64,000 bases of DNA from Halobaculum sp. MBLA0147 (GTDB lineage: Archaea > Halobacteriota > Halobacteria > Halobacteriales > Haloferacaceae), in contig NZ_JBGKAD010000003.1 of assembly GCF_041361345.1 (NCBI RefSeq), positions 186,001-250,000 on the forward strand, in the 5' to 3' direction. The notes beneath the pieces are model-generated. The model was not told where the DNA came from. It saw only the letters and a list, made by a program, of their open reading frames with translations, and searched no databases. Positions 1-64,000 of this stretch are shown here, piece after piece. Position 1 is the first letter of the stretch. Each line of letters starts with the position of its first letter. Made by a program: the position numbers and the translations under genes.

Positions 1-627
1 GGTGCGGGACACCTCGCGGACGCCGAACCGGCCGAACGCGGCGACGGCGTCGTCGATCTCCCGTTCCGTGCCGGTCACCTGCACCGTCGCCGCCGTCGGC
101 GACACCGAGACCACCTCGGCGTCGTGCATCGTCGCCAGCGCCTCCACCTCGCCCGGCGCCGTACAGTCCACCTTCACCAGCGCCAGCTCGCGCTCGATCG
201 GCTGGTCCGCCAGTCCGCGGACCGTGTGGACCGACTCCAGCCCGGCGAGTTGTTTGCGAGCCTGTTCGACCCCCGGGCCGGACTCGTCGACGACGATCGT
301 CATCCGGGCGTAGGCGTCGTCCGCCGTCGGGCCGACGGTGAGACTCTCGATGTTGAACATCCGCCGCGAGAACAGCCCCGCGACGGCCGAGAGCACGCCG
401 GGGTCGTGGTCGACGACCGCCGACAGCGTGCGCCGCTCGCGGCCCCGTTCCGTCGCCGCGGCGTCCGCCAGCCGCACGCCCTCGTCCGTCCGCGCGCCGC
501 TGCGGTCCGGGCGCTCGTCGGGCGCCGGTCCCGGGAGACTCCCGTCCGCGGGGCGGTCGCCGGAGCGGTCGGGCTCCGCACGGGTCGCGGACAGCGGGAC
601 GCCACCCAGCGTCTCCTCGTCGGTCAC
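1..627 (-). CDS. ilvN: Acetolactate synthase small (regulatory) subunit, partial at left edge
   Basis: Regulatory subunit of acetolactate (acetohydroxyacid) synthase, which binds the catalytic subunit IlvB and confers feedback control by branched-chain amino acids. The start is GTG at 627; its first bases overlap the ilvB stop in a 4-base GTGA overlap, so the two are translationally coupled. An N-terminal stretch of about 65 residues is rich in Arg, Asp and Pro. It is followed by an ACT domain beginning around VVDHDPGVLSAVAGLFSRR and containing FNIESLTVG, the usual IlvN signature. A second conserved block (ELALVKVD...) follows. The C-terminus lies beyond the window edge. The ACT core and the position after ilvB make the assignment secure; the long N-terminal extension before the ACT domain is less usual. 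Confidence 0.93.
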   Translation of the reverse strand, partial: MTDEETLGGVPLSATRAEPDRSGDRPADGSLPGPAPDERPDRSGARTDEGVRLADAAATERGRERRTLSAVVDHDPGVLSAVAGLFSRRMFNIESLTVGPTADDAYARMTIVVDESGPGVEQARKQLAGLESVHTVRGLADQPIERELALVKVDCTAPGEVEALATMHDAEVVSVSPTAATVQVTGTEREIDDAVAAFGRFGVREVSRT

Positions 628-2501
628 AGGTGGTCCTCCGTCAGGGCGAACTCGTCGTTCGCGCCGCCGCCGGCGACCATCGGGAACACCTTCTCCTCGG
701 GGTCGACGTGACAGTCCACGACCGCCGGCCCGTCCGTGTCGAGCGCGGCCCGCACCGTCTCGGCGGTGCCGTCGTACTCCGTCAGTCGGACCCCCTCGGC
801 GCCGAACGCCTCCGCGAGCGCGGCGAAGTCCGGCACCCACGGGTACTCCGAGGCCATCCGGCGACCCTCGTAGAAGCCGTCCTGCCACTGGCGGACCATC
901 CCGACCGCCTCGTTGTTGAGCACGAAGACGGTGAGATCGAGCCCCTCGCGCACCGCGACCGACAGCTCCTGACACGTCATCAGGAACGAGCCGTCGCCGT
1001 CGAAACACACCACCTCGCGGTCCGGCGCGGCCGTCGCCGCCCCGACGGCGGCCGGGAGCCCGTACCCCATCGTCCCGAGCCCGTGCGAGGAGACGAACGT
1101 GCGCGGCTCGCGGAACGTCCAGTACTGGGCCGCCCACATCTGGTGTTGCCCGACGCCGGTGGTGACGATGGTGTCCTCGGGGGTCGCCTCGTCGACCGCC
1201 TCCACGACGAACTGCGGTTTGATCGCCTCGTCCGGCGGTGCGGCGTAGGTCAGCGGGTACTGTTCGCGCCACTCGGCACACCGCTCGCGCCACCCCTCGG
1301 TGTCCGGCGACGCCGGGAGTGCGTCCGCGACCCGCGACAGCACGCGCGCGGCGTCCCCGACCAGCGGGTAGTCGGCGTGGACGTTCTTCGAGATCTCCGC
1401 CGGGTCCACGTCGACGTGGACCACCTCGGCGTCGGGCGCGAAGGTGGACACGTCACCCGTCAGTCGGTCGTCGAACCGCGTCCCGACCGCGAACAGCAGG
1501 TCACAGTGCGTGATCGCGGCGTTCGCGTACCCGGTGCCGTGCATCCCGGCCCACGAGAGACACAACTCGTCGTCCTCCGGGAACGCGCCGATCCCTGGCA
1601 TCGTCGTCACGACCGGGACCTCGTGGGTCCGCGCCAGCTCGCGGAACTGCGCCGTCGCCTCGCCCGCGATCACCCCGCCGCCGGCGAGCAACAGCGGTCG
1701 CTCGGCGTCCGCCAGCGCCCGCGCGGCGCGCTCGACCGCCGGGTCCGGCGGACTCGGGAGTCCCTCCGACTCCGGCGACCGCGTGGGGCCGTCGGGGGTC
1801 GCGTCTGGGGAGGTCGAGTCGTCGTCCACGGTCGGCGACTCGGTGGTCTCCGCCTGCGTGACGTTCTTCGGGAGGTCGACCAGCGTCGGTCCCTGTCGCC
1901 CCGCGGCCGCCAGCGACACCGCCTCGTCGACGGTGTCACCGACTGCGTCGGGGTCCGTGGCCATGTAGTTCGCCTTCGTCACCGGCGTCGTGACGCCGAC
2001 GGTGTCCGTCTCCTGGAACGCGTCGCCCCCGACGAGGTCCGTCGGCACCTGCCCGGTCAACGCGACCAGCGGGTCCGAGTCCATGTCCGCGTCCGCGAGG
2101 CCGGTCACGAGATTCGTCGCGCCCGGCCCCGAGGTGGCGAGGCAGACACCCGGCTCGCCCGTCACCTGCCCGTAGGCGTCGGCCGCGTGGGCGGCCCCCT
2201 GCTCGTGGGCCATCGTGACGTGTCGTGCGTCCGTGTCGTACAGGGCGTCGTAGACGGGCATGATCGCACCCCCCTGCACGCCGAACAGTGTGTCGACCCC
2301 GGCGCGTTCGAGGGCCGCGACCGCCGCCTCGGCACCGGTCGTCGGCGTCGCGTGCGCTCCGGTGTCGTCGGAGTCGAGTTCGTCTCTCTTCGTCTCGCCG
2401 CCTCCGTGTTCGCCTCCCGTCTCGGGTGGGTCCGGCGTCTCGGCGGTCTCCCGGGTCTCTCTCGTCTCTGCCGCTGCCGCACCGGGGCTCCCGTCCGTCA
2501 T
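624..2501 (-). CDS. ilvB: Acetolactate synthase large (catalytic) subunit
   Basis: ThDP-dependent enzyme (625 aa) that condenses two pyruvates, or pyruvate with 2-oxobutyrate, in the first common step of valine/leucine and isoleucine synthesis. It starts at ATG 2501 with about 55 acidic, Thr/Glu-rich residues before the Pyr domain (GVDTLFGVQGGAIMPVYDAL). The catalytic Glu of the Pyr domain is E100 in MAHEQGAAHAADAYG. A low-complexity linker (residues about 218-252, Ser/Pro/Asp rich) precedes the central domain. The C-terminal ThDP/Mg motif is visible as FDGDGSFLMT followed about 25 residues later by VLNNE. It forms an operon with ilvN. The upstream region carries a long apparent leader with a hairpin close to the start codon. 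Confidence 0.96.
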   Translation of the reverse strand: MTDGSPGAAAAETRETRETAETPDPPETGGEHGGGETKRDELDSDDTGAHATPTTGAEAAVAALERAGVDTLFGVQGGAIMPVYDALYDTDARHVTMAHEQGAAHAADAYGQVTGEPGVCLATSGPGATNLVTGLADADMDSDPLVALTGQVPTDLVGGDAFQETDTVGVTTPVTKANYMATDPDAVGDTVDEAVSLAAAGRQGPTLVDLPKNVTQAETTESPTVDDDSTSPDATPDGPTRSPESEGLPSPPDPAVERAARALADAERPLLLAGGGVIAGEATAQFRELARTHEVPVVTTMPGIGAFPEDDELCLSWAGMHGTGYANAAITHCDLLFAVGTRFDDRLTGDVSTFAPDAEVVHVDVDPAEISKNVHADYPLVGDAARVLSRVADALPASPDTEGWRERCAEWREQYPLTYAAPPDEAIKPQFVVEAVDEATPEDTIVTTGVGQHQMWAAQYWTFREPRTFVSSHGLGTMGYGLPAAVGAATAAPDREVVCFDGDGSFLMTCQELSVAVREGLDLTVFVLNNEAVGMVRQWQDGFYEGRRMASEYPWVPDFAALAEAFGAEGVRLTEYDGTAETVRAALDTDGPAVVDCHVDPEEKVFPMVAGGGANDEFALTEDHL

Positions 2502-2536
2502 CGCTCACCCCCGCGATACGAGCCGCGTGTCGGTCG

Positions 2537-2557
2537 CGGACCACGCGGTGTGGTCCG
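2537..2557 (-). promoter_or_regulatory. Perfect 8-bp inverted repeat in the ilvB leader
   Basis: Arms at 2537-2544 and 2550-2557 (CGGACCAC and GTGGTCCG) with a 5-base loop form a strong GC-rich hairpin about 36 bases upstream of the ilvB ATG. It could be an RNA hairpin affecting translation initiation or transcription, or an operator dyad. No T-run follows it, so it is not a typical intrinsic terminator. Confidence 0.4.
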
Positions 2558-2730
2558 ACTGTGCCGGTCCGTCGTCGCAGTGCGTCGTGTGTACATCGTC
2601 GCTGTCGTCTCGGTCGTGTCGCGTCGGCCGTGTCGGTCGACTGCGGCGGTGCTCGGCGGTCGGTCGCCGCCGTGTCGGTGCGTGACTCGAGTGGTCCGTG
2701 CGGCCAGACGGTCGCCCGGATCGACGGGTC

Positions 2731-2795
2731 GCGTCGGGCGAGCAGTGCGTCGTCGCGAGACACGAGCGGTGTGTCGTCGCGTCGGGCGAGCAGTG
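2731..2795. repeat. 17-bp exact direct repeat, 48-bp period
   Basis: GCGTCGGGCGAGCAGTG occurs at 2731-2747 and again at 2779-2795 in the ilvB leader region. The function is unknown: it could be a duplicated protein-binding site or a chance duplication in repetitive GC-rich DNA. Confidence 0.6.
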
Positions 2796-2963
2796 GGTCG
2801 CCGTCTGGCGATCTGGAGCCGGAGAATCGAGGTGGGTGTGGGCGGGGCTAGGCGGCCCCTACGACGACACGACCGAGCGTCCGGGCGGCGCTGCTCGCGC
2901 CGCCGGAGCGTGCTCGTCTGCGTGTGTCGTCTGCGGTCACACCCACCCGTCGCCCCGTCGGAG

Positions 2964-2973
2964 TGATAAATCC
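2964..2973 (-). promoter_or_regulatory. TATA-like box, putative promoter of ilvBN
   Basis: On the minus strand the sequence reads GATTTATCAC, the best match to a haloarchaeal TATA element in the otherwise GC-rich 567-base gap. Transcription would start about 25 bases downstream, near 2940. Direct evidence is base composition and motif only. Confidence 0.45.
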
Positions 2974-3068
2974 CCGTGGCGTGGCAACGTTTTCCAGCCG
3001 GCAGCGGCCGAACCGCCGGGTGGCTCGTCTCCCGTACCCGCCGACTCCCGACCGCGGATCGGGGCGAC

Positions 3069-4364
3069 TCACTCGCCGCGAACACGCTCCTCCTCGGACA
3101 CGGACTCCGTGGTCCGTGTCGCGCCGGTCTCCTCGGCGAACGCCACCAGATCCGCCTCGGTGACCCGCTCGTCGCCGGCGGCACGCTCCTTGACGCGGCT
3201 GGTGACCGTCGCCACCTGCTCGTCGGTCGGGTCGAAGCCGATCTCCGTCATGCGCTCGCGGACGGCGTGGCGGCCAGTGTGTTTCCCGAGCACCAGCTCG
3301 CGGTCGGTGCCGACCGTGTCCGGGCCCATCACCCCCGGCTCGAACGTGGCGGCGTTCTCGATCACGCCGGCGGCGTGGATGCCGCTCTCGTGGGCGAACG
3401 CGTTGTCACCGACGACGGGCTTGTTCGCCGGCACCCGCACGTCGCTGTGCCGTTCGACCGTCGCCGAGAGGTCGCTCAGCGCCCGGGTGTCGATCCCGGT
3501 GTCGACGCCGTACAACCCCTCCAGCGCCATCACGACCTCCTCGTAGGCGGCGTTGCCGGCGCGTTCGCCGATCCCGTTGACCGACACCTGCGCCTGGTCG
3601 GCACCCGCCTCGAAGCCGGCCAGCGCGGTCGCCGTCGCCATCCCGAAGTCGTCGTGCGTGTGCACGTCGATCCGGGCGTCCGTGTGGCTCGCGACCGTCT
3701 CGATCAGGTCCCGGAACCGGGCCGGCGTGGCGACACCGCAGGTGTCCGGCACGTCGATCCAGTCGACACCCGCCTCGGTGACCGCCTCCACGACCTCGAT
3801 CAGGAACGACCGCTCCGTGCGGGTCGCGTCCATCGGCGAGAACATCACCTCGACGCCCGCCTCCTTCACCCGCTCGACGGCCGCGACAGAGCGCTCGACG
3901 GCCTCGGCTCTGGTCGCGTGCATCGAGTCGGCGAGCTGTACGTCACTCGTCGAACAGAACACGTGGACCACGTCGACACCCGCCGCGAGCGCGGCCTCGA
4001 CGTCGTCGTCGACCACGCGAGCGAGTCCGCACACGTCCGCGTCGACCGCGCTCGCCACGTCGGCGACCGCGCGGAACTCCGCGTCGGAGTTGACCGGGAA
4101 GCCGGCCTCGATCACGTCCGTCGCCGCGGCGTCGAGTGCCGCGGCGATCTCGCGTTGGTCGTCGTACGAGAACGAGGTGCCCGGCGACTGCTCCCCGTCT
4201 CGCAGCGTCGTGTCGAAGATCCGTGCGTCGTCTACCTCGGTCCGGTCACGCAGTGTGCCCGCCGAGAACTCGATCCGCCGGGGTGGCCGACGAATCCTCC
4301 GTGTCGAACATGACGACTGTGCCCACGCCCCAGGGGGTATTGAACACGCGGACCGGCGCAACAC
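3069..4364 (-). CDS. leuA: 2-isopropylmalate synthase (start region irregular)
   Basis: Condenses acetyl-CoA with 2-oxoisovalerate in the first committed step of leucine synthesis. The DRE-TIM metallolyase signature FDTTLRDGEQSPG lies near the N-terminus. The metal-binding HTH of VDVHTHDDFG and the NGIGERAGNAAYEEVVMAL and VLGKHTGRHAVRERM blocks are intact, giving about 400 aa of conserved protein. The start is unclear. In this frame there is no ATG near the family's usual N-terminus (RRIEF.AGTL); the nearest start codon is GTG at 4364 (431 aa), inside a repeat tract. An ATG at 4311 with a weak upstream TATA-like stretch opens a different frame that stops at 4246. Removing one C from the CCCC run at 4280-4283 would join the ATG to leuA as MFDTEDSSATRRIEFSAGTL. 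Homocitrate or citramalate synthase is a less likely alternative, given the ilvBN neighbourhood. Confidence 0.85.
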   Translation of the reverse strand: MLRRSACSIPPGAWAQSSCSTRRIRRPPRRIEFSAGTLRDRTEVDDARIFDTTLRDGEQSPGTSFSYDDQREIAAALDAAATDVIEAGFPVNSDAEFRAVADVASAVDADVCGLARVVDDDVEAALAAGVDVVHVFCSTSDVQLADSMHATRAEAVERSVAAVERVKEAGVEVMFSPMDATRTERSFLIEVVEAVTEAGVDWIDVPDTCGVATPARFRDLIETVASHTDARIDVHTHDDFGMATATALAGFEAGADQAQVSVNGIGERAGNAAYEEVVMALEGLYGVDTGIDTRALSDLSATVERHSDVRVPANKPVVGDNAFAHESGIHAAGVIENAATFEPGVMGPDTVGTDRELVLGKHTGRHAVRERMTEIGFDPTDEQVATVTSRVKERAAGDERVTEADLVAFAEETGATRTTESVSEEERVRGE

Positions 4365-4497
4365 TTTCGCCGAGTGTGAGACGTTTCGACGACTCCGTTT
4401 CGAGTCGGTGTTCTCGTCGACTCCATTTCGAGTCGGTGTACCGACGACTTCGTGGCGAGTGAGAGTTTCCGACGACTTCGGGGCGAGTGAGTGTGCT
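4359..4497. repeat. Four to five tandem ~28-bp degenerate repeats upstream of leuA
   Basis: Units at 4387-4414, 4415-4441, 4442-4469 and 4470-4497 share the pattern CGACGACTYCG....CGAGT. Units 1 and 2 are nearly identical to each other, as are units 3 and 4. A weaker fifth unit (4359-4386) lies next to the leuA start. The 28/27/28/28 spacing would place sites at about 2.6 helical turns apart. The position directly upstream of a biosynthetic gene suggests regulator-binding sites; this is inference. Confidence 0.65.
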
Positions 4498-4856
4498 CGA
4501 CCACACGCAGTAGTGGCTCTCGGCGCGTCACCGTGCGACCGCCTGGAGGGCCGAGAGAGGTACGGTACGACGACGGGCAGGCGACCCGGCGACCGGCGCG
4601 TCGAGTCGGGGGGAGAGGGAGGGGCTCGACGCGCGGTGGGGTGTCGGCGGGGCGGAGGACACCCGTTCGCGGTCGCCGGGAACCCGCACCTCGCGGGTCC
4701 GTGGCCCTGCCGTCGCATCCACACGTACCGTCTCTCCCCACTCCACCTCTGTGGCAACACAGTGAGGTGTGGGAGAGGGTCACGACACTACACTGATTGA
4801 GTGGGGTGGATGGACCGAGCGACTCCGGTAACCCGAACCGACGGGTCCGCAGACGC
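4498..4856. other. Intergenic stretch, no gene seen
   Basis: Between the leuA upstream repeats and the stop of the PAS/GAF regulator. Both neighbours are on the minus strand. It is GC-rich, with no credible coding frame, RNA gene or strong TATA element recognised. Confidence 0.5.
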
Positions 4857-7800
4857 TCACGCGTCGGCGTCGCGCTCGTCGCCGCCGTCACCGTTGAGGA
4901 GCGTGTCGAACACCTTGCGTTCCGCCTCGCGGAGGTGCCGGTTCAGCGTCGGCTGGGTGATGTCCATCGCGGCCGCCACCTCGCGGCCCTCGTGCTCGCG
5001 GGGCCACGCGAAGTAGCCCATCTCGTAGGCCGTCTCCAACGCCTCCGCCTGCCGCTCGGAGAGTCGGTCCGCGAGTCGTCTGGCGACCCCGTCCGCCGAC
5101 GCCGCACTCGCCTCGTGTTCCCGGCGAGCGAACAGCGAGAGCCCCGGCAACCGGTCGCCGAGTCGCTCGACGAACCGCCGCACGTCCGTCTCCGTCGGCA
5201 ACTCGACGACCAACTCCGTCCCGTCCGGGCGCGCCGTCCCACGGCGGAGTACGCCGCCGTACTCCGAGACCGTCGCACCGAACCACGTCGTCCCCTCGCG
5301 CTCCACCGTCACGCCGCCGTCCTCGCCCACCGTCACCGTCGTCTCGCCGGGGAAGACGCGGTCGGCGACCGCCGCGACGTCCGACTCGTCGTCCCCCGTG
5401 GCGGCGCTCGCTCCGGTGTCGGCTCCGCCACTCCCGGTCTCTCCCGAGGGGAGTGTGTACACGACCGTCAACGAACCGTCCTGTCGCCGGACGGTGCGCT
5501 CGTGTCTGACAGTTCGCCCAGTCTCGCGAGCCAGTCGTGCGAACGGCACCGTCGCGTCACCCCGAAACTCCAACTCGACGGTCTCGTCGGACTCCAGCGC
5601 TCGACGGCGCTCGACCGCGGTGATCGCGTAGCCGATGGAGGCACCGAGTTGATCGACGGCGTCACCCGCGGGGCCGTCGAAGGCGTCCGCCTCCGTCGCC
5701 TGGATCACCAACACGCCGTGTGTGATCCCCTCGTAGACGAGCGGGACCGCACAGACTGCCTCGATCCCCCGCCTGACGAGCGCGCGCCGCCACGGGGCAC
5801 CCCCGGCTGTGACGAACCCCGTCTCCGTCGTCGTCTCGCCGGTCCTCGAGGCGGCCGTCGCCGGGTGTGGGTCCGCGTCGCTCGCGTCCGCGAGACACTG
5901 CGCGACGGTCTCGTCGGCGACGCCGGCTGTCACCCGCGGTGAGAGTGTGCCGGTTCCCCCGCCACCCCTCGCGGAGGCGGTCCAGGCGGCCGCGAACGGC
6001 TCGATCTCGGCCAGCCGCTCGCAGACCGCCCGCTCGACGCCGACGCGGTCCGACTGCTCGGTGATCGCCGCCTCGACGCGCCGCGTCAGCTCCGCGACGC
6101 GCTCCAACTGTTCGGCCCGCTGTGTCTGGCGCTCCAACTCCGCCCGCTGGGAGGCCAGGCGCCGTTCGCCGGCGATGTGGTTCAACGCCGCCTCGAGTGT
6201 CGCCGCGACGAGGTTCGCGGTCTCGGCCGACGGCGCCCCCTCGTCGCCGACGACACACAACACCCCGTGACTCGCCAGCGGGACGAGCACGGCGGTCCGC
6301 CCCGTCGCGACGCCGGTGGTCGCGCCGTCGTCCCTCGTTTCCGTCTCGCTGCCCGTCTCCGTCTCGCTGCCCGTCTCCGTCTCGGTTCCCATTTCCGTCT
6401 CGTCCGACTCGGCGTCGGGGTCCTCGTCCCCGTCGCCACCGCCGTCCGTGACGGGGAACGACGCGCCGTCCGGGAGGCCGATCCGCGTCGTCTCCTCGTC
6501 GACGAAGGCGTGCCACGCCGGATCGCCGGGGCCGCAAGTGGGCAACTCGTCGGCGGGTGCGAGCGACCCCGCCGCGGCGGTCGGAGCGAGGTCCCCCGTC
6601 TCGTCGTCGAGGAGGTGGACCGCAGCGTCCAATCCGAACACGTCCGCGGTCGCCTCGACGGCCGTCCGACAGGCCGCCTCCGGCGTGGACGCGGTCGTCA
6701 ACTCGCCGGTCGCCTCCTGGAACGACTCCACCGTCTGGCGACGCTCCCGCTCGTCCGTCACGTCACGCGACAGCGAGACGATCCGCGTCACCTCGCAGGG
6801 GTCGTCGGCCGCGCGGATCGGGTACACGCGTCCCTCGATCCACCGGACACTCCCGTCGTCGCGCCGGACTCGGTACTCGTAGTCGTGGCTGTCCGGGCCG
6901 CGGCGGTCGGGGTCCGTCCAACAGTCGATCCAGTCCTGCAACAGGCCGAGGAACTCGTCGCGGTCCGCCGGGTGGAGTGTCTCCTCGAACGAGAAGCTGT
7001 CCTCGTACATCCGCTCCGGGCTCTGCCCCCAGATGTCCTCGTACGAGGGGCTGATGTAGTGGGTCTCGGAGAGGTCCGGTTCCGCGAGGTGGATCACCTC
7101 GTCGACGGCCTCGGCGATCTGCTGGAACTGTCGCTCCCGACGTTCCAACTCCGCCTCGCGGGCGCGTCGGTCGGTCACGTCTCGGAAGTTCGCCAGCGTC
7201 GCTGGCTCTCCCTCGTGAGTGATCGCCGAGACGGCGAGTTCGAACACGCGTCGGCCACCGTCGGGTGTCTCCACCTCCACGTCGTACCGCCGTGGTGGGT
7301 CGCCGTCGCCGATGCGCTCGCGGTAGCGCTCGCGCACCAGCGACTCGTACTCCGGGGCGAAGATCGACTCCAGCGGCTCCCCCACCAGCGACTCGGGGTC
7401 GTAGCCGGTCACGTCCGCGAACCGGTCGTTGACGAACACGAACTCTCGGTCTTGGACGACCGTCACCCCGTCGGTGCTCTGTTCGACCAGCGTCGAGTAC
7501 TTCTCGCGTTCCTCGCGGAGGCGGCGCTCGCGCCGCTCGCGTTCGGTCACGTCGCGACACACCGCCATCGCGAGCGTCTCCCCGTCGATCTCGACCGGCG
7601 TCACTCGTGCCGCGAGGGTCCGCCGCTCCCCGTCCGGGAGGTCGAGTCGCCACTCGACGCGCTCCTCCTCACCGGAAGTGACGACACGCTGGTACAACTC
7701 TACCGCTCGCTCGACGGTGTACCCCTCGTCGGTCGCGCTGACACCGTCGACGCCGGCCTCGAGGACCCACTCGCGGTCCCGTCCCACCAGTTCACACAAC

Positions 7801-8507
7801 GCCTGGTTGACGTCGACGATCTCCCCCGTCTCCGGGTCGTGGACCGCGACCACGTCCGTCATCTCGTCGAGGACGACCTCGTACCGGCGGTCGAGCGGGC
7901 GGTCGCCCGCTCCCGTCGCCGTCGTGGTGGTCCCGACCCCGTCGGCCACTCCGTCCTCGGTCTCGGTGTCACTCGGCGGCGTGTCGTCCCCCTCCGTGCG
8001 GCCGTCCCCATCCGTGCAGCCGTTCCCATCCGTCCAGCCGTTCCCCTCCGTGCAGCCGTTCCCCTCCGTGCGGCCGGCTCTCGCAGGCGAGCCGTCGTCG
8101 GTGGCGGCGAGTTCGAGTAGGCTGTCGAGTACCGTCTCGGGTGTCTCGGCGAGTGCGTCGCGTGGTAGCGTCGCCGTCGCGCCGGCTCGGAGCGACTCGA
8201 CGCCGGCGGTGGTCTCGTCGTCCGTCGCGACGACTACCGGCCCCGTCGCCTCCGAGAGTCGGTCGACGACCGCGGCGGGGTCGTCGGCGACGACGAGCAC
8301 CGCGGCTGCCTCGTCCGTCCCGTCGGCACCGTCCGACGCTCTCGCTCCGGACGTGTCGCCGTAGTCGGTCCCTCCGACGGCAGCCGCCTTCGACTCGACG
8401 GCGACGGAGCCCGGCGTGTCTCGGCGGTCGGCTACCTCTCGCAGGAGCGCCGCTACGTCGTCGGGGCCCACGACGAGGAGACGGCGTTCGGTCGACGAAC
8501 CGTTCAC
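4857..8507 (-). CDS. PAS/GAF sensor with Bat-type HTH_10 transcription regulator
   Basis: A 1216-aa cytoplasmic protein with no transmembrane segment. Residues 1-140 resemble a receiver-like fold without an obvious phospho-acceptor pattern. A Gly/Thr/Asp-rich repeat linker (about 143-205) follows. Then come three PAS domains (about 209-323, 335-448 and 459-585; for example VFVNDRFADVTGYDPESLVG), a GAF-like domain (about 595-770, interrupted by a TETETGSE repeat insert) and a second GAF-like domain (about 800-965). A Bat-associated region precedes the C-terminal HTH_10 (LSERQAEALETAYEMGYF, then AAAMDITQPTLNRHLREAE). No histidine-kinase core is present, so it should sense small molecules, redox state or light and bind DNA directly. 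Targets are unknown; the family includes the bacterio-opsin activator Bat. It starts at ATG 8507. Confidence 0.88.
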   Translation of the reverse strand: MNGSSTERRLLVVGPDDVAALLREVADRRDTPGSVAVESKAAAVGGTDYGDTSGARASDGADGTDEAAAVLVVADDPAAVVDRLSEATGPVVVATDDETTAGVESLRAGATATLPRDALAETPETVLDSLLELAATDDGSPARAGRTEGNGCTEGNGWTDGNGCTDGDGRTEGDDTPPSDTETEDGVADGVGTTTTATGAGDRPLDRRYEVVLDEMTDVVAVHDPETGEIVDVNQALCELVGRDREWVLEAGVDGVSATDEGYTVERAVELYQRVVTSGEEERVEWRLDLPDGERRTLAARVTPVEIDGETLAMAVCRDVTERERRERRLREEREKYSTLVEQSTDGVTVVQDREFVFVNDRFADVTGYDPESLVGEPLESIFAPEYESLVRERYRERIGDGDPPRRYDVEVETPDGGRRVFELAVSAITHEGEPATLANFRDVTDRRAREAELERRERQFQQIAEAVDEVIHLAEPDLSETHYISPSYEDIWGQSPERMYEDSFSFEETLHPADRDEFLGLLQDWIDCWTDPDRRGPDSHDYEYRVRRDDGSVRWIEGRVYPIRAADDPCEVTRIVSLSRDVTDERERRQTVESFQEATGELTTASTPEAACRTAVEATADVFGLDAAVHLLDDETGDLAPTAAAGSLAPADELPTCGPGDPAWHAFVDEETTRIGLPDGASFPVTDGGGDGDEDPDAESDETEMGTETETGSETETGSETETRDDGATTGVATGRTAVLVPLASHGVLCVVGDEGAPSAETANLVAATLEAALNHIAGERRLASQRAELERQTQRAEQLERVAELTRRVEAAITEQSDRVGVERAVCERLAEIEPFAAAWTASARGGGGTGTLSPRVTAGVADETVAQCLADASDADPHPATAASRTGETTTETGFVTAGGAPWRRALVRRGIEAVCAVPLVYEGITHGVLVIQATEADAFDGPAGDAVDQLGASIGYAITAVERRRALESDETVELEFRGDATVPFARLARETGRTVRHERTVRRQDGSLTVVYTLPSGETGSGGADTGASAATGDDESDVAAVADRVFPGETTVTVGEDGGVTVEREGTTWFGATVSEYGGVLRRGTARPDGTELVVELPTETDVRRFVERLGDRLPGLSLFARREHEASAASADGVARRLADRLSERQAEALETAYEMGYFAWPREHEGREVAAAMDITQPTLNRHLREAERKVFDTLLNGDGGDERDADA
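6337..6390. repeat. In-frame 18-bp repeats, three copies, inside the sensor gene
   Basis: Three 18-bp units (6337-6354, 6355-6372, 6373-6390), plus the start of a fourth, encode alternating Thr-Glu-Thr-Glu-Gly-Ser type residues in a GAF-domain insert. The 6-codon period preserves the frame, so copy-number change would only alter linker length. Confidence 0.7.
7993..8080. repeat. In-frame 18-bp repeats, four copies plus partial, inside the sensor gene
   Basis: Units at 7993-8010, 8011-8028, 8029-8046 and 8047-8064, with a partial fifth, encode Gly-Asn-Gly-Xxx-Thr-Glu/Asp repeats in the linker between the N-terminal domain and the first PAS domain. This is a coding minisatellite likely to vary between strains. 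Confidence 0.7.
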
Positions 8508-8579
8508 ACCCGACCGTTTCCCCCGGAGTGGTAAAACTTTCTCGTCCGACCGGGGCGAAACTGCCGCCGGCCGCGAGTC

Positions 8580-8957
8580 TCAGGCGGGTGCCTCGGTCTC
8601 GATCCACTCCGTCGCGTCTGGGATCGTCTCCGCGGTCTCCGAAGTCAGGCCGTCTACCTCGAGGTTCGCCGTCACCGCCAGGGCAGTGATCCCGTCCGAG
8701 ACCCACACCATCTTCTCGACACCGGCGCGCTCGATCAGCGACGACTACCGCGTCTCGATGTGCTCTTGGAACCCGGAGTCGAGACGGAGATCGTCGTTCA
8801 ACACGACCACGGACCCCTCGATCGACGAGTCCGTGTGTATCTCGACCCACCGCTCTTCCAGGTCTCCGAGTACCTCGTCGTCTCCGTCCCACTCGCGCAT
8901 GTTCCAGATCACGTACTCGCCGCGTCGCTCGGTCTCGACTGGGAGGTTTGAGACCAT
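8580..8957 (-). pseudogene. SpoIIAA/STAS-like small protein gene interrupted by one in-frame TAG
   Basis: From ATG 8957 the frame codes for 70 residues (MVSNLPVETERRGEYVIWNM...) and then meets TAG at 8745-8747. The same frame continues without a break for another 54 residues to TGA at 8580-8582, including VEKMVWVSDGITALAVTANL. Both halves have haloarchaeal codon usage and read as one 125-aa protein resembling the SpoIIAA-like/STAS-fold family, in which a Trp (TGG) would fit at the TAG. The simplest explanation is a TGG to TAG nonsense mutation or a base-call error. The family assignment is from pattern memory and is moderate; the broken single frame is directly visible. Confidence 0.7.
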
Positions 8958-9490
8958 GCGATCTCCAAGTATCGTACAATGTTAACAGCTACCACTGTGT
9001 GCTCAGAACGGGCACGACCGTCGTCGCGACCTGTGGTGACGCGGTCGACGGACGACGCTCGTTCCCTCTCGCTCACTGTCTTCGGTGTCTCACCCGTCTC
9101 CTCCTCTCGCCACTTCCCAGTCTCTCCGTCTCCTCCTCTCGCCACTTCCCAGTCTCTCCGTCTCCTCCTCTCGCCACTTCCCAGTCTCTCCGTCTCCTCC
9201 TCTCGCCACTTCCCAGTCTCTCCGTCTCCTCGACACTCTCTTCGTCTCCTGTGGTGTCATCCTCCGGAGCTCCCCGTCCCCGTCGGTCCGCCGACCGTCG
9301 CGGTGGCCGCCGAGAGAGTCACCTCCAGAACCGCTAAGAGCCGTCGGCCCCTGAGTGCCGGACGGATGTCACCGACAGACACGAGCGGCGTCGTCGGGCG
9401 TCGCACACACCCGTCGCGGCGAGGCGCCCACGGACGGTCACCGACGGACCCGGAGAACGTGTCGACGCTGTCGTCGCGAGGTGGTGGCCG
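8958..9490. other. Intergenic stretch with polypyrimidine minisatellite
   Basis: 533 bases without a convincing gene between the broken SpoIIAA-like gene and a small membrane-protein gene. The plus strand of about 9061-9250 is strongly C/T rich and holds a 32-bp tandem repeat. An AT-richer stretch around 8968-8990 could serve as a promoter for the minus-strand gene. No RNA gene was recognised. Confidence 0.5.
9095..9231. repeat. 32-bp tandem repeat, four perfect copies plus partial
   Basis: The unit begins CGTCTCCTCCTCTCGCCACT and repeats exactly at 9095, 9127, 9159 and 9191, with a 9-base partial copy at 9223. The plus strand is almost pure pyrimidine, so the opposite strand is polypurine. 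Such tracts can form triplexes or slip during replication. The 32-base unit is not a multiple of three and no gene uses it. Confidence 0.92.
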
Positions 9491-9832
9491 GTGACGCTCT
9501 CGCAGCCACTCCAGCTGGCACTCGTACTCGGGGTGATGCTGGTGGGAGGGACGCTGTCGAACCTCGTCGGCCGCGAGGACCCACCGGTCGAGACACCTTG
9601 GCCCGGTCGGTGGGCGGCGGCGCTGTCCGCGGTGGCCGCCCCGTGGCTCCTCCTCCGGTCGGGGACGCTCCCGTCGGTCGATCTCGTCGACGACGCGACG
9701 CTGGCGGTGATCGTGTCGGTGGCACTGTTGCTCGTCTCCTACCACGTCGTCGGTGTACCGGGACAGCGCGACGACGAGGACGACGACCCACCGGGCGCAG
9801 ACGACTTGGCTGGCGGTCCGGGCTCGCGGTGA
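9491..9832 (+). CDS. Small integral membrane protein, unknown function
   Basis: 113 aa from GTG 9491. Three hydrophobic segments are visible (about residues 7-24, 41-56 and 68-88), followed by an acidic, soluble C-terminal tail (DDEDDDPPGADD). No recognised domain. It lies upstream of the transducer/opsin-like pair in the same direction, with a 133-base gap, so co-transcription is possible but not shown. Codon usage matches its neighbours. Confidence 0.65.
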   Translation: MTLSQPLQLALVLGVMLVGGTLSNLVGREDPPVETPWPGRWAAALSAVAAPWLLLRSGTLPSVDLVDDATLAVIVSVALLLVSYHVVGVPGQRDDEDDDPPGADDLAGGPGSR

Positions 9833-9965
9833 GTCGTGTGGCGGCGGTGAACTGGTGAGTCGACTCTAACAGACGAGTACCGAAGCCGACGGTCGTCTAA
9901 CTAGATAGACTGGCTGGAGAGTCCGAGCCGCCACGGATAAGAGGCACTGTCGCACACGGAGAGTC

Positions 9966-11627
9966 GTGATACGGCGCGTTCGACGGCAGTACACCTACCG
10001 GTTGGGAGCCGCACTCGCCGTGGCGGCGCTGGCGACGGTCCTGTTCGGCGCGGGGTTCGCGGCGTACGGGACCGGCGCCGGAGTCCCAGTCTCGGAGGTC
10101 GTGATCGCCGTCTGTTTCGTCGCCGTGCTCCACCTCGGCGTGCTCGGGGTGGTGCTCGGCGGCGACGTGGCGACGGAGTTGAGTCGGCTGACGGCCGCGG
10201 CGGAGGCGGTCGGCGACGGCGACTTGGACGTGGACCCACGGAGTCGGCGCAGCGACGAGATCGGCGAGTTGGGCGACGCACTCGCGGAGATGCGCGACTC
10301 GCTACGGACCGCCTTCGACGAGTCCGAGCGAGCCCGCGAGGAGGCGGAGGCGGCCCGCGCCGACGCCGAGGCGCAGACGGAGTCGTTGTTGGCGGCCGCC
10401 GAGGAGGTCGGGGCGGCGCTGGAGGCCGTGGCGGACGGCGACCTGACGCACGAACTCGACACGGACGCCGACGAGGCCGCCGTCGCGCGGATCGCGGACG
10501 CCTACGAGGCGATGGCGACGGACCTCTCGGCGACCGTCGACCGGATCAGGACGTTCGCGGCCGACGTGGAGGAGACGGCGACCGCGACGGCAGAGGACGC
10601 GGCGCAGGCGGCGCGGGACCACCGCGAGTTGGCCGCCGAGATCCGGGACGCGGCCGACGGCGTGACCGCCGCGGCGGACAGACTCGCGACGGTCGCGGAG
10701 GACGTGGGCGACGTGTCTGCGACGATCGAGGAGGTCGCCGCGACCAGCGACGAGGTGGCCGACCGAGCCGCCGCAGGCGGCGAGGTGGCGGCGACCGGCG
10801 CGGACCGTAGCGAGGCGGCCGTCGCGGCGATGGAGACGGTCGAGACGCGCGTGGAACGGCTCGACGAGTTGGTGGCGCAGTTGGACGAGCGGATGGCCGA
10901 CGTGGAGGAGACGACGGACCTCGTCGCGGACGTGGCCGAACAGACGGACGTGCTCGCGTTGAACGCGAACGTCGAGGCCGCACGTGTCGACGTGGAGGGT
11001 GACGGCTTCGGCGTCGTCGCCGAGGAGGTGCGGAGTCTCGCCGAGGAGAGTCAGACGGCCATCGCCGAGATCGAGGCGACGGTCGCCGAGACACGAGCGG
11101 ACGTGGACGAGGTGACCGACGAGACCGCCGCGACCCGCGAACGACTCGCCGAGAGCACCGAGTCCGTCTCGGAGGCCGTCGAGACGTTCCGGGAGCTGTC
11201 CGCGGTCGTCGCGGAGGTCGACGACGCCAGCGACGAGATCGCTCGGGCGACTGACGACGGGGCGGCCGCCGCGGAGTCGGTCGCGGCCGCCGTGAGCGAG
11301 GTACGCGAGCGGGTCGCCGAGGCGGCCGAGGCGGCCCAGTCGCTGGCGGCCCGCGCGGAGGCGACAGCCGAGACGATGGCCGAGTTGGAGACGCGTGCCG
11401 AGGACCTCGTCGACGACACCGTCGAACTCCGGACGATGCTCGACGACTTCGAGACACGGTCGAGTGGCGACGGGCGAGTGGCGCCGGACGCCGCCACGAC
11501 GGAGCCGACGACTGGGGCTTCGACGACTGGAAATTCGACGACTGGGGCTTCGACGACCGGGAGCTCGACGGCTGGGCGGCCGACGAGCGGCTCGGTCGGA
11601 TCGTCCGCGGGAGGTGACGACCGGTGA
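9966..11627 (+). CDS. Two-TM HAMP methyl-accepting transducer (Htr-type)
   Basis: A 553-aa membrane-bound signal transducer. Two TM helices (about 10-33 and 43-66) are separated by a very short extracellular loop, so there is no extracellular sensor domain. A HAMP domain follows (about 67-120), then a second HAMP-like segment (about 145-205). A long coiled coil carries the conserved CheA/CheW-contacting hairpin (EQTDVLALNANVEAARVDVE, then GFGVVAEEVRSLAEE). The C-terminal tail has a Thr/Ser/Gly repeat (TTGAST-like). Two TMs with a short loop is the architecture of HtrII-like transducers that take input from a membrane partner. The gene starts at GTG 9966 and its stop overlaps the opsin-like gene by 4 bases (GTGA), supporting a signalling complex. 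Confidence 0.9.
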   Translation: MIRRVRRQYTYRLGAALAVAALATVLFGAGFAAYGTGAGVPVSEVVIAVCFVAVLHLGVLGVVLGGDVATELSRLTAAAEAVGDGDLDVDPRSRRSDEIGELGDALAEMRDSLRTAFDESERAREEAEAARADAEAQTESLLAAAEEVGAALEAVADGDLTHELDTDADEAAVARIADAYEAMATDLSATVDRIRTFAADVEETATATAEDAAQAARDHRELAAEIRDAADGVTAAADRLATVAEDVGDVSATIEEVAATSDEVADRAAAGGEVAATGADRSEAAVAAMETVETRVERLDELVAQLDERMADVEETTDLVADVAEQTDVLALNANVEAARVDVEGDGFGVVAEEVRSLAEESQTAIAEIEATVAETRADVDEVTDETAATRERLAESTESVSEAVETFRELSAVVAEVDDASDEIARATDDGAAAAESVAAAVSEVRERVAEAAEAAQSLAARAEATAETMAELETRAEDLVDDTVELRTMLDDFETRSSGDGRVAPDAATTEPTTGASTTGNSTTGASTTGSSTAGRPTSGSVGSSAGGDDR

Positions 11628-12406
11628 CTACCACACTACTCCCGTTGCAGGTGGACCAGGCGACGGTGCTGCAGGCGGCCGCCGTCGGGTACGCCGTCGT
11701 CCTCCTGGCGCTGCTGGTCGGCGTCAGACGCGTCGACGCGAGCCTCCGGCGGTACTGCTACCCGCTCGTCCTGCTGGCGGCGCTGGCGACCGTCGACTCG
11801 CTGTGGCAGGCGACCGGTGGCGGGAGTGTGGTCGTGAACGGCAACGCCGTCCGGGTGAGTACGGCAGCGCTGGACGTGTACGCCTACGCCGTGTTGTACG
11901 GCGGGACGACGCTGTTGGCGGGTGCTTCGCGCCGGCTCGTCGCCGCGGTGACCGGCGTCGCGGTCACGATGCGGGTGGCGTTCTCGTTGGGCAACGCCGC
12001 GGCACCGGGCACGACGCTGGCGACGCTGGCGGCCGTCGGCATCCTCGGCGGCTACCCCGTCGTCGTCGCGCTGTACCTGCGCCCGGTGTGGCGCGCGGCC
12101 CAGCGCGTCCCGGCACGACAGCGACTGCTCCACTGGAAGGCGCGCAACCTCCAACTGTTCCTGTTCGGGATGCTGGTGGTGTACGCCTTCCTGCTGTTGT
12201 CCGGACTGATCCAGAACATCGTCGTCAGTCAGGTGCTCGTCCAGTACCCGAACCTGCTGTTCCGCGGCGGCGTCTCGCTGTTGATCGTCCACCGGCTGGC
12301 CGGGTTCGAGGGCCGCGAGTCCCTGCGGCTGGGTGGCGGCGCCGGCGACGCCGGGACGGACTCCAGCGAGTCGGCGAGTGCCGGCGGGGCGGCGGCGGGC
12401 GACTGA
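11624..12406 (+). CDS. Seven-helix opsin-like membrane protein lacking the retinal lysine
   Basis: 260 aa, GTG start at 11624 overlapping the transducer stop. Seven hydrophobic helices fit at about 15-34, 44-64, 79-100, 104-123, 130-152, 175-195 and 204-225, with an Arg-rich first inner loop, which predicts the N-out topology of microbial rhodopsins. Helix 3 keeps an Asp (D84) where the counterion Asp of sensory rhodopsins falls, and helix 6 begins RNLQLFLFG, like the RNL of sensory rhodopsin II helix F. The only lysine in the protein is K172 in the loop before helix 6; helix 7 (QYPNLLFRGGVSLLIVHRL) has none, so no normal Schiff base is possible. Homology to rhodopsins is inferred from topology, local patterns and the transducer-first gene order; an unrelated 7TM sensor is the alternative. 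Confidence 0.6.
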   Translation: MTTTLLPLQVDQATVLQAAAVGYAVVLLALLVGVRRVDASLRRYCYPLVLLAALATVDSLWQATGGGSVVVNGNAVRVSTAALDVYAYAVLYGGTTLLAGASRRLVAAVTGVAVTMRVAFSLGNAAAPGTTLATLAAVGILGGYPVVVALYLRPVWRAAQRVPARQRLLHWKARNLQLFLFGMLVVYAFLLLSGLIQNIVVSQVLVQYPNLLFRGGVSLLIVHRLAGFEGRESLRLGGGAGDAGTDSSESASAGGAAAGD

Positions 12407-12528
12407 GGGGTCGTCGGGGCGAACGGCGGGCGGTCGGGGGTGCCCCGGCGAGTGGTCGCGAACCCCAGTCGGCCGCCAACCCCGTCGCGACCGGAAACGG
12501 CATACCACCGCCGGGAGAACGGTGCGGT

Positions 12529-14016
12529 ATGCGATTCGATCGACAGAGTGGCGTGTTCTGTCACGTCACCTCGTTGCCGGGGCGACACGGCATCGGCGAC
12601 CTCGGCGCGGGCGCGACCGCCTTCCTCGACTTTCTCGACGCGGCCGACCAGTCGCTGTGGCAGGTGTGTCCGCTCGGTCCGACGACGGCCGGGGCGTACC
12701 ACTCCCCGTACCAGACGCTCTCCGGATTCGCCGGGGACCCACTGCTCGTCGCGCTCGACCCACTCGGCGAGCGGGGCTACCTCGGGGACGACGAACTCGA
12801 ACCGCCGGCCGGCGTCGCCACCGACGAGACGCGCTACGACGCCGTGAGCGAGTTCAAACGCGACCGCCTGCGGACCGCCTTCGAGCGGTTCCGCGAGTCG
12901 CCAGCCGACGGCGACCGCGAGGCGTTCGACCGGTTCCGCGAGCGCGAAGCCGCGTGGCTCGACGACTACGCGCTGTTCGTCGCCTGCAAGCGCGCCTTCG
13001 ACGGCGCGCCGTGGACGGAGTGGCCCGAGCCGATCCGGGCACACGACGAGGAAGCCGTCGAGCGCCGTCGCGAGGAGTTCGCCGACGACGTGGCGTACCA
13101 CGCCTTCTGTCAGTGGCTGTTCGACCGGCAGTGGCGCCGCGTCGCGGACGCGGCCCACGAACGCGGGATCGAGATCGTCGGCGACCTCCCCATCTACGTC
13201 GCGTTCGACTCCGCAGACGTGTGGGCGTCGCCGGAGGCGTTCCAGATCGAGGACGGCGAGCCGACGGCCGTCGCGGGCGTCCCGCCGAACCCCGGCGACG
13301 ACGGCCAGCGTTGGGGGAACCCACTGTACGACTGGGACGAACTCGCGGCCCGCGACTACGACTGGTGGCTCGGCCGCCTCCGCCGGCTGTTCGAGTTAGT
13401 CGACGTGACCCGCATCGACCACTTCAAGGGGTTCGACGAGTACTGGGCGATCCCCGGCGACAGCGACGACCCGGCGGACGGGGAGTGGCGCGACGCCCCC
13501 GGCGTCGACTTCTTCGAGACGGTGGAGGCGGAGTTGGGCGAGTTGCCGTTCCTCGCGGAGGACCTGGGCTTCCTCGACGAGTCCGTCGTGGCGCTGCGGG
13601 ACCGGTTCGGGTTCCCGGGGATGCGCGTGCCGGTGTACGCCGACTGGTGTGCGGAGGGGGACCGCTACCAGCCGATGCACTACCCCGAGGACAGCGTCGG
13701 CTACACCTCGACCCACGACACGGACACGTTCGTCGGGTACTACGAGGACCTCCCGGCCGAGCAGCGGGACTGTCTCCACTACAACCTCGGGACGGACGGC
13801 GAGGAGATCCACTGGGACCTGATCGAGGCGGTCTGGAACTCGAACGCCGCGGTGGCGATCGCCCCACTACAGGATCTCCTCGGCCTCGGGAGCGAGGCGC
13901 GGTTCAACACCCCCGGCACCGTCGAGGGGAACTGGCAGTGGCGCGTCACAGAGGAGCAGTTGACCGACGGCGTGGCCGAACGGCTCGCGCGGATCACCGA
14001 CGCGACGCTGCGGTGA
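12529..14016 (+). CDS. malQ: 4-alpha-glucanotransferase (amylomaltase, GH77)
   Basis: Transfers alpha-1,4-glucan segments between maltodextrins, releasing glucose, in the cytoplasm. 495 aa from ATG 12529, the usual size for the family. Conserved blocks are all present: an N-terminal LPG.HGIGDLG loop, SPYQTLSGFAGDPLL, GDLPIYVAFDSADVW, the catalytic nucleophile Asp in RIDHFKGF (about residue 298), the acid/base Glu in LAEDLGF (about 342) and the third carboxylate in STHDTDTF (about 396). The stop is 6 bases from the stop of the convergent glucoamylase gene. With the GH15 and GH13 enzymes nearby it forms a glucan-turnover gene group. No signal peptide. Confidence 0.95.
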   Translation: MRFDRQSGVFCHVTSLPGRHGIGDLGAGATAFLDFLDAADQSLWQVCPLGPTTAGAYHSPYQTLSGFAGDPLLVALDPLGERGYLGDDELEPPAGVATDETRYDAVSEFKRDRLRTAFERFRESPADGDREAFDRFREREAAWLDDYALFVACKRAFDGAPWTEWPEPIRAHDEEAVERRREEFADDVAYHAFCQWLFDRQWRRVADAAHERGIEIVGDLPIYVAFDSADVWASPEAFQIEDGEPTAVAGVPPNPGDDGQRWGNPLYDWDELAARDYDWWLGRLRRLFELVDVTRIDHFKGFDEYWAIPGDSDDPADGEWRDAPGVDFFETVEAELGELPFLAEDLGFLDESVVALRDRFGFPGMRVPVYADWCAEGDRYQPMHYPEDSVGYTSTHDTDTFVGYYEDLPAEQRDCLHYNLGTDGEEIHWDLIEAVWNSNAAVAIAPLQDLLGLGSEARFNTPGTVEGNWQWRVTEEQLTDGVAERLARITDATLR

Positions 14017-14022
14017 CCGCGA

Positions 14023-17000
14023 TCAGACGGAGAACCGCCGCACGGTCGTCCCCGCCTCGTCGAGCGCCGTGTCGGCGGCGGCAGCGACGACGACGTCGTT
14101 CTCGCCGTAGCCGATCTCGACGGTCGCCTCGAACGCGCCGTCGGTCACCTCGACGTACGCGTCGTCTGCCGGCGTGGAGACGGCGACGGCAGCGCCGGTC
14201 GTCTTCCCGCTGACGACCACCTCGTTGCCGCGGAAGCTGGTGTCCACCTGCAGCGCCGGGCTCTCGTCGGGGGCGTGCAGTTCGCGGTCGACGTACCGCT
14301 CCTCGACCGCCGCGGGTGTCTCCGCCGGCCGTCCGGCGTCGATCCCGTGGGCGAGACGGACGTACTGGGCCATCGACCACGCCAGCGGCGTCGCCGAGCC
14401 GGTCCCCTCGCCGTACGCCCAGTCGTAGGCCGTCGACACCTCGCGGTCCCACACCTGCTCGGCGATCATCCGCCCGGAGTTGGCGAACTCCGCCATCGCC
14501 GAGAGCGCCCGCTCGGGTGCGACCAGTTCGTCCGTCGGCTCGTCGCGCCGGAGTTCGTACTCCGCCCGCTCGCCGGTGAGGATCGGCCAGAGGCGACCCT
14601 TCCCCGGCTGCTCGACGGACCACGGCGCACCCATGTCGCCCTGCTCGACCTCGCCGTAACCGTCGCCGTTGTAGCGGTAGAACGCCGCCCCCGCGGGCAG
14701 GTCGACGCGGATCTCGTCGTCCACCACGTCGAGGGAGGTCTCCAGTACGTCGTCGTCCCACGGCCGGATGCCGAGCCGCGCCAACTCCAGGAAGCCGGCG
14801 TCGATCACGTTCCGCTCGTCCAAGCGTGGCCCACCGTTCGCCAGCGTCCGGTGGTGACCCGCGTCCGGGTCGCCGTCGCGGGTCACCCGGAGGTAGTACG
14901 GCGTCTCCGTGTGACGGTCCGTCCCGGTGGTCGTCGCGGTCCACTCCTCGACGCGGTTGGCCCAGCTGTCCGCCACCGCGCGGTACACCAGCGCGTCCGA
15001 GTCGTGGCCGGTCGCGGCGGCCAACTCGCTTGCGGCGACGAGTCCGGCGATCTCCGCGGCGATGGTCGACGGGGAGTAGCCGGACTCCTCCTCCCAGCGT
15101 TCCTGGCCGCTCTCGGGGCCGTTCCGGACGACGTAACTCGCAGAGCGGCGGACGTGCTCGTAGTCGTAGGCCACGTCGTCGAACGTCAGCCCCCGCTCGT
15201 GGAGGTGGTACGCCATCACCGCCGGGTAGGCGATGTTGTCCATCTGCTCGCCACCCCAGCGGGTGATCCCGTTGAGGTACGTGTTCTGGGGGATGAACCC
15301 GCGCTCGTCCTGCTGGTAGTTGTAGACGTACGCCACCTGGTCGGCCGCGGTCTCGAGGTCGTCGACCAACTCGAAGGCCGTGAACACCTGGTAGAGGTCC
15401 CGCGACCAGACGAAGTTGTAGCCGTACCCCTTCTCCACGTCGGCGGTGACGGCGTCGCCCCAGGGGACGGACGGCGACGCGATGGAGGCGCCGACGAACG
15501 TCTTGTCTTCGACGGCACGCAGCGTCATCAGTGCCGAGCGGTACTGGTTCGCCAGCCGCTCCTCGTCGGCGACGGCGTCCGGGAGCGGCTTGTCCGCGAG
15601 GAACGACCGCCAGGTGTCGACGTAGCGCTCGCGGACGGCGTCGAACCCGTCGGCGAGTGCGCCCGCCGCCTCACCCAGCGACGCGGACACGTCCGCCTGG
15701 CGAGCGAACCCGAGTGCGAGCGTGTCTCGAACTGCGGTGCCGGTACCCATCCGCCCGACGAGCACGACCCGCTCGTCCGTGATCGAGTCGCGTGTCGTCG
15801 GCGTGACGCCGTCGGTGAAGAACTCGTCGAGCGCGCCGCCGGCACGCCCGACCGTCGCCCAGTCGAACCGGCCGGCGGTCGCCATCGTCGCGGCGACGGA
15901 GTAGCGGTCCCCGTCCTCGTCGACCAACAGCGGTTCGCCGGCCGCCATCCGCTCGTCGGCCGTGTCGGCCCGATCCGCGGGGTCGACCGGCTGGTCGGCC
16001 ACGTCGTCGGCCGTCTCGCCGGTGTACGCCTCCGCGTCGCGGGCGACCAAGTAGTGACTCCCCGGCTCCCCGAGGCGGAGACCCCGGTCCTCCGTCCCGG
16101 TGTTCGTGAGTGCCGTGTCCGCGACGGCGTACAGTTCGTAGGCGTGGTCGTCGCCGGACTCGAAGGTCACGTCGGCGAGGAGCGCGTCGTGGTCCGGGTC
16201 CGTGACGTACTCGACGCGCAGCGACCACTCGTGGCCCCGTCCGTCGCCGGTCTCCGCGATCTCGTGGGCGAACGCCAGGGCGTCGTCCGCGGTCGGTTCC
16301 ACACGTCGCTCGACCGTGTCGTCGGCCGCCGCCGACCCCTCGACGTGACTCCGCGCGGTGTAGGAGTCGTCCTCGCAGACGACCACGAAGTCCAGCGTCC
16401 GGAGGTTCATCAGGTCGACGCGCGGGAACCGCACCTCCGTCAGTGTACCCTCCGTGGCGGTGAACCACACCCGCGAGGGCGTCTCGGTGGTGTGGTCGGC
16501 GGCGGTGCCAACGGCGAACTTCTCGCCGGTCGTCCACTTCGGGCGTTCCGGCGGGCTGTCCGTCTCGCTCGCGCTCGACGGCAGGGCGTCGGCGGCCGAC
16601 AGCAGTGCCGTCGCCTGCAGGCGGTAGCCGTGCGAGAACCCCAGCGGCGTCGCCGAGTCGGCGCTCCCGTCGTCGAACACCTGCTCCGGGAGGTAGCCCG
16701 CGTCCGTCGGCAGCGGCCCCTCGTCCTCGATAGACTCGTAGAGATCGCTCGCCCAGGCGAACAGCGTCGCCGCGTCCGCACTCGCCCGCTCGTGTGGCCC
16801 GCGGTCGCGGTCTGGCGGAGTGGACGTCCCGGTCGACTCGTCGCTCGTCGCCCCCTCCGTCTCGGTCGTCTCACTCGCGTCGGTCGGCTCCGCCGCGTCT
16901 GCCGACGCGTCCGACGAGTCCGCGGTGGCCTCCGCCCGCCCGCCGTCGGGCGCCGCCGCGGCGTCGAGGTGGCCCTCGAAGGCGACGGCGCCGTCTGCGA

Positions 17001-18846
17001 TCTCCTCCAGCAGCGTACCGAGTTTCGCCGCGGCGACGGCCCCCATCGCGGTCGTCAGCGACCACACCTTCTCGGCGTGTTGGCCGCCGGTGCGCCAGCG
17101 GTCCCCCTCGTAGCGGATCAACCCGGCGACCGGGTCGTCGTCCGGGTCGCGGTACAGTCCCGACAGCGTCGTCTCCGTGTGAGCCACGACGCGGGGGAGC
17201 AGGCGGTCGGGGAGCGAGATCTCGTCGACCTCCTCCGCGACGACCAACGCGTCCGCCAACGCGAGTGTCGCGCCGTCGAGACGGTCGTCGAGGCCGTCGT
17301 CCGTCCGCCGGACGGCGTAGGCACACTGCTCGGGGAGCCACAACTGGTGGAGGCTACCGGCGACGAGTTCCGCCCCGTCGCGGGCGATTCCGGCGGTCAC
17401 CTCGTCGACGGGGGCGTCCGCGACCGCCGCGAACGCCTCCAGGAACGTCGCCGCCGTGTGGGTGAACTGGCCGGCGGCGTCCTCCCAGATGTTCTGACAC
17501 GCGACCGGGAGTCCGGCCGCCCCGAGGTCGTCGTCCAGCGCCCGCACCCCGTCGGCGACCGTGCGCTGGATCCGGTCGCGGTCCTCGCGCGACAACTCGT
17601 CGCCGCGGGCGTCCAACAACGTCGCGAGGAACCGCACGACGGTCGCCGTCTGGTCCGCCTGGTACTCCGTCGAGTCGGCCTGCCCCTCGACCCGGCCGTT
17701 CGCCCACCCGGGGGCCAACGAGCCGTCGGCGGCCCACACGCGGTGGGGCCACGTCCCGTCTGGACGCTGTGTCTCACAGTAGAAGCGCGCACTCCGGACC
17801 AACTCCTCGGTCACGTCCAGTCCGAGCGTCCGCTGGGAGCCGAGCAGGAGCTGCGAGATGCGCGCGTCGTCGCGGAACCAGGTGTAGCCGTAGCCGCCGG
17901 AGTTGGTGAAGAACGGGTCGAACTCCGGGCCGGCGATCCGTGCGCCGGACGGCGACTCCAGTAAGTCGAGCACGCGGAGGTCGTTGCGGACGGTCCGCTC
18001 GCGGACCACGTCGTCGGGCACGTCCACCTCCGTGCGCTCGCCCGCGACCGTCCGCAAGGCACGAGCCGAGTCGAACTCCGTCACGCAGTTCGCCAGGTCA
18101 CCCAGCGCGTCCGCGCGGTCCACGTCCGTGTGGTCGGACAACTGCGTCACCAGCGAGGTACGTCGGCCGCGGCCGGCTTCCTCCAGCGGTGCGGTGACGA
18201 CCACGTCGCCGGAGAGGTGGGTGTCCTCGTACCGGTTCAGCGCCGACTCCGAGGGGAACTCGACCGGGTCGTCGTCGAGAATCTCGTAGAACCGTTCGGG
18301 CACCTGTCCGCGCACGTCGTCGAGCCCGGTGGAGGCGGCGACGTAGTCGTGTTCGTCGCGGTGGAACACCTCCAGCACGCGACTGTCCTCGGGGCCGGCG
18401 TCCTCGTGGATCAGCCGGCCGAGGCGACTCTCGCGGCCCTCCGGCGCGAGCGTGAGGAACGCGATCAGACTCGCCTCCGGCGGCACGGCGCCGCGGAGTT
18501 CGACGTGGGTGACGTGGGCGCGTCCGAGGGTGATGTCGTACTGGTGGACGGTGAAGCGGCCGGCGTCGTACTCCGTCTCCACGAGGGTGGTCTCGCGGTA
18601 GTAGTGTTGCCGGACGATGTCGAGGTCGTCGAACCAGTAGGTGTGGTCGGCCGTCTCGATTCCGAAGCGAGACCGGTCGAGACCGGAGAGCCCAGACAGC
18701 GCGTACGAGTAGTCGCGGAGACGACCGCGGGGGTCGACGTGGACGAGTCGATCCCCACGGCCAGAGAAGGCGCCCGTGGACGTGTCGGCGGCGCCGCCGT
18801 CCGACGGATCGCGTTTGAACTCGTTGAGTGCGGTGCGGAGTCGCAT
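14023..18846 (-). CDS. Double-domain glucoamylase (two GH15 modules)
   Basis: A 1607-aa cytoplasmic protein (no signal peptide) starting at ATG 18846 as MRLRTALNEF. Residues about 1-690 and 730-790 form a first GH15 glucoamylase-like module (GGYGYTWFRDDARISQLLL, WPHRVWAADGS, GGQHAEKVWSLTTA, YLPEQVFDDGSADSATPLGFSH), interrupted by a Ser/Thr/Glu-rich linker near 665-735. A second module has its own beta-sandwich N-domain (about 815-1090, KWTTGEKFAVGTA) and catalytic (alpha/alpha) domain (YGYNFVWSRDLYQVFTAF, GGEQMDNIAYPAV, GQERWEEESGYSPST with the acid Glu, GKGRLWPILTGERAEYE). An Ig-like C-terminal domain covers about 1515-1607. It should release glucose from non-reducing ends of glucans. Whether both modules are active cannot be judged by eye. 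Confidence 0.88.
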   Translation of the reverse strand: MRLRTALNEFKRDPSDGGAADTSTGAFSGRGDRLVHVDPRGRLRDYSYALSGLSGLDRSRFGIETADHTYWFDDLDIVRQHYYRETTLVETEYDAGRFTVHQYDITLGRAHVTHVELRGAVPPEASLIAFLTLAPEGRESRLGRLIHEDAGPEDSRVLEVFHRDEHDYVAASTGLDDVRGQVPERFYEILDDDPVEFPSESALNRYEDTHLSGDVVVTAPLEEAGRGRRTSLVTQLSDHTDVDRADALGDLANCVTEFDSARALRTVAGERTEVDVPDDVVRERTVRNDLRVLDLLESPSGARIAGPEFDPFFTNSGGYGYTWFRDDARISQLLLGSQRTLGLDVTEELVRSARFYCETQRPDGTWPHRVWAADGSLAPGWANGRVEGQADSTEYQADQTATVVRFLATLLDARGDELSREDRDRIQRTVADGVRALDDDLGAAGLPVACQNIWEDAAGQFTHTAATFLEAFAAVADAPVDEVTAGIARDGAELVAGSLHQLWLPEQCAYAVRRTDDGLDDRLDGATLALADALVVAEEVDEISLPDRLLPRVVAHTETTLSGLYRDPDDDPVAGLIRYEGDRWRTGGQHAEKVWSLTTAMGAVAAAKLGTLLEEIADGAVAFEGHLDAAAAPDGGRAEATADSSDASADAAEPTDASETTETEGATSDESTGTSTPPDRDRGPHERASADAATLFAWASDLYESIEDEGPLPTDAGYLPEQVFDDGSADSATPLGFSHGYRLQATALLSAADALPSSASETDSPPERPKWTTGEKFAVGTAADHTTETPSRVWFTATEGTLTEVRFPRVDLMNLRTLDFVVVCEDDSYTARSHVEGSAAADDTVERRVEPTADDALAFAHEIAETGDGRGHEWSLRVEYVTDPDHDALLADVTFESGDDHAYELYAVADTALTNTGTEDRGLRLGEPGSHYLVARDAEAYTGETADDVADQPVDPADRADTADERMAAGEPLLVDEDGDRYSVAATMATAGRFDWATVGRAGGALDEFFTDGVTPTTRDSITDERVVLVGRMGTGTAVRDTLALGFARQADVSASLGEAAGALADGFDAVRERYVDTWRSFLADKPLPDAVADEERLANQYRSALMTLRAVEDKTFVGASIASPSVPWGDAVTADVEKGYGYNFVWSRDLYQVFTAFELVDDLETAADQVAYVYNYQQDERGFIPQNTYLNGITRWGGEQMDNIAYPAVMAYHLHERGLTFDDVAYDYEHVRRSASYVVRNGPESGQERWEEESGYSPSTIAAEIAGLVAASELAAATGHDSDALVYRAVADSWANRVEEWTATTTGTDRHTETPYYLRVTRDGDPDAGHHRTLANGGPRLDERNVIDAGFLELARLGIRPWDDDVLETSLDVVDDEIRVDLPAGAAFYRYNGDGYGEVEQGDMGAPWSVEQPGKGRLWPILTGERAEYELRRDEPTDELVAPERALSAMAEFANSGRMIAEQVWDREVSTAYDWAYGEGTGSATPLAWSMAQYVRLAHGIDAGRPAETPAAVEERYVDRELHAPDESPALQVDTSFRGNEVVVSGKTTGAAVAVSTPADDAYVEVTDGAFEATVEIGYGENDVVVAAAADTALDEAGTTVRRFSV

Positions 18847-19037
18847 GGGGGTCCGTCGGACCCCCGGGTACAAAACCTCTCGTGGTGGCTCGTGCTCGTA
18901 CCCGATTACGTTCGGGTGTTGTCTCGCGGAGTCACGCGGCCGATTCCGGTGGACGCGCGGATCGTTCGCGGCCGCTCCGTGGCGCGAGCGACGCACGACC
19001 GTGGACGACTCTTCAGGTCCGAGCCGGTAGCAGAGTC

Positions 19038-20087
19038 GTGAACCGCCGCGACGCGCTCGCCGGACTCGCCGTCGGTGTCGGGAGTCTCGCGGGCTGTCTG
19101 GACGTGTTCGGCCGCGGCGGGCGGAGTGGCCGGGCTACGCAGACGGAGCGAGGCAGTCGGACCGGCCGGACCGAGAGTGACGAGAGTGGCGAGCGTGACG
19201 AGCAGCGCCGCGACGCGTACGACGGGAGTCTCGCGGCACAGGGTGTCCCGACGACGATCTGTTCGGAGGCGGTCGTCGCGGACCCGGGGAAGGAGGCGCT
19301 CGTCGACCCGCAGTTCGCCCCCGACTGGACGAGTCACCGGATCTCGGACCGCTACGAACCGGCGACGGGATCGTCGGGTGGGATCGACCCACGACAGACG
19401 GTCGTCGTCGTCGAGACCGGAGACGGGCGCGCTCGCGCCTACCCGCTGGAGGTGCTCGCGGAACACGAGATCGTGAACGACACCTTCGGCGGACCGCTGC
19501 TGGTGACGTTCTGTCCGATCTGTCGCAGCGGTGTCGTCGCCGACCGGCGCGTCCCGGCGTCGAGTGACGCCACGGGCGGCAGGAGCGGCGGGGGCACCGA
19601 GAGCGGTGGAGGCGGCGGCGACACCGAGAACGGCGGGGACACCGAGAGCGGCGGAGACACCGAGAACGCCACGGCGGCGGAGCACGCGGTGGCTGGCGAA
19701 ACGCTCACCTTCGCCGTCTCGGGACTACTCTGGCAGCCCGAGCGCATCCAGGTGGCGGCCGCAGAGCAGGGGAACCGGACGTTCGGCGCCGAGCGCACCG
19801 GCGGCGAGAGCGTCGGCGTCCGCGCGGGCGGCAACCTCGTGTTGTACGACACCGCAACCGGGAGCTACTGGAGTCAGATCCTCGCGCGGGCCATCTGTGG
19901 GCCGGCGACCGGGACGACGCTGCCCGTCCGTCCCTCGCGCGTGACGACGTGGGAGACGTTCCGCGCCGAGCGACCGGACGGCGAAGTCCTGCTCCCACCG
20001 CCACACTCGGGGGTCCACGACCGCGGCGCGTACGTCGGGCGCACCCCCGGGCCGCCGCCCGAGCGGTCCACGTCGGACGAGCAGTAA
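19038..20087 (+). CDS. DUF3179-family lipoprotein
   Basis: 349 aa from GTG 19038. The N-terminus (NRRDALAGLAVGVGSLAGC) has a twin-arginine motif, a hydrophobic stretch and a lipobox with Cys, so it is predicted to be a Tat-exported lipoprotein anchored to the outer face of the membrane. The mature part contains the DUF3179 pattern: an Asp-Pro-rich start, AYPLEVLAEHEIVNDTFGGP, and LLVTFCPICRSGVV with a CPIC pair, then FAVSGLL, LVLYDTATGSYWSQ and ARAICGP. A Gly/Thr/Glu repeat insert lies at about residues 180-220. The biochemical function of DUF3179 is unknown. It is divergent from the glucoamylase gene. Confidence 0.85.
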   Translation: MNRRDALAGLAVGVGSLAGCLDVFGRGGRSGRATQTERGSRTGRTESDESGERDEQRRDAYDGSLAAQGVPTTICSEAVVADPGKEALVDPQFAPDWTSHRISDRYEPATGSSGGIDPRQTVVVVETGDGRARAYPLEVLAEHEIVNDTFGGPLLVTFCPICRSGVVADRRVPASSDATGGRSGGGTESGGGGGDTENGGDTESGGDTENATAAEHAVAGETLTFAVSGLLWQPERIQVAAAEQGNRTFGAERTGGESVGVRAGGNLVLYDTATGSYWSQILARAICGPATGTTLPVRPSRVTTWETFRAERPDGEVLLPPPHSGVHDRGAYVGRTPGPPPERSTSDEQ

Positions 20088-20263
20088 CCGGGCACCTCGA
20101 AGAGGTAGTATTGCCTACGCGGAGCACCACACCGAGCGCGCCCCGTCGGTAGTCAACGGTTACGAGACCCGCCAGAGAGCCACACTGTCGCGGACTCTGG
20201 TGAGATTTGGGTGGGATTTCGGGGTAGAGTTACGTCGGAGTGGCACGTACCGAGACGTACAGC

Positions 20264-20713
20264 ATGGCCCCCGACGACTCCGGTCGGTCCCGACCGACCA
20301 CTGCCGCCCACTCGTCGCGCTCGGACGCGGGCGCGGGCGGCCTGCAGTGTGCAGACTGCGGTCACCGCTACGGCTACCTCGGCCGCGAGCCACACCCCGG
20401 GCGCTGTCCCGCCTGTGACTCCCGCGCGGTGCCGCCGGCCGGCGACCTCAAGTTGACCGCCGGCCGACTCCTCCCGGAGTGGGCTGGCGTGGACCTCCGC
20501 TTCCGCGACGCCTCCGGCCGCGTGTTCGCGTACGCCCTGACCGCCGTCGGACCGAAGACGTTCACCATCCTCGAGGCCACCGTCGACGGCAGCGCCGCGA
20601 CCGCAGACCCCGGGCCGGACTCCCCACTCGTCGACGACAGCCTCGGCGAGACGCTCGCGGATCTCGTGGGCACACCCGTCTCATTCACGCCGGCGGCGAG
20701 CGCGGACGAGTAG
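20264..20713 (+). CDS. Zinc-ribbon protein, unknown function
   Basis: 149 aa from ATG 20264; an in-frame GTG at 20240 is an alternative start giving 8 more residues. An N-terminal disordered Ser/Asp-rich stretch is followed by a zinc ribbon (LQCADCGHRYGY, then GRCPACDSRAV; four Cys as CxxC...CxxC). A C-terminal region of about 80 residues has no recognised motif. Zinc ribbons of this type occur in small haloarchaeal regulators and adaptor proteins, but nothing here fixes a function. Confidence 0.75.
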   Translation: MAPDDSGRSRPTTAAHSSRSDAGAGGLQCADCGHRYGYLGREPHPGRCPACDSRAVPPAGDLKLTAGRLLPEWAGVDLRFRDASGRVFAYALTAVGPKTFTILEATVDGSAATADPGPDSPLVDDSLGETLADLVGTPVSFTPAASADE

Positions 20714-20860
20714 GACCCACTCCGCCTCCCACCGACCCGCACGGTCACCCGATTCTCGATTCTCGTACTCGGCGAGGACGTTCAGAGGGTAGCTTAAGTG
20801 GGAGGGCGGTGTAGCGCCGGGCAGCGAGACTCGGGGCAGACGGGGTCTCGGTGAGACAGC

Positions 20861-22501
20861 ATGGTCGGCGAGACGGACACCGGCGTCGGTCGGATCGCCC
20901 AACGAGTCGTGACGGACGTGCACGGCCTCGGCGAGCAACTGCCGGCGGTCGCGGAGGCGCTGGACAACCCGTCGCGACCGGTCCGTCTCACCGCGATGTG
21001 GGCACTGGCGCAGGTGGCGGAGTTCCACCCGGACGCCATCGACACCGTCGCCGAGTTGGCCGACGACCAGACCTCGGTCGAGTCCGGGTTCCTCCAGGAC
21101 GTGTTGGCCGCTCAGCGGGGGATCACCGCAGACGACGTTGGGTCCGGCCCGGAGGGTCCGGGGACGGACCCCGTGATCGACGGCATCGCGAGCGGGATGT
21201 TGCTGGACCACCTCGTCCCGGAACCGTCCGAGTCCGAGGGGTCGGCGGCCGGCGATGGCGGCGTCGCGAGCACGCGGCAGGTGAACCTCGGGACCGCCAG
21301 AGACACACTCCACCCGGACGCCGTGGACGCTGTCGAGACCGTCGTCGACGAGATCTGGCAGGCCCCGCGCGAACTCCCGTCGTTGCTGGCGCTGTTGGAC
21401 CACGACCACCGGCAGGTGCGACTGACGGCCGCGTGGGCGGTGGCGATGGTGGCCGAACACCACCCGGCGAACGTGAGTCACCTGGCGACCCGCGCAGACG
21501 ATCACGACTCACAGGAGGCGGGCCTCCTCGTGGGTATGCTCGACTACTACCACGACGCCTCCGCTTCGGCAGGTGCCGGCACCGCACAGATGAGTCGCCC
21601 CGAACGACGTCTGGAGGAGAACCTCTGGGGTCCGTACCTCACGTACCCGATGCTCGACGATCAAGTGATCGCGCCGGGGTCGAACACACTCGTGCCCGAC
21701 TCAAGTCCGATCGAGGCGGTCAACGCGATCGACCTCGTCGGCCTCTCGCGTCACGAGCGCGTCTACGTCTGCGAGGGGACGGTGAACGGAGAGTTCCAGA
21801 AGTTCCTCCTCCACACGTACGTCCCGCGCAGCGAGTACGCGATCAAGGACTACCAGCGCGACTTCAAGCCGGTGTTCGAGGGGTGGACGGAGGTCGACGG
21901 GCTCCGGAACGTCGCCGCGGTGCTCGACCACGGCCGGACGCCACACCCGTGGGTGGCGACGGAGTACCTCCCGCGGCCCCTGTGGCGGTCCGGGCGGCTC
22001 CAGACGCGCGGTGCGGTGGAGTTGGGTGTGCAGTTGGCCGACACGGTGGCGACGATGCACCAAGGTGGCACCGCCCACGGCGGGATCTCGCCGTGGACGG
22101 TCGGCCTGGTCCGGTCGGACGGCTACGTCCCCAAGCTGACCAGAGTCGGCGTCGGTGCCCACGTCGGCACTCCGCGGACCCTGCGTGCCGACGAGCGGTT
22201 CGCGCCCCCGGAGGCGATGAGCGACGACTACGGCTCCGTCGGGCGCCTGACCGACGTGTACGGACTGGGTGTGACGCTGTTCGCGATGTTGACGGGGGAG
22301 GCACCCCCACACACTCGTGACGCCGACGGCAACTTCGTCCCGGCCGACGTGCCGGACCCCTCGTCGGTCGTCGAGTACGAGCTGCCGACGGCGTTGGACG
22401 AGATCGTCCAGACCGCGACCGCACCGCAGAAACCGTGGCGCTACGAGTCCGTCGCTCGGATCGCCGAGGCACTCCGGAGCGTGCTGACGGCACACGGGTG
22501 A
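20861..22501 (+). CDS. HEAT-repeat protein with a degenerate protein-kinase-like domain
   Basis: 546 aa from ATG 20861, with a TATA-like GTAGCTTAAG about 65 bases upstream. Residues about 20-235 contain HEAT-type helices (VRLTAMWALAQVAEFHPDAI and, later, VRLTAAWAVAMVAEHHPAN are two clear copies). Residues about 285-540 follow the course of a Ser/Thr kinase fold: a hinge-like WVATEYLPRPLW, the helix QLADTVATMHQGGTAHGGIS where the catalytic loop would be, and a C-lobe signature TDVYGLGVTLFAMLTGEAPP. The HRD/DxxxxN catalytic loop is replaced by HGGISPWTV and no DFG is visible, so this looks like a pseudokinase or a highly divergent kinase. It is cytoplasmic; the partner is unknown. Confidence 0.75.
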   Translation: MVGETDTGVGRIAQRVVTDVHGLGEQLPAVAEALDNPSRPVRLTAMWALAQVAEFHPDAIDTVAELADDQTSVESGFLQDVLAAQRGITADDVGSGPEGPGTDPVIDGIASGMLLDHLVPEPSESEGSAAGDGGVASTRQVNLGTARDTLHPDAVDAVETVVDEIWQAPRELPSLLALLDHDHRQVRLTAAWAVAMVAEHHPANVSHLATRADDHDSQEAGLLVGMLDYYHDASASAGAGTAQMSRPERRLEENLWGPYLTYPMLDDQVIAPGSNTLVPDSSPIEAVNAIDLVGLSRHERVYVCEGTVNGEFQKFLLHTYVPRSEYAIKDYQRDFKPVFEGWTEVDGLRNVAAVLDHGRTPHPWVATEYLPRPLWRSGRLQTRGAVELGVQLADTVATMHQGGTAHGGISPWTVGLVRSDGYVPKLTRVGVGAHVGTPRTLRADERFAPPEAMSDDYGSVGRLTDVYGLGVTLFAMLTGEAPPHTRDADGNFVPADVPDPSSVVEYELPTALDEIVQTATAPQKPWRYESVARIAEALRSVLTAHG

Positions 22502-22543
22502 GGCTCCGCCGGATCACGAGCGAACCGAGAGACGGACCGCCCG

Positions 22544-22617
22544 CGACACGGACCGCACCGATCCCGAAACGCGCAACCAGCGACACGGACCGTACCGATC
22601 CCGAAACGCACAACCCA
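22544..22617. repeat. 37-bp tandem duplication upstream of a membrane-protein gene
   Basis: Units 22544-22580 and 22581-22617 differ at only a few positions and begin CGACACGGACCG; a short third copy start (CGACACGACAC) follows. The tract ends about 22 bases before the ATG at 22640, so it occupies the promoter/5' region of that gene. Confidence 0.85.
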
Positions 22618-22639
22618 CGACACGACACACTCACCGACT

Positions 22640-23419
22640 ATGACACCACTCTCCGCGTCCGCGGCTGCCGTCGTCGGGACCGTCGGTCCGCCGCCGTTGG
22701 TCCCGTTGCTCGGGGGCGGCGGTACCTCGCTGATCTGGTTCATCGGCTTCGTCCTGCTGGCGGTGTTGTCCGGCTACCTCGGCTACGTCGGGTACAGGCT
22801 CTACCGAACCGCCCCCGGGTCACAGCGGACACTGTGGGCCTACTTCGGCTTCGTGGGCACCGCCGGGGTGGTCACCGGCGGGATCGGTGCGTTCCGGACG
22901 ACGCTGGTCGAACCGCCGGTGGCGTTCGCGGCGCTCGTCCCGACGCTGCTCGTCGGCTACGTGTTCGCCTGCGGACTGACACTCCGGGAGGCACAGTACA
23001 ACGCGGTGTTCTCGGACCGCGAGATCGACAGACTCGGCGAGTACCCGACGCGGCGGGGGATCGAGGTCGGGATCGTCCTCGGGATCGTCGGGATGGGTGT
23101 GCCGCCGCTGTTCTTCGACGGCCTCGCGCCGGCGGTGTTGAGCGTCGTGCTCGCGCCGGCGGTGATCGTCTACGGCACGTACTTCTACCGCGAACACCTC
23201 CGCGGGGCGGCCTCGCAGGGGACACTCGTCGACACGCTGATGCGGCACATGCTCGTCACGCTCGTGTTCTACGCGCTGGCGGGTGTCGTCACCGCACTGT
23301 TGCTCGTCGTGCCGGACGCGGGTGCGCTGGACAGTCTCGGCGCGACGGTGCTCACCATCGGCGGCGGGTCCCAGATCGCAGTCGTGGTGAAGTTCGGCCA
23401 GCACACGGCGTCGGTGTGA
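22640..23419 (+). CDS. Multi-spanning membrane protein, unknown function
   Basis: 259 aa from ATG 22640. About seven hydrophobic segments are visible (for example LIWFIGFVLLAVLSGYLGYVG, YFGFVGTAGVVTGGIGAF, FAALVPTLLVGYVFACGL, IEVGIVLGIVGMGVPPLFF and two near the C-terminus). Soluble loops are short, with one charged loop (FSDREIDRLGEYPTRRG). No recognised family. The upstream region carries a 37-bp tandem duplication. Confidence 0.75.
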   Translation: MTPLSASAAAVVGTVGPPPLVPLLGGGGTSLIWFIGFVLLAVLSGYLGYVGYRLYRTAPGSQRTLWAYFGFVGTAGVVTGGIGAFRTTLVEPPVAFAALVPTLLVGYVFACGLTLREAQYNAVFSDREIDRLGEYPTRRGIEVGIVLGIVGMGVPPLFFDGLAPAVLSVVLAPAVIVYGTYFYREHLRGAASQGTLVDTLMRHMLVTLVFYALAGVVTALLLVVPDAGALDSLGATVLTIGGGSQIAVVVKFGQHTASV

Positions 23420-23528
23420 GCGGGAGACGCGTCACCGACGCCCGCCACCGCCACTCGCTGCCGTCACCACCCAGTCGGCGTCGATCGAAGACGCGGGAGT
23501 TACCCGGCTCCGTCACCTGACGACAGTC

Positions 23529-24344
23529 GTGGCCTCCCCGTACGAGGTGTTGGGCGTCGACCCGGATGCGGACGAGGCGGAGATCGACCGCGCGTACCGC
23601 CGGCGCGTGATCGAGACCCACCCGGACCAGGGTGGCTCCGTCTCCGAGTTCCGCGTCGTCAAGTCCGCCTACGAGGAGATCCAAGCCGGCACAGAGCCGG
23701 CGCTCGACGAGCCCGACGGCGACGCGAACGGGACGGTCGGCGACGAGAACGGGACCGCCGAACGGGACGAGGACGCGGGAGCGACCGCGACCGAGACGAG
23801 CGAACGTGGCTCGGGCGCGAGCGCGTCTGCCGAGCCGAGGTCGCGTGCAGACGAGCCAGGGTCGCGTGCGGACTGGCGACGGCGGTCCCGGGCGGGCGAC
23901 ACGGAGACCGAGGCCGACCCGCAGGTGGGGACGACCGTCTCGTACCTCGACTACGAGGCGGTCGTCGACCGCGGGTGGTCGCTGGACGACGACCCGTTCG
24001 AGACGGCCGCGACGGCGGAGTTGGACGACGAGACGTTCGGGCGGTTCTACGCGGAGCCGAAAGAGACCCTGTTGGAGGCGGCCGAGGAGCGCGGCTACGC
24101 CTGGCCGTTCGCCTGCCGTGGCGGCGCGTGTGCGAACTGTGCGGTGATGGTCGTCGAGGGGGAGATGGCGACGCCGAACGACCACATCCTCTCCGACGAC
24201 CTCGTCGACCGCGGGTTCCAGTTGTCCTGTATCGCCTCCCCCGTGACGGAGGAGCTGAAGGTGCTGTTCAACGTCAAACGCATCCCGGAACTCGAAGAAC
24301 TCCTCCTCCCCGCCGACCGGTTCGACCGTCGTCACCAGGACTGA
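23529..24344 (+). CDS. J-domain/2Fe-2S ferredoxin fusion protein
   Basis: 271 aa from GTG 23529. Residues about 1-55 form a J domain with the HPD motif at 31-33 (YEVLGVDPDADEAEIDRAYR, THPDQGG). An acidic, Glu/Asp/Ser-rich linker spans about 60-135. Residues about 140-260 are a plant-type ferredoxin with the [2Fe-2S] ligands in FACRGGACANC (Cys196, 201 and 204) and a fourth in LSCIASP (about 234). The J domain suggests recruitment of DnaK to, or by, an electron carrier, perhaps linked to Fe-S cluster assembly or redox repair. The fusion is visible; the role is inference. It converges on the GH13 amylase gene. Confidence 0.92.
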   Translation: MASPYEVLGVDPDADEAEIDRAYRRRVIETHPDQGGSVSEFRVVKSAYEEIQAGTEPALDEPDGDANGTVGDENGTAERDEDAGATATETSERGSGASASAEPRSRADEPGSRADWRRRSRAGDTETEADPQVGTTVSYLDYEAVVDRGWSLDDDPFETAATAELDDETFGRFYAEPKETLLEAAEERGYAWPFACRGGACANCAVMVVEGEMATPNDHILSDDLVDRGFQLSCIASPVTEELKVLFNVKRIPELEELLLPADRFDRRHQD

Positions 24345-24435
24345 CGGGGCGTCGAAGTCGTCACCGCAGCCGAGTCCGCTGGATCGACGACGCCGCCCTC
24401 TGGTCGCTCTATCGGCCGTGGACACGACCGGCCCG

Positions 24436-26637
24436 TCACTCGACCGGCAGGACGACCACGTCGTCGACGGTGGTTGGGTCCGTCGCGACGGCCTCCTCGT
24501 GGACCAGGTCCCGTCCCGCCACCGGTGGCTCCAGCGCGACCTCGGCGACGCCCTCCGCGAAGTTGCAGACGACGACGAGTCCACTGGCCGCGTCGGCAGA
24601 CGGCTCCCCCTCCGCGCGGCGGTGGTACGCGACGACACGTTCGTCGTGGCCGGACACGACGTCGTAGTCGACGCGGTCCAGCGACGCCCGCGCTCGCAGT
24701 GCCGGCTCCTCGTGGCGGAGTTCGAACAGCCGCTCGTAGTGGGCCGTGAGCCGGTCGTCGGCGTGCTCCCAGTCCAACGCGTCGCGTCGACCGAGTTGAC
24801 CGAGCTCCTGGCCGGCGTACACCATCGGGGTGCCGGGCAGCGTCGCCAGCGCACCGGCAGCCGCGAACGCCGCCGGCTTCCCACACTTCGAGACGTACCG
24901 CGACTCGTCGTGGTTCTCCGCGTACAGCATGAACGAGGCGTGTTCGGGGAAGCCGATCCGGCGCCGCTCCGCGACGGCGTCCAACAGCGACGCGGTCGGC
25001 GCGTCGCCGGCACCCACCTCGCGGAGTTGGAACGCCGTCGTCGAGTCGAAGTGCGTGTCGAACAGCCCAGCCTGGAACTCGGGGATGTACGGGATGGTCT
25101 CGTCTAACAGCCAAAACTCCCCGTCGGCAGCCTTCACGCGGTCGTGGACCTCGCGCCAGAACCCGTTGGGAACCGCCCACGCCATGTCACAGCGGAAGCC
25201 GTCGACCAGCGGTGCCCACTCGTCGACCACGTCTAACAGGTGCCGGCGCACGTCCAGGGTGTCGAACTGGAAGTTGGCGATGTACTCCCACTCGAAGTAC
25301 GTCTCGGGCTCGCCGGTGTCTCGCCACTCGTACCAGTCGTAGTAGTCGCTGTCCGGATTCGGCGAGCCCTCGCCGACACCCCAGTGCTCGCCGTCCCCGT
25401 ACGCGTCCCGGAAGAACGGGTGGGCGCGGGCGGAGTGGTTACAGACCAAGTCGAAGATCACCCGCATCCCGCGGTCGTGGGCGGCGTCGATCAGTCGCTC
25501 GTAGTCCGCGCGCGTGCCGAGGTCGTCCGCGATGGCCAAGAAGTCCGTGATGTTGTAGCCGTGTGGCGCGTGGTCGTTCTGTAACACCGGCGTGAGCCAC
25601 AACACGTCGACGCCCAGTCGGTCGAGGTGGTCGAGTCGCTCCCGGATCCGGTCGAAGGCCCGCTCACCGGGTGCGGGTGGTGCAGAGTCGGTCGGGACCG
25701 CGCTCGGGTCCCCGGCCTCGGGTTCCTCGCCGGCGAAGGTGCGGACGTACACCTCGTAGATCACCGCGTCGAGCGCCCACTCTGGCGGGTCGTACGGGCG
25801 TTCGACACGCAAGTCGCCGCGTGCGTCGGCTGCGGCACGCGACTCCGAGCTGTCGTCAACGCGGAGGTCGATCTGGTCGGGCACACTGTAGCTGTCGCCG
25901 ACGGCGACCGCGTGGACGCGGAGTCGGCCTTCGACCGCCGAGCGTTGGAGCGTCAGCTCGCCGTCTTCGACACGGCCGAGATCGGCCACCGTCGTCCCCG
26001 CCGGTACGTCGCGGTCGTCGAGCAGGAACTCCACGCGTGCGTCGCTCGGCCCGTCGACCGCCGCGGCGATCGTCACGGTGTCGGCGTCGGCGGCACCACT
26101 CTCGTCGACTCCACTCGCCTCGTCGTCGGTGTCGGCGTCGGCGGCACCACTCTCGTCGACGCCACTCGCCTCGTCGTCGGTGTCGGACTCGCTGAACGTC
26201 GTGGTGACGGACAACTGGAGTCGCGGCCGTTCCGGCTCCGTCTCGTCGTCGAGCCGCGTCAGTCCCGATCCGGGGTCGGTCGGGTCCGCCTCCGAGGCGT
26301 CGGTGCCCGCCGGGACGGTGTGGTCCGCCGCAGTCGGTGGCTCCGTGCCGGAGTACTGCTGTCTCGTCGGCGCCTCTCCCGGTGCGTGCTCGGCACCGAA
26401 CACGCGGACGGTCTGGCGGTACGTCCCGGCCGGTGTCTCGTGGACGAAGACGTAGCGGCCGGCCGTGTCCGGCTCGACGTGGACGACCGGCGTGTCGCCG
26501 ACCGCGACGCTCGCTCCGTCCGGAGCGTCGTCGAGTCGCCAGCCGTACTCGTCGGCGGCGTCCGGGTCCGGGTCCCGCGGTGCGAGCTCCAACTCGTCGC
26601 CGACCGCGGCGAACAGCGGTGGGCCTGGGTGGTCCAT
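24436..26637 (-). CDS. GH13 alpha-amylase family enzyme
   Basis: 733 aa from ATG 26637, no signal peptide. The N-terminal 300 residues contain beta-sandwich-like segments resembling the accessory domains of cyclomaltodextrinase/neopullulanase-type enzymes, plus an acidic linker with a 17-residue duplication. The catalytic barrel starts near VIYEVYVRTFAGEE. GH13 regions are intact: DLVCNHSA (region I), DGFRCDMAW (nucleophile Asp), WLLDETIPY (acid/base Glu) and YAENHDESRY (third Asp). The C-terminal beta domain ends in VVVLPVE. It should hydrolyse internal alpha-1,4 bonds or cyclodextrins in the cytoplasm, complementing MalQ and the GH15 enzyme; the exact specificity cannot be read. Confidence 0.9.
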   Translation of the reverse strand: MDHPGPPLFAAVGDELELAPRDPDPDAADEYGWRLDDAPDGASVAVGDTPVVHVEPDTAGRYVFVHETPAGTYRQTVRVFGAEHAPGEAPTRQQYSGTEPPTAADHTVPAGTDASEADPTDPGSGLTRLDDETEPERPRLQLSVTTTFSESDTDDEASGVDESGAADADTDDEASGVDESGAADADTVTIAAAVDGPSDARVEFLLDDRDVPAGTTVADLGRVEDGELTLQRSAVEGRLRVHAVAVGDSYSVPDQIDLRVDDSSESRAAADARGDLRVERPYDPPEWALDAVIYEVYVRTFAGEEPEAGDPSAVPTDSAPPAPGERAFDRIRERLDHLDRLGVDVLWLTPVLQNDHAPHGYNITDFLAIADDLGTRADYERLIDAAHDRGMRVIFDLVCNHSARAHPFFRDAYGDGEHWGVGEGSPNPDSDYYDWYEWRDTGEPETYFEWEYIANFQFDTLDVRRHLLDVVDEWAPLVDGFRCDMAWAVPNGFWREVHDRVKAADGEFWLLDETIPYIPEFQAGLFDTHFDSTTAFQLREVGAGDAPTASLLDAVAERRRIGFPEHASFMLYAENHDESRYVSKCGKPAAFAAAGALATLPGTPMVYAGQELGQLGRRDALDWEHADDRLTAHYERLFELRHEEPALRARASLDRVDYDVVSGHDERVVAYHRRAEGEPSADAASGLVVVCNFAEGVAEVALEPPVAGRDLVHEEAVATDPTTVDDVVVLPVE
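26092..26194. repeat. 51-bp in-frame tandem duplication inside the GH13 gene
   Basis: Two nearly identical 51-bp units encode the 17-residue sequence DTDDEASGVDESGAADA twice, in the acidic linker preceding the catalytic barrel. The multiple-of-three unit keeps the frame, and such acidic linkers tolerate length change. Confidence 0.8.
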
Positions 26638-26808
26638 CGCGCCCCGATTCCGGGCGGAGGCTCTTGTGTCTTCCCCAGCCCGTCGTCGAGACTCGGCGGT
26701 GTGTCTCCGCCGACTCGCCCTCGACACTCGGTGCTCGCGACGGATCACAGTCCCAGCTCCCGAGAACGCGCCGCACCACTCAGGTGAGCGCCTCCCGCAC
26801 GACCGAGC

Positions 26809-27237
26809 ATGGACTACCTCGTCGCCGTCGACGGCTCGGACACCAGTCGGGACGCAGTCGGACACGCCTGCCGACTGGCGACGCGCTCGGACGGGGCCGT
26901 CGCCCCCGCCCACGCGATCGACCCGAGTTCCTACAGCGTCGCACAGGCACCCGGGTCCCCGGAGCGATCCGGGAGTCTGGAGGCGGCGACTGCCCGTGGA
27001 GAGGAGGTGCTCGCGGCCGCCGCCGAGCGCGTCGCGTCGAGCGCCGTCCCCGTCGCCGACACCCACCTCCGGTACGGCGACCCGGTCACGAAGCTCGCCG
27101 AGGTGGCGACCGAGGCTGGCTACGACGGCGTCGTCGTCGGCCACCGCGGCACCTCCGCCGAGTACGACCGCGTCCTCGGCAGCGTCGCCACCGGACTCGT
27201 CGGCCAGTGTGACGTGCCCGTCACGGTCGTCGGGTGA
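26809..27237 (+). CDS. Universal stress protein (UspA family)
   Basis: 142 aa from ATG 26809, a single Usp domain. The N-terminal beta strand with VAVDGSDTSRDA and the C-terminal ATP-binding signature GHRG...YDRVLGSVATGL (G-2x-G-9x-G-S/T type) are both present, so an ATP-binding Usp is likely. It is soluble and cytoplasmic. It is divergent from the GH13 amylase gene (171-base gap) and followed by an SDR gene in the same direction. Its specific role is unknown. Confidence 0.92.
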   Translation: MDYLVAVDGSDTSRDAVGHACRLATRSDGAVAPAHAIDPSSYSVAQAPGSPERSGSLEAATARGEEVLAAAAERVASSAVPVADTHLRYGDPVTKLAEVATEAGYDGVVVGHRGTSAEYDRVLGSVATGLVGQCDVPVTVVG

Positions 27238-27324
27238 CTGGGGAGAGCGCCGCAGGTCGCCTGCGAGATCTCGCTTGTCAGTCTCACGCGCGGTAGGGGA
27301 ACACTCTCCAGGCGACCGCCGGGA

Positions 27325-28146
27325 GTGGTGTGTGTGAGACGATTCGAGGACGCCGTCGCGTTGGTGACGGGCTCGACACACGGGATCGGACTGGCGATCG
27401 CACGGCGACTCGACGCGGAGGGGGCGTCGGTGGTCGTGAACGACGAGGGAGCACACGACGGGCCGGCCGTCGCGGCCGAGTTGGCCGACGCGATCTTCGT
27501 CGAGGCGGACGTGAGCGACGCGGCGGCCGTCGAGCGACTGGTCGAAGAGGCGGTCGCGGAGTACGGCCGCGTCGACGTGTTGTGCAACGTCGTCGGCGAC
27601 GGCGGTCACGAGTACCTCTTCGAGTCCGACCCGGAGACGTGGCGCGAGACGTTCGACACCAGCGTCCGCAGCGCGTGGCTCGCGACGAAGCACGCGCTCC
27701 CGGCGATGCCGGGGGGCGGCAGCGTCGTCAACGTCTCCTCGACGAACGCGGCCCGCACCGTCCCGAACTTCTTCCCGTACAACGTCGCGAAGTCCGCCGT
27801 CGACGGCTTGACACGCGCGATGGCCGTCGAACTCGGACCACTCGGGATCACCACCAACGCCGTCCAACCCGGCGCGATCTACTTAGACGACCCGGACGAC
27901 GAGGAACTGCGACAGGACCCGCCCGTCGACCCACTCGGGCGGTGGGGTCGTCCGGAGGACGTTGCCGGCGTGGTCGCGTTCCTCGCGAGCGACGACGCGG
28001 CGTACGTCACCGGCGTCTCGGTGCCGGTCGACGCCGGCCGGTCGGCCGCGCTCTCGCAGGGCCAGCAGGCCGGCGAGGCACCGACGTGGGACGACGTCCC
28101 GACTGGAGAGTCCAGACCAGCGGGGGCGAGGACGGACGAGGAGTGA
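27325..28146 (+). CDS. Short-chain dehydrogenase/reductase (SDR)
   Basis: NAD(P)-dependent oxidoreductase of about 270 aa. Conserved classical SDR motifs are TGSTHGIG (dinucleotide binding), the CNVVG segment, the catalytic Ser in VNVSSTNAA, the YNVAK (YxxxK) pair and the PG(A)I substrate-loop region NAVQPGAIY. The closest general class is FabG/glucose-1-dehydrogenase type; the substrate cannot be read from sequence. The start is ambiguous: GTG at 27325, 27328 or 27334 all fit, and 27334 (VRRFEDAVALVTG) would place the Rossmann strand at the usual distance. The acidic C-terminal 30 residues are an extension. Confidence 0.88.
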   Translation: MVCVRRFEDAVALVTGSTHGIGLAIARRLDAEGASVVVNDEGAHDGPAVAAELADAIFVEADVSDAAAVERLVEEAVAEYGRVDVLCNVVGDGGHEYLFESDPETWRETFDTSVRSAWLATKHALPAMPGGGSVVNVSSTNAARTVPNFFPYNVAKSAVDGLTRAMAVELGPLGITTNAVQPGAIYLDDPDDEELRQDPPVDPLGRWGRPEDVAGVVAFLASDDAAYVTGVSVPVDAGRSAALSQGQQAGEAPTWDDVPTGESRPAGARTDEE

Positions 28147-28319
28147 CGACGCCGACGGTGTCTCTCGGCCGCCGAGGTCCCGTCGTGGCGGCGAGACACG
28201 CTTGGGCCACAGTGTGACCGTGCCGACACGACTCTCGCCGGTCACGTCGGGTCGACGAGACGTGTGGGTCGCGGCCGTCGCGACCACGGTCGATTCGAGG
28301 AAGGAGGGGCCGGCACGTC

Positions 28320-28613
28320 TCAGTCCGCGGAGACGCCGGGATCGCTCGTCGTCCCGGCACGTCGCGGCGTCGCCGTCGCGAACCGGTACAGTCCCCACAC
28401 GAGGAGGACGACCAGTGCGCCGACGATCAGTCCGGTGCGGATCGTCGGATCTACCGCCGGTTGTGCGATCACCTCACCCGCGTCGTTCTTCAGCGGCACC
28501 GGGCTGTAGGGCTTCCCGGCCAGGATCTCGACGGTCCCGAGGCCGACGGTCGCCACCAGCGCCAGTGCGCCGCTCAGTCCGATCGCCGCCGTGTCGATCG
28601 TGTCGTAGCTCAT
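28320..28613 (-). CDS. Small two-TM membrane protein downstream of doxX
   Basis: 97 aa from ATG 28613. Two hydrophobic helices (about 11-30 and 60-80) flank a loop containing PYSPVPLKNDAGEVIAQP. A short basic segment and a Ser/Gly tail end the protein. It begins 13 bases after the DoxX gene stops, on the same strand, so the two are almost certainly one transcript. It could be an accessory subunit of the DoxX-type membrane protein. The function is unknown. Confidence 0.8.
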   Translation of the reverse strand: MSYDTIDTAAIGLSGALALVATVGLGTVEILAGKPYSPVPLKNDAGEVIAQPAVDPTIRTGLIVGALVVLLVWGLYRFATATPRRAGTTSDPGVSAD

Positions 28614-28626
28614 GATCCGTCACCTC

Positions 28627-29151
28627 TCACCCGAGTAGGTACCGCAACCGCGGATTGTTCTCGACGAGTGCGGTGCGTTCGAGGACGGCGTCGAGTCCGT
28701 AGTGGCGCCCCGCCGCGAACACCATCAGCGTCGCGAACAGGAGCAGCCCCATGAAGTCTGAGTTCACCAGCCCGTGGGAGAACCCGGCGTTGCCGACCCA
28801 GAACAGGGTCATGAAGAACACCCCGAAGAACGAGGCCAGCCGCACCAGGACGCCGGCCATCAGGCCCAGCCCGATGGCCGTCTCGCCGAGTGGGACCCCC
28901 GCCTGGATCAGCGGTGCGAGGTGTTCACCCATCAACACCGGGAGCGGTCCCAGTGCCGTCCCGGTCATGTTCTTCAGGTAGACGGGGCCGTAGGTGAACG
29001 CCAGCCCGTCCTCGAGCAGCTTCGTCACGCCGGCGTGGAAGAACCACCACCCGGTGACGAGTCTGAGGAACGCGAGCCAGTAGCTCGCCAACTGCCCGCC
29101 CACGTCGAACTCGAACGCGTCCGCCAGTGGGTTCGCCGCCTGTGTGGACAT
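28627..29151 (-). CDS. DoxX-family membrane protein
   Basis: 174 aa from ATG 29151 with four hydrophobic helices. DoxX-type signatures are WLAFLRLVTGWWFFHAGVTK near the N-terminus, the GETAIGLGLMAGVLVRLASFFG helix and LLLFATLMVFAAGRHYGLD. DoxX proteins are membrane subunits associated with quinone or thiosulfate oxidation in some archaea and with redox stress complexes in bacteria; here the role is not defined. It is the first gene of a two-gene operon with its own promoter (TATA box at 29192-29199). Confidence 0.88.
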   Translation of the reverse strand: MSTQAANPLADAFEFDVGGQLASYWLAFLRLVTGWWFFHAGVTKLLEDGLAFTYGPVYLKNMTGTALGPLPVLMGEHLAPLIQAGVPLGETAIGLGLMAGVLVRLASFFGVFFMTLFWVGNAGFSHGLVNSDFMGLLLFATLMVFAAGRHYGLDAVLERTALVENNPRLRYLLG

Positions 29152-29191
29152 CGTCTGTCACCTCACACCTACGAGTCTGTCCGGACGGAGC

Positions 29192-29199
29192 CTATAAAC
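29192..29199 (-). promoter_or_regulatory. TATA box of the doxX operon
   Basis: The minus strand reads GGTTTATAGG across this position, about 41-48 bases upstream of the doxX ATG. A start site about 25 bases downstream leaves a 5' UTR of roughly 15-20 bases. It is the strongest TATA element in this divergent intergenic region. Confidence 0.65.
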
Positions 29200-29332
29200 C
29201 GGGGGCAGTTCCCAACCCCTGGTTCGCGTTCCCAGCCGCCGGGAGTCGGACCGTCGTGGGTCGGCGCGTCTCACTACAGCCGTCGGCTACGGAGATACGA
29301 GAAGTGAAGTGTCGCGCCCCCGTGTGTCCCGT

Positions 29333-31246
29333 ATGTCCGACGGCGACGGGTCGCTCGACGACCTCCGCGAACACGCCGAGCGGCCGATGTTGTACCTCGC
29401 CCGCGAGTACGGCGGTGGGTACACCCTCGAGCTCCTGTTGGGTGGTGTCACCACAGTCCTCTCGGCGGCGCTGTTCTCCGTCCCCGCGTTCGTCCTCGGG
29501 GTCGCACTCGACGCACTGTTCACGAACGAACGCCCGTTCACCCTCCCGCTGGTGCCCGAGGCGTGGATCCCGCCGACGGCCACCGGCCAGTTCTGGCTCA
29601 CCGTCGGCATCGTCACCGGCTCGTTCCTGTTGGCCGCCGTGTCCGGGTACCTCCGCGGGTGGGCGCTCAACCGCGTCGCACAGGACGTGCAACACGACGT
29701 GCGGACGGACACCTACGAGGAGATGCAGACCCAGCGGCTCGCCTTCTTCGACGACCACAAGACCGGTGAGATCATGTCCGTGCTGAACAACGACGTGAAC
29801 CAACTGGAGTCGTTCCTCTCGCAGGACCTCCAACAGGGCGTCCGGATCGTCGTCACCTCGCTCACCATCGGCGCGATCACCCTGTGGCTCAACTGGCGAC
29901 TCGCGCTCGTCACCCTGACGATGGTGCCGATGTTGGGGTACGCCTCCTACCGCTTCCAGAACGCCATCGAGCCGAAGTACGGCGAGGTGCGCTCGTCCGT
30001 CGGGCGACTCAACGCCCGGCTGGAGAACAGCATCGGCGGGATCACCGTGATCAAGGCGTTCGGTCGCGAGGCGTACGAGGCCGACCGGGTCGCCGACGCC
30101 TCCGACGACTACCGGAGTGCCAACTGGGACGCGATCCGCACCCGGATCAAGTTCTTCCCCGCGCTCGTCGTGATCACCGCCTTCGGCTACGGCGTCACGT
30201 TCACGCTCGGCGGCTACGCGTACCTCTTCGGCGGCACTGCCGGGGCGCCCGCCGTCGTCGCCTTCTTCGCGGCCGGCCTCTCTGCGGGGACGCTGGTCAC
30301 CTTCCTCCTGTACGCCCGCCGGCTGATGTACCCGATGCGGCAGTTCGGACAGGTGTTGAACAACTACCAGTACGCCTACTCGGCGGCCGAGCGGATCGTC
30401 GGGCTCCTGCGGGAACCCGATCAGATTCCCGACCGCGACGACGGGGTCGAACTCGACACGGTCGCCGGCGCGGTGTCGTACGAGGACGTCTCCTTCGCCT
30501 ACGAGAACGCCGACGAGACGACGATCGACGACGTGAGTCTCGAGGTGGAGCCGGGCGAGACCGTCGGCTTGGTCGGGCCGACGGGTGCCGGGAAGACGAC
30601 ACTGATCAAGCTCCTGATGCGGCTGTACGACGCCGACGAGGGGACGATCCGGCTCGACGGCCACGACGTACGCGACGTGCGTCTCGACAGTCTCCGGGAG
30701 CACTTGGGGTACGTCTCCCAGGAGCCGTTCCTCTTCGGCGGCACCGTCCGCGAGAACGTCGCCTACGGGCAGACGGAGGTGACCGACGCGGAGTTGGAGA
30801 CGGCACTCCGGCGGGCCGGCGCGTGGGAGTTCGTCTCGGAGTTGGACGACGGCGTCGAGACGACGGTCGGGGAGCGGGGCGTGAAGCTCTCGGGTGGACA
30901 ACGCCAGCGGCTGGCGATCGCGCGGGCCATCCTGGAGGACCCGTCGATCCTCGTGTTGGACGAGGCGACGAGTCACGTCGACAACGAGACGGAGGTGGTG
31001 ATCCAACAGAACGTCGCGGACACGCTCGCCGAGCGGACGACGTTCGTGATCGCCCACCGGCTCTCGACGGTGCGTGACGCCGACCGGATCGTCGTCTTGG
31101 ACGACGGCCACGTCGCCGAGACGGGCACCCACGAGGAGTTGCTGGGGGCCGACGGGCTGTACGCCGACCTCTGGAGCGTCCAGGTGGGCGAGGTGGAGTC
31201 GCTCCCGGACGGGTTCGTCGAGCGCAACCTCGCGACGGACGACTGA
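29333..31246 (+). CDS. ABC transporter, fused permease-ATPase (exporter type)
   Basis: 637 aa from ATG 29333. An N-terminal membrane domain with six helices (about residues 25-330; for example LLLGGVTTVLSAALFSVPAFVLG and the YLRGWALNRVAQDVQHDVR coupling region) is followed by a nucleotide-binding domain. The latter shows Walker A GPTGAGKTT, Q-loop VSQEPFLFG, signature LSGGQRQRLAIARA, Walker B ILVLDEATS and H-loop IAHRLS. It is a half-transporter that should homodimerise and export a lipid, drug or peptide. The substrate is unknown. It is divergent from the doxX operon. Confidence 0.93.
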   Translation: MSDGDGSLDDLREHAERPMLYLAREYGGGYTLELLLGGVTTVLSAALFSVPAFVLGVALDALFTNERPFTLPLVPEAWIPPTATGQFWLTVGIVTGSFLLAAVSGYLRGWALNRVAQDVQHDVRTDTYEEMQTQRLAFFDDHKTGEIMSVLNNDVNQLESFLSQDLQQGVRIVVTSLTIGAITLWLNWRLALVTLTMVPMLGYASYRFQNAIEPKYGEVRSSVGRLNARLENSIGGITVIKAFGREAYEADRVADASDDYRSANWDAIRTRIKFFPALVVITAFGYGVTFTLGGYAYLFGGTAGAPAVVAFFAAGLSAGTLVTFLLYARRLMYPMRQFGQVLNNYQYAYSAAERIVGLLREPDQIPDRDDGVELDTVAGAVSYEDVSFAYENADETTIDDVSLEVEPGETVGLVGPTGAGKTTLIKLLMRLYDADEGTIRLDGHDVRDVRLDSLREHLGYVSQEPFLFGGTVRENVAYGQTEVTDAELETALRRAGAWEFVSELDDGVETTVGERGVKLSGGQRQRLAIARAILEDPSILVLDEATSHVDNETEVVIQQNVADTLAERTTFVIAHRLSTVRDADRIVVLDDGHVAETGTHEELLGADGLYADLWSVQVGEVESLPDGFVERNLATDD

Positions 31247-31340
31247 GCGGTCGGAACACCGCGACGGACGAGCGAGCGACCGGGCCATCACGACGGACGG
31301 CCGACACGGGGGCGGATTCGATCCGGTCCAGTCGCCTCTC

Positions 31341-31583
31341 TCAGATCGACCGTCGGTTCCAGTACCGTACCGTCCGCTTGAAGTACGCGTACGCACCCAA
31401 CAGCGCGGGTACCAGTGGGATCGCCACCGCGACTGGTGTCGGCAGCGGCGAGACGCTCCCGAGCCAGAACCCGAACGCGCCCGCGCCGACGACGAACGCG
31501 ACGAACAGCCCGGTGACCAGCAGGTCCAGCGCCGCTCTGACGTAGGAGTTCGTCGTCGGGCCGCCGGCCGTCACGCCTCTCAC
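31341..31583 (-). CDS. Small two-TM membrane protein
   Basis: About 80 aa with two hydrophobic helices (LLVTGLFVAFVVGAGAFGF and VAVAIPLVPALLGAYAYF) and a basic C-terminus (KRTVRYWNRRSI). Possible starts are GTG 31583, GTG 31574 and TTG 31601; 31583 is chosen as a compromise. No family recognised. It lies between the ABC exporter and a TnpB element. Confidence 0.55.
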   Translation of the reverse strand: MRGVTAGGPTTNSYVRAALDLLVTGLFVAFVVGAGAFGFWLGSVSPLPTPVAVAIPLVPALLGAYAYFKRTVRYWNRRSI

Positions 31584-31667
31584 ACTGGACCGGCGAGTCA
31601 AATCTCTGACGCCGGGGGATTGCGTTCACACTGCGTCGGAGGCGTGGATCGGAGACACGTCTCGCCC

Positions 31668-31800
31668 TTGACATCCTCTCACCCCTGAAGGGGTGGGATT
31701 CCTCCGGTAGGGATGTTCGACCTATCGACCCACGGAGGCAACTTTCCCGTTGCTGGTACTCTGGTTTGTGCGTTCCTCGTTGGGACTTGCCCTCTCGGGA
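31668..31800 (-). ncRNA. Putative omega RNA of tnpB element 1
   Basis: By analogy with characterised TnpB systems, the 3' end of tnpB plus the terminal hairpin (minus strand, 31698 down to 31680) should form the scaffold ending at the element boundary near 31668. The guide would then be read from flanking DNA, starting GGGCGAGACGTGTCTC (minus strand from 31667). The position is inferred from element structure; no transcript evidence is available. Confidence 0.4.
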
Positions 31801-33023
31801 GAGTGTGGTCGCTCCGACCAATCGTGGTCGTCCCACATGAGGCGCACAGGCCGTGCCATCGACCCTGCTTCGAACGCTGTGTCAGTCTCTTGTTTGAGGA
31901 ACGTCCGGGAGGCGTCCAAATCGGCGTGACCCTCGTATCCACACGAACACCGGAACACGTCACCACGACGCTTCGTCTCCAATCGCTCACCACACGCGAC
32001 ACACATTGCCGTCGTGAACGCTTCCGACCGAACCTCGACCGAAATACCGAACTCCTCGGCGGTCGTGGCGAGACGGTCGACGAACGAGCGATACGCCCAG
32101 AACTGGTGGGTTTTCTCGTTCACTCGCGCCGACCAGTGGTCCGACAGCACGTCGGTGAGGTCGCCCACGTACACGGTGGCAACGCCCTCGTCGTACAGTC
32201 GGTCCATCAGGTCACGCACGAGTGCGTCCTGTGCGTGGTCGCGCCGCCGTGTCCGCTTGCGGTACAGGCGTCGAATTCGGCGACTACTGTACCGTCCCTC
32301 GCGGAGCTTCGACTGTAGACGGGCGATTTCTTCGGTGGTTTCTCGAAAGTCGGCGAACAGGTCACGTCCCTCGTAGAGGTACTGTTGACCGGTCGTGGTC
32401 GTACAGGCGACGAGGTTGTTCGCGCCCACATCCAAGGCAGCCGATTCCTCGGCTCGTGGTGAATCCTGTCGAGAATCGGGTACTGTGACAGGGTGAAAGG
32501 CCCTGAACGTGTCGCTCACCTCATCGTAGTACAGTTCCAACCGGCCGTGTTCGCCCTCCCATTTGGGGTCGCCAGTGACTTCGAGGCGCAGGCGCTCGTG
32601 GTAGCCAAGCCCGTACTCGTCTTTGAGGTCTCGGCCGACAGGGATTTCGAGCCGACTCCGCTCACCGATTTCGAGGGTGTACTGGTCGTTGCGGATGTAC
32701 GTCTGCAGTTCTCGACCATCTTCCTCGTTGCCCCAGTATCCCGGCGGGGCGGTGTCCTCGCCATCCTCGCGGGCAGCGAAGAACGACCGCCACGCTTCGC
32801 TGTTTTTGCGGATGACCTGTTGAGCGGTGGCAGAGCCGAGAACACCAACGTACTGTTTGCGGTAGTCGGCGGTGTCCCACACGCTTTCGCCGTCGAAGAA
32901 GTTCTGGCGACGTTCGTAGTTGAGCTGGTTCCAGAGACTGGCAGAGGCGTCCAACAACTCGCGGAGCAGTTGCTCACCGTCTGCTGTGAGCGGTCTGACC
33001 GCGAACGTGTTGGTCCGCCTCAC
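31722..33023 (-). CDS. tnpB: TnpB RNA-guided nuclease-like protein (IS1341 type)
   Basis: 433 aa from GTG 33023. The RuvC-like domain shows motif I in [15 protein letters not shown], a second acidic block in [20 protein letters not shown] (an Asp-containing form where many TnpBs have Glu) and the third Asp in [13 protein letters not shown] zinc finger with CVACG...CSCG lies between them. The N-terminal domain (residues 1-195) includes the [10 protein letters not shown] and [12 protein letters not shown] segments of this haloarchaeal group. TnpB proteins of the superfamily are RNA-guided DNA endonucleases using a 3'-derived omega RNA; activity here is inferred. Base composition is less GC-rich than its neighbours. 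Confidence 0.92.
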
Positions 33024-33067
33024 GACAACAGACTCTTACCGCTCTATGACTAAAGGTCTTTTGGACG

Positions 33068-33214
33068 ATGAGACCAAATATCGACATCAGTCACACGCTG
33101 GCTGGTCGGGTGAAGGATTACAAAGAGGCTGCCGACCTGGACAGTCTGAGCGAGGCGTACCAGGAAGTGATCGAGGCAGGGGTAGAGGCGGTGGAACATC
33201 CAGACGAGTCGTAG
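33068..33214 (+). CDS. 48-aa accessory protein divergent from tnpB, RHH-like
   Basis: ATG 33068 to TAG 33212-33214, beginning MRPNIDISHTLAGRVKDY and containing LSEAYQEVIEAGVEA. It starts 45 bases from the divergent tnpB start and lies wholly within the element. The short beta-like N-terminus followed by two helices resembles ribbon-helix-helix DNA-binding proteins. Small genes of this look accompany tnpB in other haloarchaeal elements (from memory). It could repress the shared promoter or assist TnpB; this is inference. Confidence 0.7.
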   Translation: MRPNIDISHTLAGRVKDYKEAADLDSLSEAYQEVIEAGVEAVEHPDES

Positions 33215-33285
33215 TGCGGTGGGGTACTGCGCTGTGTTGTCGCTTACACCCACCCCTGAAGGGGTGGGCTTCCGCTCGCTACGTG

Positions 33286-34410
33286 TCACTCCCCGTCGAG
33301 CACGTCTTGGACGCGCTCGCGGGTCTCCGCGACACGTTCCTCGCGGTACGCCTGGTGGGTGGTCTCGATGCTCTCGTGGCGCAACAGTTCCTGTGCGAGT
33401 TCGGCATCCTCGGCGTACACCTCGCTGCCGAGTCCACGCCGGCCGCCGTGCGGTTTCAAGTACTCCCCGTCGATGAACACCTCGGCCGCCTCACAGAGGC
33501 GACGCATCAGCGAGCGGGCGCCGTTCGTCGAGATGGCCGGCGGCGGCACCTCGTGGTCGCGCAACACCTCGCTGGCGGTCGCGTCCGCCAGCGCCGTCTC
33601 GATCCGCTCGTCGGCCCAGCCGCGCTCCGCGAGCCCCTCGCGTGCGGCGCGAGCCAGCGACGGGGCGTGTTCCGTCGGGAAGACGGGCCACTCGTCCGTC
33701 GGCGGCTCCAGCACGCGCCGGTAGCGGTCCAACACCGTGACGACACGGTCCAACAACGGGATCGGCTGTTCCTCGCGTGTCTTCCCGAAGACGACAGCCG
33801 TCCCGCCGGCCAAGTCCACGTCGCGCCAGCGCAACCCGTTGCGGTCCTCGTCGCGCGGCGTCGCGAACAGCTCCGCGCCGCGAGCACCGGTCAACGCCAG
33901 CGCCGTCACGAGCGCCCGATCGCGGAACGCCGTCGTCCGGTCCACGTCTACGTCTCCCTCCAGCGCCTCGTGGGCCCGGTCGTCGACGAAGGCCAGCAAC
34001 TGCTCGCGAGCCTCGCGACTCCAGAACTGGCGGTCGTGGTCCCCGCGGTCCGTCGGCAGCGGTTCGCGAGCGCGATTCGGACGCGCCGGGTTCGCGTCGA
34101 GTCGCTCGTCGTCGACACACCAGCCGAGGAACGCGCGGACGACGGTGAAGTACGGGCCGGCGGCGGAACTCGCGGAGAGGTCGTCCGCGTCGTCGTGGAC
34201 TCGTTCGCGGAGGTACTGGGCGTAGCGGCGAACGTCCAGCACGTCGATCTCTTCCAGTGTCGTCACGTCACGTCGACTGCGGAGGAAGGAGACGAACTCT
34301 TCCAGAACGTGCTCGCTGTTCGCGCGGTACGCTCCGGCGTCGAGACTCCGCAGTCGCGCCGCGACGGCGGTCTCCAGTCGCGTCCCGTCCCCCTCGCTCG
34401 CGTCTGGCAT
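33286..34410 (-). CDS. Tyrosine recombinase/integrase (XerC/D-like)
   Basis: 374 aa from ATG 34410. An N-terminal SAM-like core-binding domain (residues about 20-105; EHVLEEFVSFLRSRRDV) is followed by the catalytic domain. Catalytic residues are visible: the first Arg in LTGARGAELF, Lys in VFGKTREEQPIPL, His-x-x-Arg in KPHGGRRGLGSEV, His in LLRHESIETTHQAY and the nucleophile Tyr of that last block. No att site, tRNA or prophage genes were seen around it, so this may be a chromosomal housekeeping recombinase or a leftover of an integrated element. A TnpB element is inserted just after its stop codon. Confidence 0.9.
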   Translation of the reverse strand: MPDASEGDGTRLETAVAARLRSLDAGAYRANSEHVLEEFVSFLRSRRDVTTLEEIDVLDVRRYAQYLRERVHDDADDLSASSAAGPYFTVVRAFLGWCVDDERLDANPARPNRAREPLPTDRGDHDRQFWSREAREQLLAFVDDRAHEALEGDVDVDRTTAFRDRALVTALALTGARGAELFATPRDEDRNGLRWRDVDLAGGTAVVFGKTREEQPIPLLDRVVTVLDRYRRVLEPPTDEWPVFPTEHAPSLARAAREGLAERGWADERIETALADATASEVLRDHEVPPPAISTNGARSLMRRLCEAAEVFIDGEYLKPHGGRRGLGSEVYAEDAELAQELLRHESIETTHQAYREERVAETRERVQDVLDGE

Positions 34411-34459
34411 CTACGGAGTGGTCGGCGACGAGCGAGGTAAGTGTACCGCGTCGGGCGGG

Positions 34460-35752
34460 TCAGTCCTCCCCCGCCTCGCCGACACCGTCCGGCGCGGCCG
34501 CCTCCGGCACGACCCGTCGGACCTCGTACCCCGCGTCCTCCACACCGCCCACGACGCCGTCGAGTGCCGCCGCGCCGGGGACCGTCACGCGGAAGACCAG
34601 GTCCGCCTTCCCGACGGGGAGCCCGGCCTCCGAGCGGTCGTGGCGCACACTCCGGATGTTGGTGTCGTACTCGCCGACGATCTCGGCGATCTCCCCGAGG
34701 ACACCGGGCTGATCGTCGATCCGGACCCGCAAGGTGACGAACTGTTGGCGGTCGACGAGTGCGCGGGTGAGCACGTCTTGGAGCGTCGCGGTGTCGACGT
34801 TGCCGCCACACAACAGTGGCACGACCGTCTCGTCGGGTGCGACCGAGAGCGTTCCGGACAGCAACGCGGCGACACTCGTCGCCGCCGCGCCCTCGACGAG
34901 TTGTTTCGTCCGTTCGAGGAGGAACAGCGTCGCCGTCGCGATCTCCGTGTCGGAGACGGTCACTACCTCGTCGACGTACCGGTCGATCAGCCCGTACGTC
35001 AACGCGGAGATGCCCCCGGTTGCGATCCCGTCCGCGATGGTGTCCGGGTCCGGCATGTCGACCGGGTGGCCCTTCGCGAGACTGTCGGGCACCGTCGCCG
35101 CCCCCTCGGCTTGCACCCCGACGACGCGGGTGTCCGCGTCGAGTTCCGCGAGTGCGGTCGCGACCCCAGAGATCAGTCCACCGCCCCCGATCGGGACGAC
35201 GACGGTGTCGGCCTCGGGCACCTGGTCGGCGAGTTCGAGTCCGATCGTCCCCTGGCCGGCGACGACCGCGGGGTCGTCGTAGGCGTGGACGAAGGCGGTG
35301 CCGGGGTCGTCGGTGGCCTCCCGGGCCGCGTCCATCGCGGCCGCGAACGTCTCGCCGACCTGTTCGACGCGGGCGCCGTAGCCGCGCGTCGCGTCGACCT
35401 TCGCCTGCGGAGCCGTCTCCGGCATCACGACCAGCGAGTCGACGCCCAGTTCCGTCGCGGCGAACGCGACCCCCTGTGCGTGGTTGCCGGCGCTGGCGGC
35501 GACGACGCGGTCGACGGCCTCGTCGGACGCGACCAACTGCGCGACCGTGTTGTACGCGCCACGGGGTTTGAACGACCCCGTCTTCTGGAGGTGTTCGAAC
35601 TTGAGCCGCACGTCCGCGCCGGTCTCGCGGCCGAGGGTCGCGCTCTCGACCACCGGCGTCTCCTCGATCTCCGGGACCGCGGCCAGTCGTTCGGCCGCGG
35701 CCTCCACGTCCGCGAGCGTCACGGCCGGCTCGTCGGCACTGTCCGTGTCCAT
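34460..35752 (-). CDS. ilvA: Threonine ammonia-lyase (threonine deaminase) with ACT domain
   Basis: PLP enzyme converting threonine to 2-oxobutyrate and ammonia, the entry to isoleucine synthesis. 430 aa from ATG 35752. The PLP lysine is in KTGSFKPRGAYN, and the phosphate-binding Gly loop is VVPIGGGGLISG. The central fold-type II body ends near LCGGNVD. A C-terminal ACT domain (about residues 330-420; VRIDDQPGVLGEIAEIVGEY) is expected to bind a regulatory amino acid. One ACT domain and this length match the short archaeal/catabolic-like IlvA form. It would feed IlvBN encoded at the left edge. Confidence 0.93.
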   Translation of the reverse strand: MDTDSADEPAVTLADVEAAAERLAAVPEIEETPVVESATLGRETGADVRLKFEHLQKTGSFKPRGAYNTVAQLVASDEAVDRVVAASAGNHAQGVAFAATELGVDSLVVMPETAPQAKVDATRGYGARVEQVGETFAAAMDAAREATDDPGTAFVHAYDDPAVVAGQGTIGLELADQVPEADTVVVPIGGGGLISGVATALAELDADTRVVGVQAEGAATVPDSLAKGHPVDMPDPDTIADGIATGGISALTYGLIDRYVDEVVTVSDTEIATATLFLLERTKQLVEGAAATSVAALLSGTLSVAPDETVVPLLCGGNVDTATLQDVLTRALVDRQQFVTLRVRIDDQPGVLGEIAEIVGEYDTNIRSVRHDRSEAGLPVGKADLVFRVTVPGAAALDGVVGGVEDAGYEVRRVVPEAAAPDGVGEAGED

Positions 35753-36047
35753 ACACGTGGATTCGCTCCGGGGGTGCAATATCTGCCGGTCGCGAGTGAG
35801 CGTCTCTGTGGGTCCCGCGCGTGACTCGGCTCGACGCGAGCGACTCGAGAGTCGGTGACCGAAGCCGGTGATTCGAGACTCGTCAGAGTAGACTGTAGCC
35901 AGTGAGTGTAGTCAAGTAGTATAGGTGATTAGTATCGCTAATAAGTAATACTTTAGGGTGTAGTTCGTCGAGCAGAGCGGGCTGTTCGGACGAGTCGCCG
36001 CCGGACGATCACTCCGAGTTCCGCGGTGAGTCGCCGCAGGTGGTCGT

Positions 36048-36206
36048 CTAGACGTACGCGGTGTCGCGGAGGAGTTCAACCTCTGCGGTCGACGAGACGG
36101 CGTCGTCACGGGTCGCGAACCCGGTCGACTGGACCAGTTCGCCGGTCAGGCCACCCGCGCAGAACACGTTCGCCACCGACGGGTAGTTCTCGAACGGCCC
36201 GGTCGC
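36048..36206 (-). pseudogene. Possible 3' remnant of an unidentified gene
   Basis: About 50 codons ending at TAG 36048-36050 have strongly haloarchaeal codon usage (G or C in almost all third positions) and read as ordinary protein (FENYPSVANVFCAGGLTGEL, then ATRDDAVSSTAEVELLRD). Upstream the frame runs into 41-bp repeats and becomes low-complexity, so a 5' portion seems to be missing. No family was recognised. It may alternatively be a chance open frame. Confidence 0.3.
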
Positions 36207-36240
36207 ACGACTGCTCCTCGGGACGCGGACCTCCCGGTCG

Positions 36241-36322
36241 CGTCTCCCAGTCCCGTCTCCTGGACGCGGAACTCCCGACCGCGTCTCCCAGTCCCGTCTC
36301 CCGGGCGCGGAACTCCCGATCG
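36241..36322. repeat. 41-bp tandem repeat, two copies plus partials
   Basis: Units 36241-36281 and 36282-36322 begin CGTCTCCCAGTCCCGTCTCC and differ at about three positions. A truncated related copy precedes them and the start of another follows (36323-36330). The 41-bp period is not a multiple of three, which argues against coding across it. Confidence 0.85.
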
Positions 36323-36656
36323 CGTCTCCAGGACCACCACCACGATGCAACGAACACCCAGTCGACGCCGCGAGGAGTCCCACGCCGTTACCGACCACCG
36401 GCCGCCGAGTGCGCCGGGTCAGCCTGCAGTCGAGCCACGCCAGCAGCCAGAAGTTTTCGTTTGATTCGCCGCCGAAATCGTACGTCGGCCGTAGAACGTC
36501 GGATCGACACGCGACGCACCCCCGAAGAACGACAGGCACACCGGTCCGAGACACCTGGCCTTGTCAAACCTTAGCATATTAGGATCAGGAAATGGTACTG
36601 ATATTCGTGTTACGATTCCAGAAGACGATAAGGGAGAGGAGTCCGTGTGGTAGTGT

Positions 36657-39600
36657 ATGACTCACGACGACGCCGGCGCGGACCGACTGGGAGACGGTAG
36701 TCGGGATGTAGGCGACGGTGGTCGAGGTGTAGGCGGCGGAGACGCGGGCGCCGACGCGCGGACCACGGGTGGTCGGGGGACGGGAGCGAATCGGGAGGAG
36801 TCGAGTGCCGTCGCGCGCGGCGAGGGGTTGGCCGACCCGACGGCGTCGCGGGCGAACTGCGGCGTCGGCGCGGTGGTCGACCTGGAGGGGGCGGCGAGCC
36901 ACGAGACGGTGGCCGACGCGCTGGACCTCCTCGCGGACATGGAACACCGTGGAGCCCGCGGTGCGGAGCCGAACACGGGCGACGGCGCGGGTGTGATGCT
37001 CGAACGGCCGGACGCGTTCTTCGCGGCCGAACTCGACGTGTCGCTGCCGTCGACGTACGCCGTCGGGACGCTGTTCCTCCCGCCGGACGACGACGCGACA
37101 CGCGAGTGGGTGCGAGACGTGGTTCGCGAGGAGTTGGCGGCACGCGACTGCGAGGTGCTGACGTGGCGGCGCGTCCCGACGGCTGCCGAGCCGGCGAACC
37201 TCGGCGAGACGGCTCGCGCCGCCGAGCCGGCGATCTGGCAGGTGTTCGTCGCACCGACCGACGCGGTGGGCGACGCCGACACGAACGGAGACGCGGGCTC
37301 GACAGCGGCCGACGACTCCGTCGGAGACACAGACGCTGCGGTCGACACCGAGGCGTTCGACCACGCGTTGTACGTGGCTCGCCGCGCCGTCGAGTCGCGT
37401 CTCGACGAGGCGACGCCCGGAGCCGACACCGACACCGACGAGAACGGGACCGGGGACGAGAGCAGTCGCGACCCGTACGTCGTCTCGCTGGACCGCCAGC
37501 GCGTGGTGTACAAGGGGCTGTTGACGGCCGAGCAGTTGCCGGACTACTTCCCGGACCTCCGCGACGAGCGGCTCCGGTCGCGGGTGGCGCTGGTCCACGC
37601 GCGGTTCTCGACGAACACGCTCGGCGCGTGGCACCTCGCACACCCGTACCGCAACGTCGTCCACAACGGCGAGTTCAACACCCTCGACGGCAACGTCAAC
37701 TGGATGCGCGCCCGCGAGTCCGAGCTGTCGGGCGAGCGGTTCGACGACGACGAGTTGGAGGCCGTCACGCCCGTCGTGACGGACCCCGACCAGTCCGACA
37801 CGGCGACGGTCGACGAGGTGCTCGACCTGCTGCTCCACGGTGGGCGAGAGCTCCCGCACGCCCTCCGGATGCTCGTCCCGGAGGCGTACCGGAACGACCC
37901 GGAGATGGCGGCCGACCGGCGCGACTTCTACGACTACCACGCCTCGCTCGTCGAGCCGTGGGACGGCCCGGCGCTCGTGATCGGGTTCGACGGCGAGCAG
38001 GTGGCCGGCGTGCTCGACCGCAACGGCCTCCGCCCGTGTCGGTACGACGTGACCGCCGACGGACGGCTGATCGCCGCCAGCGAGGCCGGCGCACTGGAGA
38101 CGCCACCCGCGGAGATCGTCGACCGCGGACGACTCCGACCCGGCGAGGTGTTCGTCGCGGACTTGGCGGAGGGGCGCGTCGTCCCCGACGAGGAGGTGTT
38201 CGCGGACCTCACCGACGAGCGGTACGGGGAGTGGGTCGACCGCGAGGCGGTGGCGGTGGACGACCTGACGGACGACACCGTCACGGAGGAGACGGAGGCG
38301 GAGCTCCCGGACGACCTCCGCGCACGGCAGGTCGCGGCGGGGTACAGCCACGACCAACTCGACACGATGCTGGAGCCGATGGCGCGCGAGGGGACGGACC
38401 CGGTCGGCTCGATGGGCGACGACACGCCGCTGTCGGTGCTCTCGGAGACGCGGCGGTCGCTGTTCGACTACTTCGTCCAGAGCTTCGCGCAGGTGTCGAA
38501 CCCGCCGATCGACTACATCCGCGAGGACCTCGTCACCACGCTGGAGACCCGGCTCGGACCACAGCGAGACCTCCTCTCGGAGATGCCCGCTCACGCCCGG
38601 CAGGTCGTGTGTGACTCGCCGGTGCTGACCGACGCGGAGGCGCGGGCCATCCGCGCGCTGGACGGCACGGACCACGGGCTCCGGTCCGTCACCGTCGACA
38701 CGACGTTCGCGGTGCCGGACGACGAGGACGGAGGTGACGAGGCACCACGACTCGCGGCCGCGGTGGCGGATCTACGCGAGCGCGCGGCCGCCGCCGTCCG
38801 CGACGGCGCGGACGTACTCGTGCTCTCGGACGAGCGCGTCGGGGCGGACCGCGCCGCGATCCCGGCACTGTTGGCGACCGCCGCAGTCCACACCCACCTC
38901 GTCGACGAGCGGCTGCGGGCGCAGTGCGGGCTCGTCGTCCGGACGGAGCAGGCCGCCGAGGTCCACCACGTCGCCTGCCTGATCGGCTACGGCGCCGGCG
39001 CAGTCCACCCGGCGCTCGCGTACGACACCGTCCGCGACCTCGTCGCGGGCGAGAACGGCGCCGACCCCGAGACCGCCCTCACCGCCTACCGCGAGGCGGT
39101 TGAGGACGGACTCTCGAAAACGATGGCGCGGATGGGTATCTCGGCACTGTCCTCCTACCAGGGAGCGGCCGTCTTCGGTGCCGTCGGACTCGACGAGTCG
39201 TTCCTCGACCGCTACTTCACCGACACCGAGTCGAAGACGGCCGGGATCGGAGTCGAGGAAGTGCAGACCGACGCGCTGGCGCGACACGCGGCGGGGTACG
39301 ACCGAGACCCGGAACTCCCGCGGACGGGCGAACACGAGAACCGCAGCGACGGGGAACGCCACGGCTGGAACCCCGACTCCGTGAGTGCGCTCCACTCGGC
39401 GGTCCGCTCGGGCGACCACGACGCCTGGGAGGAGTACGCCGCCCACGTGAACGACCCCGCGGAGCCGGAGGCGCTGCGGGACACGCTCACCTTCGCCGGC
39501 GACCGCGACCCGGTGCCGATCGCGGAGGTGGAACCCGTCTCGGAGGTCGTCCAGCGATTCTCCACGGCCGCGATGTCGCTCGGGTCGCTGTCGCCGGAGG

Positions 39601-41534
39601 CCCACGAGACGAACGCCCAGGCGATGAACCGGATTGGCGGTAAGTCGAACACGGGCGAGGGCGGCGAACCGCCCGAGCGGTTCGACACGGAACGCGAGTG
39701 TCACGTCAAACAGGTCGCCTCCGGGCGGTTCGGCGTCACCGCGGCGTACCTGCGGGCCGCCGACGAGATCCAGATCAAGATGGCGCAAGGGTCGAAACCC
39801 GGCGAGGGCGGCCACCTCCCCGGCAGCAAGGTGAACGACCTGATCGCACACGTCCGGTGTTCGACACCCGGCGTCGGGCTGATCTCGCCGCCGCCACAAC
39901 ACGACATCTACTCGATCGAGGACCTCAAGCAGTTGATCTACGACCTGAAGGCGATCAACCCGGACGCGGACGTGAACGTCAAGTTGGTCGCCGGCACCGG
40001 GATCGGTACCATCGCGGCCGGGGTGGCGAAGGCGAACGCCGACGCGGTCCACGTCTCCGGGCACTCCGGGGGTACCGGGGCGTCCCCGCGGACGAGCATC
40101 AAACACGCCGGGCTCCCGTGGGAGATCGGGCTCGCGGAGACGAACCAACTGCTCCACGAGACGGACCTGCGCGACCGCATCCGCGTCTCCGTCGACGGCG
40201 GACTCAAGACGGGCCGCGACGTGGCTGTCGGGGCGCTGTTGGGAGCCGAGGAGTTCGCCTTCGGCACCGCGTCGCTCGTCTCCTCGGGGTGTGTGATGGC
40301 CCGACAGTGTCACCAGAACACCTGTCCAGTCGGCGTCGCGACACAGCGCGAGGAGTTACGCGAGCGATTCCCCGGAGAACCGGACCACGTGATCGAGTTC
40401 ATGCGGTTCGTCGCGCAGGACCTCCGCGAGATCATGGCCGAGTTGGGCTTCCGGACGGTCGACGAGATGGTCGGCCGCCCCGACTGTCTGGAGCCGCGTG
40501 AGGACCTCACCGGGCGGGCGGCGACGCTGGACCCGAGCGCGGTGCTCGCGGACCCCGTCGGCGACCCCGTGCCGGACGAGACGGACGCACCGACCGGCGA
40601 CACGCCGACGGCGGCGGACGGCGGGACGGCGCGGACGAAGGTCCAGCCCCAGCCGCGGCCGACGGACAGGCTCCTGGACCGGCTCTGTCCCGACCTCGCG
40701 GAGCGCGTCGCGGCCGGCGAAGAGACGACGATCACCGGCCGCGTCGACAACGCGGACCGGGCGGTTGGCGCGACCCTGTCAGGGCGCGTCGTCGACGAAC
40801 ACGGCGGCGACGGGCTCGCGGACGACACCGTCTCGGTGAATCTGACCGGGGCAGCCGGCCAGTCGTTCGGGGCGTTCCTCGCACCCGGCGTCACCGCGCG
40901 GGTGACCGGCACCGCGAACGACTACGTCGCGAAGGGACTCTCCGGTGGACGCGTGATCGTCGAGACGCCAGAGGACGCGGGGTACGATCCAGCGACGAAC
41001 GTCGCGATCGGCAACGTGGCGCTGTACGGCGCGACGGACGGGGAGTTGTACGTCGAGGGTGTCGCGGGCGAGCGGTTCGCGGTCCGCAACTCCGGCGTCC
41101 GAGCCGTCGTGGAAGGGGCCGGGGACCACTGCTGTGAGTACATGACGGGCGGCGTCGTAGCGGTGTTGGGCGCGGTCGGGCGCAACTTCGCGGCCGGCAT
41201 GTCCGGCGGCGTCGCGTACGTCTACGATCCGGACGGCACCGCAGAGAGACGTGTCAACCGCTCGATGGTGTCGACGAGTCGGTCGCTGTCGGACCGCGAC
41301 CGCGCGGTCCTCCGGCGGCTCGTCGAGAACCACGCCGCCCACACCGGCAGCGAGCGTGCCGCGGAACTGCTCGACGACTGGGAGACGGTCGTCGACGACT
41401 TCCTCCGCGTGTTACCGGACCCGTACGCCGACGTACTGGCGGCCGGCGACGCCGAGGACGTGCGGACCGACCTGCCGTCGCGGGTGGCGAGCGACGCCGA
41501 GGGCGGCTTCGGGAGCGCGCCGGGCGACGACTGA
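36657..41534 (+). CDS. gltB: Glutamate synthase, large (alpha) subunit
   Basis: Transfers the amide of glutamine to 2-oxoglutarate, giving two glutamates; central to ammonium assimilation. 1625 aa from ATG 36657. The class II glutaminase nucleophile is Cys68 in RANCGVGAVVDL, so a 67-residue Gly/Asp-rich N-terminal segment must be removed to expose it. Then follow FSTNTLGAWHLAHPYR and HNGEFNTLDGNVNWM (glutaminase), a central linker domain, and the FMN-barrel synthase domain (GGKSNTGEGGE, GHSGGTGASPRTSIKHAGLP). The 3Fe-4S cysteines are in CVMARQCHQNTCPVGVATQ. The C-terminal GxGxG beta-helix spans about residues 1330-1560. No gltD-like small subunit is adjacent; a ferredoxin or separate donor is possible. 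Confidence 0.95.
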   Translation: MTHDDAGADRLGDGSRDVGDGGRGVGGGDAGADARTTGGRGTGANREESSAVARGEGLADPTASRANCGVGAVVDLEGAASHETVADALDLLADMEHRGARGAEPNTGDGAGVMLERPDAFFAAELDVSLPSTYAVGTLFLPPDDDATREWVRDVVREELAARDCEVLTWRRVPTAAEPANLGETARAAEPAIWQVFVAPTDAVGDADTNGDAGSTAADDSVGDTDAAVDTEAFDHALYVARRAVESRLDEATPGADTDTDENGTGDESSRDPYVVSLDRQRVVYKGLLTAEQLPDYFPDLRDERLRSRVALVHARFSTNTLGAWHLAHPYRNVVHNGEFNTLDGNVNWMRARESELSGERFDDDELEAVTPVVTDPDQSDTATVDEVLDLLLHGGRELPHALRMLVPEAYRNDPEMAADRRDFYDYHASLVEPWDGPALVIGFDGEQVAGVLDRNGLRPCRYDVTADGRLIAASEAGALETPPAEIVDRGRLRPGEVFVADLAEGRVVPDEEVFADLTDERYGEWVDREAVAVDDLTDDTVTEETEAELPDDLRARQVAAGYSHDQLDTMLEPMAREGTDPVGSMGDDTPLSVLSETRRSLFDYFVQSFAQVSNPPIDYIREDLVTTLETRLGPQRDLLSEMPAHARQVVCDSPVLTDAEARAIRALDGTDHGLRSVTVDTTFAVPDDEDGGDEAPRLAAAVADLRERAAAAVRDGADVLVLSDERVGADRAAIPALLATAAVHTHLVDERLRAQCGLVVRTEQAAEVHHVACLIGYGAGAVHPALAYDTVRDLVAGENGADPETALTAYREAVEDGLSKTMARMGISALSSYQGAAVFGAVGLDESFLDRYFTDTESKTAGIGVEEVQTDALARHAAGYDRDPELPRTGEHENRSDGERHGWNPDSVSALHSAVRSGDHDAWEEYAAHVNDPAEPEALRDTLTFAGDRDPVPIAEVEPVSEVVQRFSTAAMSLGSLSPEAHETNAQAMNRIGGKSNTGEGGEPPERFDTERECHVKQVASGRFGVTAAYLRAADEIQIKMAQGSKPGEGGHLPGSKVNDLIAHVRCSTPGVGLISPPPQHDIYSIEDLKQLIYDLKAINPDADVNVKLVAGTGIGTIAAGVAKANADAVHVSGHSGGTGASPRTSIKHAGLPWEIGLAETNQLLHETDLRDRIRVSVDGGLKTGRDVAVGALLGAEEFAFGTASLVSSGCVMARQCHQNTCPVGVATQREELRERFPGEPDHVIEFMRFVAQDLREIMAELGFRTVDEMVGRPDCLEPREDLTGRAATLDPSAVLADPVGDPVPDETDAPTGDTPTAADGGTARTKVQPQPRPTDRLLDRLCPDLAERVAAGEETTITGRVDNADRAVGATLSGRVVDEHGGDGLADDTVSVNLTGAAGQSFGAFLAPGVTARVTGTANDYVAKGLSGGRVIVETPEDAGYDPATNVAIGNVALYGATDGELYVEGVAGERFAVRNSGVRAVVEGAGDHCCEYMTGGVVAVLGAVGRNFAAGMSGGVAYVYDPDGTAERRVNRSMVSTSRSLSDRDRAVLRRLVENHAAHTGSERAAELLDDWETVVDDFLRVLPDPYADVLAAGDAEDVRTDLPSRVASDAEGGFGSAPGDD

Positions 41535-41963
41535 GCCGCGTCGCGGGCGCTGTCCCTCCCGGACCTCTGGTCCCCGAAGGCACTTACCACCACCAGTCGA
41601 GTCGCCGGACGTGCGACGACGAGCCCTCCTCGCGTCGACGGCAGCCACGCTCGCCACGACGGCGGGGTGTCTGTCCGGCGAGACGCGCCGCGCCACCGCG
41701 GACGAACAGACACGGACGGATCAGGGGCAGACGAGTCGAGACCGGACGAGGCAGACCCAGACCGCCCGGACCGACCTCCCCGTCGCGGCGGCACGCGTCA
41801 GGACCTCGATTCGGTGGGTCCACACCGTGGACGCCGTCGAAGTCTCGGCACCCGACAACGACGCCTTCGTCGCCGTCCGCGTCCCCGAGGCGTTGCGTGG
41901 GCCGGAGCCGGACGCGTTCGAACTCCGACTCGAGGACACCGTCTACAGAAGTGTGGACAACGG

Positions 41964-42090
41964 AGTAAGCTAACCCACCGCTAAAGGGGTGGGCTTTCAG
42001 CGTGGACTCCCGTTCTGGCTGACACGTCGGCAGGTGATTCATACTCACCGTTCACGTTCAGCGTCCCGCTGTTCAAGCGCACGCCTACGG
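41964..42090 (-). ncRNA. Putative omega RNA of tnpB element 2
   Basis: By analogy with TnpB systems, the minus-strand 3' end of tnpB and the terminal hairpin (41992 down to 41973) should make the RNA scaffold. The guide would be taken from the interrupted lipoprotein gene just beyond about 41964 (minus strand, reading toward lower coordinates). Inferred from position only. Confidence 0.4.
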
Positions 42091-43225
42091 GTGCGCCTCC
42101 GTCGCTCTCAGTTTGAGTGCCACGGAGATACCGCAAACCGATGTTTTTTGCTGCGTTGTAGTCAGCGTCGTTCTGATACTCGCACTTGAGACACTCGAAG
42201 TCCGTTCCGTCCCGGTTGTCGGGGTGTGTGAACCCACACTCAGAACAGCGCCGTGACGTGTTCTTCGGGTTCACCTGTTCGACACACAATCCGTACGCCT
42301 CGGCCTTGTACTCGACGTACTCGTATAGGCGGTCGAACGCCCACTTGTGGCCCCACGAGGCACCAGTCCGTTCACGGATGTCGGTCAACTCCTCGAAGGC
42401 AATCACCGTACACCCGGTCTCACGAGCCTCTGCGACCAGTTCGTTGCTGATACGATGGAGGGTCTGTGTGAATCGTCCCTCCTCTTTCCGTCCGACTGAC
42501 TGGATGTTCTCGTGTGCCCACCGCGTCCCGTGTTCTTGCAGGTCACCCCGGCGTTTCTCGTATTCTCGTCGCCAGTGGTCGAACTCGTCACCACTCCAGA
42601 ACCGGCCCGTACTGGTGACGGCAAGCTGGTTCACGCCGAGGTCAACCCCGAGAACCGTTCCGTTCTCGGTGGTTGCCTGGGTCGACGTGTCGATCTCCAC
42701 GTCTGCTGTGCAACAGATGTGAAGTTGCCACTCACCGTGCTTTCGGTGGAGTTCCGCGCTGGTAATCTCGTAGTCGTCGTTGAAGAGGTACTTCTGATGG
42801 GGCGTGTTCTCCGAGTTCTCGGGGAGTACGTAGTCGGCTTCGATTCGCCCGTCGACGGTAGCGAGACTCACGTAGTCGTCGTGGAACGTGGCTGTTCGAG
42901 ACTCGTACACGAGGTGGGGGCTAGTGAAATGTGGTTTCGAGGCCTTCTTGCCCTGTTTCCAGCGTTTGACAACGCCGTTGCACGCTTCAGCAGCTTTGTT
43001 GCGGGATGACTGGACGTGATTCGAGTGGAGGTCAGTAGCCTCACGGACATCGTCGTATGTCTCGTCATTGAGCGTGGTCTTGCTGGTGGTGACGTACTCG
43101 CCTTGGAAGGCGTGGTCGGTGACGTACTGCGCTGCCCAGAGGAACTGGTCGATGGTCTCTTCGAGAAGTGCAGCGTCGGGACTGTCCACATCAAGCGTGA
43201 CTGGGACAGTTCGGCGCACTTCCAT
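41981..43225 (-). CDS. tnpB: TnpB RNA-guided nuclease-like protein (second lineage)
   Basis: 414 aa from ATG 43225. RuvC-like motifs are complete: [11 protein letters not shown] (first Asp), [15 protein letters not shown] (Glu) and [12 protein letters not shown] (third Asp), with a zinc finger CSECG...CLKCEYQN between them. The N-terminal domain contains [14 protein letters not shown] and [17 protein letters not shown]. All canonical catalytic residues are present, so the protein may be active; this differs from element 1, where the middle acidic residue sits in a GDL context. The C-terminal tail after the RuvC domain is coded within the likely omega RNA region. Lower GC than the surrounding genes. 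Confidence 0.93.
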
Positions 43226-43859
43226 ATCTCATATGTATAGCCGTTTACTCATATATATTTGGGAGTCAGCTAGTTGCCGTACGGTGGTTAGTCCACTACT
43301 CGTGTCGGCTTCCTCCCACCCCTAAAGAGGTGGGTTTCCGCCTCGCTCCGCTATGAGTTGGACGGCCATGCCGGTCGTGGGAGAGTGGTACGGCCGCGAG
43401 TCCGGCGGGAGCTGGATCTTCTTCGACGTGACGGCCACGGACACGGCGACCGCGACCCCGGACCAGGGGACGGCGCCCGCGGCCACGCTCGTCGCCCCGG
43501 ACGGGAGCCGAGCGCGAGTGCCCGGCGAGCGGCTCCGTCGACTCGCCGCCCTCCCGTCGTTCCGCGTCGTCGACGTGACAGTACCGGAGACGGCACGCCC
43601 GAGATCGAGGGTCGAAGTCGCGGTGACCGTCCGCAACGAGGGAGACAGTCGCGGGTACTGGTTCGGTGGCATCCAGTGGGGTGGCGTCTTCTACAGACCG
43701 ACCGTCTCGGTAGCCCCTGGCGAGACGGGTCGGGCGTCGTCGGACGTGCGGGTGAGTGAGGGTAGTATCTCCATACGCCTCCGCTGGCCCGGTGAGGAGC
43801 GGTCGTTCTCCATCGACGCGCCCGTCGAGGACACGCCCACCGAGACGCCCACCCCGTAG

Positions 43860-44130
43860 GAACCACCCCGTCGCCGATCACTGGGTGGCTACTCCCGGGA
43901 GTCCGCGTCCACAGCAGTCGGAGTGGCCGCGTTCTCCGCGCCGCGAGGCCGCGTTCTCTGCACCGAGCGTCCACTCGCCGGCTAGCTCGCAGTTCGCGTC
44001 GAGAGCAAAGGCTAGCCCTCCGACCCGTACCCACTCTACCCGTCGGTACGGTTTCTACCCGGAGTTCGTGTTTCACACACACCCGGGTGAGGAGAACGGC
44101 CGCGAGACGCCGCGAAGGACGGATAGCCAC
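43860..44130. other. Intergenic stretch before the histidine kinase
   Basis: About 270 bases after the interrupted lipoprotein gene. No coding frame with convincing composition and no RNA gene was recognised. The TATA-like element of the kinase gene lies at its right end. Confidence 0.5.
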
Positions 44131-44138
44131 TTTTATTT
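44131..44138 (+). promoter_or_regulatory. TATA-like box of the histidine kinase gene
   Basis: TTTTATTT in an otherwise GC-rich context. It lies only 7-14 bases before the first GTG (44145) but about 25-32 bases before the second in-frame GTG (44163). The spacing therefore favours leaderless initiation at 44163. Confidence 0.55.
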
Positions 44139-44162
44139 CGGATAGTGAGCCAACACACCACA

Positions 44163-46349
44163 GTGACCGTCGTCGACCCGTGGTTCTCCGCGTTGCTGTT
44201 GTACGTCGTCGCGCTCGGGGGGAGCATCGCGGTCGCGACCGGTGGAGCGGTGTGGGTGTACCGGCGCGGCGGGGAGGCGGCACGGGAGTTGACGACGTTC
44301 CTCGCCGTGGTCGCGGTGTGGGCGACGCTCCAGTTGGCCGAGGTGGTCGGCGGTGGCGAGACCGCGTACGTCACCTCCTACGGGATCGAGGTGACGCGGG
44401 CGGTGATGGCGGTAGCGTGGTTCTACTTCACCCTGACGTACGCGGGCTACCGCGACTTGCTCGCGAACTGGTCCGTCAGGACTCTCGTCGGGGCCGGGTT
44501 CCTGTTCACGGTCGTCGTGACCGGGTTCCCACCGGTGGCGAGCGAGGTGGCGTTTCGGACCGTTCGCGTGCTCGAGGACCCGATCGTCGTCGTCGCGCTG
44601 CGTGGTGCCGGGCCGATCCACCTCCTCGCACAGTTGATCGGCTACGGCTTCGTCGGGACCGGGACACTCGCGTTGGGGGCACGGCTGTTCCGGTCGGAGG
44701 CGGTCGGGCGGTGGCGGGCGGGGCTGTTCGTCGCCTCCGCGGCGGCCGTCGTGCTCTCGGACCCCGCCGGGATGGACGCGATCTCGCCGACACCGGGGAT
44801 CGACACCTCCGTCGTCGGCACCACGGCCGTCGCGGCGGCGTTTCTCGTCGTCGTCTACGGGACGGACACGGGCCAGTTCGTCGCGACCGCCCGCGCGGCG
44901 GTGTTCGACGAGATCGACGACGCGGTTCTCGTGGTGAGTGACGACCACAGTCTCGTCGACTACAACGAGACGGCGGCCGCACGGCTCCCGGGGCGGTTCG
45001 AACTCGGCGAGTCGGTCTTGGAGACGCTGCCGCCGGGGATCACGACGGACGATCACGTCCGAACGCTCACACCCGGACGGACGACCACGACGGTGACACG
45101 GGGTGGGGCGGCCACCCGGGGCGACGACGAGTCGCTCGCGGATGACGACGGCGAACCACTCGCGGGCGACGACGACGGCGAACCACCCGCTAGTGGCGGA
45201 GGTGGTGAGCCCCCCGCCCGTGGTGACGGCGGCGAGGCGGTCGCACCCGACGACGGTGGTGGCGGCTCAGGGAGCGTCGATCGCGCCGGCGAGCGACACT
45301 TCGAGGTGACGGTGTCGCCGTTGACCGGGACCGGCTCCGGCGAGGGGGCCGCGCTGGTGTTCCGAGACGTGACCGAGCGTGTCGCCGACCGGCGTCGGCT
45401 CCGCGAGCAGCGGAACACGCTGGAACTGCTCAACCGGACGGTCGCTCACGACGTGCGCAACGACCTCCAGGTGGTGGTCTCTCGTGCAGACGTGCTCGAC
45501 CACCAGTTGACCGAGACGCTGTCGGAGGCCACGAACGAGGCTGACCCCCGAGCCGGTGACGAAGCCGACACTGCGGGAGGAGGAGACAGCGAGGGAGACG
45601 ACCCGGAGGCGCCGGTGGAGACGCCACGGTCGGTCCTCGACGAGGCGGTCACCCACGCGGACGAACTGCGGTCGGCGGCGCGTAACGCGGTCGACCTCAC
45701 GGAGTCGGCCCGCGAGATCGCCCGAGCGACACTGGAGTCGGACGGCGCCCGCGTCCCGGTGCCGGTCGACCGCACGGTGACCGAGAGCGTCCAGCGCGCT
45801 CGCGCCACGTACCGCGACGCCACGTTCCGGATCGCGGAGCCGGTCCCCGAGGTCGAGGTGTTGGCGGGGGAGATGCTGGACGCCGTCCTCCGGAACCTGC
45901 TGTCGAACGCGGTGTCACACAACGACCGTGCGGAGCCGACGGTGGAAGTGTCCGTGACGGTCGAGGGGGCTTCGGTCCGCCTGCGCGTCGCGGACGACGG
46001 GCCTGGGGTCTCGGCGGCGGACCGCGACCGGGTGTTCGACGAGGGGGAGACGGCGCTGGACAGCGACGGAAGCGGGCTCGGGCTGTACCTCGTCCAGACG
46101 CTCGTCGACGGCTACGACGGGCGCGTCTGGGTCGAGGACAACGAGCCACGCGGCGCCGTGTTCGTCGTCGAACTGGAGCGGGCGGGCGGGGCGGCGCCGG
46201 TCGACACCGATCACGGTGGCGCGACCGACGACTGGGACGCGGGCCCCGAGATGACCGGCGAGCGAGTGGACGACGATCCGGGCGGGGAGACTCGTGTGGA
46301 CGACGACACCGACGACCCGTTCGGTGGTGTCGTCGACCACGAGGAGTGA
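44163..46349 (+). CDS. Sensor histidine kinase with 7TM N-terminal domain and PAS
   Basis: 728 aa from GTG 44163; GTG 44145 would add six residues but lies too close to the TATA-like box. Residues 1-235 contain about seven TM helices of the type found in haloarchaeal 7TM histidine kinases. A PAS-like domain follows (about 245-420; FDEIDDAVLVVSDDHSLVDYNE), interrupted by a Gly/Asp/Glu-rich insert (about 315-385). The kinase core shows the H-box in NRTVAHDVRNDLQVVVSRAD, the N-box NLLSNAVSHND, G1 VADDGPGVS and G2 GSGLGLYLVQTL. A second acidic insert lies within the dimerisation helices. It should autophosphorylate in response to a membrane signal; no adjacent response regulator is present. Confidence 0.9.
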   Translation: MTVVDPWFSALLLYVVALGGSIAVATGGAVWVYRRGGEAARELTTFLAVVAVWATLQLAEVVGGGETAYVTSYGIEVTRAVMAVAWFYFTLTYAGYRDLLANWSVRTLVGAGFLFTVVVTGFPPVASEVAFRTVRVLEDPIVVVALRGAGPIHLLAQLIGYGFVGTGTLALGARLFRSEAVGRWRAGLFVASAAAVVLSDPAGMDAISPTPGIDTSVVGTTAVAAAFLVVVYGTDTGQFVATARAAVFDEIDDAVLVVSDDHSLVDYNETAAARLPGRFELGESVLETLPPGITTDDHVRTLTPGRTTTTVTRGGAATRGDDESLADDDGEPLAGDDDGEPPASGGGGEPPARGDGGEAVAPDDGGGGSGSVDRAGERHFEVTVSPLTGTGSGEGAALVFRDVTERVADRRRLREQRNTLELLNRTVAHDVRNDLQVVVSRADVLDHQLTETLSEATNEADPRAGDEADTAGGGDSEGDDPEAPVETPRSVLDEAVTHADELRSAARNAVDLTESAREIARATLESDGARVPVPVDRTVTESVQRARATYRDATFRIAEPVPEVEVLAGEMLDAVLRNLLSNAVSHNDRAEPTVEVSVTVEGASVRLRVADDGPGVSAADRDRVFDEGETALDSDGSGLGLYLVQTLVDGYDGRVWVEDNEPRGAVFVVELERAGGAAPVDTDHGGATDDWDAGPEMTGERVDDDPGGETRVDDDTDDPFGGVVDHEE

Positions 46350-46534
46350 CCTGTCGGAGTCACTACTGTAACGGTCTCCAGATTGCACTTACCTATCTCG
46401 CCCGTCAGTCTTACGACCGTGAGCCGACAGCTACCACCCAGCGGGACCACCGTACCGACCGATGCTCTCCTCCGACTCGCTCGTGGGTCGACGACACGAG
46501 CAGCCGGGACGCGGACGTTCGGGAGGTGGCCGCC

Positions 46535-47569
46535 GTGCGCGCCGTCGTCGTGAGCGAGCCCGAGCCGGACGGCGACACCGCGGCGACGACCCCCGCCGAT
46601 CGCCTCGAACTCGTCGAGCGCGAGCGACCGACACCCGGGATCGAGGAGGTGCTGATCGACGTCGCCGCCTGCGGCATCTGTGGCGGCGATACGGCGGCGG
46701 TGGCGGACGGCGCAGCGACGACGTACCCGCGCGTCCCCGGCCACGAAGTGGTCGGTCGCGTCGTGGCGACCGGCGAGCGCGTCACGGCCGTCGAGTCGGG
46801 CGACCGGGTCGCGGTGGGCTGGCACGCGGGCCACTGCGGTCGGTGTGACCCCTGTCGGCGCGGCGACCACACGAACTGTCCGGAGCAGCGCGTGACCGCG
46901 ATCCACCGTGACGGCGGCTACGCCGAGTACACGACGGCGCACCGCGACGCGCTGGCACGCGTCCCCGACGGACTCGCGGCGACGGACGCCGCGGCGCTCG
47001 TCTGTGCGGGGACGACGGCGTTCAACGCGCTCCGGCACGGTCCAGCGCGGCCGGGCGACACCGTCGCCGTCCAGGGGATCGGCGGCGTCGGCCACCTCGC
47101 CGTCCAGACCGCCGCACACGCCGGGTTCGAGACCGTCGCCCTCTCGCGGGGGACCGACAAGCGCGAGGCGGCGTTCGAGTTCGGTGCGGACCACTACGTC
47201 GACACGACGGACGACGACCCCGCGAGTCGACTGCGGGAACTGGGTGGCGCGGACGTGCTCCTCGGCACTGCGCCCTCACGCAGTGCGATCGCCGCCGTCG
47301 TCGACGGCCTGGCACCGAACGGCCAACTTCTCCTCGTCGCGCCGCCGGACGGCCCGGTCCCGGTCGACGTGGGGCGGTTGGTGGCCGGACGCGCCTCCGT
47401 CCGCGGGTGGTCCTCGGGGACACCGGTCGACGCCGAGGACACCTTCGCGCTGGGTGTCGAGGGTGCGCTCGATCCCGTCGTCGAACAGTTCCCGTTGGCG
47501 GACGCCGCGGCGGCGTACCGGCGGACGGCAGAGAATCGGACGCGGTTCAGAGCCGTCCTCGAGCCCTGA
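46535..47569 (+). CDS. Zinc-dependent alcohol dehydrogenase-like oxidoreductase (MDR)
   Basis: 344 aa from GTG 46535, preceded by a good Shine-Dalgarno (GGAGGTG at 46522-46528). Catalytic zinc ligands are in AACGICGGD and PGHEVVGRV. The four-Cys structural zinc loop is CGRCDPCRRGDHTNC. The Rossmann motif is VQGIGGVGHLAVQTA, and a basic residue after the second strand (SRGTDKREAA) suggests NADP use. It is a medium-chain dehydrogenase of the cinnamyl/yeast ADH branch; the substrate is not readable. It starts about 185 bases after the kinase gene stop and may be on the same transcript. Confidence 0.9.
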   Translation: MRAVVVSEPEPDGDTAATTPADRLELVERERPTPGIEEVLIDVAACGICGGDTAAVADGAATTYPRVPGHEVVGRVVATGERVTAVESGDRVAVGWHAGHCGRCDPCRRGDHTNCPEQRVTAIHRDGGYAEYTTAHRDALARVPDGLAATDAAALVCAGTTAFNALRHGPARPGDTVAVQGIGGVGHLAVQTAAHAGFETVALSRGTDKREAAFEFGADHYVDTTDDDPASRLRELGGADVLLGTAPSRSAIAAVVDGLAPNGQLLLVAPPDGPVPVDVGRLVAGRASVRGWSSGTPVDAEDTFALGVEGALDPVVEQFPLADAAAAYRRTAENRTRFRAVLEP

Positions 47570-47655
47570 CGACCGGTCACGGGCCCCACAGCGGCCTCGG
47601 CCCGCGACGCGAAACGGCCCTCGACCCGCGGCGGTGCGAGTTCCCCCTGCGCCGT

Positions 47656-48969
47656 TCAGTTCCCGACCTGCGTCGCCCGCTCGACCACGTCGGCGCCGTA
47701 CGTCTCCGCCAACTCGTCGTGTTGGTCCGGGCGGTGCTCGTACACGTCCTGGAACACGAGGATCGGCGTCTGTGCGGCCTGGTACGTCGCCTCGTCCCAC
47801 ATCCGGTCCCGACTCACGTCGACGGCAGTGTCCCCGAGTTGCAGCGTCGCGTCCCGCGTCATCGCGATGGCACCCTTCCCCGCCTCCTTGGCGGCCTCGA
47901 ACTCCTCCATCGAGTCGACGATGTCGTCGAGTCCGGGGACGTACGAGGTGCGGTCGACCAGCCGCTCGTGGAGTTCGTCGGCGTCCACCTCCTCCGTGCG
48001 GCCGTCGATCGTGAGCCGGTAAGTGTCCGCAGCGGTCTGCTCCAAGTCGGCGTCGTCACCCTCGTACACCAGCGTCCCGGAGTCGTCGGTCGTCAACTCG
48101 ACGCTCTCGTCGCCCACCTCCAGCAGCCAGTGGCCGGACGCCGGCGGGAGCGGGGCGCGGTTCGCCACCTCCACCTGGCCCGGCGTGAGCGACCAGATGC
48201 CCGTCATCCCGAGTGCGCGATTCGCCTCCATCCGCTCGCGGTAGCCCGCCACGTCGCGGATGTCGTCGTACGGGCCGTCGACGGCGATCAGCCCCGCTGC
48301 GCTCGCACCGCGAGAGGTGTTGTGTCGCAGCGTCTCCCACTCCGGGAGCGCACCGGTCGGCGTCATCGCCCGCATGTCCTTCGTGTAGTCGACCTCCCCG
48401 TCGACCAGCAGGAACAGCCGTTCGAGGTTGTTCGACGGCTTCCCCATCTCTTCGCGGAGCCGGTTGAGTCCGATCTCGGCGGCCGCGCTCTCGACGATCA
48501 CCGACATCGAGAGACTTCCCTCCGGGAGGCCGTGCTCGGACTCGACGATGGTGAGGAACTCGTCGGCCTTCTTCCAGTCGTCCAGGTCGCCCACCTCGGG
48601 GATCACGAACCCGTCGACCTGCTCGCCGGCACCCTCGTCGGGGTCGGCGATGGCGCGCATGTGCTCGAACCCGGTGTGGCGCGTCCCCGGGTCGTCGCGG
48701 TGCCAGACGACACGCGGGTGGATCTCGCCGGGGAACTCGTCGCCGTGCTCGCCGACGACGCGGACGATATTCTCGACACCCTCCTCGCGCATCGACGGCG
48801 CGGTGGCGTCCTCGTTGTCCGGCACCCACACGTCCGGGGCCTCCATCCCGCGCAGTCGGGCGGCGCTCTCCAGCAGTCGTGCCGAGTCCTCCTCGCCCTC
48901 GACGGCCGTCGGCGAGGTGAAGAACGTCCGCACGAACTCGCGGTCGTAGTGGCGGTCGGTGACCGTCAT
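47656..48969 (-). CDS. aceB: Malate synthase, haloarchaeal (CitE-like) type
   Basis: Condenses glyoxylate with acetyl-CoA to malate in the glyoxylate bypass. 437 aa from ATG 48969. The protein is a CitE/HpcH-like TIM barrel of the kind used as malate synthase in haloarchaea, much shorter than bacterial AceB/GlcB. Visible blocks are WVPDNEDATAPSMREEG, GEIHPRVVWHRDDPGTRHTG, SMSVIVESAAAEIGLNRLRE and MRAMTPTGALPEWETLRHN. The TATA-like box (48996-49003) sits about 27-34 bases upstream, predicting a nearly leaderless mRNA. Isocitrate lyase is encoded 1.6 kb away on the same strand. Citrate lyase-beta-like activity is a less likely alternative given that neighbour. Confidence 0.88.
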   Translation of the reverse strand: MTVTDRHYDREFVRTFFTSPTAVEGEEDSARLLESAARLRGMEAPDVWVPDNEDATAPSMREEGVENIVRVVGEHGDEFPGEIHPRVVWHRDDPGTRHTGFEHMRAIADPDEGAGEQVDGFVIPEVGDLDDWKKADEFLTIVESEHGLPEGSLSMSVIVESAAAEIGLNRLREEMGKPSNNLERLFLLVDGEVDYTKDMRAMTPTGALPEWETLRHNTSRGASAAGLIAVDGPYDDIRDVAGYRERMEANRALGMTGIWSLTPGQVEVANRAPLPPASGHWLLEVGDESVELTTDDSGTLVYEGDDADLEQTAADTYRLTIDGRTEEVDADELHERLVDRTSYVPGLDDIVDSMEEFEAAKEAGKGAIAMTRDATLQLGDTAVDVSRDRMWDEATYQAAQTPILVFQDVYEHRPDQHDELAETYGADVVERATQVGN

Positions 48970-49003
48970 GTGTCCCGAGACACCGCCGGAACTCGCATAA
49001 ACC
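48970..49003 (-). promoter_or_regulatory. Promoter and small dyad of the malate synthase gene
   Basis: The minus-strand TATA-like element is GGTTTATG (48996-49003). A perfect dyad GTGTC-N4-GACAC (48970-48983) covers the predicted start site and abuts the start codon. A bound regulator there would block initiation; this is inference. Confidence 0.5.
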
Positions 49004-49199
49004 TTCGTGGAAGCGACCAACTTCGCCCGAGCGCCGTCCCGGGAATTCGACTCCGAGTAGTTCTCTCGGCGGGCAGATCGAACCGTCGGGCGGTCGTCGG
49101 CGACGACTGCGAGCGGCGACCGCCGGCGGTGGCCCGTCTCCGTCCGGCGAAGTCGTCGTATCGGTGGGGTTTATCCCTTCGACGCCCGTGATTCTCCCC

Positions 49200-49430
49200 A
49201 TGATACCGCGACTCGAGAACGTGGACTACCTGACGAAGTTACAGTACGTGATGATGGTCGTGTTCGGCGCGTTGACCGCCGTGCTGGCGTTGGCGCCGCC
49301 GCTGGGCACGCGTATCCGAATTCTCGGGGCGGGCGTGGCGTTCGGTATCACCATCGGGCTGTGGCTCTCGCACCTGCTGTCGATGGTGTACGAGACGACC
49401 GCGGACCTGCAGCGAGGGACTGCGCAGTGA
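49200..49430 (+). CDS. Small two-TM membrane protein
   Basis: 76 aa from ATG 49200, preceded by a TATA-like GGTTTATCC about 30 bases upstream (leaderless). Two hydrophobic segments (about 16-36 and 44-62) lie between a charged N-terminus (PRLENVDYLTKLQ) and a short polar tail. It is followed after 1 base by the next membrane-protein gene, so the two form an operon. Function unknown. Confidence 0.8.
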   Translation: MIPRLENVDYLTKLQYVMMVVFGALTAVLALAPPLGTRIRILGAGVAFGITIGLWLSHLLSMVYETTADLQRGTAQ

Positions 49431-49431
49431 G

Positions 49432-50523
49432 ATGAGCGACGCCGACGGATCACCCGGCGACACGGGTGACACGGCCGAGACGAGCGATCCGAGTACCGGC
49501 GTGAACGGGGAGGGCACCGTCGGGAGCGAGTCGACGGGTGCGACCGGGGCGTCGGGCGAGTCGACGACCGACTCCTCACCCGCGTCGGCGACCGGCTCGG
49601 CACCCGCATCGGAGTCGGACGACGACGTCGACCTCGCGGACCCGAGCGCGGTCGCAGAGGAGGCAGCCGCGGCGGCTTCGGGCGGCGAGGAGTTCGAGAA
49701 CCTCGGCGCGTTCCTGTTGACGGTGACTGGCGTGACGGCGATGTTCGTCGCCATCTTCACGTTCGCGTTCCCGCCGCCGATCAACCAGTACTTCGCGGGG
49801 ATCGTGCTCTCGGTGACGGTGGTGACGCTGATCATCGGGATGGTGCTCGACCTGCTCGGGTACTTCTCCGACGACGCGCGGGTGCTCACCGACGACGACG
49901 AGCACACGGAGCCGGAACAGCTGGAGGCGGTTCGTGCGAAGCCGAACGTCCCGCTCCCGAAACAGATCAACTTCGACCAGGAGATCAAGCGACTGCGCGA
50001 GCACTTCGACGGGGAACTGCCCCGCCAGATGGACTCGTTCCTCACGGAGTACCAGGAGCTGAAGTCCACCTCGAAGAACCGGAAGGTCGTCGCCGGCAGT
50101 CTCCGGGCCGCGTTGAACCCGATCAGCGCGCTCGTCGACGACGAGGAGTTGGAGGAGATGGTCGACGACATGGGCGACCGGCTGTTCGCGTACATCAAAG
50201 CCGACCCGGTCGACAACATCGTCGTCACGGAGTACGCGTTCTTCCAAGACGGGGTTCAGACACAGGTCGCCGACCAGCAGGGTCAGCAGGTGCGGATCAA
50301 AGCGACCGTCCACAACCAGGGCGACACGGCGAAGGCGGAGGTGGCGGTGCGGTTCACCAACGCCGCGGGCGTCCCGGTGAAGACCGCCTACCTCCCGGTC
50401 GGCGAGGTCGTCACCGAGGCACGCAAGGAGTTGAACACGAGCGTCTACGTCCCGTCGCTGGCGACGGACGCGGACGTGTTCGTCATCCGTGCCACCCAGG
50501 ACACGCCCGTCCTGGACATGTGA
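49432..50523 (+). CDS. Membrane-anchored protein with disordered N-terminus and beta-rich C-terminus
   Basis: 363 aa from ATG 49432. Residues 1-85 are Ser/Gly/Asp-rich and probably disordered. Two TM helices lie at about 96-116 and 120-142. The rest is soluble: a helical segment (KQINFDQEIKRLREHFDGEL, then LRAALNPISALVDDEELEEM) and a C-terminal CARDB-like beta domain (VRIKATVHNQGDTAKAEVAV, then VPVKTAYLPVGEV). No recognised family. It is the second gene of a two-gene operon that separates aceB from aceA. Confidence 0.8.
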   Translation: MSDADGSPGDTGDTAETSDPSTGVNGEGTVGSESTGATGASGESTTDSSPASATGSAPASESDDDVDLADPSAVAEEAAAAASGGEEFENLGAFLLTVTGVTAMFVAIFTFAFPPPINQYFAGIVLSVTVVTLIIGMVLDLLGYFSDDARVLTDDDEHTEPEQLEAVRAKPNVPLPKQINFDQEIKRLREHFDGELPRQMDSFLTEYQELKSTSKNRKVVAGSLRAALNPISALVDDEELEEMVDDMGDRLFAYIKADPVDNIVVTEYAFFQDGVQTQVADQQGQQVRIKATVHNQGDTAKAEVAVRFTNAAGVPVKTAYLPVGEVVTEARKELNTSVYVPSLATDADVFVIRATQDTPVLDM

Positions 50524-50585
50524 GCGGGGCGTCGAGAATCTCGACTGCCGTCCACACGGGTGGTTCGTGTGAACGGGCCAGGTGA

Positions 50586-51647
50586 TCAGTCGTCGCTCGT
50601 CAGTTCCTCTTCCTCGCGGTCGTCCGTCGAGATGGGATCGGTCTGATCCTCCGCGAAGCCGGCGGAGTTCTCGATCCGCTCTGCCGCGGCGGGGTCGAAC
50701 CGCCGTTCGATGTCCTGGAACCGGTCGACGAAGGAGAGTTCGTGGTGGCTCTCCGTCTCGTGGCCGACGTAGCGATCCTCCAGCGCGAACTGCGCCTCCT
50801 CGTCGCCCTCGGCGGCCCGCACCATGTCCTCGTAGACGGCGTGAGCGCCGGAGTGGAGCGCGAACAGCGTGACGAAGATGTACTTGTACCCCAAGTCCCC
50901 GAGTTCCGCGAACGTCAGCGGGTCCTCTTCGGCGCTCCACTCGAACGAGGAGGAGTAGTTGAAGGCGAGATCGACCTCCGGGTGCGTCTCGTGGAGCGTC
51001 TGGGCGTACTCGACGGCGTCTTCACGGGACGGATCTGGCATCTCGGGCCAGACGAGATCGACGCCGGCGTCGGCGTACAGCCGGCCGCGTTCGAGGTGTT
51101 CCTCCCAGTCCCCGTTCGCGGAGCCGTAGGCGTCCGTCCGCGCGATGATGACGGTGTCTTCGGACTGCTTGGCGTCGACGGCGGCCTCGAAGCGGGCGAC
51201 CGCCTCCTCGCGGTCGACGATCTGCTTGCCGGCGACGTGGCCGCACCGCTTCGGCGTGGTCTGGTCTTCGATGTGGATCGCGGCGACGCCGGCCTTCTCG
51301 TACTCGCGGACCGCCCGGCGGACGTTGTGGACGCCGCCGTACCCCGTGTCACAGTCGGCGACGACGGGGAGGTTCGTCGCCTCCGCGATCCGCTTGGCGT
51401 TCTCGACCATCTCGGTCATCGTCACCATCTCCAGGTCCGGGAACCCGAACTGCCCCAACACCGTCGAGTAGCCGGACATGTACACCGCGTCGAGGTCGGC
51501 CATCTCCGCGAGTCGGGCGTCGAGCGCGTGGTACAGCCCCGGCGCGAACACGAAGTCTTCCGTCTCTAAGAGCCGACGGAACTCCGCCCCCTGTGGGTTG
51601 TCCACGTCGCGCTCGAAGACGTCCTGGTCGAGTTCGGTCGGGTTCAT
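50586..51647 (-). CDS. aceA: Isocitrate lyase
   Basis: Cleaves isocitrate to glyoxylate and succinate, the first glyoxylate-bypass step. 353 aa from ATG 51647. PEP mutase/ICL superfamily features are [20 protein letters not shown], the metal-binding [17 protein letters not shown] and the active-site loop KRCGHVAGK with the catalytic Cys. IARTDAYG and FNYSSSFEW are also conserved. Its start codon overlaps the stop of a small upstream gene (ATGA). It partners the malate synthase to allow growth on acetate or fatty acids. Confidence 0.93.
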
Positions 51648-51931
51648 TCGGCGTCCTCCATCAGGGCACGTTCCAGCGGGTCCCGCCCGACGCGGCGGCC
51701 GCGGCCACCCTCGTCGGTCCGCTCGCGTTCCCCGGTCGCGCGGTCGCCGAGGCCACGCAGGTCCGGCACCAGCGGCGCCTCAGTCTCGCCGACGGTCGGC
51801 GTCGGCCGTTCCGCCGGCACTTCACACTCCGTGCCGCGAGTCGGGAGTGGGTCGTCTCGGTCGCCGCCGACCTGGGGTTCGGTCGTCCGTCGCGTCTCGC
51901 CGGGTCGCGTCGCGTCGTGCGTGCTCGACAT
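51644..51931 (-). CDS. Small acidic/basic protein translationally coupled to aceA
   Basis: 95 aa from ATG 51931 ([12 protein letters not shown]), ending in [12 protein letters not shown], with its TGA overlapping the aceA ATG. It is rich in Arg, Thr, Glu and Pro, without hydrophobic core or recognised motif in the middle; the last 30 residues look helical. The tight overlap and the upstream TATA-like element suggest it is a real first gene of the aceA transcript. It could instead be a leader ORF serving only coupling. Confidence 0.5.
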
Positions 51932-51982
51932 GACTCGGGTGGAGAGAACGGCGCCACCCACTTGACTGTAATGAACTTTCAT

Positions 51983-51989
51983 GATAAAC
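51983..51989 (-). promoter_or_regulatory. TATA-like box upstream of the aceA transcript
   Basis: The minus strand reads GTTTATC here, in the AT-richest part of the gap. It is about 52 bases before ATG 51931, predicting a start site near 51958 and a 5' UTR of about 27 bases. Confidence 0.5.
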
Positions 51990-52045
51990 GTCTGGGGCAG
52001 TGTGGGGCAGTCCTTGTATGTGATACGTTGACACCGTTTCGAGTA

Positions 52046-52061
52046 TGGGTAGTCGTACTAC
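52046..52061 (-). terminator. Short hairpin between tatA and the aceA promoter
   Basis: GGTAGT-CGT-ACTACC forms a 6-bp stem with a 3-base loop downstream of the tatA stop and upstream of the aceA promoter. It lies in an AT-richer context and could end the tatA transcript or serve as an operator. Weak evidence. Confidence 0.25.
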
Positions 52062-52173
52062 CGTACTATCGTCGAGTCGAGGGTTCGACGTGTGTCGGTG
52101 GTGCGGAAGAACAGTCGGTCTCGTGCGTGCCAGACTGGCCGTCCGGGGTCACCCACTCACCGGCGGTCGACTC

Positions 52174-52548
52174 TCACCGCTCTGCCGACTCGCGATCCGT
52201 CTCCGTGCCGTCGGTCTCACTCACCGACTCGTCCGCCACGGGGTCGTCCGCGTCCGAGTCGATCGTCTCCTCAGAGTCGACGACCTCGTCCAGATCCACC
52301 TCCTCCTCCGTGTCGACACCCGACGCTGCCTCGGCTCCGACGGCACTCGACGCGGCCCCCACGGCGGCCGACTCGCGGAGTTCGCGCTCGATGTCCTCGC
52401 GGCCACGGCGGAACTCCCCCATCGCCTGCCCGCTGGCACGGGCGAGCTTCGGCACCTTGTTCGCGCCGAACAGGAGTACGACGACGAGCAAGATCACGAT
52501 CAGTTCCGGTCCACCTGGTAACATCCCGAACAGCGGTACACCTACCAT
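52174..52548 (-). CDS. tatA: TatA/TatE-type twin-arginine translocase subunit
   Basis: 124 aa from ATG 52548. One N-terminal TM helix (PELIVILLVVVLLFGANKVPK) ends in the conserved FG hinge, followed by an amphipathic helix (KLARASGQAMGEFRRGREDI) and a long acidic, disordered tail, all classic for TatA. It polymerises with TatC to export folded proteins, the dominant export route in haloarchaea; the DUF3179 and split lipoproteins in this window carry Tat-like signals. The start was chosen so that the TM helix is at the N-terminus. Confidence 0.92.
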   Translation of the reverse strand: MVGVPLFGMLPGGPELIVILLVVVLLFGANKVPKLARASGQAMGEFRRGREDIERELRESAAVGAASSAVGAEAASGVDTEEEVDLDEVVDSEETIDSDADDPVADESVSETDGTETDRESAER

Positions 52549-52939
52549 GGTGGTCGTACGCACCCAGAGGACATAACTGTAGAGTACGACACTCACACGT
52601 GGAGAATCGCCGGTTTCACGCGGTGACTGCCGAGTGGGAGGAGAGGAGTGTACCCATGTCGCGTCTCCTCTGGGCCGTCACGTGCGTGCTGCGTGGGCGC
52701 ACGTGACGACAAGTCCCACTCGCCGACGGCACGGGCCGTACCACCCTGCCGTCGACAGGAGACGACTGCATCGTGACACACTAAAATCCTACGTCGGTCT
52801 CTCTCCGTGGACCTGCGGTCGTCTCGTCGCGTTCCGTGCGAGAGCCCCTCGCGGAGGAAACACGTCGCGAGTGGCCCACAGTTTCTTCTCGCACACGGGG
52901 TGTGTCGCCCCCAGTGTGAGGGAATCGGCCGTCGGATTC
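52549..52939. other. Divergent intergenic region between tatA and the acyl-CoA ligase
   Basis: 391 bases with no convincing gene. It holds a perfect 11-bp inverted repeat at 52676-52708. Around 52775-52795 there is a slightly AT-richer stretch. No RNA gene was recognised. Confidence 0.5.
52676..52708. promoter_or_regulatory. Perfect 11-bp inverted repeat with CACGTG cores
   Basis: CGTCACGTGCG (52676-52686) and its exact reverse complement CGCACGTGACG (52698-52708) flank an 11-base spacer. Each arm contains the palindrome CACGTG. The position between divergent genes fits an operator for a dimeric regulator; as RNA it would be a strong hairpin. Confidence 0.55.
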
Positions 52940-54652
52940 ATGTCGTCCCCCGGTGAGGGGGCGACCGTGTCCCTCCAACACAACCTGACGGACTACACGG
53001 AGACGTACGAGACGTTCGAGTGGACGGACGTGCACGACGAGGCGGACTGGGACGCCCCGGAGTCGCTGAACGTCGCCCACGAGACGGTCGACCGCCACGC
53101 CGACGACCGCGGGACCGTCGCGCTCTACCAGGTCGGCACGGACGGCGAACTCTCGAAGACGACGTTCTGGGAACTCTCCCAGCGCTCGAACCAGTTCGCG
53201 AACGTCCTCGAGACGCTGGGGGTCGAGCGCGGCGACCCCGTGGTCTCGTACATGCCACGGATTCCGGAGCACTACGTCGCGCTGGTCGGCACACTGAAAC
53301 GCGGTGCCGTCTGGGGGAGTGTCAACGAGCGGTTCGGTCCAGACGGGATCGCCTACCGGTTGGCCGACTGTGACGCCCGAGCGGTGGTCACGACGACTGA
53401 CAACCGGGAGACCGTGGCGGCCGCACTCGAGGACGCACCGACCGTCGAGCACGTGATCACGGTCGACCGCGGCGGCGGCGCACCGCCGAGCGACGTGGCG
53501 TTCGGTCCGGCACTGGACGGGGCCGACACGGACTACGAGACGGCCGACACGGGCGGCGAGGACGACGCGATGCTGTACTACACCTCCGGGACCACCGGAC
53601 CGGCGAAGGGGGTGTCACACCGCCACCGCTGGATCGCGGGCGTCGCAGCCACACAGCGGTACGCCGTCGACCTCCAGCCGGGTGACCTCTACTGGAGCAC
53701 CGGGGACCTGGGGTGGCTGACGGGCGCGATCAACACCCTGGGTGCCTGGTTCTGGGGGACGCCGCTGTTCACGTACGAGGGGGAGTTCGACCCCGAGACC
53801 TGGGCCGCGTTGCTCGACGAGTACCCGATCTCGGTGTTGTTCTCCGTCCCGACCGCCTACCGGATGCTCCGAGAGAACGAGTCGGTCCTCGAGGGTGTCG
53901 ACCTCGACTTGCGCCACGCGCTGTCCATCGGCGAGCCGCTGAGTGCTGGGGTCGTCGACTGGGGGGAGGAGACGCTCGACGTGACGATCCTCGACACGTA
54001 CGGGCAGACGGAGACCGGGAACATGGTGATCAACAACTACCCGACGGAGGAGCTCCGGCCGGGGTCGATGGGGAAGCCACTCCCCGGTGTCGGGGCGGCC
54101 GTCGTCGATCCGGACACCGGCGAGGTGCTCCCGCCGGGCGAGACCGGGGAGATCGCCCAGCGCGGCGACTACCCGTGCTTCTTCGCCGGCTACCACGAGA
54201 AGCCCGAGAAAACCGCGGCCTGTTTCGTCGACGGCCCGGACGGGGAGTGGTACCTCTCGGGTGACCTCGCACACGTCGACGAGGACGGCTACTTCTGGTT
54301 CGAGGGGCGAGCCGACGACGTGATCCTCTCGTCGGGGTACCGGATCGGCCCCTTCGAGGTGGAGAGTTCACTCGGCGAACACGAGGCGGTCGCGGAGGCC
54401 GCCGTCGTGCCCAAGCCTCACCGCGAGCGCGGCAACGTCGTGAAGGCGTTCGTCGTCCCGAGTGGCGACGCAGAGCCGTCCGAGGGGCTGGCGGACGAGA
54501 TCAGAGAGCACGTGAAGACCGAGCTCTCGGCCCACGAGTACCCCCGAGAGATCGAGTTCCGCGAGGAGCTGCCGAAGACGGTGACGGGGAAGATCCGGCG
54601 CACCGAGTTGCAGGACGAGGCCGCCGCCGAGGCGGACGTGGACACGCCCTGA
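52940..54652 (+). CDS. Acyl/acetyl-CoA ligase (AMP-forming)
   Basis: 570 aa from ATG 52940. Activates a carboxylic acid to its CoA thioester via an acyl-adenylate. Motifs are YYTSGTTGPAKGVSHRH (P-loop A3), DTYGQTETG (A5), YLSGDLAHVDEDGYFWFEGR (A7-A8) and PKTVTGKIRR with the catalytic Lys (A10). The GDLGWLTGAIN segment resembles acetyl-CoA synthetase and medium-chain ligases, so acetate, propionate or medium-chain acids are plausible substrates. With isocitrate lyase and malate synthase nearby, acetate activation is attractive but unproven. Shorter than canonical Acs (about 650 aa). Confidence 0.9.
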   Translation: MSSPGEGATVSLQHNLTDYTETYETFEWTDVHDEADWDAPESLNVAHETVDRHADDRGTVALYQVGTDGELSKTTFWELSQRSNQFANVLETLGVERGDPVVSYMPRIPEHYVALVGTLKRGAVWGSVNERFGPDGIAYRLADCDARAVVTTTDNRETVAAALEDAPTVEHVITVDRGGGAPPSDVAFGPALDGADTDYETADTGGEDDAMLYYTSGTTGPAKGVSHRHRWIAGVAATQRYAVDLQPGDLYWSTGDLGWLTGAINTLGAWFWGTPLFTYEGEFDPETWAALLDEYPISVLFSVPTAYRMLRENESVLEGVDLDLRHALSIGEPLSAGVVDWGEETLDVTILDTYGQTETGNMVINNYPTEELRPGSMGKPLPGVGAAVVDPDTGEVLPPGETGEIAQRGDYPCFFAGYHEKPEKTAACFVDGPDGEWYLSGDLAHVDEDGYFWFEGRADDVILSSGYRIGPFEVESSLGEHEAVAEAAVVPKPHRERGNVVKAFVVPSGDAEPSEGLADEIREHVKTELSAHEYPREIEFREELPKTVTGKIRRTELQDEAAAEADVDTP

Positions 54653-54699
54653 GGAGTCGCGGGCGTGGTCTCCCAGCGGCGTGCCACTGGAGGACCCGA

Positions 54700-55980
54700 T
54701 CACCGCCACGCCGCTGCGCCTGCGCGGACGGTGAGATACGCCACGAACCCGGCCGGGCCGAACAGTAGCGTGAGACACAACACCGGGGAGACGACGACCG
54801 GCGACAGCTCTCGGCGACGGGCGTCGAGGTACACCCACCGGCCGACGAACAGGTCGAACGCGAGGAAGTGGACCCACGCGGCCGTCGCCCCGAGGTTCGT
54901 CGCGAACAGCGCCGTCACACCCGCGACCGACGGCGAGAGAACTGTCGCGGCCGCGGTCTCGAACTGGGACGCGATCAGGACGACGTACAGCAGCGCCGCC
55001 GGGAGCACGACGAGCCGCGACCGTGCGACCCGCTCGGTGACGTGCCACGTCGGTGCGAGGATCACCAACGCCCACACCGGAGCGACGAGGAGGAAACTCC
55101 CGCCGAACACGGTCGCCGTCGTGACCTCGGGGACCGACGACACCAGCGGGACGGCTCGAATCGCGAGCACGAACAGCCCGACCGTGAGAGCGCCGTACAG
55201 TGTTCCGACGACTCCGACAGTAGACAGTGCGCCCCGCGTCGAGAGTCGGTCCCAGCGCGTCGCGAGGTACCCCGTGAGCGGGAGCACTTGGAGCGCGTGG
55301 AGTCCGACGAAGTGTGCGATCCGGAGGTCGCCGCCGGTCAGACTCCAGTTCAGGAGCGGGAGTCCGGGACCACCCTCCGGTGCGCCCACCGCGTGCCCCA
55401 TCTGGGCGAGCATCACACCACCCTCGAGACTCGCAGCGACGAAGACACCGAGTCCGAGTCCGAGTCCCCACCGGTAGGCGGGGGCGAGCGACGGCGGATC
55501 TCTGACGAACCGGTAGAGGACGTACGCGACGACGAGTGTGCTCACTGTGATCGTCAGCCCCATCACGAGACCGATCGCCGTGTCGAAGACCGTCGATCTG
55601 TTGAAGTGAGACTCGACGCCGCGAGCTGCCTGCCCGGCGATGAGTGTGATCTCGATCACCATCGCACTCCCGACGATCCGACTCACGCGACGTTCGAGTC
55701 CGTCCGACAGCGAGAGTGACGGCAGTATCCACCCGATCGTACCGGTGAAGATCGCGATCGAGACCGCGAACTTCCACGGCTTCGTCCAGACGTTCCGGCC
55801 GAGCAGTGTCCGCGGGTCGACCACCATCCCGACGGTGAACACCACTGCGAGGACGACGTTGAGGGCGGTGACCGCGAACAGCAGACGGTTCCGACGAGAC
55901 AACTCTCCCACGAAGTCGCGAACGCCGACGGCGACCGCCCGTCCGACCGACTCCTCCGCGAACTGCGTCGTCGATGCCAT
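54700..55980 (-). CDS. Polytopic membrane protein with C-terminal ABA4-like (DUF4281) region
   Basis: 426 aa from ATG 55980, with about 11-12 hydrophobic helices and no large soluble domain. The last 130 residues, including HFLAFDLFVGRWVYLDARRR and LFGPAGFVAYLTVR, resemble the ABA4-like family, named for a plant protein needed for neoxanthin formation. The first 290 residues are a different polytopic module (VVFTVGMVVDPRTLLGRNVW, WTKPWKFAVSIAIFTGTIGW), perhaps a separate fused family. Divergent from an HTH_10 regulator (218-base gap) that may control it. Function unknown; a carotenoid link is speculation. Confidence 0.7.
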   Translation of the reverse strand: MASTTQFAEESVGRAVAVGVRDFVGELSRRNRLLFAVTALNVVLAVVFTVGMVVDPRTLLGRNVWTKPWKFAVSIAIFTGTIGWILPSLSLSDGLERRVSRIVGSAMVIEITLIAGQAARGVESHFNRSTVFDTAIGLVMGLTITVSTLVVAYVLYRFVRDPPSLAPAYRWGLGLGLGVFVAASLEGGVMLAQMGHAVGAPEGGPGLPLLNWSLTGGDLRIAHFVGLHALQVLPLTGYLATRWDRLSTRGALSTVGVVGTLYGALTVGLFVLAIRAVPLVSSVPEVTTATVFGGSFLLVAPVWALVILAPTWHVTERVARSRLVVLPAALLYVVLIASQFETAAATVLSPSVAGVTALFATNLGATAAWVHFLAFDLFVGRWVYLDARRRELSPVVVSPVLCLTLLFGPAGFVAYLTVRAGAAAWR

Positions 55981-56198
55981 ACGTGATCGTCTCCAGCCAG
56001 GTGATTGGTCCTTCGTGCAACCTGTTGCACCGGCACCTGCCGTGTCTCTCGACACCGACACCCGTCACAAACCCGACCGCACCGACACCCATCACAGACT
56101 CGACCGCACCAGTCGCGGACCCTACCGTTTTGTCGTCGGATCACACAGAGACGAGACGAACGGATGCAGCCACCGGCTCTCCTCGGGGTGATCACATC

Positions 56199-56831
56199 GT
56201 GATCGCGGCACGGTTCGACGTCGAACTCCCGGCAGACACGATGATCTGCGACGTGTCGACGGCGTTCCCGGAGGCGACCTACCGGCTCCTCTCGGGTGTC
56301 AACGCGGGGGAGACCGCGGTCCAACTCGGAGAAGTCGTCGCGGGGGACCCGCGGGCGGCCGGCGGTGCCATCGCCGACCACGAGTTGGTCACCTCCTACG
56401 AGTGGCTGGAGGTGGACGAGGAGCGGGGGCTCGCGAAGTACGAGACCAGGGACACTGCGCTGTACGAGTTCATGGCGCGGTCGGATGTCCCAGTCCAGTT
56501 CCCGGTCGTCGTCCGCGACGGGTGGTATCGGGTGGACTTCGTCGGCACCCGCGCCGAGTTCGAGGGGTTCCGCGACACGCTGAGCGCACACGACCGCCCG
56601 TACGAACTGCTCTCACTCGTTCACGAGACCGACTCGGAGGCGTTGCTGTCGGAGCGTCAGCGGACCGTCCTCGCGACCGCGCTCCGACTGGGGTACCTCG
56701 AAGTGCCACGCGAGTGTACGCTCTCGGAGTTGGCGGCGGCACTCGACGTGACGGAGTCGACCGCCAGCCGGACGCTCCGTCGTGCGCTGCAGCGAGTCAC
56801 CGCGCAGTTCCTCACCACACCCGACGAGTGA
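56199..56831 (+). CDS. HTH_10 (Bat-type) transcriptional regulator
   Basis: 210 aa from GTG 56199 (VIAARFDVELPADT); longer in-frame starts exist but would read through the divergent promoter region. The N-terminal 145 residues are the usual haloarchaeal sensor-like beta region (YEWLEVDEERGLAKYET, PVQFPVVVRDGWYRVDF). The C-terminal HTH_10 domain is LSERQRTVLATALRLGYLEV, followed by LAAALDVTESTASRTLRRAL. The ligand is unknown. The divergent ABA4-like membrane-protein gene is the obvious candidate target. Confidence 0.88.
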   Translation: MIAARFDVELPADTMICDVSTAFPEATYRLLSGVNAGETAVQLGEVVAGDPRAAGGAIADHELVTSYEWLEVDEERGLAKYETRDTALYEFMARSDVPVQFPVVVRDGWYRVDFVGTRAEFEGFRDTLSAHDRPYELLSLVHETDSEALLSERQRTVLATALRLGYLEVPRECTLSELAAALDVTESTASRTLRRALQRVTAQFLTTPDE

Positions 56832-56934
56832 GTCGGCCGCGACATCGCACCGGCGAGTGGCCGCCGACGGTCGACTGTCCACCGAGTGACTGTCCACCGC
56901 GTCACCGTCCCCCGGGTAACTGTCTCCCGAGTGA

Positions 56935-58281
56935 CTACTGCATCGCGTCGACACGCACGTCCGGGTGCTCGCGGAAGTACGCGACGAGCGCGTCGGCGTA
57001 CTCGGGGAACCGCGGACACGAGACGCCGGTGTCGGCCAGCGCGCGCTGTGTCGCCGGGTTGGCGTGCCGCGTCGGGTGGTCGAAGTAGTCCACCGTCGCC
57101 GGTTCCGTGACGACGCCACGATCTGCGAGGGCCCGCATCCCCCGACGCACCAGTCGCTTCGGGGCGGGGACGGCGAGCGTCCGGTGGCCGAGTGCATCGC
57201 CCAGCGTCCGGAGGAACGCGGGGACGGTCAGGGGCGCCGGGTCACACAGGTGGTACGTGCCGGCCACGGTGTCGGGCTGGGCCGACAGCGCCGCGATCGC
57301 GTCGACGACGAAGTCGCGCGGGACGACGTTCATCTCCGTCCGCGCGGCGCCCGGGAGCGACGGCGAGACGGAGAGCCACGCGGGCTGGGCGGCGAGCAGT
57401 CGCAGCAGGTAGTAGGGCCCGTCGTACTTCTCCGTCTCGCCGGTCCGGCTGTCGCCGACGACGATGGACGGGCGGTAGACCGTCGCCGGGAAGCCGGACG
57501 CGATCGCCTCGCGAACGAGCACCTCGGCGCGGTACTTCGTCGCCTCGTAGTGGTTGTTGAACGACTGGCCCTCGCGCAGGTGCGACTCCGCGAAGACACC
57601 CTCGTACCGGCCACTGACGTAGCAGGTGCTGACGTAGTGGAACCGGTCGACGCCCGCCTCCCGAGCGAACCCGAGGACGTGTCGCGTGCCGTCGACGTTC
57701 ACCGCCTCACCCACCTCGCGAGAGACGCCCAGATCGTAGACGGCGGCGAGGTGGTACACCGAGTTCACCGCTCCGAGTCGGTCGGCGGCCGTCGGGTCCA
57801 GGTCCAGATCCGGCTCCGTGATGTCGCCCTCGACGAGCCGGAGGTGGCGTCCGGGTTCGGCCGCCGGGTCGAACGCCGTCGGACCGGGTGTCGTCTCCGT
57901 CGGTCGCCGTGCGGCGCCGGTGACGGTGTCGCCGCCGCGACTGCCCTCGTCGGTGTCCCCGTCGGTGTCGTCCGCACTACTCTCGCGGGCGATCTCGCGG
58001 GCCTCGCCGACCACCGCCTCGGCCCGCCGCGCGGCCGTCTCGCGGTAGGCGGGCTGGACCAGACAGGTGATCGGACCGTCCCCACGGGCCAACAGCCGCG
58101 GGAGCAACGCCGAACCGAGGAACCCGGGGAACCCGGTCAGGAGTGTCCGTGACGCTCCTCCGTCGTCGCCCGCGGTCGCCGTAGTGGTTCTCGCGGTCGT
58201 CGTGGTGTCGGCGGCAGACTCGCCGGCCGCCGACTGCGCTGTGTTCGTCACGTCTCGACACACCACTCCACCCTGCGGCAT
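56935..58281 (-). CDS. NAD-binding SDR, acyl-CoA/carboxylate reductase-like (NAD_binding_4)
   Basis: 448 aa from ATG 58281; GTG 58251 is an alternative. An N-terminal Thr/Ala-rich stretch precedes the Rossmann motif TLLTGFPGFLGSALLPRLL. An acidic insert lies at about 110-150. The extended-SDR features are VYHLAAVYDL, FHYVSTCYVSG (catalytic Ser/Thr region) and NNHYEATKYRAE (YxxxK), as in the male-sterility/fatty acyl-CoA reductase and thioester-reductase group. It may reduce a fatty acyl or other thioester, or act on a sugar or steroid-like ring; substrate unknown. Divergent from the DJ-1/PfpI gene. Confidence 0.82.
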   Translation of the reverse strand: MPQGGVVCRDVTNTAQSAAGESAADTTTTARTTTATAGDDGGASRTLLTGFPGFLGSALLPRLLARGDGPITCLVQPAYRETAARRAEAVVGEAREIARESSADDTDGDTDEGSRGGDTVTGAARRPTETTPGPTAFDPAAEPGRHLRLVEGDITEPDLDLDPTAADRLGAVNSVYHLAAVYDLGVSREVGEAVNVDGTRHVLGFAREAGVDRFHYVSTCYVSGRYEGVFAESHLREGQSFNNHYEATKYRAEVLVREAIASGFPATVYRPSIVVGDSRTGETEKYDGPYYLLRLLAAQPAWLSVSPSLPGAARTEMNVVPRDFVVDAIAALSAQPDTVAGTYHLCDPAPLTVPAFLRTLGDALGHRTLAVPAPKRLVRRGMRALADRGVVTEPATVDYFDHPTRHANPATQRALADTGVSCPRFPEYADALVAYFREHPDVRVDAMQ

Positions 58282-58486
58282 GAACGTTGCCGTCGCGGCG
58301 ACCGGAGCGTGGGGTCGACAGCCGTCGCGGACGCGACTGGGCGACGTGGTCTCGTCGAGACCCGCTCGGCCGAGTTCCGGTCGTCCGTCGCGTGTGCCAC
58401 GGGAGCTTGTCGCAGTGCCGCACGCTCACCGGCGAACGCTGCCCGGTAGCGTCCGCCTCTTGTCCGTCTGGCCCCTCGTGTCGACC

Positions 58487-59197
58487 GTGCCGACTGCACT
58501 GTTCGTCGTCAGCGAGCGCGGGTACTGGGGAGAAGAGTGTGTCGAGCCGCTGACTACGCTGGACGCGGCCGGCTTCGAGATCGACGTTGCGACCCCGACC
58601 GGCGAGCCGCCAGAGGTCGACGAGCGGTCCGTCGACCCGGAGACGGTGGGCGAGGAGACCGCCGCACTCGTCCGCGAGGTCGACGAGACGGACGAGCGGC
58701 TGGCCGATCCGGAGCCGCTCGCGGCGGTCGACGCCGCCGACTACGACGCCGTCGTGTTCCCCGGTGGACACGGAACCGAGTGGGACGTGAACCAGGACCG
58801 CGACGCGTGGGCGGCACTGCGGACCGCAGTGGCCGGCGACGACGGCGTCGCACTCGTCGTCTGTCACGCCGTCGGGATCCTCGGGTTCGCGCGCGACGCA
58901 GACGGCGAGTTCCTCGTCGCGGGTCGCTCCGTCACCGGCTTCCCCAACGAGTGGGAGGCGGACATCGTCGACGACCACGACCGGATGCCAGACGGCCGCA
59001 AGCTCCCGTACTGGGTCGAGGACGTGGTCCGAGCGGCCGGCGGCGAGTGGGACGCGGAACTCGACGCCGACACGAGCGTCACAGTCGACGGGGACCTGGT
59101 GACGGCGCGCGGCCCCGAGTCGAGTACTGCCGCCGCTCGCGTGTTGGTCGAAGAACTCGGCCACGAGATCCCCGAGCGGGCGCAGTCCGCAGACTGA
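58487..59197 (+). CDS. DJ-1/PfpI-family protein (class I glutamine-amidotransferase-like)
   Basis: 236 aa from GTG 58487; GTG 58478 would add three residues. The fold markers are TALFVVSERGYWGEECVEPL at the N-terminus, YDAVVFPGGHGTEWDV and the nucleophile elbow VVCHAVGIL with the conserved Cys. The C-terminal half includes FPNEWEADIV and a LVTARGPESSTAAARVL block (GxNPxSS-like). Members act as chaperones, glyoxalases or deglycases, so methylglyoxal defence is possible. Substrate not readable. Confidence 0.88.
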   Translation: MPTALFVVSERGYWGEECVEPLTTLDAAGFEIDVATPTGEPPEVDERSVDPETVGEETAALVREVDETDERLADPEPLAAVDAADYDAVVFPGGHGTEWDVNQDRDAWAALRTAVAGDDGVALVVCHAVGILGFARDADGEFLVAGRSVTGFPNEWEADIVDDHDRMPDGRKLPYWVEDVVRAAGGEWDAELDADTSVTVDGDLVTARGPESSTAAARVLVEELGHEIPERAQSAD

Positions 59198-59293
59198 CGG
59201 GCGACCGAGGGACGACGGTGTCCAGACACCGTACGGCGCAGCGTCGGCGTGACGCCGACGTGGACGGTGCCACGGTCGGTCACCAGTCGGCGT

Positions 59294-61180
59294 TCAGTCG
59301 TCGGACGCCGCGACGGCCGCCCGCGTCGTCCCGACGCGTCGGTCGAGGAAGTCGTCGAGCAACTCCAGCGAGCGGATCTTCTGGTCGATGTCGCTGGAGC
59401 CGTGCCCCTCCTCGCCCAACTCCTCGTACTCGAAGTCGTCACCCTGCTCGAAGCCGGCGTCTTCGAGCGCGTCACGGAGGATGCGAGCCTGCGAGACCGG
59501 CACGCGCGGGTCGTTGACGCCGTGGACGATCAGGAGCGGACACGAGAGGTTCTCGGCGTACCGTGCCGGGCTGCGCTCCTCGTACAGCTCCGGGTTGTCC
59601 TCGGGGTGGCCGAGGTTCTTCACCATCAGCTCCGTCCGGAAGTGTGGCATCGTGTTCTCGTACATGTCCTCCAGGTCCGAGAGCCCGACGGAGGTGACGG
59701 CCGCGTCGTACAACTCGGGGTACTGGACGACCTGCCAGTTGGTCGAGAACCCGCCGTAGGAGCCGCCGTAGACGACGACGCGGTCCTCGTCGAGCCAGTC
59801 GTACTCCTCCAAGACGTACTCCACACCGGTCGCCACGTCGCCCTGCTCTGCACCACCCCAGTCCTCGTACAGTTCGCGGACGAACTCGCGGCCCCGACCC
59901 GTCGAGCCGCGGTAGTTCACCTGCAGCACGGAGAACCCGCGCGAGAGGAGGAACTGCACCCGGTAGTTGAACCGACGCATGTCGTGGAACCGCGGGCCAC
60001 CGTGCGGGTTGACGAGCAGCGGCGACGGTCGCTCGCCGGAGTCGAACAACAGTCCCTGAATCTCGAACTCTTCGTACGGCTCGTGCTCGACGGCCTCGGC
60101 GGGCGTCTCCGGCACACCGTCGGACGTGAACCGGATCGTCTCCGGCTCCACGAAGTCCTCTGGGTCGAACGGTCCGTAGTCGGCCCGCACCAGTGTCTCC
60201 GTCTGGTCGGCCGTCAGGTCGTACGCCACCAGTTCCGCGCGGGTGCTCGACGCGGTGTGGTACAGCAGGATACGGTCGTCGGCCAACTCCGTGTCCACAC
60301 CACGCGTGGTCCCGGCCGGCAGATCGAGCTCTCGACCCTCTCCCGTCTCGGTGTCGTAGACGACCGGAACTGTCACCGAGTCCCGTGTGCGCGACGCGAG
60401 GAATCGGTCGCCGTCGCCGAGGAAGTGACTCGCACCCTCCTCGTACGCCTCGTCGTCGAACCACGTCACGTCGTCGGTCTCGAGGTCGTACACGCCCGGA
60501 CGTCCGAGGTCTGTGGAGTTGTCGACGAACAGCAGACGGTCGCCGTCGGGCGAGAAGTCGACAGGGATCGCCTCGGCCCCGACCTCGCCGACCTCGAGGT
60601 TGCGGACGTTCGAGCCGTCGACGTCCGCGAGGTACACGTCCACGTTGTCGTAGTCGTCGCGCTCGTTCGTGGCGAACGCGATCCGGTCACAGTCGGGCGA
60701 CAGTTCCGCCCCGTTGATCGCACGGTCGTAGTCCGTGAGTTTCGTCGTCTCGTCGCTCGCGAGGTCGTGACGGTAGAGGTTCATCTGGCCCTCGTGACTG
60801 GACCCGAACAGGATCGTCTCCCCGTCGTCACCCACTGCGTGGAGACGGAGTTGGCCGTCGACCTCGACGACCGGCTCGCTCTCTCCGTCGAGTGTCATCA
60901 CGTGGAGGTCGTGTTGCTCGTCACCGTTCTCGTCACGGTGGTAGAACAGTCGGTCTCCGTCCGGGTGCCACTGGAAGCCGGCCTTCACCGATCGGGGGAC
61001 CTGTCCGTCACTCAACTGCTCGGACTCGCCCGTCTCGACGTCGTACAGGTGGATCTCGTTGCGACCCGTCACGTCGTAGTAGTACGCGATCCGTTCGCCG
61101 TCTGGCGACACCGCCGGTGCCGCCAGCGTCGGGAGTTCCGCGAGTGCGTGGAGGATGTCGTCCGGCTCTTCGTCTGACAT
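59294..61180 (-). CDS. S9-family prolyl oligopeptidase-like serine peptidase
   Basis: 628 aa from ATG 61180, cytoplasmic (no signal). The N-terminal beta-propeller (about residues 15-355) shows repeated blades such as VSPDGERIAYYYD, QWHPDGDRLFYH and DFSPDGDRLLFVD. The C-terminal alpha/beta hydrolase domain contains NPHGGPRFHD (oxyanion region), the nucleophile in VVYGGSYGGFSTN, Asp in VHGVNDPRVPVSQ and His in EEGHGSS. It is an acylaminoacyl peptidase or dipeptidyl-peptidase-like enzyme acting on short peptides. Confidence 0.93.
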   Translation of the reverse strand: MSDEEPDDILHALAELPTLAAPAVSPDGERIAYYYDVTGRNEIHLYDVETGESEQLSDGQVPRSVKAGFQWHPDGDRLFYHRDENGDEQHDLHVMTLDGESEPVVEVDGQLRLHAVGDDGETILFGSSHEGQMNLYRHDLASDETTKLTDYDRAINGAELSPDCDRIAFATNERDDYDNVDVYLADVDGSNVRNLEVGEVGAEAIPVDFSPDGDRLLFVDNSTDLGRPGVYDLETDDVTWFDDEAYEEGASHFLGDGDRFLASRTRDSVTVPVVYDTETGEGRELDLPAGTTRGVDTELADDRILLYHTASSTRAELVAYDLTADQTETLVRADYGPFDPEDFVEPETIRFTSDGVPETPAEAVEHEPYEEFEIQGLLFDSGERPSPLLVNPHGGPRFHDMRRFNYRVQFLLSRGFSVLQVNYRGSTGRGREFVRELYEDWGGAEQGDVATGVEYVLEEYDWLDEDRVVVYGGSYGGFSTNWQVVQYPELYDAAVTSVGLSDLEDMYENTMPHFRTELMVKNLGHPEDNPELYEERSPARYAENLSCPLLIVHGVNDPRVPVSQARILRDALEDAGFEQGDDFEYEELGEEGHGSSDIDQKIRSLELLDDFLDRRVGTTRAAVAASDD

Positions 61181-61368
61181 ACACGACCACCCTGGAACGC
61201 ACGACACGTAAGTTCTCGCAGAAGTCCGATTCTGTCTGAATTTCGATATGTCTCGGACGACGGGTGCAATCGTCGACTGGGTCCGGGCACGGGACCGACC
61301 ACGAGCCACGAACCGCGACCTCGCCGCGATCCACAAGCTTCGATTCGGTCGGGCCCGAAGTTGGGTGC

Positions 61369-62178
61369 GTGCCGACAGTCGCCGCCTGTCAGATCGAGGT
61401 CGCCGACCTGGACGTGGAGACGAACCGCGAGACGATCACGGAGCGACTCGTCGGGCTCCCGGAGTCCGTCGACGTGGCCGTCTTCCCGGAGTACGCGCTG
61501 ACGGGGTTCGTCGCCGACGAGCGCGTCGCAGCGGGGGCGGTCGCCCGCGACGGACCGGCGTTGGACGCGATCCACGAGGCGGCCGCGGACGCCGACGTGG
61601 CCGTCACCGTCGGGTTCGTCGAGGCCGCACCGGACGAGGAGGAGCTGTACAACGCGACGGCGTACCTCGACCCGGGCGGACCGGACGACCGCACGGTGTA
61701 CCGCAAACGGCACCTCTGGGGCGGAGAGGACCGCGTCCTGACTCCCGGTTCGGAGCGTGTCACGGTTCGGACACCCGTCGGACGGGCGGGGATCGTCACC
61801 TGCTACGACCTGAACTTCGTCGACGAGAGCGCCGCGCTGGCGGAGCCGGACGTGGCGGCGCTGTTGGTCGGCGGCGCGTGGCCCGCCGCCTACACGGAGA
61901 ACTGGCGACTGCTCTTGCGTGCTCGGGCGCTGGACGGCGTCCGCTGGGTGGTCGGTGCGGGGCGGACCGGGACGAAACGCGTCGCCGACGCGGACCCGAC
62001 GACGTACGGCGGCCGGTCGCTCGTGGCGCGACCCGACGGCGGCGTCCACCGGGAACTGGACCGGCAGCCGCGAGATCTCGTGACGGAGGTGGACGAGGCC
62101 GTGCTCCGCGACCAACGCGAGGTGGTCGGCGTGTTCGGCGACGAGGGCCCGACGGCGCTCGACGACGCGACGGAGTGA
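61369..62178 (+). CDS. Carbon-nitrogen hydrolase (nitrilase superfamily)
   Basis: 269 aa from GTG 61369 (VPTVAACQIEVADLD). The Glu-Lys-Cys triad is visible: Glu in VAVFPEYALTGF, Lys in TVYRKRHLWGGED and the nucleophile Cys in AGIVTCYDLNF. It probably hydrolyses an amide such as an omega-amide, carbamoyl compound or deaminated glutathione. A true nitrilase is less likely. Substrate not readable. It is divergent from the S9 peptidase gene and converges with nth. Confidence 0.9.
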   Translation: MPTVAACQIEVADLDVETNRETITERLVGLPESVDVAVFPEYALTGFVADERVAAGAVARDGPALDAIHEAAADADVAVTVGFVEAAPDEEELYNATAYLDPGGPDDRTVYRKRHLWGGEDRVLTPGSERVTVRTPVGRAGIVTCYDLNFVDESAALAEPDVAALLVGGAWPAAYTENWRLLLRARALDGVRWVVGAGRTGTKRVADADPTTYGGRSLVARPDGGVHRELDRQPRDLVTEVDEAVLRDQREVVGVFGDEGPTALDDATE

Positions 62179-62242
62179 CCGAACTCGACCACGTGGCGGA
62201 GTGAGTAGCGCTCGCTGACGACGAATTACGATCTCGATCGGC

Positions 62243-62977
62243 TCAGACGCACCCCTCACACTCACAGTAGCGCTCGCAGACCGGGTTGTCGCAGTCCGGC
62301 GAGCGGGCGGTGCAGAAACTCCGGCCGTGTCGGATGAGCAGCACGTGCAGCGGGTACTTCAGTTCGTCCGGAATCACCTCGTCGAGCACGTCGTGTGCAC
62401 GCTGGTTGTTCGCGGACTCGGGGACGAGTCCGAACCGCTTCGAGACACGTTCGACGTGCGTGTCGACGGCCATCGTCGGCTTGCCGAAGTGGAAGTTCAA
62501 GACGACGCTGGCGGTCTTCGGGCCGATCCCCTTGATCTCGGTGAGCCACGCCTTCGCGTCCTCGGTCGCCATCGCGTCGAGGAACGCCAGCGAGTAGGCC
62601 CCGCCAGTCTCCTCGCGGACGGCGGCGAGTGCGCGCTGGATGCGTTCGGCCTTCGTCTCCGGGAGGCCGGCGACCCGGACCGTCTCGGCGAGTTCCTCCA
62701 GTGGCGCCTCCTCGATGGCGCGGTAGTCCTCGTACGTCGAGAAGAGGTTCTCGGCCGCGCGACGGGTGTTCTCGTCGGCGACGTTCTGCGAGAGGATCGT
62801 CGTCACGAGTTGCCGGACGCCGCGCGCGTCGGCGGTCGTCCCGTGTTCTCCTTCCGGGTCCGCCCCGGTGTCCTGACTCTCGCCGGCCTCGCGCTCGACG
62901 GGTTCGTACAGCGCGACCAGTTCGTCGTGGAGTTCGCGGACGGCCGCGGCCGTCCACTCGTCGGACTCGGTAGACAC
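62243..62977 (-). CDS. nth: Endonuclease III-family DNA glycosylase/AP lyase
   Basis: 244 aa from GTG 62977. Removes oxidised pyrimidines and nicks abasic sites in base excision repair. The helix-hairpin-helix is EIKGIGPKTASVVLNFHFGK with the catalytic Lys, followed by the catalytic Asp in MAVDTHVERVSKRFG. The [4Fe-4S] cluster ligands are in the C-terminal CTARSPDCDNPVCERYCECE region. LVTTILSQNVADENTRRAAE marks the first conserved helix. An acidic insert (residues about 30-50) is halophile-typical. Confidence 0.93.
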   Translation of the reverse strand: MSTESDEWTAAAVRELHDELVALYEPVEREAGESQDTGADPEGEHGTTADARGVRQLVTTILSQNVADENTRRAAENLFSTYEDYRAIEEAPLEELAETVRVAGLPETKAERIQRALAAVREETGGAYSLAFLDAMATEDAKAWLTEIKGIGPKTASVVLNFHFGKPTMAVDTHVERVSKRFGLVPESANNQRAHDVLDEVIPDELKYPLHVLLIRHGRSFCTARSPDCDNPVCERYCECEGCV

Positions 62978-63150
62978 GGACGATCACTGGGACGGCGGCA
63001 GTTTCAACACGTCGGTCCCGAGGTCGACCGTGACCACGCCGGTCGTCTCGCGTCTTGCGCGTCGAGTCTCTCGACCACGGACGCGGGTCGGTGTCGTGAC
63101 GGGCGAGTGACTCTCGAACCGGTCGCCCGAGGAGACACCAGTGTGCCACT

Positions 63151-63200
63151 GTTGGCCAACACACCCCAACGTTCAAGCTGTTGGCCTCCACACACCAACG
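63151..63200 (+). promoter_or_regulatory. Two GTTGG-N10-CCAAC dyads upstream of an HTH gene
   Basis: Two 21-bp near-repeats (63151-63171 and 63180-63200; 18 of 21 identical) each form the inverted repeat GTTGG-N10-CCAAC. Their spacing is 29 bases and the second ends 4 bases before the ATG at 63205. The arrangement fits tandem operators, possibly for autoregulation by the HTH protein encoded downstream. Confidence 0.6.
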
Positions 63201-63204
63201 CACG

Positions 63205-63798
63205 ATGTCGCAGGAGACGGACCCACCGGTCCAGCCGGACGACGGGCCGGACGAGACGGTACTGGCCGCCCTCGCCGACGAGGGCGAGGTCGAGGTAGAC
63301 ACGACACCGGACGACGCTCACGCTGCCTCGAACGGGATGGACGTGGCGACACCCGCCGGACGCCTCGCGTTCGAGGTGTACCCGGTCGAAGACACGGGCG
63401 CGGATCACGAGCGCCACGACCCGGACGCCGGCGTGTACGTCGACCGGTGGTACGACGAGTCGTACACGATCCTCCACGTCCACGAGGTGGACGCCGAGCC
63501 GAGGATCGAGGTGGCGGACCCCGACGCCGTCGACGGGCGCCACACGGTGCTCGTCCGCGAGAAGAACCCGCAGGAACGCGCCGCACAACTCCGTCGCCAC
63601 GGCGTACCGGAACGCCGTGCGGAGGTGGTGGCACTGCGCGAGCGCGGGTTGACGTACAGCGAGATCTGCGAGGCGACGGGGGAGTCGGGGCCGAACAACC
63701 GCGGGGACGTGTCGCGACACCTCCAGCGGTTCGACGAACAGTTGGGCAACGCGAGGTGGCTCGCGGAGAACGCCGAGCCGGTGGCGGGTGATCGGTGA
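63205..63798 (+). CDS. Putative HTH DNA-binding protein, unknown specificity
   Basis: 197 aa from ATG 63205; an in-frame start at 63181 is possible but lies inside the operator-like repeats. The first 55 residues are acidic. A beta-rich middle follows (LAFEVYPVEDTG, VYVDRWYDESYTILHVHEVD). The C-terminal region VALRERGLTYSEICEATGES, followed by NNRGDVSRHLQRFDEQL, reads as a helix-turn-helix. It is probably a transcription regulator; the paired dyads in front suggest autoregulation. No named family recognised. Confidence 0.75.
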   Translation: MSQETDPPVQPDDGPDETVLAALADEGEVEVDTTPDDAHAASNGMDVATPAGRLAFEVYPVEDTGADHERHDPDAGVYVDRWYDESYTILHVHEVDAEPRIEVADPDAVDGRHTVLVREKNPQERAAQLRRHGVPERRAEVVALRERGLTYSEICEATGESGPNNRGDVSRHLQRFDEQLGNARWLAENAEPVAGDR

Positions 63799-63842
63799 CT
63801 GGGAGGTGACGGCCGGGGTACCGACTCTGCCGTCAGTCCGGA

Positions 63843-64000
63843 TCAGGCCTCCGTCTCGACGCCGCGGGCCCGCGCTCGCTCGTCGGTCAACGCTCGGAGG
63901 GCGGCGAGACGACGCTCGACGGGTGGGTGTGCCCGCGTCTCCAACGCGAACGACGAGAGCAGGTCGCCGGTCGTCCGCACCGGTCCGGTGGGACGCTCCG
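63843..64000 (-). CDS. M48 (HtpX-like) metallopeptidase, C-terminal fragment at right edge
   Basis: Only the last 52 codons are in the window, ending at TGA 63843-63845. The segment GDLLSSFALETRAHPPVERR, followed by LAALRAL, matches the C-terminal THPPxxxRxxxL feature of HtpX-type M48 membrane metallopeptidases. The zinc-binding HExxH lies outside the window. The call rests on this short tail and is moderate. Confidence 0.6.
   Translation of the reverse strand, partial: ERPTGPVRTTGDLLSSFALETRAHPPVERRLAALRALTDERARARGVETEA

Follow-up and report, generated by a model that had tools for sequence, protein, structure and literature searches.

In the complex formed by sensory rhodopsin II (SRII) and its transducer HtrII, Tyr199 of the Natronomonas receptor (NpSRII) hydrogen-bonds Asn74 of HtrII. 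The haloarchaeal opsin-related proteins (ORPs) are a class described by Becker et al. in 2016, who proposed for them a role in taxis toward stimuli other than light (PMC4915679). Group A of these proteins has arginine in place of the retinal-binding lysine, is adjoined by a HAMP/MCP transducer in 15 of 16 cases and carries a signature in which W76 is changed to Asp, Y174 to Leu and W178 to Ala while Y199 is conserved (PMC4915679). Type 1 opsins that lack the lysine are also found outside the haloarchaea. The bacterial Rh-noK proteins and the freshwater FArhodopsins differ from ORPs in being relatives of proteorhodopsin and xanthorhodopsin, the former standing in tandem with a proton pump and the latter having no transducer genes (PMC10308929). 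The fungal opsin-related proteins result from separate losses and branch apart from the haloarchaeal ORPs (PMC4915679). A search of the open literature found no later functional study of ORPs and no report of an ORP effect on taxis.

We analysed a stretch of 64,000 nucleotides from Halobaculum sp. MBLA0147 (contig NZ_JBGKAD010000003.1, positions 186,001 to 250,000), hereafter the window, in which a preliminary description had noted a transducer gene overlapping that of a seven-helix (7TM) protein. We consider it probable that the two form an SRII-HtrII-type two-part chemotaxis receptor whose 7TM subunit, a group A ORP, works without retinal. The idea of a retinal-less opsin with a transducer is not new and is the same as that of Becker et al. 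(PMC4915679); judged by its sequence, the pair described here adds a new and divergent member to group A. Its features, all on the plus strand, are as follows.

9966..11627, plus strand: HtrII-like transducer, 553 aa, GTG start, with two TMs, HAMP and an MCP signalling domain
10002..10160, plus strand: TM1 (about residues 13-34), a very short loop and TM2 (about 44-65), placed by alignment with NpHtrII
10131-10133, plus strand: H56, aligned with N74 of NpHtrII, to which Tyr199 of SRII bonds
11624..11627, plus strand: GTGA, shared by the transducer stop and the 7TM start
11624..12406, plus strand: 7TM opsin-related protein, probably of group A, 260 aa (profile, AlphaFold2, Foldseek and tree)
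11828..11851, plus strand: residues 69-76, predicted beta hairpin in the BC loop, as is typical of type 1 rhodopsins (DSSP on the model)
11870..11875, plus strand: L83-D84, L83 at the counterion site and D84 at BR W86 / NpSRII W76 (alignments)
12125..12148, plus strand: motif LLHWKARN, residues 168-175, cytoplasmic start of helix F, holding K172 (alignment)
12164..12187, plus strand: F181, L184 and A188, helix F positions at which the retinal pocket is lost (residue tables)
12245..12247, plus strand: Y208, equivalent of NpSRII Y199, Tyr in 85 of 85 ORPs
12263..12265, plus strand: R214, in place of the Schiff-base lysine (BR K216 / NpSRII K205; alignments)

Both reading frames lie where the preliminary description had placed them, with GTGA at 11624-11627 common to the two. 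The 7TM start is either 11624 or the alternative GTG at 11651, because the homologues start at V10 of the 7TM protein. With the later start, if real, the two genes would no longer overlap; the overlap of 4 nt obtained with 11624 matches those in relatives. An MCP-like gene lies directly upstream on the same strand in 72 of the 85 ORP genes surveyed, and in 62 of these 72 pairs, all of them other than the window's, the overlap was scored automatically as exactly 4 or 8 nt, the window's own 4-nt overlap being scored from the later model start. The ORPs without a directly upstream transducer are mostly of the Leu type, besides one at a contig end and a few others. From 33 MCP-domain matches over a genome of 4.3 Mb, we estimate chance adjacency at less than about 1% per gene; the adjacency of ORP and transducer is far beyond chance. 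The same gene pair, whose presence in other haloarchaea the preliminary description had wished to see examined, is conserved across many haloarchaeal genera.

Taken alone, the 7TM protein matched 0 Pfam families at E up to 10, the PF01036 (Bac_rhodopsin) profile included, and gave nothing meaningful in NCBIfam or in a single-sequence PDB search, where a match to a nanobody (E 0.8) is attributable to chance. A single-sequence search found relatives in 8 of 60 genomes, and a search with an alignment found them in many more; 17 named loci from GTDB genomes include Haloarcula amylolytica, Halomicrobium, Halosimplex, Halorientalis, Halobacterium, Halorussus, Halobaculum and Natrarchaeobius. A family profile built from 18 ORPs, all without the retinal lysine and none of them a canonical opsin, has NpSRII as its first match (E 4.8e-21), and all its other significant matches are microbial rhodopsins or rhodopsin fusions. 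The profile search suggested in the preliminary description thus gave nothing with the single sequence and found NpSRII with the family. The AlphaFold2 model (pLDDT 85.6) has the seven helices previously counted in the 260-aa protein together with the BC-loop beta hairpin, and Foldseek places SRII and SRII/HtrII structures first among its PDB matches (E about 2e-7, TM-score 0.75 by query and 0.88 by target), so that the predicted fold of the subunit is that of a rhodopsin, as anticipated. In addition, the intermediate ORPs L007 and L008 match both the window protein and PF01036 above the cut-off. From family profile, predicted fold and intermediates together, homology to type 1 opsins therefore follows. 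Membership in an unrelated 7TM family, which would have contradicted the preliminary description, is unlikely, as no such family was matched in the Pfam, NCBIfam or family-profile searches.

The transducer was recognised directly by Pfam (HAMP, E 2.5e-10; MCPsignal, E 2.6e-29), and its two predicted TMs with almost no extracellular loop between them agree with the earlier account. Residues 3-135, the TM-HAMP part, match NpHtrII (2f95_B) with an E value of 3.7e-24 and the QT-x-LALNA-x-VEAAR tip is intact, so that TM1-TM2-HAMP homologous to NpHtrII is combined with an MCP signalling tip. Both subunits are homologous to their counterparts SRII and HtrII. As in SRII systems, the cognate two-TM HAMP transducer is encoded upstream of the receptor. 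A solved chain of the PDB, 9wxr_A ('Rhodopsin,Chemotaxis protein'), seemingly a fusion of opsin and transducer, was matched by the ORP profile as well as by the transducer.

Several residues of the 7TM protein had been singled out beforehand. The Arg-rich first inner loop, the RNL at the start of helix 6 (R174-N175-L176) and the single lysine, K172, outside helix 7 were all recovered; K172 belongs to a motif that is invariant as LLHWK.RN in 18 aligned ORPs and whose core, K.RN, recurs in nearly every group A ORP. Helix G, which holds the retinal-binding lysine of SRII, has none here: R214 occupies the site, which among 85 ORPs is Arg in 64 and Lys in 0, in keeping with the loss of the helix-7 retinal lysine that had been suspected. 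The claim that D84 stands at the counterion position did not hold, since three alignments place D84 at BR W86 / NpSRII W76 and the counterion site proper (BR D85 / NpSRII D75) is L83; the assignment was therefore off by one residue. In helix F, BR W182, Y185 and W189 are replaced by F181, L184 and A188, respectively, and the W189 site is aromatic in 0 of the 85 ORPs. On the side facing the transducer, Tyr at the NpSRII Y199 site, universal among these 85 ORPs, occurs in 8 of the 46 opsins of the comparison set. Its partner site, N74, which we located via the G83F variant in the alignment of NpHtrII with the transducer, carries Asn in 46 and His in the remaining 25 of the 71 ORP-linked transducers readable there.

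Compared with NpSRII/HtrII, the window pair is thus alike in fold (predicted here), operon order, two-TM HAMP transducer and the Tyr199-Asn74 contact positions, and differs in having no Schiff-base Lys, no Asp at 75, no aromatic pocket, a shorter TM1-TM2 loop than NpHtrII and His for Asn74. As read from the alignments, Schiff-base lysine and pocket aromatics have been lost and the receptor-transducer contact residues retained. This supports the proposal of the preliminary description that the architecture of a photoreceptor complex was kept while covalent retinal binding was lost.

The genome encodes eight canonical opsins (L169-L176), pumps and several sensory rhodopsins, of which five have their own adjacent Htr, and two Blh/Brp-like, retinal-forming enzymes. 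As retinal is made and canonical opsins are present, absence of cellular retinal does not account for the missing lysine. For the same reason, the pair could in principle be a photoreceptor whose 7TM subunit binds retinal or another polyene non-covalently. We regard this as very unlikely: with retinal available, such binding would have to take place in a pocket whose aromatics are replaced (W86 by D84, besides the three of helix F), two ORPs expressed heterologously and given excess retinal developed no band at 480-580 nm (PMC4915679), and the species that have ORPs and no canonical opsin also lack crtY and brp (PMC4915679). The genome also contains CheW-domain genes, and its about 32 MCPs and eight canonical opsins make up a rich photosensory set.

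In a tree all ORPs fall on one side of the branch that leads to 27 canonical opsins (support 100/99), and the window protein lies inside an Arg-ORP clade of 30 rows (100/100), its highest identity within the tree set being about 42%. Membership in the ORP clade was judged from relatives, among them the H. amylolytica ORP, which stood in for the sequences of Becker et al., and together with the change of Lys to Arg (R214), the adjacent HAMP/MCP transducer and the signature residues L184 (Y174 to Leu), A188 (W178 to Ala), D84 (W76 to Asp) and Y208 (Y199) it points to group A. Measured against the pair of H. amylolytica (L159), a species in the ORP tree of Becker et al., the window 7TM protein is 36% and the transducer 48% identical. 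Its nearest neighbour is the second ORP of its own genome (L087, G000:C5:49062-49805, minus strand, transducer upstream; support 100/98). The window ORP is divergent among group A ORPs and sister to a lineage with Ser or Tyr at the Arg site. The transducer tree reproduces this sister pair, along with two ORP-linked clades that correspond to those of the ORP tree and stand apart from the SR-linked Htrs, and the distance matrices of ORPs and transducers correlate at 0.85, compared with at most 0.24 in 2000 permutations. Since shared species history contributes to this correlation, what it shows is co-inheritance of the two partners rather than contact between them.

The co-inheritance and the separate transducer clade bear on another possibility: acting as a blind regulator, the 7TM subunit might occupy a transducer or mix with retinal-binding sensory rhodopsins and so tune phototaxis, with no stimulus of its own to sense. 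The five canonical SR-Htr pairs of this genome would provide it with partners, and a regulatory role has been speculated for the bacterial lysine-less Rh-noK (PMC10308929). Yet the ORP has a dedicated transducer with which it is co-inherited, and some relatives (G018) have ORPs and no PF01036 match, which renders such a regulator improbable.

As to the residue that replaces the lysine, we find a rule that links it to helix C. All 76 distinct Arg-bearing ORPs have Asp or Glu at position 85 or 86: 33 lack an acid at 85 and 23 lack one at 86, and none lacks both. ORPs with a neutral residue at the lysine site have no acid at 85/86, and one His lineage has an acid. Fisher p values for Arg against acid, to be taken as guides only since related sequences are not independent, are 8e-8 for all sequences, 0.007 below 75% identity and 0.03 below 60% identity. 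On a tree built without these alignment columns there are three changes of Arg, and the acid changes along with it in nearly every pairing (mean 2.8 of 3); three events are too few for significance. The covariation of 214 with 83/84 is weak, ranking 13th and 18th of 217. In the sister lineage of the window ORP the Arg site is occupied by Ser (L087, L219) or Tyr (L163/L238), with no acid at 85/86. Becker et al. (PMC4915679) use none of the terms 'salt bridge', 'ion pair' or 'counterion' in their main text, and we found no counterpart of the Arg-acid rule in that paper; we regard it as a possible addition. The distribution of residues suggests that Arg and acid may constitute a built-in ion pair that takes the place of protonated Schiff base and counterion.

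Two further groups of ORPs deserve mention. Those with His at the lysine site (L242, L247, L251, L136, L148, L185) have Asp at 85 only in some cases. A subgroup of Arg-ORPs (L075, L080, L095, L120-L131 and similar) has the motif YGKLRNL, D/E at 85 and Tyr at 86; it groups with Leu-type ORPs and not with group A, fits neither Becker group neatly, and its transducers are larger, with open frames of about 760-890 aa.

That the Arg-ORPs obey this rule is difficult to reconcile with the pair being a decayed sensory rhodopsin, now functionless. Lysine and pocket have indeed been lost, and some ORP matches of other genomes (e.g., G174 and G143) contain a stop codon, but the long ORF is intact, some positions are invariant throughout the family, the pair is kept across many genera and eight of nine ORP genes tested are transcribed (PMC4915679); decay is therefore extremely unlikely. 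The same residues lend some weight to a different reading, that the pair responds to a physical state such as membrane potential, pH, lipid packing or temperature and not to a ligand. Given the Arg-acid rule, a buried Arg with a carboxylate would be a plausible pH or voltage sensor, and the transducer offers hardly any extracellular loop to which a ligand could bind; set against this, an extracellularly accessible pocket was predicted in three ORP models (PMC4915679). A physical stimulus is thus conceivable, though on balance we doubt it.

The surroundings of the pair were examined for recurrent genes. In the window it is flanked by the following genes.

4857-8507, minus strand: large PAS-GAF-BAT-HTH_10 regulator of the bacterio-opsin activator type, near the pair
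12529-14016, plus strand: GH77 4-alpha-glucanotransferase, just downstream
14023-18996, minus strand: glucodextranase-N/GH15 protein of 1657 aa, beyond the GH77 gene

Taxis toward maltodextrins, which the GH77 and GH15 genes might suggest, was rejected as these neighbours do not recur. Clustering of the flanking ORFs gave no recurrent neighbour besides the transducer; as it brought out only clade-wise synteny and antisense artefacts, the neighbours give no hint of the stimulus.

Returning to the two-part chemotaxis receptor without retinal, we propose that the 7TM protein and the transducer would form a 2:2 complex in which helix F and TM2 shift in response to some stimulus that is not light, and that HAMP would relay this movement to the CheA/CheW-binding tip, changing swimming. 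In the most speculative part of the scheme, an Arg214-Asp84 ion pair would replace the pair of protonated Schiff base and counterion as a conformational latch, and a small molecule or a proton would be the switch that opens it. It is possible, and we offer it tentatively, that group A ORPs have placed an Arg-carboxylate, chromophore-free latch on SRII's helix F/TM2 switch, turning a light receptor into a chemical (or pH/voltage) receptor by keeping the latch and swapping the trigger, and that the latch was later uncharged in a sister lineage, two members of which, with uncharged residues at this place, are in the window's genus.

Retinal-less opsins with transducers of their own would be a strong microbial case of a photoreceptor put to use for a different stimulus, a parallel to which is offered by opsins among the GPCRs. 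The window pair provides a testable handle on such re-use in Arg214-Asp84 and Tyr208-His56, and the two ORP pairs of this one genome, the ion pair being predicted in one and absent from the other, may serve as a natural comparison.
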